Part shown: positions 1 to 28,940 of the stretch, one piece after another
Layout: every line of letters starts with the position of its first letter
Numbering within the stretch: the first letter of the stretch is position 1
DNA from: a virus
Length of the DNA stretch: 28,940 nucleotides
Virus record (IMG/VR): IMGVR_UViG_3300042991_001436
Coordinates: 1 to 28,940 of that record
Strand: one strand, 5' to 3'
Notes under the pieces: generated by a model
Databases searched by the model: none
Seen by the model: only the letters and a program-made list of their open reading frames with translations
Told to the model about the DNA's origin: nothing
Position numbers and translations under genes: made by a program

Positions 1-101
1 GGCGGCAACGTCGCGGCAGGGTGTGCAGGGTAAGCCTTGAGGGCGTGAGAGGGAAACGGGAGCCGGATCACGTGACTCGGCGTGGGGAGCAGCACAGGGT
101 C

Positions 102-128
102 CGCAAAGGACGCAAAGAGCGCAAAGCG
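102..128 (+). repeat. Three tandem 9-bp repeats (CGCAAAGxx)
   Basis: CGCAAAGGA, CGCAAAGAG and CGCAAAGCG follow one another without gaps. They lie in the loop of the 74-81/146-153 inverted repeat. Function unknown. Confidence 0.75.
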
Positions 129-310
129 ATTACCACGACCCAGGTGCCGAGTCGGAGATGTGCGAATGCAGGAGCGGGTTTGGCATGTGTACGGCGCCAC
201 AGATGGCCCGCACGACCGATCTGCTCGCGGTGTCGGTTCCACCGCTGCGCGGCACATGGATGTGCAAGTGGCTCTGCACCCCCTTCGGTCGCCGCGAGCG
301 GGCGCTTCCG

Positions 311-358
311 GCATCCTGCCTCCCGCACCACTCGTACATCCTGTACATCGCAGGATGC
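311..358. repeat. Inverted repeat with nested inner hairpin
   Basis: GCATCCTGC (311-319) is the exact reverse complement of GCAGGATGC (350-358). Inside it GTACA (334-338) pairs with TGTAC (342-346). No T-tract follows, so it is not an ordinary terminator. It may be an RNA structural element of the reverse transcriptase leader or a dispersed palindromic repeat. Confidence 0.6.
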
Positions 359-423
359 GCAGGAGCGTCGCGGCTTGAACCGACCTACGATTTCTGCGAG
401 ATCAGTCAAGCGTGCGACAAAGG

Positions 424-1647
424 ATGAGCCGCGCGCGTGCGGTGCGCGTGTCCGGTGAGTATCAGGGTGCAGGAAGGACGCTGTTCCACGAGCTGTATGA
501 CGCCTACGTCGCCGCGCGCCGCGGCAAGAAGCCCAGCATGAACAAACTGGCGTTCGAAACCCGCTGGGCGGACAACCTGCTGGACCTGGAGCGCCGCATC
601 GTCGCGGGTCTGTGGGAACCGTCCCCCTATACGTGCTTCGTGGCGACGCGGCCAAAGGCGCGCGAAATCCACGCTCCTGACTTCTCCGACAGGGTCGTGC
701 ACCACTGGGCGGTGGCGAAGATTGAGCCCGTGTTCGAGCGTGCCTTCATTCATGATTCCTTCGCGAACCGCGCAGGCAAGGGCACCCACGCTGCCGTTCG
801 ACGCGCCAGCCAGTTCATGCGGCAGGTGCATAGCGGCCAGGGCGGGGGATGGTATTTGCAGTTGGACATCGCGAACTTCTTCTACTCCATCCCGCGACGG
901 CGGCTTTGGGAGATACTCAAGCGCGGCATGGTTCGTGGCGGCGTGCCGAAGGAGGTCCAGCACGTGATGCACGCGCTGCTGCGGCGCTCTGCTAACGAGC
1001 ACGGCGTGCGCCACCGCTCAACGCCGGCGCAGCGTGCCTTGGTGCCGCGACACAAGCAATTGGCGAATGCGCGGCCCGGCTACGGCCTGCCGATCGGCAA
1101 CCTGCCCTCACAGTTCGTCGCCAACGTCTACATGAATGAGCTGGACCAGTTCGTGAAGCATCAATTGCGCGCGCACCGCTATATCCGCTATGTCGACGAC
1201 TTCGTGATCTTCCACCACGACCGCGAGCAACTCGTCCAATGGCAGGCTCAGATCGAGCGCTTCCTCGCAGAGAACCTGAAGCTGTCCCTCAAAGCGGACG
1301 TCCGCCTTCGCCGCTTCACTGACGGACTCGACTTCCTCGGCTATGTCATCCGCCCGACGCACACACTGGTGCGCCGTCGCGTAGTCTCCCACGCCCGGCA
1401 GGCTCTAGCCACCTGGGCAGCAGAGCACGTATGCGGCGAGCGCATCCGCGCGACGCCCGACGGCCTCCGCCAACTGAAGTCCGTGTGGGCGAGCTACCAG
1501 GGCCACTTCCGCCACGCCGCCAGCCACCGACTCGCGCGCGGCCTGCACTGTAGGTTCCCGTGGCTGCAGGCAGCGACCGCTCCTCGCCGGTTCGACTGCC
1601 GAGTCGAGCACCAGGAATTTACCCTGCAATTTCGGGGTGCACACTGA
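424..1647 (+). CDS. Reverse transcriptase, DGR-type
   Basis: RNA-directed DNA polymerase of 407 aa. Visible motifs: an N-terminal LFHELYDAYVAARRGKK segment typical of DGR/group II-like enzymes; motif A QLDIANFF (catalytic D148); motif 4 GLPIGNLPSQF (residues 221-231); and catalytic YVDD (D258, D259). The IGNLxSQ form of motif 4, in place of the QGxxxSP of group II introns and retrons, is the signature of diversity-generating retroelement enzymes. There is no maturase or endonuclease domain, so this is not an intron enzyme. ATG 424 keeps the full N-terminal region; a GTG at 412 is an in-frame alternative, and neither has a strong ribosome-binding site. The stop overlaps the next start (TGATG), placing it in the operon of the Mor-like activator. 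No accessory Avd gene, template repeat or variable repeat is visible here; they may lie upstream of the window. A DGR-related reverse transcriptase with another role, such as defence, remains possible. Confidence 0.9.
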   Translation: MSRARAVRVSGEYQGAGRTLFHELYDAYVAARRGKKPSMNKLAFETRWADNLLDLERRIVAGLWEPSPYTCFVATRPKAREIHAPDFSDRVVHHWAVAKIEPVFERAFIHDSFANRAGKGTHAAVRRASQFMRQVHSGQGGGWYLQLDIANFFYSIPRRRLWEILKRGMVRGGVPKEVQHVMHALLRRSANEHGVRHRSTPAQRALVPRHKQLANARPGYGLPIGNLPSQFVANVYMNELDQFVKHQLRAHRYIRYVDDFVIFHHDREQLVQWQAQIERFLAENLKLSLKADVRLRRFTDGLDFLGYVIRPTHTLVRRRVVSHARQALATWAAEHVCGERIRATPDGLRQLKSVWASYQGHFRHAASHRLARGLHCRFPWLQAATAPRRFDCRVEHQEFTLQFRGAH

Positions 1648-2237
1648 TGCAAGTCTGCTGCCCCGTGTGCTCAGCGGAGTTTCCCATCGAAGCCGGGTTG
1701 GTTGAGGGCGACGCCAAGCGCTTGGCGGCCGTGCTGGCCGACTTGGAGCCAGTCGTTGCCCGCGCGCTGATTGGCTATTTACGGCTGTTCAAGCCTCCGA
1801 AAACCGCCCTTCGCGTAGCGCGCGCGGTGAAGCTGGCGCGCGAGGTCGTTGATCTGATCGACGCTGGCGAAGTCAGTCGCGACGAGCGCACCGGCATGCG
1901 GCGCAGCGCTGCGCCGGCAATGTGGGCAGCCGGCATGGAGCAGATGGCTCAGAAGCGCGAGAGCCTGACGCTTCCGCTCGACGGTCACAACTACCTGCGC
2001 GTGGTGGTGTTCGCCCTGGCCGAGCAGCAGGCTGCGCGTGCCGAAGCGCGCGCCGAGGAAGCCAAGCGTACTGGCCAGCATCGGCGCACGGCGCCAGGTG
2101 GTCACACAGAGGCCGAGACCGCGCGCGATCGCGAGATTGCGTTCGTGCGGCAGATACATAGCTACGGCCAGATCGACGACGCCGAGCGCGACCGACAGCT
2201 CGCAACGATTGCGTCCAAATACCAGGGGGGCACATGA
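1647..2237 (+). CDS. Conserved Mu-like phage protein with N-terminal Cys cluster
   Basis: A 196-aa soluble protein starting MQVCCPVCSAEF, with Cys at 4, 5 and 8, which looks like half of a zinc-ribbon knuckle; no second CxxC pair is present. The middle is helical and charged, and the C-terminal third (about 125-190) is Ala/Glu/Arg rich and probably coiled or disordered. Proteins with this type of N-terminus occur just before Mor in other Mu-like phages of high-GC hosts, but I know of no function. The start ATG overlaps the reverse transcriptase stop by one base and the end overlaps the Mor-like start by four bases, so translation is coupled on both sides. A role in middle-phase regulation is only a guess from position. 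Confidence 0.75.
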   Translation: MQVCCPVCSAEFPIEAGLVEGDAKRLAAVLADLEPVVARALIGYLRLFKPPKTALRVARAVKLAREVVDLIDAGEVSRDERTGMRRSAAPAMWAAGMEQMAQKRESLTLPLDGHNYLRVVVFALAEQQAARAEARAEEAKRTGQHRRTAPGGHTEAETARDREIAFVRQIHSYGQIDDAERDRQLATIASKYQGGT

Positions 2238-2677
2238 GCCAGCAGCGGGACTTGATCGGGCTGCCAGACGATGCAGACGAGCGCCAGGCGCTGGCAGATC
2301 GCGTTGGCGACGATGGCGCGGTGGACGATACCGATACCAAGTGGGCGCCGTTTCTTGCCGAGCTGTTGCAGGTCCTCGAAGCGCGGTACGCCCGGCGTGG
2401 GATGTGCGCACGCGACGCTTTCGACCTCGCGCGCGATAGCGTGCTCGAAATTGCACAGCACTTGGGCGGGCGGGTAAGGTACATCCCGCGCGGGGACCGC
2501 ATCCGCACATCCCTGCGCGATGCCGAAATCTATCGGCGCTGCAACGGGCGGAACCATGATGCGTTGGCGACGGAGTTTGGCATTACGGCAATCCACGTCT
2601 ATCGTATCTGCCGTCAACAATACAAGCTGCACTTGGGTCGGATGCAGGGTCGTCTCGCTTTCAACGAGGATCAATGA
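2234..2677 (+). CDS. Mor/C-family transcription activator
   Basis: A 147-aa protein of the Mor transcription activator family (Mu Mor and C), DNA-binding dimers that activate middle or late phage promoters. The C-terminal helix-turn-helix is visible at about residues 107-129 (NHDALATEFGITAIHVYRIC) and is followed by a basic tail. The acidic N-terminal half would be the dimerisation domain. It lies just before the late region, as C does in Mu, and the lysis and head blocks downstream are each preceded by an identical palindrome (3071-3082 and 12083-12094). I infer that this protein recognises that site. Only one Mor/C-type gene is visible, so it may do the work of both Mor and C, or act alongside an upstream Mor. 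It starts with an ATGA overlap with the preceding gene and ends with an ATGA overlap with the next. Confidence 0.92.
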   Translation: MSQQRDLIGLPDDADERQALADRVGDDGAVDDTDTKWAPFLAELLQVLEARYARRGMCARDAFDLARDSVLEIAQHLGGRVRYIPRGDRIRTSLRDAEIYRRCNGRNHDALATEFGITAIHVYRICRQQYKLHLGRMQGRLAFNEDQ

Positions 2678-3021
2678 TGAACACAGTGGGAGTCATGAAG
2701 GCGGTTGTTGCTGCGGGTCTGGTTGTTGCGGCATCCGGGTGCGACACCCACGGTGCCGCCGAGGAAGCGGTACGCGCGCAGTTGAAGGACGGCGACTCCG
2801 CGAAGTTCCGCAATCTATACGTGAAGACGCAATTTTCTGGTCAGTACGTAGGCACGAAATTCGTCAACGACGTAGCGACGTGCGGCGAGGTCAACGCCAA
2901 GAACGGCTACGGTGCGTACACGGGATTCAGGCGGTTCTACGTGCTCGGCTCAAGCGTCACCATCCCCGATGATGGCGATGACATTGGGATGAGATCGCTG
3001 AAGCTCCATTGCGACGGGTGA
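2674..3021 (+). CDS. Small predicted lipoprotein
   Basis: A 115-aa protein with a hydrophobic signal (MKAVVAAGLVVAASGC, lipidated Cys at residue 23 from the first ATG). The mature part contains a motif around ATCGEVNAKNGYGAYTGF seen in small secreted or lipoproteins of unknown function in proteobacteria. The first ATG (2674) overlaps the Mor stop and has GAGGA about 5 nt upstream; ATG 2695 would give a neater signal peptide. It is the last gene of the operon, directly followed by a terminator. Membrane lipoproteins at such positions in temperate phages can act in superinfection exclusion or as lysogenic-conversion morons. No direct evidence for either is visible here. Confidence 0.75.
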   Translation: MMNTVGVMKAVVAAGLVVAASGCDTHGAAEEAVRAQLKDGDSAKFRNLYVKTQFSGQYVGTKFVNDVATCGEVNAKNGYGAYTGFRRFYVLGSSVTIPDDGDDIGMRSLKLHCDG

Positions 3022-3042
3022 CGCCATCAACTCGAACCCGAC

Positions 3043-3069
3043 AAGCCCCGCCCCGCGCGGGGCTTTTCT
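3043..3069 (+). terminator. Intrinsic terminator after the activator/lipoprotein operon
   Basis: A perfect 9-bp stem (AAGCCCCGC 3043-3051, GCGGGGCTT 3057-3065) with a 5-nt loop, running into TTTTCTTT. It separates the middle operon from the late region and abuts the proposed late operator, with which its T-tract overlaps. Confidence 0.9.
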
Positions 3070-3087
3070 TTAGCGCGCGCTACACCC
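3066..3087 (+). promoter_or_regulatory. Proposed late-promoter operator, copy 1 (lysis/packaging)
   Basis: A 22-bp sequence identical to 12078-12099, built around the perfect 12-bp palindrome TAGCGCGCGCTA (3071-3082), flanked by TTCTT and CACCC. It stands between a terminator and the holin gene, where Mu has its C-dependent lys promoter. The dyad suits a dimeric Mor/C activator. I could not define a convincing -10 hexamer at the same distance from both copies, so the exact start of transcription is open. Confidence 0.72.
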
Positions 3088-3200
3088 TGCCGATGCGTCC
3101 ACTGAGCGAGCCTACACGCGCGGGTTCGTGAGCTGTCCCCGCCGCCCGGCGGCACTTCCCCTGAGTGTGCGCCGGGCGTTCCTATCTGCCGGAGGACGCC

Positions 3201-3497
3201 GTGGACATCCGCACTCGATTCGTAGCGCTGTATCAGCGCGCAACCGCGCAGCCTGTCATTGCGCTCGCTTGGGCCACGTTCGCCGTTGTCGCGGTTCTCA
3301 ACCCCGCCAAGGTCGGCGTACTGGTCTACGGCGTATGCAAGTTGGCGCTTTTCGCGCACGCCGGTAACTGGGTCGACTGCCGTCGATTCCCCGACGATCA
3401 GCCGGAGAAGTTGACCGGCATCGAACAGGGAACGGCTTGGAAGCGCAAAGCGTGGATCATCTGCGCCGCGATCCTCGCCGGAGCGCTCGCGCCGTGA
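3201..3497 (+). CDS. Predicted holin
   Basis: A 98-aa membrane protein with hydrophobic segments at about residues 17-36, 38-54 and 83-98. It resembles the small putative holins of Mu-like phages, which place an aromatic/charged loop (here GNWVDCRRFPDDQP) between the second and last segments. Holins form inner-membrane lesions that release the endolysin and set lysis timing. GTG 3201 is chosen because GGAGGA (3191-3196) sits at ideal spacing; a longer frame upstream has no such signal. It is the first gene after the proposed late promoter and overlaps the endolysin gene (TGATG). Confidence 0.75.
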   Translation: MDIRTRFVALYQRATAQPVIALAWATFAVVAVLNPAKVGVLVYGVCKLALFAHAGNWVDCRRFPDDQPEKLTGIEQGTAWKRKAWIICAAILAGALAP

Positions 3498-4195
3498 TGC
3501 GCCGGGCCTACGATCTGCCGCGATGCGCGCTGCGTTGCATCCGCTACTACGTCACGATCGGCGCCGTGGTGTTCGCTGTGCTTGTGCTGAGCGGGATGCT
3601 TGCATCCGTCGACGCCGCCGAGCTGCGCATCCCGGAGGCCAGCGCGCGCTACCGCATCGCAGTCAACCGCGCGGCCGGCGATGCGTTCGGGCTCGATGCC
3701 AGCCCCGCACGCCTCGCCGCGCAAATACATCAAGAGTCCGGATGGCGGCCCGATGCGCAGAGCGCCTATGCGGTCGGGCTGGCGCAATTCACGCCGGCCA
3801 CCGCCAAATGGCTGCCGAACGTGTGCCCTCAGCTCGGCGCATTTGATCCGTGGGACGCCGGGCAGGCCGTGCGTGGCGCCGCATGCTACGACGCCTGGCT
3901 ACATGCGCAGAACCGCGCGATGGGCGTCGGCGCGACGATCAGCCCCTGCGCGCGTTGGACGTTCACCTTGCGCGCCTACAACGGCGGCCAGGGCTGGATC
4001 AACCGCGAGCGCCGCGCCACCGCCGCTGCAGGCGACGATCCCAACAACTGGGCCGACGTGGAGCGCCACAGGTTGCGCGCCGCATGGGCGCACCGCGAAA
4101 ACACAGACTACCCGCGCCGCATCCTGATGCGTCTCGAACATGGCTACGTCAGCGCAGGCTGGTCGGGTGAGCCCGTGTGCGAGGCGCTGCGATGA
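3497..4195 (+). CDS. Endolysin, SLT-type lytic transglycosylase
   Basis: A 232-aa peptidoglycan-cleaving enzyme of the soluble lytic transglycosylase fold. A hydrophobic N-terminal segment (about residues 19-36) followed by an Ala-rich cleavage-like site (SVDAAEL) indicates export or a signal-arrest-release mode of activation. The catalytic Glu is E80 in the context QIHQESGW, followed by the characteristic AVGLAQFTPATAKWL block and, later, LRAYNGGQGW. The ATG overlaps the holin stop by one base; a longer upstream frame lacks a start signal. It is followed by an ATGA overlap with the next gene. With the holin and the Rz/Rz1 pair it completes the lysis cassette. Confidence 0.9.
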   Translation: MRRAYDLPRCALRCIRYYVTIGAVVFAVLVLSGMLASVDAAELRIPEASARYRIAVNRAAGDAFGLDASPARLAAQIHQESGWRPDAQSAYAVGLAQFTPATAKWLPNVCPQLGAFDPWDAGQAVRGAACYDAWLHAQNRAMGVGATISPCARWTFTLRAYNGGQGWINRERRATAAAGDDPNNWADVERHRLRAAWAHRENTDYPRRILMRLEHGYVSAGWSGEPVCEALR

Positions 4196-4401
4196 GCGAG
4201 CGCTCGACTATCACCGCAGAGGTCGGCTGGGCACGCCGCAAGCGCGTGCGCGCCTACGTCGCCCAGCAGGCTGTGATCAATGCCGAAATCCGTTGGGCTG
4301 AGGACCAGTACATCGGCGGATCGACGTTTACGGTCAGCGCCCCCACGCGCACCGCTGAGGCGATGCGCGCCGAGATCGATCGCATGGGCAGTTGGCTATG
4401 A
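4192..4401 (+). CDS. Small unknown protein in the lysis cassette
   Basis: A 69-aa protein, not recognised. It is basic at the N-terminal end (WARRKRVRAYVAQQ), contains no membrane segment or cysteine, and ends with DRMGSWL. It overlaps the endolysin stop by four bases and the Rz start by four bases, so it is embedded in a tightly coupled series and is probably translated. Position suggests an accessory lysis role, but nothing in the sequence shows it. Confidence 0.65.
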   Translation: MSERSTITAEVGWARRKRVRAYVAQQAVINAEIRWAEDQYIGGSTFTVSAPTRTAEAMRAEIDRMGSWL

Positions 4402-5069
4402 GCGTGCTCTCGAAACTCGCCGGCACCGTCACGGCTGGCCGAGCCCTCGCCTACGGCGCCGCCGCCTGCGTGGCGTTGTCGACGGCTGCGTTTTTCGCTG
4501 GCGTCCACCTCGGCAGGGGCTGGGAGCGCGGCAAACAGGCTGAGGTCAACGTGACCGCGCTCGGACGGCAGATCAGCGCGTTTACCGCGTCGCTCGACAT
4601 CGCGGCAAAAGACAACGCAGCAGCGCAGCGCGATCTCTCTGCCGCAATACAGGAGACTACTGATGAACTCGAAAGACGCCGCAGCGCAGCCGATGCCGCC
4701 GCGCGCAGCCTGGATCGCGCGCTGGACGCTCGCCCCGATCTGCGCGATGTGCGCGTTGGCGCTGACATCCTGCGGGCTTGGAACGCAGGCAACTCGGGCA
4801 ACGATCCCACCGGAGGTTCTGGCCCTGCTGCACCCGATCCCAGCGACGCCGCTCCCGCCAGCGGAGTGCCCGCCGCTCCCTCTAGCGACCGACGACAGCA
4901 TCCCGACCCTGACACGCAACCACGGCCGGGTGTCAGCGCTGTATCACCAATGCGCGGGGCGCGGCGACGGTCTGTTGTTGCTGCTGCGCAAGCGCGAGCG
5001 GATCGAGGCAGAGCGGATCGCGCGAGCGGCGGCGGCGCTACGCGCCAGTGGGGAGTAGCGCATGGCTGA
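4398..5069 (+). CDS. Rz-like inner-membrane spanin
   Basis: A 223-aa type II membrane protein. Residues about 17-36 form the N-terminal transmembrane anchor (ALAYGAAACVALSTAAFFAG) and about 48-110 form a periplasmic coiled coil rich in Ala, Arg, Asp and Glu. A segment DILRAWNAGNSG follows that is typical of phage Rz proteins, then a Pro/Ala/Ser-rich tail. i-Spanins link with Rz1 across the periplasm and fuse the two membranes at the end of lysis. The Rz1 gene is read in another frame inside this one, confirming the identification. The C-terminal ~90 residues overlap Rz1 entirely and are of low complexity, so their sequence is probably constrained mainly by Rz1. Confidence 0.85.
   Translation: MSVLSKLAGTVTAGRALAYGAAACVALSTAAFFAGVHLGRGWERGKQAEVNVTALGRQISAFTASLDIAAKDNAAAQRDLSAAIQETTDELERRRSAADAAARSLDRALDARPDLRDVRVGADILRAWNAGNSGNDPTGGSGPAAPDPSDAAPASGVPAAPSSDRRQHPDPDTQPRPGVSAVSPMRGARRRSVVAAAQARADRGRADRASGGGATRQWGVAHG
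4663..5058 (+). CDS. Rz1-like outer-membrane spanin lipoprotein (nested in Rz)
   Basis: A 131-aa protein encoded wholly within the Rz gene in a different frame. It has a basic N-terminus, a hydrophobic stretch and a lipobox LTSC at residues 34-37, then the Pro-rich segment typical of Rz1 (IPPEVLALLHPIPATPLPPAECPP split over residues about 47-71), and a helical Arg/Ala-rich C-terminus. As an o-spanin it would be lipidated and bound to the outer membrane. The nested arrangement copies that of lambda, where Rz1 lies wholly inside Rz. Confidence 0.85.
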   Translation: MNSKDAAAQPMPPRAAWIARWTLAPICAMCALALTSCGLGTQATRATIPPEVLALLHPIPATPLPPAECPPLPLATDDSIPTLTRNHGRVSALYHQCAGRGDGLLLLLRKRERIEAERIARAAAALRASGE

Positions 5070-5301
5070 GTTTAGTACCGCTGATGATGGTGTGATCGAG
5101 TTTATCGAGCACGTGCAGACATGGCATGCACGCATGACCGCGCAACTGAGCGAGATCGTGAACAACAAGGGCGCGAGCATACAGGTCGGGGACAAGCTCA
5201 TTGCTGCCGACAGCGACATCGCAAAGGGCATCCGGTTCGGAGTCGGGCTATCACTCGACATGCTGGGCGAACTGCCGTTCAAGGTCGATCGGAATGGCTG
5301 A
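5062..5301 (+). CDS. Small unknown phage protein
   Basis: A 79-aa acidic, soluble protein of unknown function (begins MAEFSTADDGVIEFIEHVQTW). No membrane segment or cysteine. It overlaps the Rz stop by 8 nt and the TraR-like start by 8 nt. The strong coupling and absence of Arg-rich shadow composition support it as a real gene. Confidence 0.7.
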   Translation: MAEFSTADDGVIEFIEHVQTWHARMTAQLSEIVNNKGASIQVGDKLIAADSDIAKGIRFGVGLSLDMLGELPFKVDRNG

Positions 5302-5560
5302 CATTGCTGATCGCGCAGAGGTCGCCGAGACACAGGACCGCGATGACGCGCTCGATGCTCATAGAGCGCGCGTGGCGCTGGAGGAGCGCATCGCCGCCGC
5401 CAATCGTCCGCGCGTACCGGATGCGGAGCGCTGCTGCGTCGAGTGCGGAGAGCTGATCGGTGTCGAGCGACTGCGCTTACTTCCGTTTGCCGGTCGCTGC
5501 GCGCAGTGCGCGGCGGAACACGAGAAGCAGATGCGCATGCGAGGGGTGTGGCATGGGTGA
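5294..5560 (+). CDS. TraR/DksA-family C4 zinc-finger protein
   Basis: An 88-aa protein with a helical N-terminal half and a C-terminal four-cysteine zinc finger: CCVECGELIG followed by GRCAQCAAEHE, the usual CxxC-n-CxxC of phage TraR/DksA-like proteins. Such proteins bind RNA polymerase through the secondary channel and can change promoter response without ppGpp; they are commonly found beside the terminase genes in Mu-like and P2-like phages. The ATG at 5294 is chosen because it lies at the end of the preceding gene (8-nt overlap) and leaves the family's usual length. Confidence 0.88.
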   Translation: MADIADRAEVAETQDRDDALDAHRARVALEERIAAANRPRVPDAERCCVECGELIGVERLRLLPFAGRCAQCAAEHEKQMRMRGVWHG

Positions 5561-5996
5561 TGGGCTGATCCAAATTTCCATGAGCGGTGCGGCCGTGTTG
5601 GTTGTCGGCGTGTTTGCGCTGGTATTCGGGTTCGGGCTGGTGCTGCTACGGCAGTTCGAGAAGAGCGCCGCTGCGCGCGATGCGGCCAGCCTTGAAATTG
5701 GGCAAACGGACCGCGCTACGCGCGAGCGCGAAATGACCGACCTGCGCGGCCTGATCGCTAGCGAGAGCCGACGCATCGGCACGATCAGCGAGCAAATCGA
5801 CGATCTGCTCGACATCGATAAGCGCCTGCGCGTCCTGGAGGAATGGCGGCGGCACGTGCCGACGAACGATGACATCGACGAGGTGAAGGCACTGGTTGGC
5901 GGAGTCAGCGCGCAGGTGGCCGCCATCGGGGAGCGATCCCTCACGACTCAGTCCGTAGTCACGCGCATTGAACAATACTTGCTGGAGCAGAAATGA
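5553..5996 (+). CDS. DUF2730-like membrane-anchored coiled-coil protein
   Basis: A 147-aa protein with one N-terminal transmembrane segment (about residues 11-32, Val/Phe/Leu rich) and a long heptad-like region (about 35-140) rich in Arg, Glu, Asp and Ile, ending in IEQYLLEQK. This matches the DUF2730 family found between the lysis and terminase genes in Mu-like phages. Its job is not known; membrane anchoring plus a coiled coil suggests an accessory envelope or packaging role, which is inference only. It overlaps the TraR-like gene by 8 nt and the following gene by an ATGA. Confidence 0.8.
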   Translation: MGDGLIQISMSGAAVLVVGVFALVFGFGLVLLRQFEKSAAARDAASLEIGQTDRATREREMTDLRGLIASESRRIGTISEQIDDLLDIDKRLRVLEEWRRHVPTNDDIDEVKALVGGVSAQVAAIGERSLTTQSVVTRIEQYLLEQK

Positions 5997-6292
5997 GCGC
6001 ATACCAATCCTACGTGCGCGAGCAGCGCCGCCTGGTGATCCTGCGATTGCTCGCCGAGCAGTCTGCGTACAAGAGTAACAGCTCGGTGCTGCACGCAAGC
6101 GTGGACCGACTCGGTATCTCGTCCTCGCGGGACGATGTGCGCACCGACATGACCTGGCTGGCTGAGCAAGGGCTCCTTCGGTTGGACGAGCCCGCTGAGG
6201 GCGTGTACGTCGGCGTACTCTCCGAGCGCGGTCTCGATGTTGCGCAAGATAAGACGCATGTGCCGGGTGTCGCCAAGCCGAGTCCGAAGTGA
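5993..6292 (+). CDS. VpaChn25_0724-like phage protein (winged-helix-like)
   Basis: A 99-aa protein that reads like a small winged helix: REQRRLVILRLLAEQ, then SNSSVLHASVDRLGISSSRDDVRTDMTWLAEQGLLRL and LSERGLDVA. Proteins of this family are regularly found just before the small terminase gene in Mu-like phages and are often labelled ArsR-like regulators, but no target is known. It shares ATGA with the previous gene and TGATG with the small terminase, so it could assist packaging or repress the packaging operon. Confidence 0.82.
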   Translation: MSAYQSYVREQRRLVILRLLAEQSAYKSNSSVLHASVDRLGISSSRDDVRTDMTWLAEQGLLRLDEPAEGVYVGVLSERGLDVAQDKTHVPGVAKPSPK

Positions 6293-6855
6293 TGGCGCGG
6301 CGCCGCGTAAAGTCCAGCATCAGCCGACTTCCGCCCGAGCAGCGCGAGCACATCGAGCGGTTGATTCGCGAAGGGCGGATGACGCTGAACGAAATGATCG
6401 CGGACTTGCAGACGCGGTTCCACGGCGAGCCCGCTGCTGACGTATCCCGTTCGGCCCTGCACCGTTTCGATAAGCGGATCGCAGAGATAGGCGCAGAAAT
6501 GCGCGAGATTGAGACAGCGGCATCGGCGCTGGTGGGAGAGCTCGGCGAGGGATTCGGCGAGAAATCGACGGAGCTGCTGTCGCAGGCGATCACCACGCTG
6601 GCGATCCGCACAACGTTCAAGGCGAGCGATCAGGAGGACCTGGCGATCGATGACGCCCGGAAGTTGGCGCGCATGGCGAAAGACTCGATGGACACACGTC
6701 GCATGAGTCTTGCTGCGCGCCAGGCGATCGAGAAGGCCGCACGCGAGAAGTTGCTGGCTCAGCAGAAAGCCAATCTCGACAAGGTGGTCAAGAGCGGTGG
6801 TCTGTCAGAGGCGGCAGCGGCCGACATGCGCAAGAAGATTCTGGGGGTCGCGTGA
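6292..6855 (+). CDS. Small terminase subunit (Mu gp27-like, DUF3486)
   Basis: A 187-aa DNA-recognition subunit of the packaging motor. The N-terminal part (LPPEQREHIERLIREGRMTL) is the helix-turn-helix-like segment typical of DUF3486 proteins, with SALHRFDKRI following. The rest is helical with a Lys/Ala-rich C-terminus that should contact the large subunit. ATG 6292 overlaps the previous stop (TGATG); a GTG one codon earlier is possible. It is followed by the large terminase with a GTGA overlap, the standard pairing. Confidence 0.9.
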   Translation: MARRRVKSSISRLPPEQREHIERLIREGRMTLNEMIADLQTRFHGEPAADVSRSALHRFDKRIAEIGAEMREIETAASALVGELGEGFGEKSTELLSQAITTLAIRTTFKASDQEDLAIDDARKLARMAKDSMDTRRMSLAARQAIEKAAREKLLAQQKANLDKVVKSGGLSEAAAADMRKKILGVA

Positions 6856-8426
6856 CCGACTTGCTCGCACGCGAACTGCCGGCGGCGATTGCGCGGGAGA
6901 TCCATACCGACACCGGTGCGGTGCTGCTGCCGTACCAGCGCGCCTGGATTGCCGACGACAGCGACCTCAAGGTGGCTGAGAAGAGCCGCCGCATCGGCCT
7001 GACGTGGGCCGAGGCCTCGGACGACGTGCTGATTGCCGCGCGGTCGCGCCAAGCCGGTGGCATGAACGTCTACTACATCGGTTACAACATGGACATGGCT
7101 ATCGAGTACGTCGAGGCCTGCGCGATGTGGGCGCGTGTCTTCAACGAGGCGGCTGGCGAGATCGAGGAAGGCGAGGAAGTTTTCAAGGACGGCGACGACG
7201 AGAAGCACATCAAGACCTATACCATCCGCTTTGCCTCTGGCTTTCGGATCGTGGCGCTCAGCAGCAGGCCGGCGAACCTTCGCGGCAAACAGGGCGTCGT
7301 CGTATTCGATGAAGCAGCGTTCCACGGCGCGCTCGATGAGCTGCTCAAAGCGGCGCTCGCGTTGCTGATCTGGGGCGGCAAGGTCAGGGTGATCTCTACC
7401 CACGACGGCGATCAGAACCCCTTCAACGAGCTGGTGACCGAGATTCGCGCTGGCAAGCGCAAGGGCAGCGTCCACCGGATCACCTTCCGCGACGCCGTCG
7501 AGCATGGCCTGTTCGGTCGCGTGTGCATGCGCAAGGGTGTGCCCTGGGATGAGGAGGCGCAGGCCAAGTGGGTGGCCGATGTGTACGCCTTCTACGGCGA
7601 CGCCGCCGAAGAAGAGCTGGACGTGGTTCCGAGCCAAGGGTCTGGTGCCTGGCTGACCACGGCATTGATCGAGGCGCGCATGATCGATGCGCCGGTGCTG
7701 CGCTATACCTGTCCGCAGGGCTTCGAACGCCTGCCGGACGAGGAGCGCTTCCGGATCATCCAGGAATGGCTGGACGCGGAAGTGGCGCCGCTGTTGGCGG
7801 CGCTCGATCCCAATCTCAACAGCTATTTCGGTCAGGACTTCGGTCGCAGCGGCGATCTCACCGTGATGGTGCCCGCGCAGGTCGAGCAAGCATTGCGCCG
7901 CCGCGTGCCGTTCGTGCTCGAGCTGCGCAACATGCCGCACCGGCAGCAGGAGCAGATCGCCAAGTTCGTCATTGGCCGCCTCCCGCGATTCCAGAAGGCG
8001 GCCGTAGACGCACGCGGCAACGGCCACGCGGTATCGGAGTTCCTCGCGCAGGATTTCGGATACGAGCGCGTGGAGCTGGTGATGCTGACCGAGGGTTGGT
8101 ATCGCGAGCAGATGCCGCCGCTCAAAGCGGCGTTCGAGGACGACACCATCGCGTTGCCGCGCGACAAGGACATTCTCGTTGACCTGCGCGCGATCAAGGT
8201 CGTCAAGGGCGTTGCGCGCGTCCCGGAAAAGAAGACGGCCGGCAAGGACGGTGGACAGCGCCACGGCGACGCCGGCGTAGCGCTGGCGCTGATGCACTAC
8301 GCGAGCCGTCAGGACGTCGAGGAGATCGACTACTACCGGGTCAGACTCAATGCCGCCGGGCGCGAGGACTATGAGCGCGCGCTGTCGCTCGGCGCCGGCT
8401 GGCGCACTCGTGAGGGCATCTGGTAA
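6852..8426 (+). CDS. Large terminase subunit (Mu gp28-like)
   Basis: A 524-aa packaging ATPase/nuclease. The ATPase has a Walker-A-like segment VAEKSRRIGLTW (residues 41-52, the deviant K-S-R-x-I-G form of phage terminases) and Walker B VVVFDEAAF with D153/E154. The nuclease part begins at YFGQDFGRSGDLTVMV (D329), and further acidic residues (VDARGNG, then GDAGVALALMHYA) complete an RNase H-like site. It drives headful packaging of phage plus flanking host DNA in Mu-like phages. The GTG start lies at the stop of gp27 and the stop overlaps the portal ATG (TAATG). Confidence 0.95.
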   Translation: MTDLLARELPAAIAREIHTDTGAVLLPYQRAWIADDSDLKVAEKSRRIGLTWAEASDDVLIAARSRQAGGMNVYYIGYNMDMAIEYVEACAMWARVFNEAAGEIEEGEEVFKDGDDEKHIKTYTIRFASGFRIVALSSRPANLRGKQGVVVFDEAAFHGALDELLKAALALLIWGGKVRVISTHDGDQNPFNELVTEIRAGKRKGSVHRITFRDAVEHGLFGRVCMRKGVPWDEEAQAKWVADVYAFYGDAAEEELDVVPSQGSGAWLTTALIEARMIDAPVLRYTCPQGFERLPDEERFRIIQEWLDAEVAPLLAALDPNLNSYFGQDFGRSGDLTVMVPAQVEQALRRRVPFVLELRNMPHRQQEQIAKFVIGRLPRFQKAAVDARGNGHAVSEFLAQDFGYERVELVMLTEGWYREQMPPLKAAFEDDTIALPRDKDILVDLRAIKVVKGVARVPEKKTAGKDGGQRHGDAGVALALMHYASRQDVEEIDYYRVRLNAAGREDYERALSLGAGWRTREGIW

Positions 8427-9979
8427 TGGCTACTGTGGCGTCGCGCATTCTTGGACCTGACGGCAACCCGATCCAGATCGCTGTGCTGGATGAGGAGATC
8501 GCTGCAGGCGGCATTACCGGCATCCGCCAGGTGTGGCGGAACAGCGTGGCCGACAACCTGACTCCGGCTCGCCTCGCCAGCATTCTGTCCGCTGCCGCAG
8601 AGGGGAGCGCGAGCGACTACTTGACCCTGGCGGAGGAGATGGAGGAGCGCGACCCGCACTATGCGTCCGTGCTCGGCACCCGCAAATTGGCGCTCGCAGG
8701 GCTTGACCCGCGTGTCGATTCGCTCAGCGACGATGCCAAGGATGTAGAGATCGCGGATGCGGTACGTGAGCTGGCCGCAGCGCCGTGGTTTGGCGACGCG
8801 GTGTTCGACTTGGCCGACGGGCTTGGCAAGGGCTACTCGGTCTGTGAAATCGTGTGGGACCGCAGCACTAAGCCGTGGCGGCCGGTGCGGCTGCCGTGGC
8901 GCGATCAGCGGTTCTTCGAGTTCGATCGCGAGACGGGCCAGGATCTTCGGTTGCTGGACGATGCCGATCCGGTGCACGGCATTGCGCTGCCGCCGTACAA
9001 GTTCATCGTGCATCGGCCCAGGATTCGCTCGGGCTTGCCAATACGCGGCGGGCTCGCGCGCCTGGTCGCCGTCGCCTACATGTGCAAGGCGTGGAGCTGG
9101 AAGGACTGGATGGCCTTCGCGGACATCTTCGGGCTGCCGCTGCGCGTGGGCCGCTACGGCCCGAACGCCACCAAGGATGACATCGCCAAGTTGATGTCGG
9201 CGGTCGCCAACCTTGGCTCCGACGCGGCGGCGGTGATGCCCGAGAGCACCCGGGTCGAGTTCCAGGCGGCGCCGAACACGGCCGGCGCGGCCGAGTTCTT
9301 CGAGAAGCTGGCCAACTGGTGGGACAAGCAGGTCAGCAAGGCGGTGCTGGGCCAGACCATGACCGCCGACGACGGCTCATCGATGAGCCAGGCCAAGGTG
9401 CACAACGAAGTGCGCCTCGATCTGCTCAAAGCGGATGCCCGTGCGTTGCAGAACACGCTCAACCGCGACTTGGTGCGTCCGTTTGTGGACCTCAACTTCG
9501 GGCCGGGGAGCTATCCGACGCTGGTCTTGCCCGTTCCGGAGCCCGAGGACGTCCGGCTGCTGGTGGACGCGCTGGAAAAGCTGGTGCCGATGGGCCTTGA
9601 AGTCGAGCAATCGGTAATCCGCGACAAGCTCAATCTGCCGGACCCGGCCACCGGAAAGGGCGTCAAGTTGCTGCGTGCCGCTGGCGCGGCCGCGCCGGCA
9701 CTGAACCGAGCGCAGAACCGCGAAACCCAGCCCATCGTCGGCCGCGAGGCCCAACTCGTCGATCTGCTGGCGCGCCGCGCCGATCCGATCATCGCGGGCT
9801 GGATCGACCAGATCGAGGCGCTGGTGCGGAGCGCCGAGTCGCTGGAGGAGATTCGCGACGGGCTGCTCGCGCTGCTGCCCAATCTGGACACGGAGCAGTT
9901 CGGCCAGGTGATGCAGCAGGCGCTTGCGATTGCTGGTGTGGCCGGCATGAGCGACGCCCGCGACGACGCCGATGCCTGA
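8426..9979 (+). CDS. Portal protein (Mu gp29-like, DUF935)
   Basis: A 517-aa subunit of the dodecameric portal ring through which DNA enters and leaves the head. Family hallmarks of DUF935 are visible: LAEEMEERDPHYASVLGTRK near residue 70, GYSVCEIVW near 135, PLRVGRYGPNATKDD near 240, and KAVLGQTMTADDGSSMSQA near 305. The C-terminal 100 residues are helical and acidic. Expected length for the family is about 500 aa. It overlaps gp30 by 8 nt. Confidence 0.95.
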   Translation: MATVASRILGPDGNPIQIAVLDEEIAAGGITGIRQVWRNSVADNLTPARLASILSAAAEGSASDYLTLAEEMEERDPHYASVLGTRKLALAGLDPRVDSLSDDAKDVEIADAVRELAAAPWFGDAVFDLADGLGKGYSVCEIVWDRSTKPWRPVRLPWRDQRFFEFDRETGQDLRLLDDADPVHGIALPPYKFIVHRPRIRSGLPIRGGLARLVAVAYMCKAWSWKDWMAFADIFGLPLRVGRYGPNATKDDIAKLMSAVANLGSDAAAVMPESTRVEFQAAPNTAGAAEFFEKLANWWDKQVSKAVLGQTMTADDGSSMSQAKVHNEVRLDLLKADARALQNTLNRDLVRPFVDLNFGPGSYPTLVLPVPEPEDVRLLVDALEKLVPMGLEVEQSVIRDKLNLPDPATGKGVKLLRAAGAAAPALNRAQNRETQPIVGREAQLVDLLARRADPIIAGWIDQIEALVRSAESLEEIRDGLLALLPNLDTEQFGQVMQQALAIAGVAGMSDARDDADA

Positions 9980-11165
9980 GGTTCGCGGCAGCTTCCGCAG
10001 TTTCGATGCGGCCGAGCGCTTCTTCCGGCAGAAGATCAACCTGCCGACGCAGCGCTGGGATGATTTGTGGCAGGGCCAGCATGCACGCGCCTTCATGGCA
10101 GCAGGCGTAGCCCGCGACGCGGTGCTGGCCGAGCTGCGTGCGGCTGTCGATGCCGCTATCGCCAAGGGCGAGACGCTTGCCGACTTTCGCGCCCGCTTCA
10201 GGGACATCGTGGCCCGCCACGGCTGGATCGGCGGCGCCGGCAACGAGAGCGACGCCCGCCGGGCGTGGCGTGCCCGCGTGATCTACCAGACCAATCTGCG
10301 CACGGCGTACATGGCCGGGCGATGGGACACGCTCAAGTCGTTTCCCTACCTCAAGTACCAGCACCACACCCTGCTCAACCCGCGCGAGCAACACGTCGTG
10401 TGGGATGGCCTGATTCTGGCCAACGACAACCCGTGGTGGCAGACCAACTACCCGCCCAACGGTTGGGGCTGTAACTGCACCGTCACCGGCGTGTCCGAGG
10501 CGCGGCTGCGCGCGGATGGGCGCCGGCCCGACAAGGCCCCCGCCGAGGTGCCAGGCGACCCGCCGCCCGAGTGGGCGTACCACGTGGGCGTTGCCGACCA
10601 GGGACGCGAGATCGCTGACCCGGCACTGGCGCGACAGCTCGGCGAGCAGTGGACGCAGATGCCGGGACGCTCGCACGGCGACTTCGGGCGGCCCGACCAG
10701 GTACCCGTCGACACGCCGGTCGCGCAACCGCTGCCGGAGGCTATCCGTCAGCCGGCTGAACTGCGGGATGCGTGGGATCGCCTGTACGGGCAATCCACCA
10801 CTCTGCGCGATCCGGCGGGTGCGGAGGTGATCGTCAGCCGCCAGGTCATCGAACACTGGCTGGGCCAACCCAAGCGCCTCGACGGCCGTGAGACGTATTT
10901 GCCGCTGCTGCGCGAGACGATCGAATCGCCGTTCGAAATCTGGGCCAGCTTCGCGCAGAACGGGCTCGGCCGGGTCGGCGTCCGGCGTTTCTACGTCAAG
11001 AGCATGCGGCTGGCGGGGGGAAGGTCGGTGACGCTGATCGCAGAGGTACAGCCCGGCGGCATCTGGGGCACCTTCAACTTCTTCGTGGGCTCGCGGCCGC
11101 AGCCGCGCTCGCGACAGGGTCTGCTGGTTTACGGCCGCCCCCATCAAAGCGATGGGGGCGGCTGA
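9972..11165 (+). CDS. MuF minor head protein (gp30-like) with C-terminal PBECR2-type nuclease domain
   Basis: A 397-aa protein in two parts. Residues about 1-185 are the MuF head-morphogenesis domain, ending in the characteristic NPWWQTNYPPNGWGCNCTV segment. Residues about 275-390 (from EVIVSRQVIEHWLGQP, through GRETYLPLLRETIESPFEIW, RRFYVKSM and GTFNFFV to QGLLVYGR) resemble PBECR2, the phage Barnase-EndoU-ColicinE5/D-RelE nuclease fold. MuF proteins sit inside the head near the portal and some are ejected with DNA, so the nuclease could be delivered into the new host and act on RNA. Candidate catalytic residues are the His of IEHW and the Arg/Lys of RRFYVK; these are guesses. A perfect hairpin covers the 3' end. 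No obvious immunity gene follows. Confidence 0.88.
   Translation: MPEVRGSFRSFDAAERFFRQKINLPTQRWDDLWQGQHARAFMAAGVARDAVLAELRAAVDAAIAKGETLADFRARFRDIVARHGWIGGAGNESDARRAWRARVIYQTNLRTAYMAGRWDTLKSFPYLKYQHHTLLNPREQHVVWDGLILANDNPWWQTNYPPNGWGCNCTVTGVSEARLRADGRRPDKAPAEVPGDPPPEWAYHVGVADQGREIADPALARQLGEQWTQMPGRSHGDFGRPDQVPVDTPVAQPLPEAIRQPAELRDAWDRLYGQSTTLRDPAGAEVIVSRQVIEHWLGQPKRLDGRETYLPLLRETIESPFEIWASFAQNGLGRVGVRRFYVKSMRLAGGRSVTLIAEVQPGGIWGTFNFFVGSRPQPRSRQGLLVYGRPHQSDGGG
11134..11162 (+). other. Perfect stem-loop at the 3' end of the MuF gene
   Basis: GCCGCCCCCATC (11134-11145) pairs with GATGGGGGCGGC (11151-11162) around the loop AAAGC. The stem lies in the last codons before the TGA at 11163. There is no T-tract, so it may protect mRNA 3' ends, pause polymerase or block ribosomes rather than terminate. 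Confidence 0.7.
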
Positions 11166-11305
11166 TGGCCTTTGCCTACAAGCACACCAGCGTGCCCTGC
11201 GGCGCTCCCTGCGGACTATCGGGCGCTGGCCCAGTCCGTTGGAGGATCGCGACGAAGTCGCCACACCGGGGCCGGCCAGACCCCCAGCCCGTGGCGCGAG
11301 CATAG
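11165..11305 (+). CDS. Possible 46-aa micro-ORF between gp30 and gp31
   Basis: An ATG overlapping the gp30 stop (TGATG) opens a 46-codon frame (MAFAYKHTSVPCGAPCGLSG...) ending in TAG at 11303-11305, two bases before the gp31 ATG. The coupling geometry is like that of its neighbours, but the composition (Pro, Arg, Gly rich) is not clearly protein-like and no family is recognised. It fills an otherwise empty 141-bp gap. Low confidence. Confidence 0.25.
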   Translation: MAFAYKHTSVPCGAPCGLSGAGPVRWRIATKSPHRGRPDPQPVARA

Positions 11306-11306
11306 C

Positions 11307-11807
11307 ATGGCCGACGCATTCCTTATTGTTGTGGACGACGCCAAGGCGCACGCCTGGTTCGGCCGCTTGCTCGAGCGTAGCCGCGACCTGTCGGGCCTGA
11401 TGGACGACATCGGCGAGACGGTCACCGAGAGCGCGCAGCACCGCTTCGCGCTTGGCATTGCGCCCGACGGCACGCCGTGGGTGCCGCTGGCCGACGGCAG
11501 CGGCCGTACCCCGCTGGTGGACTCCGGGCGCATGCGCAACGACATCGCTCCCAGCCACGGACCGGACTGGGTGGAGATCAGCGCCGCGGCGCGCCAGGCG
11601 CGCTGGCACCAGGAGGGAACCGCCCCGTACACCATCGAGCCCAAGAACAAGAAGGCACTCGCATGGGCCGGCGGCCCTGGCCCGCGCAAGAAGGTCCACC
11701 ACCCCGGCCTGCGGGCGCGGCCCTTCATCGGGCTATCGGCCGAGGACGAGCAGGCCATCGAACGGCTGGCCGAGGCGTGGCTCGATCTAGTGCCGGATGG
11801 CGGTTGA
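11307..11807 (+). CDS. Virion morphogenesis protein (Mu gp31/gpG-like)
   Basis: A 166-aa protein of the phage virion morphogenesis family. Recognisable parts are the N-terminal DDIGETVTESAQHRF, APDGTPWVPLADGSGRTPLVDSG (split: PDGTPWVPL and TPLVDSGRMRND), a central WHQEG and the C-terminal ARPFIGLSAEDEQAI. In Mu, gpG is a minor head-tail component needed for tail completion. The ATG at 11307 is chosen as the family start; the frame is open further upstream but with non-conserved sequence. It ends the first late block. Confidence 0.9.
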   Translation: MADAFLIVVDDAKAHAWFGRLLERSRDLSGLMDDIGETVTESAQHRFALGIAPDGTPWVPLADGSGRTPLVDSGRMRNDIAPSHGPDWVEISAAARQARWHQEGTAPYTIEPKNKKALAWAGGPGPRKKVHHPGLRARPFIGLSAEDEQAIERLAEAWLDLVPDGG

Positions 11808-12132
11808 TCACGTTCTGGAGCGATGGCCGCATGAGAGGCGCAACAGCGCAAATAGACCCCCAATCCGCTACCCACACACGCCGCCGAGGCGCTGTTGGCG
11901 CTGTGCGCAGATTTAAACGGGTTTTAAACGCGGTTGATGGTTGGTGCGCACGCACGCATCGTTGCTGTTTGCGAAATCGCGCGTCTTGCGCCCACAATCG
12001 GCACTGTCGCCGGCACCGTTGCATGCTGATCGGTACCCGGTCAGCCATCGCGCGTGTCGGCGCCACAGCGGGCTGCATTCTTTAGCGCGCGCTACACCCG
12101 CGAGCTAGTTGCCCGCTCCCAGACTGACCGCC
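11808..12132. other. 325-bp intergenic region before the head operon
   Basis: No convincing gene. A 39-codon frame from ATG 11797 is Pro/Arg rich and unlikely. The middle is AT-richer than its surroundings and has two copies of TTTAAACG (11912-11919 and 11923-11930) 11 bp apart, one helical turn. The end carries the second copy of the palindromic operator (12078-12099). It corresponds to the place of the Mu PI promoter. Confidence 0.65.
12078..12099 (+). promoter_or_regulatory. Proposed late-promoter operator, copy 2 (head/tail genes)
   Basis: Identical over 22 bp to 3066-3087, with the palindrome TAGCGCGCGCTA at 12083-12094. It lies 33 bp before the protease ATG (12133), the position of the C-activated PI promoter in Mu. 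Here no terminator is attached, so the shared TTCTT on the left side is part of the element and not only of the terminator tail of copy 1. Confidence 0.72.
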
Positions 12133-13119
12133 ATGCGCTGTCAGTCCGTTGCCTTTAATTCAGAGCTAGTCCTGGCCGATGGGGTCGCTCCCGCGTCGGT
12201 GCAGTTGATTCCGGCTGGTCCACGCGTCAACGGCTTCGACGGCCGTGCGTGGATATTCGATGATCTCTCTCACAAGGCCGTGCTGGCCGGCTTCGGCGCG
12301 CGGGGCCTCGACCTGCCAATCGACTGGGAGCACGCCACCCAGCACCGCGCACCGAAGGGCCAGGATGCCCCGGCCGCTGCATGGATCACTGCGCTGAACA
12401 TGCGCGATGGCCAGCTATGGGCCGACGTGGCGTGGACACCTCGCGGCGCCGAGCAGGTCGCCGACCGGTCCTACCGCTATCTGAGCCCGGTATTCGACTA
12501 CGAGGTCGAGACCGGACGCATCGTCCTGCTGGTCTCCGCAGGCCTGACCAACAAACCCAACCTGCGCCTGCAGGCGCTCAATCAAGAGGAACACGCGATG
12601 AACCGATCCGCTGCCCTTGTGGCGGCGATCACGGGTGCGCTCGGCCTGACGGCCGACGCAAACGATGACGCCGTGGCACAGGCCATCAATAGCATCAAGC
12701 AAGACCGCGACACCGCGCAGGCGGCCAACCGCGAATCGGCGCCGAGTCTGGACCGCTACGTGCCGCGCGCCGACTACGACGTGCTCGCGCAACGCGCCAC
12801 CAACGCCGAGCAGACGCTGAAAGCCCACAAGGACGGCCAGCACAAGGTCGAAGTGGACGCGGCGATCGAGGGCGCCCTCAAGGCCGGCAAGATCACCCCA
12901 GCCACGTCGGAATACCACCGCGCCACTTGCGCCGATACCGAGGGCCTGAACCGCTTCCGTGCGTTCGTCGGTGCGGCCCCCGTTGTGGTCGATGACCCCG
13001 GCCTCGACAAGCGCAAGGCAGCGTGCCCGGCCACCGCACTCAACGCCGAGCAGAAGGAGGTGTGTCGCCTGCTCGGTATCACCGAATCTGATTTTGTCGC
13101 CGAGCTGGCGAAGGAGTAA
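12133..13119 (+). CDS. Head maturation protease (Mu gpI / gp32-like) with scaffold domain
   Basis: A 328-aa precursor. The N-terminal ~150 residues are the Mu-type prohead protease: SVQLIPAGPRVNGFDGRAW, LPIDWEHATQ (H67), GAEQVADRSYRYLSPVFDY (S118) and LVSAGLTNKPNL. H67 and S118 are plausible catalytic residues. The C-terminal ~170 residues are a charged, helical scaffold-like region. ATG 12133 matches the family's start; a TTG eight codons earlier is possible, and neither has a strong ribosome-binding site. It is the first gene after the second operator copy. Confidence 0.92.
   Translation: MRCQSVAFNSELVLADGVAPASVQLIPAGPRVNGFDGRAWIFDDLSHKAVLAGFGARGLDLPIDWEHATQHRAPKGQDAPAAAWITALNMRDGQLWADVAWTPRGAEQVADRSYRYLSPVFDYEVETGRIVLLVSAGLTNKPNLRLQALNQEEHAMNRSAALVAAITGALGLTADANDDAVAQAINSIKQDRDTAQAANRESAPSLDRYVPRADYDVLAQRATNAEQTLKAHKDGQHKVEVDAAIEGALKAGKITPATSEYHRATCADTEGLNRFRAFVGAAPVVVDDPGLDKRKAACPATALNAEQKEVCRLLGITESDFVAELAKE
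12598..13119 (+). CDS. Internal scaffold protein from in-frame start (Mu gpZ-like)
   Basis: Within the protease gene, ATG 12598 (codon 156) is preceded by AAGAGGA (12584-12590) at 7-nt spacing, a far better ribosome-binding site than that of the protease itself. Initiation there gives a 173-aa protein comprising just the helical scaffold region (MNRSAALVAAITGALGL... to FVAELAKE). In Mu, the scaffold Z is made in the same way from within I. The strong internal signal suggests that scaffold is made in excess over protease, as assembly requires. Confidence 0.8.
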   Translation: MNRSAALVAAITGALGLTADANDDAVAQAINSIKQDRDTAQAANRESAPSLDRYVPRADYDVLAQRATNAEQTLKAHKDGQHKVEVDAAIEGALKAGKITPATSEYHRATCADTEGLNRFRAFVGAAPVVVDDPGLDKRKAACPATALNAEQKEVCRLLGITESDFVAELAKE

Positions 13120-13125
13120 CAGCGC

Positions 13126-14037
13126 ATGGCCATCGTCACACCCGCCTTGATCCAGGCTCTGTACGTCGGCTTCCGCCGCGATTTCCAACAGGCCCTGTCC
13201 GACACCCCGACGGACTGGCAGCAGATTGCCACCGAGGTGCCGAGCACCACCAAGTCCAGCACCTATGGCTGGTTGGGCCAGTTTCCGCAGTTCCGCGAAT
13301 GGATCGGCGACCGTGTCGCAAAGGACATGGCGGCGCACGACTACTCGATCACGAACAAGAACTGGGAGTCGACCGTCGACGTCCTGCGCCCGGACATCGA
13401 AGACGACACCGTAGGGGTCTATGCCCCGTTGTTCTCCGAGATGGGTCGAGCAGCCAAGGCTCAGCCCGACGAACTGGTGTTCGCACTGCTCAAGACGGGG
13501 CTGGCCTCGCTGGGGTATGACGGTCAGGCATTCTTCGACGCCGAGCACCCGGTTTACCCCAACGTCGACGGCACCGGCGCGCCGACCCTGGTATCCAACC
13601 ACGATGTGGATCTGGTTGCACGGCCCAACAACCCGATCTGGTACCTGATGGACACCAGTCGGGCGATCAAGCCGATTCTGTTTCAGAACCGCAAGAAGCC
13701 GGTGCTGACGGCACTCACGGCCCTGACCGACGAAGTGGTTTTCACCAGCAACAAGTTCCGCTTCGGTGCCGACAGCCGCAACAACGTGGGCTTTGGCTTC
13801 TGGCAGATGGCGTACGCCAGCAACCAGCCGCTGGACGCCACCCACTACGCCGCAGCTCGCGCCGCCATGAAGGCGTTCAAGGCCGACGGTGGCCGCCCGC
13901 TGGGTCTCAAGCCGAACACGCTCGTCGTGCCGCCGGCGCTGGAGTCGCCCGGTCGCAAGTTGCTGGTGAAGGACGAGAACGGCGGCAACGAGTGGGCTGG
14001 CAGTGCCGCGCTGGTCGAGAGCAGTTGGCTCAGCTGA
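13126..14037 (+). CDS. Major head protein (Mu gpT-like)
   Basis: A 303-aa major capsid subunit of the Mu gpT family. Family blocks visible are ALYVGFRRDFQQAL near the start, STTKSSTYGWLGQFPQFREW, GQAFFDAEHPVYPN, and GLKPNTLVVPPALE near the C-terminus. It would polymerise around the scaffold to form the icosahedral head. A strong AAGGAG (13111-13116) lies 9 nt before the ATG, consistent with high expression. It follows the protease/scaffold gene directly. Confidence 0.95.
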   Translation: MAIVTPALIQALYVGFRRDFQQALSDTPTDWQQIATEVPSTTKSSTYGWLGQFPQFREWIGDRVAKDMAAHDYSITNKNWESTVDVLRPDIEDDTVGVYAPLFSEMGRAAKAQPDELVFALLKTGLASLGYDGQAFFDAEHPVYPNVDGTGAPTLVSNHDVDLVARPNNPIWYLMDTSRAIKPILFQNRKKPVLTALTALTDEVVFTSNKFRFGADSRNNVGFGFWQMAYASNQPLDATHYAAARAAMKAFKADGGRPLGLKPNTLVVPPALESPGRKLLVKDENGGNEWAGSAALVESSWLS

Positions 14038-14084
14038 TCCGGCCCGCCATTCACTGAGCGCCCCGGCCGGTTCGCCCCGGGCGG

Positions 14085-14104
14085 GGTATCACCAAGGAGA
14101 TACC
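14085..14104 (+). promoter_or_regulatory. Hairpin displaying the ribosome-binding site of the next gene
   Basis: GGTATC (14085-14090) pairs with GATACC (14099-14104). The 8-nt loop ACCAAGGA carries most of the AAGGAG Shine-Dalgarno of the 14106 start, so the loop presents the site directly beside the ATG. It may boost or control translation. Confidence 0.5.
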
Positions 14105-14105
14105 G

Positions 14106-14339
14106 ATGCCGATCAAGATCATTGCCAAGCACGAGCCCCATTTTCGCGCCGGCATGCGCCACGCCCTGCAGGGCGCTGTCCATGCGGACGGCGCGTTCAG
14201 CGAAGAGCAGATCGCAGCCCTCCAGAGCGACCCGCACCTGATCGTGTCCGAGGTCGCCGATGAGCTGGCTCCGGCCGGGACTCCGCCCGAGGGCGTCGAG
14301 AACGCGCCGCCCGCAGCCACCAAGCGCAAGGCGAAGTAA
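14106..14339 (+). CDS. HI1506-related small head protein (Mu gp35-like)
   Basis: A 77-aa protein directly after the major head gene, as in Mu (gp35) and the Haemophilus Mu-like prophage (HI1506). It begins MPIKIIAKHEPHFRAGM, has a short region EEQIAALQSDPHLIV resembling a small compact (HeH-like) domain, and ends in a Lys/Ala-rich tail. Function unknown; position suggests a head decoration or head-tail connector role. It has an AAGGAG in a hairpin loop just upstream. Confidence 0.75.
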   Translation: MPIKIIAKHEPHFRAGMRHALQGAVHADGAFSEEQIAALQSDPHLIVSEVADELAPAGTPPEGVENAPPAATKRKAK

Positions 14340-14345
14340 AAGCGC

Positions 14346-14849
14346 ATGTACGTCACGCCCGCCCAACTGATCGACGGACCGGACAGCGCGCAGGAACTTG
14401 CGCAGTTGTTCGGTGTTGCGACGGACCTCCTGCGTGCAGTCGTCGCCGGTCAGGATGTCAGTGCGTGGCCACCCGCTGAGGTCGCTATCGCGCAAGACGC
14501 GCTGGCCAGCATCGAGCAGCGCATCGCCCATGCCGATGGCGAAGTCAACGCACGCCTGGCGAAGCGCGGTTATACCCTGCCGCTGGACCCGTTGCAGTTT
14601 CCGGTGCTGACGGTCTGGGCACGATCGATCGCGCGCTATCACCTGCACCCACACCGCGATCGCACCAGCACCGAAACCGGGCGACTCGAGCGCGACCACA
14701 CGGACGCTATTCGCGCGCTCGACTTCGTGGCAGTAGGCAAGCTGTCGCTCGGCGCAGGCGATCCGCTGGCTGTCGATGCCGCTGCATCGGGCGTGCAAGT
14801 TTCCGGCCGCACGCGCCTGTTCACACGCGACACGCTGGGTGCGCTGTGA
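14346..14849 (+). CDS. Head-tail connector protein (Mu gp36-like, DUF1320)
   Basis: A 167-aa protein of the DUF1320 family, marked by MYVTPAQLIDG at the start, ASIEQRIAHADGEVNARLAKRGYTLPL in the middle and a helical region WARSIARYHLH. The family resembles other gp6-like head-completion proteins; it probably docks to the portal and forms the neck. It overlaps the next gene by four bases (GTGA). Confidence 0.88.
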   Translation: MYVTPAQLIDGPDSAQELAQLFGVATDLLRAVVAGQDVSAWPPAEVAIAQDALASIEQRIAHADGEVNARLAKRGYTLPLDPLQFPVLTVWARSIARYHLHPHRDRTSTETGRLERDHTDAIRALDFVAVGKLSLGAGDPLAVDAAASGVQVSGRTRLFTRDTLGAL

Positions 14850-15295
14850 GCGTCGGCCCCTTCGACATCACCCCCGTGATCGATCGGCTACGCGCGTCGG
14901 TGCCGACACTGCGGCAAGTCGACGGCGCAGCCGAGCTGGACGCGGCCATGAACAGCGTCAGCGCGGCGACGGTTCCGGCGGCCTATGTGTTGCCTGCGCT
15001 GGAGTCTGCCGGCGAGCCCAAGGGATCGTCGCAACGGATGATCCAGATCGTCAGCGTGACGGTGGCCGTTGTCATCGCCGTGCGCAACTACCGCCGCGCC
15101 GATCTCGGCGGCGCGGCGGGCGCGGACCTGGGCGGGGTGATAGCCGCCGTCCGCAACGCTGCGCTCGGGTGGACACCGCCAGGCGGCGAGAAGCCATTCG
15201 ACTTCAAAGCCGGTCGGCTCGAGCGCAGGCAGGACGCAGCGCTGTGGTGGCAGGACCTGTACCGCACCCAATACCGCATTGAGGTAACCGCATGA
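14846..15295 (+). CDS. Tail terminator-like protein (Mu gp37-like, DUF1834-type)
   Basis: A 149-aa protein with an N-terminal helix DITPVIDRLRASVPTLRQV and a beta-rich middle (VSVTVAVVIAVRNYRRAD) ending WWQDLYRTQYRIEV. This fits the gp37/tail-terminator group that caps the tail tube at the head side. The GTG start overlaps the gp36-like stop, and the stop overlaps the next ATG (ATGA). Confidence 0.8.
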   Translation: MSVGPFDITPVIDRLRASVPTLRQVDGAAELDAAMNSVSAATVPAAYVLPALESAGEPKGSSQRMIQIVSVTVAVVIAVRNYRRADLGGAAGADLGGVIAAVRNAALGWTPPGGEKPFDFKAGRLERRQDAALWWQDLYRTQYRIEVTA

Positions 15296-15495
15296 ATCGT
15301 GAAATCCCGCTGCCGGGCTCTGGCGGCAGCTACACCGTGGCCAACACCAAGTTGGTGCGAGTCGAAGCCACCACGGCACCTAACCCTGGCAAGTCTGCCG
15401 CGAAGCGGCGCGATGTGCTCTCCGCACCGGCCGCTGCGCCGGGATATGCGAACGATCCCACCGAAACCCCCGCGCGCAAGCGCGTCAAGGAGTAA
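15292..15495 (+). CDS. Small unknown protein before the tail tube gene
   Basis: A 67-aa basic protein (MNREIPLPGSGGSYTVANTK...), low in secondary structure, Pro/Ala rich, with a KRRDV segment and ending RKRVKE. It occupies the place of the small DUF2635-type genes of Mu-like phages but I cannot assign it to that family. It is coupled to the previous gene by an ATGA overlap, and an AAGGAG at its 3' end serves the tail tube gene. Confidence 0.65.
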   Translation: MNREIPLPGSGGSYTVANTKLVRVEATTAPNPGKSAAKRRDVLSAPAAAPGYANDPTETPARKRVKE

Positions 15496-15498
15496 GTC

Positions 15499-16443
15499 AT
15501 GGCCGTCCTGGAATCCTTCGAGCGTCGCGGCGTCATCCTCAAAAAAGAGGTCACCGAGGGCGTCGACTCGGTGCCAACCGCCGCGGCGAACGGTCTGCTG
15601 CTGCTCAACGGCACCAGCAAGATCGAGGCGAACACGGTTGAACGTGTGATCGACCGGCCGTATTTCGGTCACGATCCGTTCGTGCTGACGCAGTTCCGCG
15701 GCACGATCGAGGGCGAGATCGAATTGATCGGCGCGGCGGCGCCTGGCACCGCTTCGCGGCTCAGCACCGCGTTGCAGATCGTTGGATTCGCCGAAACCCT
15801 GGACGCCGTGGGTCCGCCGGCGTTCGCACGTTATAACCCCATCAGCACCGGCTTCCCCAGCGGCTCGGCCTACTTCTACCACGCCGGCACGCTCAAGAAG
15901 CTGATCGGAGCGCGAGCGTCGATCAGCGGGCTCTCGATCAAGATCGGCGACTACGCCAAGGCCAAGATAACGATCCTGGGCAACGTGTCCGGCGACGTCA
16001 CCGAAGTGGCCCTGCCCGACATCGATGTCAGCGGGGTGCAGACGCCCGTTGCCATCACGACCGAGACCTTCACGCTCTCGCTCAACGGATTCAACGTGGA
16101 CGGCGTCGAATTCAACTCTGATCTCGGAATCGACGTGGGCATTACGGAGCACTCCGAAGCGCGGCTCGCGCGCATCCGCGATCGCAAGCCCACCTTCGAC
16201 TGCTCTTTCTATCGCCCGGACAAGGCCGACCTCGACGTGTACGCCCTGCAGAAGGCGCACACGCTGATCCCGATCATCGCGCTGGTCGATGGCGGTCTCG
16301 GCAAGCTCACCCGCGTCACTGTCGGCTTCGGGCAGATCGAGACGGTCGAGGAAGTCGAGTTGGACAAGGACTTTGGCTACAAGGTCAGCGGCCGCTGCAT
16401 CCCGAGCGCCGGCAACGACGAAATCAAGATCGAGTTCGAGTAA
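15499..16443 (+). CDS. Major tail tube protein
   Basis: A 314-aa beta-rich protein in the position of the siphoviral major tail protein. Typical blocks are ESFERRGVILKKEVTEGVDS, FRGTIEGEIELIGAAAPG, the repeated beta strands KAKITILGNVSGDV and TLSLNGFNVDG, and EHSEARLARIRDRKPTFD, as in phage tail tube proteins of B3-like phages. It would polymerise into hexameric rings along the tape measure. An AAGGAG lies 6 nt before the ATG. The absence of a sheath gene next to it shows a non-contractile tail. Confidence 0.85.
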   Translation: MAVLESFERRGVILKKEVTEGVDSVPTAAANGLLLLNGTSKIEANTVERVIDRPYFGHDPFVLTQFRGTIEGEIELIGAAAPGTASRLSTALQIVGFAETLDAVGPPAFARYNPISTGFPSGSAYFYHAGTLKKLIGARASISGLSIKIGDYAKAKITILGNVSGDVTEVALPDIDVSGVQTPVAITTETFTLSLNGFNVDGVEFNSDLGIDVGITEHSEARLARIRDRKPTFDCSFYRPDKADLDVYALQKAHTLIPIIALVDGGLGKLTRVTVGFGQIETVEEVELDKDFGYKVSGRCIPSAGNDEIKIEFE

Positions 16444-16482
16444 CCGATCAGCGCCCACATCACGCGAACGCCTCAACCCACA

Positions 16483-16502
16483 GCGGCCGGACAACCGGCC
16501 GC
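16483..16502 (+). other. Stem-loop between tail tube and tail chaperone genes
   Basis: GCGGCCGG (16483-16490) and CCGGCCGC (16495-16502) form a perfect 8-bp stem with the loop ACAA. No T-tract follows. It could stabilise the tail tube mRNA 3' end or lower expression of the distal genes. Confidence 0.6.
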
Positions 16503-16523
16503 GATCACACTCAAGGAATTCTC

Positions 16524-16874
16524 ATGCTCAAGTTCGTCCGCACCGACACGTTCCGCGCCAACGTCAACGTATGCCTGCCGGGCAGCGATCCGCAAAAGCC
16601 GGTCGAAGGCTCATTTATTGCGACGTACAAGCACTTCGATCGCGCCGGATTCGAAGCACTGGTCGACGAACAACTCGGCGATGCGGCGTTCCTCGATCGC
16701 GTGCTGGTAGCAGTCGATGGTATCGGCGACGAGAGCGGCAACGCGATCGCGCAGGACGCGCAGCGCGAGCTGGTGATCAGTGACATTGCGCTGGCCGGTG
16801 CAGCAGTAAGGGCGTTCATGACGAACCTGGCGGGGGCGGCCGCAAAAAACGCCAAACCGTCGCGCGGGCGCTGA
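16524..16874 (+). CDS. Tail assembly chaperone, short form (gpG analogue)
   Basis: A 116-aa protein between the tail tube and tape measure genes, the fixed position of tail assembly chaperones. It begins MLKFVRTDTFRANVNVCLPG, has the IATYKHFDRAGFEALV block, and ends in an Ala/Lys-rich tail. A slippery heptamer near the end lets a share of ribosomes shift to a second frame and make the longer form. AAGGA is present upstream at 16513-16517. The short form coats the tape measure during assembly and does not enter the virion in lambda. Confidence 0.85.
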   Translation: MLKFVRTDTFRANVNVCLPGSDPQKPVEGSFIATYKHFDRAGFEALVDEQLGDAAFLDRVLVAVDGIGDESGNAIAQDAQRELVISDIALAGAAVRAFMTNLAGAAAKNAKPSRGR

Positions 16875-17227
16875 GCGGGGCCAGAGCGACGGATGAGGAT
16901 GCTCCGGCAACCAGCCAAGAGCTACAGCACGGCACCCACACGGGTGCCGACTGGCTGCGTGCGGTCGATGCCGGAGACACCGGCGAGCGCGTCGTCGACG
17001 TGCTCGCTTGCAATTGGGACGCGCTGTGCGTCTACCAGCACTGCGCACAGCAAGTGGTCGGCGGCGGGTTCGGCATGGTCCACCTCGGCGTCTCCGCTGC
17101 GGAGTGCAGAGCGGCGATCGCGCTGTTGCGCCAGCCGCGCACTCGTTGGGCGGAGATCCTCGACAGCGTGCAGCACATCGGCCAAATCGTTGCCGCTGAA
17201 CTCAATCGGCGCGTGCGTCGCGGGTGA
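16524..17227 (+). CDS. Tail assembly chaperone, -1 frameshift fusion (gpGT analogue)
   Basis: After decoding AAC at 16848-16850 a -1 slip puts ribosomes in the frame that starts again at 16850 (CGC CAA ACC). This frame stays open to TGA 17225-17227, adding 125 residues (total about 234). The extension includes TGADWLRAVDAGDTGERVVD, VLACNWDALCVYQ and GMVHLGVSAAECRAAIALL, resembling T-domains that recruit tail tube subunits. The extension has no good start of its own close to the overlap, which supports synthesis by frameshifting as in lambda G/GT. Confidence 0.82.
16844..16850 (+). promoter_or_regulatory. -1 programmed frameshift slippery site A-AAA-AAC
   Basis: In the zero frame the codons are GCA AAA AAC, giving the classical X-XXY-YYZ heptamer with the two tRNAs able to re-pair after a -1 step. 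It lies 24 nt before the zero-frame stop at 16872-16874. The following sequence is GC-rich and could form a stimulatory structure. Confidence 0.88.
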
Positions 17228-17259
17228 TGCCGCATCCCACTCGTGCGGAGTGACTGTCG

Positions 17260-20200
17260 ATGTCTGACCAGACCGTCACCCTGCGCATTCGCACTGACGC
17301 AGGCGGCACTGTCACCGCTGTACAGGGTGTCGTCGCGGAGGTCGACAAGATCGGCGGCGCGGCGCAGCGTGCCGGGCGCGAGGCTGGGGCCGGGTTCGCG
17401 CAGACACGCACGTCGGCATCCACAGCGACCGAAGTGGTGCGCAATCTGCGGCAGCAGGTGCTCGGGTTTTTCGGCATCGCCGCCGGCGCCGCGGCGATCC
17501 GCACCGTCACCCGGCTGGCGGATGAGTACACCAACCTGCAAAGCCGTATTCGCCTCGTCACCGACAGCCAGGCGCAGGCGAATGCGGTTAGCGCGCAGGT
17601 GTTCAACATCGCCCAGCAGACCCGTTCGGAACTGTCCGCAACAGGTCAGCTCTACACCACCCTGGCACGCAGCACCGCCGATCTGGGTTTGAGCCAGTCG
17701 CAACTGGCGCAGATCACGCAGACGGCCAATCAGTCGTTTGTGGTGTCGGGCGCCTCTGCGGATTCTGTGCGCGCGGCTATCGTGCAGCTCTCGCAGGGAC
17801 TCGCCAGTGGCGCGCTGCGCGGTGACGAGTTCAACAGCGTGGCCGAGCAGGCGCCGATCCTGCTGGACCTCGTCGCCGAGAGCTTGGGCAAGAGCCGCGG
17901 CGAGTTGCGAGAGTTTGCCGCGCAAGGCGGCATCACCGCGAAAATCCTGACCGATGCGTTGCTGAGCGGTGCAGTCAATGTGCAGCGGCAGTTCGACGGG
18001 ATGCAGATCACAATTGCTGGCGCTGGTCAGCAGGTCGAAAGCGCCGCCGCCAAGTTTGTCGGCGGAGCAGGCCAGGCCAGCGGCGCCAGCTTGGCGCTGG
18101 CATCCGCCATTTCTCTGCTGGCAGGTAATTTCGACGCGGTGGCGACAGTGAGCGTCGCCATAGGCGCGATTTATGGCATTCGTCTGGTTGCGCAGCTCGG
18201 CGCGTCGGCCTTGGCGTGGGCCAGTAACGGACTGCAAGTGCTCGCGTATAACGCATCGTTGCTGCGACTGGGCGCGACGTCGCCGCTGGTGGCTGGCGCG
18301 TTGCGTGGCGTCACGGTATCTGCTGTGGGGCTGAGCGCGGCGCTTGGTCCAATCGCGCTCGGTCTAACGGCACTCGCAGTAGCGATAACTGCTGTGAGGT
18401 CGAGTGCAAATAGCGATCCGCTGCGCAAACAGATCGAGTCGCTCGACGAACTGAACCAGAAGCTGCGCGAACAGGCTCGGCTGCAACGGCTGATTGATTC
18501 GTCACGCGCGACGAGTGCGAGCGTGCAGAGCGTGTCCGACATCGATCAGGCACAGCGTCGCGTCGATGATCTCAATGCGCGCCTCGAACGTATCACCGCT
18601 GGTCCGCGCTCGCGCGGGACCGAGTCAGCAATAGCCGCCATCCGTCGCGAGATCGACGCGGCAACGCGCAGCACGGAGCAGTACGCCCGCAAGCTCGGCG
18701 AGAACGCTGCGCTGAGCGGATCGTTCGATAAGTTGCCGCCGACGATGAAGGCGTTGGCTGAGGGTACCCGAGACGCCGCAAGACAACTGGCAACCTGGGT
18801 TGGTCTCGGGCGTGAGGCGGCGAAATTGCCGCTCAAACCCACTTCGGACGAGTTCAACAAGTCGCTATCAAAGCAGCTCGACACGCTGCGTGGCCAGAAC
18901 ATCGAGATCAAGAAAGGTGTGCGCGCGCGGATCGAGTTCGAGGCGATCACTGATGCTGGTGTGGAGTCTGTCGATCAGTTGAGCCAGGCGTCGCGCGATC
19001 TGATCGACGCGGTAGTCAGGGAGACAGAGGAAAACAAGAAACTCAAGGCCAGCCGCAAAGACGCGACGAGCGAGAGCACCAAAGCCAAAGAAGCACTGAG
19101 GGCCGCAAAGGAAGCCGCAGCAGCGTGGCGCGAGGAGAGCGCGGCGGCAGCGGCGGATTTGGCGGGTCCGCAGGCGCAGGCAGTCGCCGCCTACGAAAAA
19201 CAGATCCGCGAAATGGCTGACCTGGTCAGCAAAGGCGCCATCAGCGTCGACGAGTTCAACGCGGCTGCGAATGTCCAAGAGCAGGTGCTGAACCGGGCCA
19301 CAATTGCAGCCCAGGCACAGTTGTCGCCCATCGACCAGATGCTGGCGGACTTGCGCTTTGAAGCCACGCTTATCGGCCTCAGCAATACCGAGCGCGAAGT
19401 CGAGATTGCGCTGCGCCAAGCGGCACTATCGCTCCAGCAGCAGGGCATCGACAAGGATTCCGCCGAAGGCAAGTCAAAGCTCGCGCTCGTGGCCGCGAGC
19501 GCGCGGCAGAACGCCGAGCAAACGAGGCTCGCAGACACTGCCCAGCAGGCCGCTGAGGAATACCAAAGCGCCTGGCGCAACGCGACCGACAGCGTATCGC
19601 GTGCATTTGGTGATCGGGTCACCGGCGGCATCGACTTATTCAAAAATTTCGGTAAGGCGCTCAAAGACATCCTGCGTCAGACGCTGAGCGATCTGATCGC
19701 GATGATCGTGCGCTCGAATGTGACTAGGATGTTGGCTGGGCTCACGCCTGTTGCGGCGAACGCCGGCACGCCGGGTGCCAATGTCACCGGTGCCGTGACA
19801 GGCGCTGTAGGGTCGGGCGGCAGCCTGCTCGGCGGCATCACCCAAGGTGGCGGGCTGGTCGGCAATTTGCTGGGCAGCACTTTCGGCACGCTGGGCGGCA
19901 CGCTGGCGGGCCTTGGTGGTGCGCTCGGCGGCTTCGGTGCGGGCCTGACCGTGGCCGGTAACGCCGGCCTGTTGGCGGCCGGACAGTTCGGCGTGGCCTC
20001 GCTGGCAGCCGGCAATCTGGCAGTAGGCTTCGGCGCGCTGATTCCGGTTGTCGGCGCTATTGTCGGCGCCGCCGTGCTGGTCAACAGCTTGACCGGCGGC
20101 GGCCTGTTCGGTACCAAATTCAAAACTGTATCCAGTGGCATTGATTTCACCATCGGTGACAGCGGCGCCAGCGGTTTCGAGTTCCAGAACCAGACCAAGA

Positions 20201-22884
20201 AAAAAGCGCTGTTCGGCGGCAAGAAAAAGCGCACGCTCACATCGGCACTGGATGAGGACGCGCAACAGGCAATCGACGATCTGTTCGCACAGCTCACCCA
20301 GTCGCTGGCGGAGGCGGCGAAAACGCTGGGTGTTGAGGTTCCGACATTGATCAGTGGCAGCTTCCGCCAGGAGTTCGACAAAAAGGGCAACCTCGGGAAA
20401 GAGTTCAGCACCATCGCCGGCCGTGTCTACAACGAGTCCCAGCAGGCGTTCGCGCAGCGGTTGCAGGCGGAAAACATCGTCGCGCTGGTCGATTCCGCGC
20501 TGAACCTAGACGAGCTGGGAAGTGCGCAGGACGAGGCCTCGCAAATCGCCGAACGCTGGCGCGGCAGTGCTGAGCGGTTGCTGGCCGGTGCGCAATTCCT
20601 GCTGCTGGCCACCACTGACCTGCGCAACGGCTTCAACCTGTTGGGCACCGGCACGCTGACCGGCATCACCGCCCTGATAGAAGACCTCGCCAAGGCCGGC
20701 GAGCCGCTGGCGCAGGCATATGCGCGTGTGTCGGTGAGCACGCAATTGCTGGAACAGGCGCTGGACCTGTCGGGCGTGACGCTGACAAAAACGCGCGATG
20801 AGTTCGTGCGCTTCGCTGTCGATATCGCCGACGCGGCCGGCGGGCTGGATCGCGCCCAGGCGCTATGGTCGGACTACTTCACACGGTTCTTCAGCGAAAC
20901 CGAACGCGCACAACTCGCGCTCAATGATGCGTTGGCCAACGCGGCGACCCAGTTCACCGACATCAATCTCGATGCCACCGCCTTCACCGGCGACGGCGGC
21001 GCCGAGGCTTTCCGCGCCCTGTTCGAGCAGGCGCTGCCGACGCTGAGCGCCGAGGCCGTGGTGGAATGGCTGGAGGCCGCCAATGCGCTGGGCCTGGTAC
21101 TCGACGCCACCAGCGCGCTCAACGACTCGCTCGATGCTACCGCGACCGCCGCCGATGAAGCCGCCGCGCTGGCTGAGCAGCTGGCCGGATTCATGGACAG
21201 CATCACCGATCAAGCCCGCGACGCTGCCGACGCACTGGCAGATTTCGGGCTGTCAGACCTGGCCGTTGGCTTAGCGCAGGTGGCGCGCGAGACCGGCCGA
21301 GCTATCGATGCAGCGACGGCTCTGGGTGCCACCGAGTCCGATTTCGCTGAAATACGCGATCTCGGCGCCGCACGTGCTGAGCTGATTCAGCGGCAGGCGC
21401 TGGCCAATCTGGCTATTCTGTTGGACGGCGTTTCGCAATCGCTGTTCGATCTGGATGTATCGCCGCTTGAGATCGAGCTTGCCCGCATTCAGCGCGCAAT
21501 GAGCGACACACTCGCTCAGGCGAGCGCGCTGGGCGCGACCGAAGCCGAGCTGGCGCGCATTCGCGAGCTGGGCGCGCGGCAGGCGGAGCAGGCGGCGGCT
21601 GCGCAGCGCGCCCAGCTCACGGACCTGCTCGGCGGTGTGTCGCAGTCGCTGTTCGAGCTGGATGCGTCGCCGCTTGAGATCGAACTCGCTCGCATCCAGA
21701 CCGCGATGCAAGCCACGCTGGATCAGGCGAGCGCGCTGGGCGCGACCGAAGCCGAGCTGGCGCGCATTCGCGAGCTGGGCGCGCGTCAATCTGCCGCCGT
21801 GATCGAGACCGAAGTGCAGCGACTGCGCGATGCGTTTGTCCAGCTCGCGCAATCGATCGGTCAGACCCGGCAGAGCATCGCAGACGACATCCTCAGTATT
21901 CGCCGCCCGCAGCTTGGGTTCAGCGAGTCCGGTTTCCAGTCAGGTCGTATCGACGACCTGCGCATTCAGCTCGACGGCGCGGTCGATCCGCAAGAGCGCA
22001 TTGGCCTGATCGATCAGATCAGGCAGGCCACCTTGGCGCGCTTCAACGCCGAGCTGGCTGCGATCCAACAGACGGATCAGGCACAACAGCAAGCGTCACA
22101 GGCTGCCCAGCAGGCGATCGCTGCGCAGCGTGAGGCGCTGTTGCGGCTGCGCGATTTTGCCGACGGTCTCGGGCTGTCCAGCAACTCGCCGCTGACGGCA
22201 TCTCAACGGTTGGATGTCGCACGCTCGCAATTCGACAACCTGTTGGGGCGCGCGCGCGGCGGCGACACGGATGCGATCGGCAGTTTGCAGCAGGCTGCCG
22301 ATGCGTTGCTGTCGGAAAATCGCACCGTTTTTGGTGTGTCGCAGATTGCAGTCGACGAGTTCAATCGCGTTCAGCAGGAGCTGCGGTCGATCGCTGGCCA
22401 AGGTGTGCGCGGTGTCGCATCGTTCAACGATCCGTTTCAGCGCGCGAGCATCGATACCGCAAGCCGCATCGCACAGTTGCAGGCCGATGCGATCGGTGAA
22501 TTGCAGTCGCTCGACGATACGCTCGCCGCGCTGCGTCTCACGCAAGAAGCGCAGACCGAGGGCAGCGTCGATGCGCTACGTGCGCGCTTTGACCAGGCCG
22601 AAGTGCACAAGGATGAGATCGTCGCTCACATCCTTCCAATCGTCGATGCAATAAGCCAGAGCAAGGCGACCGGTGATCAGCAGCTCGCGGAGGCGCGTCG
22701 ACAGACCGAGGCGCTGCAAGCGGTACTCATCGGTATCGATGGCCAGCAGACTGCGACCGGCGCGTTCCTGGACAAGTTTCTCGTCTGGATGGGCCAGCAA
22801 AAGGACCAGGTGGATCAGCAGCAGGCCGAGATCGAGCGCATGGCGCGCGCGATCGAGACGGCGGTAAAGGCGGTGCGCGCATGA
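17260..22884 (+). CDS. Tail tape measure protein
   Basis: A 1874-aa protein that sets tail length. The N-terminal ~230 residues match the phage tape-measure N-terminal domain (QVLGFFGIAAGAAAIRTVTR, ADEYTNLQSRIRLVT, LARSTADLGLSQSQLAQI, GALRGDEFNSVAEQAPILLD). Hydrophobic Gly/Ala-rich segments lie at about 270-380 and 840-950, suited to membrane insertion during DNA ejection. Long helical, Gln/Ala-rich stretches make up most of the rest. About residues 1325-1510 hold three tandem repeats of 65-69 aa, two of them nearly identical. At about 1.5 angstrom per residue the tail should be about 280 nm (inference). GGAG at 17246-17249 serves the ATG. The stop overlaps the next start (ATGA). Confidence 0.95.
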   Translation: MSDQTVTLRIRTDAGGTVTAVQGVVAEVDKIGGAAQRAGREAGAGFAQTRTSASTATEVVRNLRQQVLGFFGIAAGAAAIRTVTRLADEYTNLQSRIRLVTDSQAQANAVSAQVFNIAQQTRSELSATGQLYTTLARSTADLGLSQSQLAQITQTANQSFVVSGASADSVRAAIVQLSQGLASGALRGDEFNSVAEQAPILLDLVAESLGKSRGELREFAAQGGITAKILTDALLSGAVNVQRQFDGMQITIAGAGQQVESAAAKFVGGAGQASGASLALASAISLLAGNFDAVATVSVAIGAIYGIRLVAQLGASALAWASNGLQVLAYNASLLRLGATSPLVAGALRGVTVSAVGLSAALGPIALGLTALAVAITAVRSSANSDPLRKQIESLDELNQKLREQARLQRLIDSSRATSASVQSVSDIDQAQRRVDDLNARLERITAGPRSRGTESAIAAIRREIDAATRSTEQYARKLGENAALSGSFDKLPPTMKALAEGTRDAARQLATWVGLGREAAKLPLKPTSDEFNKSLSKQLDTLRGQNIEIKKGVRARIEFEAITDAGVESVDQLSQASRDLIDAVVRETEENKKLKASRKDATSESTKAKEALRAAKEAAAAWREESAAAAADLAGPQAQAVAAYEKQIREMADLVSKGAISVDEFNAAANVQEQVLNRATIAAQAQLSPIDQMLADLRFEATLIGLSNTEREVEIALRQAALSLQQQGIDKDSAEGKSKLALVAASARQNAEQTRLADTAQQAAEEYQSAWRNATDSVSRAFGDRVTGGIDLFKNFGKALKDILRQTLSDLIAMIVRSNVTRMLAGLTPVAANAGTPGANVTGAVTGAVGSGGSLLGGITQGGGLVGNLLGSTFGTLGGTLAGLGGALGGFGAGLTVAGNAGLLAAGQFGVASLAAGNLAVGFGALIPVVGAIVGAAVLVNSLTGGGLFGTKFKTVSSGIDFTIGDSGASGFEFQNQTKKKALFGGKKKRTLTSALDEDAQQAIDDLFAQLTQSLAEAAKTLGVEVPTLISGSFRQEFDKKGNLGKEFSTIAGRVYNESQQAFAQRLQAENIVALVDSALNLDELGSAQDEASQIAERWRGSAERLLAGAQFLLLATTDLRNGFNLLGTGTLTGITALIEDLAKAGEPLAQAYARVSVSTQLLEQALDLSGVTLTKTRDEFVRFAVDIADAAGGLDRAQALWSDYFTRFFSETERAQLALNDALANAATQFTDINLDATAFTGDGGAEAFRALFEQALPTLSAEAVVEWLEAANALGLVLDATSALNDSLDATATAADEAAALAEQLAGFMDSITDQARDAADALADFGLSDLAVGLAQVARETGRAIDAATALGATESDFAEIRDLGAARAELIQRQALANLAILLDGVSQSLFDLDVSPLEIELARIQRAMSDTLAQASALGATEAELARIRELGARQAEQAAAAQRAQLTDLLGGVSQSLFELDASPLEIELARIQTAMQATLDQASALGATEAELARIRELGARQSAAVIETEVQRLRDAFVQLAQSIGQTRQSIADDILSIRRPQLGFSESGFQSGRIDDLRIQLDGAVDPQERIGLIDQIRQATLARFNAELAAIQQTDQAQQQASQAAQQAIAAQREALLRLRDFADGLGLSSNSPLTASQRLDVARSQFDNLLGRARGGDTDAIGSLQQAADALLSENRTVFGVSQIAVDEFNRVQQELRSIAGQGVRGVASFNDPFQRASIDTASRIAQLQADAIGELQSLDDTLAALRLTQEAQTEGSVDALRARFDQAEVHKDEIVAHILPIVDAISQSKATGDQQLAEARRQTEALQAVLIGIDGQQTATGAFLDKFLVWMGQQKDQVDQQQAEIERMARAIETAVKAVRA
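21516..21785 (+). repeat. Direct repeat in the tape measure gene (63 bp exact, 207-bp period)
   Basis: 21516-21578 and 21723-21785 are identical over 63 bp, at a distance of exactly 207 bp (69 codons). The flanking parts of the unit (SQSLFxLDxSPLEIELARIQ) are also alike. A more diverged third unit (LGATESDFAEIRDLGAARAE) precedes them. The identity at wobble positions points to recent duplication or gene conversion; whole-unit gain or loss would keep the frame and change tail length by 69 residues. Confidence 0.9.
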
Positions 22885-24731
22885 TCGACGATCTGCTCCG
22901 CTCCGGCGATCCTATTGTGGTGCTGCTCGAAGCCGAGTCCAGCGCTGGGCCGCGTTACGCCAGCAACAGCGGCTACGTGAGCGCGCATGACGACGCGACG
23001 GCCGCCAACCGGGCGTATCCCGATTGGTTGATCGGCGTGCCGGAAATCCGCGAGGAACTGCCTGCCGAACTGTTCGGCAGCTCAACCGTGGGCTGGTCAG
23101 AGGCGGTCTTGAGCAACCCCGCTGGCATTCGCGACGGTTGGCTCGATGAGGCGTGGGACGGCCGAGCCGTGCGGCTGCTGGTCGGCGCACCGAGCTGGAC
23201 GCTGGCGCAGTTCGTACCGGTGTTTGCGGGCGTGGCCACCGGCCTGCAAGCGACCGGCGAAGGCGATCTGCGCTTGCTGATGAGCGACTTCCGCGAGCAG
23301 CTCAATCGCCCCGTGCAACCCACGCTGCTGACCACCGGCCCCAGCGCCAACGAGCCCGCGCCTATCGTGCTGGGCAGCGTGTACAACATCGAGCCGCCGA
23401 ACACCGACGCCGCACTGCACCGCTACCCCGTGCATGACGCCGCCGTGACTGCAATCAGCGATGTGCGCGTCGGTGGGCTGACCTCATCGCATACCAACGA
23501 CCTGGCCAACGGCCATTTCGATCTGGGTGTGACGCCGGCTGGCCGCGTCACGGCCGACGTGACCGGGCCGCTTTCAACCGCTGCAGAAATGCTAGTGGAA
23601 GTCGCGTCTCGCGCCGGTTACAGCAGCTTTGACACCGCCGGCCTGGCTGCATTCGCCAGCGCCGCGCCGCAGCCGCTGGGCCTGTACGTGGGCGAGCGTC
23701 GCAACGCCATCGACGTGCTCGACGACATCGCCGCCAGCGTCGGCGCATGGTGGGGCATCGATTCGTTGCAACAGATCACCGCCGCCGTGTCCGGCATCGG
23801 CACGCCGGTGCTGACGCTGACCGCTGACGATGTGGTGCAATACGGCGTCGAGCTGACCGATGTGGTGCTGCCTGCGTGGCGCGTGCGCGTGGGCTATCGC
23901 CGCAACTGGGCAGTGCAAACCGACGGACTGTTCGCTGCCGTGCCGGAGGATGCACGCCAGCGCTTCGGCCGCGAATACGACGTTGCAGAGGCGAACGATC
24001 CTGCGGTGCAGACGCTGCACCCGCTGGCGCGTGACCCCGACGTGGCCGGCACGCTGCTGGTGTCGCCAACCGATGCCGCTGCCGAAGCCGCCCGCCGCCT
24101 CGCGCTGTTCGGTGTGCCGCGCCGGCTGTACCGCGTGCGCGCTACCCGCCGCGCCTGGCCGCTGCGTGCGGGCCAGACGGTCACGCTCGACTACTCGCGC
24201 TATGGGCTGGCCGGTGGTGTCGATATGCTGATCCTGCGCGTATCGCGCCGGCTCGACAGCCACATCACGGAGCTGACCGCAATGTCGTTGTCCGACGCGT
24301 ACGTCTGGGGTTTTAATGGCTCAGCGGAGGGGTGGGTAGCCGTAAACGCGACACTGAGCGTGGGGCCGACGTCGATCACTCTGGACCATGCGCCCGGCAG
24401 CGGCGACGGGCAACTGGTGTCACCGGCATCGCTATCGATCGCCGGGGCTACGCATTTCGTCGTGCGTGCGCGCGTGCGGCGCATAGCGGGCGCTGGCTGG
24501 GACGGGACGCTGTTTTACGTCACCCCGTCTCATAACGCCAGCGCGTTCTTTAACCATCGTGTTCCCACAGACCCGACTGTGATCAACGAGTGGGTCGTGA
24601 TTACGTGGGACATGTCGCAGCAGGCGGTTGGCGGCACCGACTGGGTCGACAGCATCATTGACCGATTTCGTATCGACTTGGGGACGACTGTCGCCGACGC
24701 CTTCGAGATCGACTGGGTCGCGATCCGATGA
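22881..24731 (+). CDS. Tail tip/hub protein with C-terminal carbohydrate-binding-like domain
   Basis: A 616-aa protein directly after the tape measure, where siphophages encode distal tail and hub proteins. The N-terminal 470 residues (RYASNSGYVSAHDDATAANRAYPDWL near the start, the beta-rich VFAGVATGLQATGEGDLRLL, and AAEMLVEVASRAGYSS, NAIDVLDDIAASVGAWWGID later) resemble tail proteins of B3/D3112-like phages. From about residue 474 the sequence changes to a beta-sandwich pattern (GFNGSAEGWVAV, LSIAGATHFVVRARVRR, WVVITWDMS, FEIDWVAI), typical of carbohydrate-binding modules. This end would face the cell surface and may bind lipopolysaccharide or other glycans. ATGA overlap with the tape measure gene. 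Confidence 0.78.
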   Translation: MIDDLLRSGDPIVVLLEAESSAGPRYASNSGYVSAHDDATAANRAYPDWLIGVPEIREELPAELFGSSTVGWSEAVLSNPAGIRDGWLDEAWDGRAVRLLVGAPSWTLAQFVPVFAGVATGLQATGEGDLRLLMSDFREQLNRPVQPTLLTTGPSANEPAPIVLGSVYNIEPPNTDAALHRYPVHDAAVTAISDVRVGGLTSSHTNDLANGHFDLGVTPAGRVTADVTGPLSTAAEMLVEVASRAGYSSFDTAGLAAFASAAPQPLGLYVGERRNAIDVLDDIAASVGAWWGIDSLQQITAAVSGIGTPVLTLTADDVVQYGVELTDVVLPAWRVRVGYRRNWAVQTDGLFAAVPEDARQRFGREYDVAEANDPAVQTLHPLARDPDVAGTLLVSPTDAAAEAARRLALFGVPRRLYRVRATRRAWPLRAGQTVTLDYSRYGLAGGVDMLILRVSRRLDSHITELTAMSLSDAYVWGFNGSAEGWVAVNATLSVGPTSITLDHAPGSGDGQLVSPASLSIAGATHFVVRARVRRIAGAGWDGTLFYVTPSHNASAFFNHRVPTDPTVINEWVVITWDMSQQAVGGTDWVDSIIDRFRIDLGTTVADAFEIDWVAIR

Positions 24732-24756
24732 CGCTCGCGATATCACGGAGGACGCT

Positions 24757-25575
24757 GTGGGGCTGATCATCATCCCGTGCTCGCTCACCGACGACGCCGT
24801 GCTCGCCAGCACGCCCGCGGCCGTGTCCGGGCTCGGCCCCGACAACCTGAAACTGTCGGATCGCGGATTGATCTGGCGCACTCTGGGCGACGCCGCCAGC
24901 GTCAGCGTCGAGCTACCGGCGATCCGCCGCATCGGAGGGATCGTGCTCTGGCGGCACACGCTCACGTCGCAAGCCACATGGCGGGTGCGCATTTGGTCCA
25001 GTGCGGCACAGACCGGCGAGCAGACTTACGACAGCGGCGCGGTTCAGGCGGTGCCACCGAAAGCGCTGGGCGATCTGGACTGGGGCATCGATCCGCTCGG
25101 CACGTCGATCGACGGGCAAGATTTCAGCCCGTTGATCCTGCCCGGCAACGTGGTTGCGCGATCACTGCTGATCGATATCACGGACACGGGTGCGGCCCGG
25201 ATCGAGGTCGGCAGGCTCTTTGCTGGCGAGGCAGTCGCCCCTGAGATTACGTTCGGCTGGGGGTCGAGCGTCACCTGGGAGCGTAATCGCCGCGCAACCC
25301 GCACCGCATCCGGCGGCCTGCGCGTCGAATCCGACCCGCCGTATCGCGTGCTGCGCATCGATCTGGGCCACATCACTCCCGACGAGCGCCGCACCTTCGC
25401 CGACCTGCTGCGCGATACGGGTAATGCACGCGAGTTGTGGATCAGCGCGCGACACGGCGAAGGCGGGCGTTTCGAGTCCGACCATGCGCTGCTCGGGTAC
25501 CTGGCCGACAACCCCGCACTCACCCGCGAGCAGGGCGTGCGGTACACCTTGCCGATACAGATTGAGGAATCCTGA
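24757..25575 (+). CDS. Conserved phage tail protein, unknown role
   Basis: A 272-aa beta-rich protein (begins GLIIIPCSLTDDAVL). The first part (about 50-150) reads like a discoidin-type beta-sandwich: VSVELPAIRRIGGIVLWRHT, WRVRIWSS, LLIDITDTGAARIEVGRLF. The second half contains WERNRRATRTASGGLRVE and ERRTFADLLRDTG. GTG 24757 is chosen because CGGAGGA (24746-24752) precedes it; the frame is open further upstream but overlaps the previous gene. Order and content suggest a tail-tip component. Confidence 0.72.
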   Translation: MGLIIIPCSLTDDAVLASTPAAVSGLGPDNLKLSDRGLIWRTLGDAASVSVELPAIRRIGGIVLWRHTLTSQATWRVRIWSSAAQTGEQTYDSGAVQAVPPKALGDLDWGIDPLGTSIDGQDFSPLILPGNVVARSLLIDITDTGAARIEVGRLFAGEAVAPEITFGWGSSVTWERNRRATRTASGGLRVESDPPYRVLRIDLGHITPDERRTFADLLRDTGNARELWISARHGEGGRFESDHALLGYLADNPALTREQGVRYTLPIQIEES

Positions 25576-26537
25576 TGGCTGACTGGTCCGACATTGAATT
25601 TTCGTTCGCCCAGACCGACTACATCAGCGATCTGGAGCTTTTGCGCATTCTGTCGCAGGCCGTCGCGACCGAGGTTGAGCAGGCTCGCGGTGGAAGCGCA
25701 TCGCTGAGCGCGCGGCTGGCGCTGCTGGTTGCCAGCAGCGGGCTCGTCGCAAATCTGAGCGCTGGCGGGTGGCGCATCACCGGTCTGGGCGACCCGGTCA
25801 ACCCACAGGACGCCGCCACGCGCGCATGGGTTGCCGCGCAACTGCTTGGCGGTGGCTCGCCGGCCGACATCCCGATCACATCGCTCAACGTCGGCACGCT
25901 GGCCGACGGCGATGTCGCCGTGCGCAGCGGCGCCGGTATTGCTGGCCGTTCGCTGGCCAGCATGTCTCTTGATGATTTCGGTGCCGCCGGCATCCCTGAC
26001 GGGTATGTGCCGGTCTCGCTCACGCAAGGCGTTGTGTTCGTCCCGCTGAATGCGGCGGCCGTTGGGCTTGGCAACGTCGACGACGTCGCCGACGGCGACA
26101 AGCCGGTGTCTACGCCGCAGCAGGCCGCGCTCGACGGCAAGGCATCGCTGAATGGCGCCGCGTTCACTGGTCCCGTGACGCTGGCAGGAGTGTTGGCTGG
26201 CTATCTCGGCGTGCCGATGGTGACGCGTGCGTCCGGATACGTGTACACGCGAGCCGACTTAGGCTGGGGTGCGCGCAAGGCGACCACTGCCGCACACACG
26301 TACACCATTCCGGCGGACGCCACGGAAGCGTTCACTGACGATGACGACGGCGTCATTGTCGCCGGTTTCAACGCGGCCGCCTCGGGCAACATCTCCCTCG
26401 TTGGAGCGTCTGGCGTGACGCTACATCTGGCCGGCACTGCGACGACCGGCACTCGGACGGTAGCGCCTTGGGGGGAATTCACCGCAGTCCGCGTCGGCGC
26501 AAATCGGTGGTTCGTCGCCGGGCCGGGGGTGACGTAA
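25575..26537 (+). CDS. Tail fibre-like protein
   Basis: A 320-aa protein. A helical N-terminal part (DYISDLELLRILSQAVATEVEQA) is followed by short repetitive segments, among them GLGNVDDVADGDKPVSTPQQ near residues 165-185, a motif widely found in phage tail fibres, and ASLNGAAFTGPVTLAG. The C-terminal 90 residues are beta-rich (YTIPADATEAFTDDDDGVIV ... FTAVRVGANRWFVAGPGVT), like a small receptor-binding or trimerising tip. It starts at the stop of the previous gene (TGATG) and its own stop overlaps the Fn3 gene start (TAATG). No C-type lectin fold or DGR variable repeat is visible. Confidence 0.8.
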   Translation: MADWSDIEFSFAQTDYISDLELLRILSQAVATEVEQARGGSASLSARLALLVASSGLVANLSAGGWRITGLGDPVNPQDAATRAWVAAQLLGGGSPADIPITSLNVGTLADGDVAVRSGAGIAGRSLASMSLDDFGAAGIPDGYVPVSLTQGVVFVPLNAAAVGLGNVDDVADGDKPVSTPQQAALDGKASLNGAAFTGPVTLAGVLAGYLGVPMVTRASGYVYTRADLGWGARKATTAAHTYTIPADATEAFTDDDDGVIVAGFNAAASGNISLVGASGVTLHLAGTATTGTRTVAPWGEFTAVRVGANRWFVAGPGVT

Positions 26538-27130
26538 TGGCTGGTGCGTTGACTCTATGGGGGTTTGGCAAGGGCGCTGCGGTTCCTGGCGCTCCGACCA
26601 TTGGCACCGCCACGCCTGGCAACCTGTCGGCGACAGTGACGTTCACCCCACCGGGAGACAATGGCGGTAGCCCGATCACGAGTTATCAGGTGCGCGACTT
26701 TTTTAACACGCTGTGGGGCAGCGGCGCCGGTTCGCCTGTTGTCGTTACTGGCCTCGTGCGCGGTGTTTCGTATCAGTTCAAGGTGCGAGCCGTCAATGCT
26801 GTTGGCGGGGGGCTGGACTCTGCGTTCAGCAACGGCTTTGTTGCATTCACAGTGCCAGGCGCTCCGACGATCGGGACGCTCACAAAGACTGGAGCCGGCG
26901 CTGCCAGCGTGACGTTCACCCCACCAGCGGACGATGGCGGTAGCTCGATCACGAGCTATTCGGTCGAGTTCGGAGACCATCTGGGCAACAGCGTCACCGC
27001 GACCGGAGCGGGCTCGCCGATTGCGACGAGTGCGCTGGTTGTTGGCCGCACGTACTGGGCCAAAGTCAGAGCGATCAATGCTGCAGGCTTTGGTGCGATT
27101 TCCGCACAGTCCAACACAATCGTTGCTTAG
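26537..27130 (+). CDS. Protein with two fibronectin type III domains
   Basis: A 197-aa protein formed almost wholly of two Fn3 domains, residues about 17-107 and 108-197. Each begins VPGAPTIGT, has SVTFTPPxDxGGSxITSY, a VVGRTYWAKVRAINAAG-type strand (VRGVSYQFKVRAVNAVG in the first), and ends SxFSNG/SAQSNTI. The two copies are related at DNA level with a 273-bp period. Fn3 domains are common on phage tails and mediate weak binding to cell-surface sugars. It could be attached to the virion as a decoration or bind the fibre. Confidence 0.88.
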   Translation: MAGALTLWGFGKGAAVPGAPTIGTATPGNLSATVTFTPPGDNGGSPITSYQVRDFFNTLWGSGAGSPVVVTGLVRGVSYQFKVRAVNAVGGGLDSAFSNGFVAFTVPGAPTIGTLTKTGAGAASVTFTPPADDGGSSITSYSVEFGDHLGNSVTATGAGSPIATSALVVGRTYWAKVRAINAAGFGAISAQSNTIVA

Positions 27131-27142
27131 TAGGAGGCAAGC

Positions 27143-27493
27143 ATGAACGCGCGAATTGAGACACTTCCGGCCGGCGTAACCGCCGTGGTGCTTGCTCCGT
27201 TGACGTCGATCCGATGGGACCCTGAGACCGATACAGGGTCGATCATGTTCGACACCAGGCGCTTCCTCAGCGATGCGCAGGGTATCGTGATACCTGGGCG
27301 ATCGTTCGAAAGTTCCGGCAGTTTCAGCATTGCGCTCGATCAAATTCTTGCGCGGCGCTTCGCACCGGCCGGCGTACTCGATCCGGTCACAGGGGCCGAT
27401 CTGTCTTCCATCAGTAGCGCTGGCGTGATGTCGATTCTCAAGGCTGCGTTCGACGCCATTTACAACGAGCAGTTTCCCCAGCCCACCGCGTAG
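27143..27493 (+). CDS. Small unknown protein at the end of the tail operon
   Basis: A 116-aa protein, not recognised (begins MNARIETLPAGVTAVVLAPL). Contains TDTGSIMFDTRRFLSDAQG and a helical C-terminal part ILKAAFDAIYNEQF. A strong AGGAGG (27132-27137) lies 5 nt before the ATG, so it is certainly meant to be translated. It is the last gene of the virion block; a structural or fibre-assembly role is likely from position only. Confidence 0.72.
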   Translation: MNARIETLPAGVTAVVLAPLTSIRWDPETDTGSIMFDTRRFLSDAQGIVIPGRSFESSGSFSIALDQILARRFAPAGVLDPVTGADLSSISSAGVMSILKAAFDAIYNEQFPQPTA

Positions 27494-27509
27494 GGTTGGA
27501 CAAAAGCGA

Positions 27510-27545
27510 GGCAGCGGCCCGACGTTAGCGCGTCGAGCCGCTGCC
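27510..27545. terminator. Long hairpin at the end of the late operon
   Basis: GGCAGCGGC (27510-27518) pairs with GCCGCTGCC (27537-27545); inside, CGACG (27520-27524) pairs with CGTCG (27531-27535), separated by one C-A mismatch. On the + strand no T-run follows; on the - strand TCGCTTTT does. It may end late transcription or stop transcripts coming in from the right. The loop holds TTAGCG, a piece of the operator palindrome, probably by chance. Confidence 0.5.
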
Positions 27546-27641
27546 CTTACCACGCGAATCTCCCGCGTGCTCAGGCCAAGGCCTCGCCACCTCCGCGGAG
27601 GCGAAGCGACTGTGGCATGGTGCAATCTCAGGAGATGAGAC

Positions 27642-28409
27642 GTGGTCAAACCGATTGTTTCTTGGCCTGGCGGAAAGCGCCGACTGGCCCCGAAGCTGCT
27701 TCCGCTCTTTCCCAACCACACATGTTACGTCGAGCCGTTTGCTGGCGGCGCTGGGCTGTTCTTCCTGCGTCCTGAGCCCGCGAAGGTTGAGGTGCTCAAC
27801 GACATCAACGGGGAGCTGGTGAACCTCTACCGTGTGGTTCAGCACCACCTGGACGAATTCGTCCGGCAGTTTCGTTGGGCGCTGTACAGTCGCCAGTCGT
27901 TTCTCTGGGCCAAATCGCAGCGGCCCGAGACCCTGACCGATATCCAGCGTGCTGCGCGCTTTTTCTACGTCCAGAAGGCTGCCTTTGGGGCGAAGGTGGT
28001 AGGCCAGACCTTCGGCGCAGGCCCTAGCGCACCCCGCTTGAACCTGACAAGGCTCGAAGAGGACCTGAGCGCAGCCCACTTGCGCTTGGCCGGCGCTGTG
28101 ATCGAGCACCTGCCGTGGCAGGACTGCATAGCGCGCTATGATCGCGCCGGCACCTTCTTCTTCCTTGACCCCCCCTACTGGCAGGTGGAAGGTTACGGTG
28201 TCGAGTTCGACCTGTCTCAGTACCAGTCGCTGGCCAGTACTATGCGCACGCTCAAGGGCAAAGCCCTACTGACCGTCAACGATCATCCCGACGTGCGCGC
28301 GGCCTTTGCCGGCCTTCGGTCTGTGCGTGTCACGACCCGGTACACCATCGGCACCAGCGCGGCCAGCCGCGCCGCCGTCCGTGGCGAGCTGGTCTTCCGC
28401 AACTGGTGA
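27642..28409 (+). CDS. DNA adenine N6-methyltransferase (Dam/D12 class)
   Basis: A 255-aa S-adenosylmethionine-dependent methylase. Visible are the D12-class N-terminus VSWPGGKRRLAPKLLPLF (residues 6-23), the SAM-binding EPFAGGAGLFFL (31-42), and the catalytic DPPYW (D176). It lacks a restriction partner and so is a solitary phage methylase. It probably protects phage DNA from restriction or changes gene regulation. GTG 27642 has AGGAGA about 7 nt upstream. It is set apart from the tail genes by a 148-bp gap, at the far right end of the phage, as is Mu's DNA-modifying gene mom, suggesting functional replacement. Confidence 0.92.
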   Translation: MVKPIVSWPGGKRRLAPKLLPLFPNHTCYVEPFAGGAGLFFLRPEPAKVEVLNDINGELVNLYRVVQHHLDEFVRQFRWALYSRQSFLWAKSQRPETLTDIQRAARFFYVQKAAFGAKVVGQTFGAGPSAPRLNLTRLEEDLSAAHLRLAGAVIEHLPWQDCIARYDRAGTFFFLDPPYWQVEGYGVEFDLSQYQSLASTMRTLKGKALLTVNDHPDVRAAFAGLRSVRVTTRYTIGTSAASRAAVRGELVFRNW

Positions 28410-28454
28410 TCAACCACCCTTCGAGCGGCCTACAATGCCCCTTCAACCTCTATG

Positions 28455-28491
28455 CAAACCAAGTGGCGCGTGTTTACAAACCAAGTGGCGC
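28455..28491. repeat. Two direct repeats, probable transposase-binding sites of the right end
   Basis: CAAACCAAGTGGCGC occurs exactly at 28455-28469 and 28477-28491, a 22-bp period equal to the 22-bp spacing of MuA sites R1 and R2. They lie just inside the proposed phage terminus. Confidence 0.75.
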
Positions 28492-28502
28492 CTTACACCC
28501 CC
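28492..28502. other. Prophage right end (attR junction)
   Basis: The sequence CTTACA ends at 28497; read inward from the right it starts TGTAAG, as ends of Mu-like phages start with TG. The five host bases that follow (CCCCC, 28498-28502) would be the target-site duplication if the phage makes 5-bp duplications like Mu. The left end must be sequenced to prove it. Confidence 0.65.
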
Positions 28503-28530
28503 CTTGAAACCCCCCACCCCCGCCCCATCT
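28503..28530 (+). promoter_or_regulatory. Sigma-32 heat-shock promoter of groES
   Basis: CTTGAAA (28503-28509), 13-bp spacer, CCCCATCT (28523-28530): close to the RpoH consensus CTTGAA ... CCCCATnT. The start of transcription would be near 28537. Confidence 0.88.
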
Positions 28531-28551
28531 TGCTGGGGCCGCCGGGATGCT

Positions 28552-28579
28552 TTCTCACGGGCGCTTGGCGCGCTATCAT
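28552..28579 (+). promoter_or_regulatory. Possible housekeeping promoter of groES
   Basis: TTCTCA (28552-28557), 16-bp spacer and TATCAT (28574-28579). It would start transcription within the CIRCE element, which suits HrcA repression. The -35 is weak. Confidence 0.5.
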
Positions 28580-28605
28580 TGGCACTCATGCGGGGGGAGT
28601 GCTAA
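28579..28605. promoter_or_regulatory. CIRCE operator (HrcA-binding inverted repeat)
   Basis: TTGGCACTC (28579-28587), 9-bp spacer, GAGTGCTAA (28597-28605). Only one base differs from the consensus TTAGCACTC-N9-GAGTGCTAA. HrcA repressor binding here would control groES(L). Confidence 0.93.
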
Positions 28606-28652
28606 CAAGCCCCTCGTTTGTTCACGAAAAACAACCGTTTAAGAGGACTCAC

Positions 28653-28940
28653 ATGAGCATCAAGCCGCTGTACGATCGCGTTGTCATCAAGCGCATGGAA
28701 GAAGAAAAAGTCTCCGCCGGTGGCATCGTCATCCCCGATTCGGCCACCGAAAAGCCGCTCAAGGGCGAAGTCGTCGCCGTCGGCGAGGGCAAGGCCCTGG
28801 ACAACGGCACGCTGCGCGCGCCCAAGGTGAAGAAGGGCGACAAGGTGCTGTTCGGCAAGTACGCCGGCACCGAGGTCAAGCTCAACGGCGTCGACCTGCT
28901 GGTGGTCAAGGAAGACGACATCTTCGCCATCCTTGGCTGA
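28653..28940 (+). CDS. groES: Co-chaperonin GroES
   Basis: A 95-aa full-length GroES (Cpn10), lid of the GroEL folding chamber. Recognisable are [18 protein letters not shown], the mobile loop [17 protein letters not shown] (about residues 19-35), [27 protein letters not shown] and the C-terminal [15 protein letters not shown] lies about 6 nt before the ATG. The promoter region has both an RpoH site and CIRCE, so it is induced by heat through sigma-32 and relieved from HrcA. groEL should follow just after the window. This is host chromosome, not phage. Confidence 0.98.

What the first reader, a model, noticed from the sequence alone, without database searches (positions are those of the whole stretch)
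424..3021. DGR-type reverse transcriptase inside the Mor-activator operon of a transposable phage, with no diversified target among the late genes
The enzyme has the IGNLxSQ and YVDD signatures of diversity-generating retroelements. In most phage DGRs the target is a tail protein gene directly next to the reverse transcriptase. Here the full late region is in view up to the right end and no lectin-fold or FGE-like target, Avd or template repeat is seen. Its stop codon overlaps the operon that encodes the late activator, so it would be made during the middle phase or from the early transcript. Either the target is in the left early region (a non-structural or surface protein, or a lysogenic-conversion gene), or the enzyme diversifies a host gene, or it has a different job such as defence. 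Each option would be unusual.
Basis: partly seen in the sequence, partly recalled or inferred. Interest (0 to 1): 0.8.

Follow-up and report, generated by a model that had tools for sequence, protein, structure and literature searches.

The report
Truncated prophage with orphaned DGR enzyme
The reverse transcriptase is the surviving last gene of an ordinary diversity-generating cassette; its target, helper gene and template appear to be missing only because the left part of this integrated phage is absent from the record and bacterial DNA is joined on there.

Summary
The gene at 424-1647 is a diversity-generating retroelement (DGR) reverse transcriptase: all 33 loci found with an RT 55-65% identical are complete DGRs (Lcl_C target with VR, Avd, TR, RT; 239 adenine versus 3 other mismatches in the best TR/VR pairs of 18 of them). 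It sits in the Mor operon of a transposable phage, its stop overlapping the next start. The missing target is not a property of a working element. In the relatives the TR lies directly before, usually into, the RT start, and the nearest VR about 640 nt further left. In the window only the TR's last ~40 bases remain (about 428-471). Left of it, at least through base 390, is dispersed intergenic repeat DNA of Lysobacteraceae chromosomes. The right end is host too (groES), just past the phage right end at 28497. A complete 36,170-bp sister prophage shows that ~8.4 kb of left end and early region (repressor, MuA, MuB, Gam, GemA) is missing here. Best reading: a prophage whose left part was deleted from host DNA into the TR, leaving an intact but orphaned RT. 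An assembly misjoin at the same spot cannot be excluded. No exotic target or defence role is needed. Interest is low.

The parts
1..390 (.). Host-like DNA: dispersed intergenic repeats of Lysobacteraceae chromosomes (pieces at 85-126, 247-302, 291-390)
   Evidence: 44 of 297 family genomes match in short dispersed pieces; 10 copies of a 21-mer in one genome against 0 for the reversed control; alignments run to base 390
391..427 (.). Junction zone between host-like DNA and the DGR remnant; exact breakpoint unknown
   Evidence: No match to host repeats or to relatives' TR
428..471 (+). 3' remnant of the template repeat (TR), overlapping the RT start; AAC-rich TR body missing
   Evidence: 450-471 identical to the TR end of L003; aligned with TR ends of the close relatives; maximum 2 AAY codons per 25 in 1-484 against 6-11 in relatives
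424..1647 (+). DGR-type reverse transcriptase, 407 aa, intact reading frame (start codon uncertain: ATG 424 or GTG 412)
1647..2237 (+). phrog_2161 gene of the Mor operon; start overlaps RT stop (TGATG)
   Evidence: sister phages have different genes in front, several with the same TGATG overlap
2234..2677 (+). Mor-family late transcription activator
   Evidence: PF08765, 7e-23; 94% identical in the G080 sister prophage
2674..3021 (+). Small protein of unknown function (phrog_2320), overlapping Mor
28455..28491 (+). Two direct copies of CAAACCAAGTGGCGC at the phage right end (probable transposase-binding sites)
   Evidence: two variant copies at the same place in the G080 prophage; function inferred
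28497..28497 (.). Phage right end (...CGCCTTACA)
   Evidence: Homology to the G080 prophage breaks here; G080 has CCCAA duplicated at both of its ends
28501..28940 (+). Host chromosome: groES promoter region and groES (28653-28940)
   Evidence: 84-88% DNA identity to groES loci of Lysobacteraceae; phrog co-chaperonin GroES

Best explanation
This is a left-truncated transposable prophage of a Lysobacteraceae bacterium, sitting upstream of groES. The intact phage carried an ordinary DGR cassette (Lcl_C target with VR, Avd, TR, RT) in the cargo slot just before the phrog_2161-Mor operon. A deletion running from host DNA through the phage left end, repressor, MuA, MuB, Gam, any GemA, target, Avd and most of the TR stopped about 40 bases before the TR's 3' end. 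It left a full-length RT reading frame with no template and nothing to diversify. Before that it worked as standard mutagenic retrohoming: TR RNA copied by RT with Avd, errors at adenines, cDNA replacing the VR. Shown: RT lineage, TR stub, missing parts, host DNA on both sides, phage right end, intact sister. Inferred: the deletion, its timing after DGR acquisition, and the former mechanism.
For: All 33 RT relatives at 55-65% identity are complete DGRs with Avd 0.6-0.7 kb before the RT and TR at its start. TR 3' stub present at the expected place. Host repeats up to base 390. groES at the right end. Complete sister prophage G080:C87:141-36310 with 5-bp duplication CCCAA; its left ~8.4 kb holds repressor-like HTH protein, MuA, MuB, Gam, GemA and matches nothing in the window left of the phrog_2161 gene. 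RT departs at only 1 of 82 positions invariant in its relatives, as expected if loss is recent.
Against: The left flank does not match the dsbD-groES neighbourhood of the nearest host genomes, so host DNA must also be lost or rearranged, or the join is artificial. No second record of the junction exists in viral contigs. No intact phage of this group with a DGR in this slot was found.
Confidence: 0.68

Rival explanations
1. Assembly misjoin: the real phage has a complete DGR and early region, but the assembler broke at the repeated, hypervariable TR/VR and joined the RT side to a piece of host intergenic repeat.
For: TR and VR are near-identical ~110-nt repeats in relatives, a known cause of assembly breaks; the left flank is itself repetitive host DNA and does not fit the groES neighbourhood of related hosts.
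Against: A misjoin needs shared sequence at the joint; none is evident in 391-427. Both flanks point to the same host clade.
Confidence: 0.19
2. Insertion: host repeat DNA inserted into the TR, and the rest of the DGR and the phage early region continue left of base 1.
For: The record starts inside host-like DNA, so what lies further left is unseen.
Against: At least 390 bases made of different dispersed repeats look like an intergenic stretch rather than one mobile unit.
Confidence: 0.06
3. Fusion with a resident DGR: the RT belonged to a host or other-prophage DGR and a deletion joined it to the phage's Mor operon.
For: None of the close RT relatives has this phage's genes in the fetched flanks, apart from one weak match 5 kb from the L185 RT; those typed lie near genes of other temperate phages.
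Against: The joint would fall exactly between a natural RT stop and the next start, and the same TGATG overlap occurs in sister phages with other genes in the slot; a second event would be needed for the TR truncation.
Confidence: 0.03
4. Exaptation: the phage keeps a stand-alone DGR-type RT, without template, Avd or target, for another job such as defence.
For: Intact reading frame and conserved invariant positions; operon position.
Against: TR stub abutting host DNA and loss of the whole early region show truncation. No specific defence-RT family is matched above its cut-off.
Confidence: 0.04

Closest known systems
DGRs of Lysobacteraceae and their temperate phages with DUF1566/Lcl_C targets (L115-L132, L044 here; the Stenotrophomonas sp. 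SKA14 DGR described in PMC6642488)
   Same: RT 55-65% identical (for the loci fetched here); identical TR 3' flank; RT start overlapping the TR end
   Different: They have target(s), Avd and full TR, and no Mor operon behind the RT; the window has only the RT and the TR tail. The SKA14 RT itself was not compared.
Hankyphage of Bacteroides (PMC6199706, PMC12135933) and Bacillus phage BalMu-1 (hit H17)
   Same: Transposable phages encoding a DGR-type RT
   Different: Hankyphage has a complete DGR that diversifies its tail fibre; the RT here lies before the Mor operon and its cassette is truncated. BalMu-1's DGR parts were not examined.
Sister prophage G080:C87:141-36310
   Same: Mor 94% and most late genes 70-96% identical; same right end sequence
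   Different: Complete left end and early region; GemA in front of phrog_2161; no RT match in that genome

Membership tests
Diversity-generating retroelement | RT of the DGR lineage | tested here: met
   All 33 loci with RTs at 55-65% identity are complete DGRs; BPP-1 bRT matched at 29% identity, 3e-33
Diversity-generating retroelement | Template repeat next to the RT | tested here: not met
   Only the 3' ~40 bases remain, about 428-471
Diversity-generating retroelement | Target gene with variable repeat differing at template adenines | tested here: not met
   No pair and no Lcl_C target in the window; the place where relatives have it lies outside the record
Diversity-generating retroelement | Avd accessory protein | tested here: not met
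   Profile of 33 relatives' Avd finds nothing in six frames
Diversity-generating retroelement | Adenine-specific mutagenic retrohoming activity | not testable with these tools
   Needs reads or an experiment
Transposable (Mu-like) phage | Mor/C-type activator followed by Mu-like late genes | tested here: met
Transposable (Mu-like) phage | MuA/MuB transposition genes and left end | tested here: not met
   Absent from the record; present in the sister prophage
Transposable (Mu-like) phage | 5-bp target-site duplication | tested here: inconclusive
   Right end clear at 28497, left end missing; sister has CCCAA at both ends
Defence reverse transcriptases (DRT/UG, Abi, retron) | Match to a specific family model above its cut-off | tested here: not met
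   Drt, AbiA and retron models far below cut-off in NCBIfam; in PADLOC (no cut-offs given) the best hit is a generic RT model and UG/DRT models score lower

The most novel reading that the evidence does not exclude
The phage has kept a DGR reverse transcriptase without template, Avd or target as a stand-alone middle-operon gene with a new function, and the left border seen here is how the element naturally ends.
Probability: 0.04. Interest if true: 0.65.

Novelty: new member of a known kind. Interest (0 to 1): 0.2.

Why it matters
It removes a candidate for 'DGR without a target' and shows a general pitfall: in this DGR lineage the template runs into the RT start and the target lies just upstream, so a record or prophage that ends there looks targetless. 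The relatives raise a better question: why temperate phages of Lysobacteraceae diversify small Lcl_C proteins encoded near lysogeny and replication genes rather than tail fibres.

Tried and rejected
Adenine-specific repeat pairs within the window: only the tape-measure tandem repeat at 21418-21788, whose differences are mostly not at adenines. VR sharing the TR stub: only the stub itself is found. Rfam on 1-3500: nothing above a gathering score. Group II intron maturase: TIGR04416 scores 105 against a cut-off of 300, and no intron RNA was found. Exact scans of viral contigs for the left flank next to the junction and for the RT 5' end: none. Left flank in plasmids: none. Empty-site comparison at groES: the right flank matches related hosts, the left flank does not. 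Test for relaxed constraint on the RT: no excess of departures at invariant positions (1 of 82), although its tree branch is long (0.69). A structure prediction was not run because close relatives already settle the family.

Full report
What was checked. The window is a 28,940-base virus record with no host genome attached. The ORF at 424-1647 encodes a 407-aa reverse transcriptase. It matches the PHROG reverse transcriptase family at 1e-98, and BPP-1 bRT at 29% identity. Its TGA overlaps the ATG of the next gene, which overlaps a Mor-family activator.

What its relatives look like. Viral and cellular collections gave 33 loci with an RT at 55-65% identity, 29 after near-copies are removed. Every one is a complete DGR. 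An Avd-like gene lies 0.6-0.7 kb before the RT in all (phrog_3206 'Avd protein of DGR'), and 29 of the 33 match the two Lcl_C target queries upstream (Lcl_C domain). All 33 have a TR/VR pair with mostly adenine differences (15 loci; 18 loci, whose best pairs sum to 239 adenine and 3 other mismatches). In most of them the TR runs into the RT start, and the nearest VR starts about 610-660 nt upstream of the TR start. With only 423 bases before the RT, a normal VR of this family would lie outside the window.

What is in the window instead. The TR's 3' flank is in place: 450-471 is identical to the TR end of L003, and the similarity to relatives extends left to about 428. The AAC-rich body is absent: at most 2 AAY codons per 25 in bases 1-484, against 6-11 in the relatives. 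Profiles built from 33 Avd and 50 target sequences find nothing in six frames of the window. No adenine-tolerant repeat of the first 520 bases exists elsewhere in it.

Where the left DNA comes from. Bases 1-440 match 44 of 297 genomes of the family in short dispersed pieces, at 85-126, 247-302 and 291-390. A 21-base stretch recurs 10 times in one genome, against 0 for the reversed control. I read this as host intergenic repeat DNA; I did not annotate the genes around each copy.

Where the right DNA comes from. Bases 28501-28940 are host: groES and its upstream region, 84-88% identical to four genomes that are also four of the five best matches to the left repeats. The phage right end is at 28497, next to two direct copies of CAAACCAAGTGGCGC. 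It was fixed by comparison with a complete sister prophage, G080:C87:141-36310, 36,170 bp, with CCCAA at both borders.

What is missing. In the ~8.4 kb before the same operon the sister has its left end, an HTH repressor-like gene, MuA, MuB, Gam and GemA, and its genome has no RT match. None of that sequence is in the window. The prophage in this record is therefore truncated on the left, and the truncation ends inside the TR.

How it most likely arose. In sister phages the gene before phrog_2161 varies, and several share the TGATG overlap, so the position behaves like a cargo slot. The parsimonious course is that a DGR cassette occupied the slot and that a later deletion ran from host DNA into the TR. 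The RT departs at 1 of 82 positions invariant in its relatives, so it was under selection until recently. The order of events and the deletion itself are inference. A misjoin in assembly at the same point would look much the same and is the main rival, because TR/VR repeats break assemblies and the left flank does not match the dsbD-groES neighbourhood of the nearest hosts (dsbD named from my reading of the sequence).

Comparison with what is known. Transposable phages with complete, active DGRs are known (Hankyphage: PMC6199706, PMC12135933), and DUF1566 is described as the most common Pfam domain of DGR targets, with an example in Stenotrophomonas (PMC6642488). The window element is a truncated member of that kind. 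It meets the RT criterion for a DGR and fails TR, VR and Avd because of the truncation, so it should be filed as a DGR remnant, not as a working DGR and not as a new RT system.

What remains of interest. Three relatives examined lie near genes of other temperate phages: CII-like activators, primase, RecE-like exonuclease, integrase. Their one to three targets are small Lcl_C proteins without a signal peptide that I could see by eye. What those phages diversify is a real but separate question.

Noticed in passing
L043, L044, L183 (close RT relatives): Complete DGRs with small Lcl_C targets lie near CII-like activators, primase, exonuclease or integrase genes of temperate phages, not near tail genes.
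   Followed up: partly
G080:C87:141-36310 (L178, L182): Complete 36,170-bp sister prophage with a 5-bp duplication CCCAA at its ends; defines both termini of this phage group.
   Followed up: yes
window 27642-28409: DNA methyltransferase (phrog_56) as the last phage gene before the right end, 96% identical in the sister.
   Followed up: no
window 28579-28606: CIRCE-like inverted repeat (GCACTC...GAGTGC) upstream of host groES, recognised by eye.
   Followed up: no
window 21418-21788: Two 164-nt direct repeat copies (85% identical) inside the tape-measure gene.
   Followed up: no
window 26636-26964: Repeat of 56 nt (86% identical) in a minor tail protein gene, probably two similar domains.
   Followed up: no
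window 8426-9979: Portal protein only 38% identical to the sister while the following gene is 94% identical, a sign of mosaic exchange in the head module.
   Followed up: no
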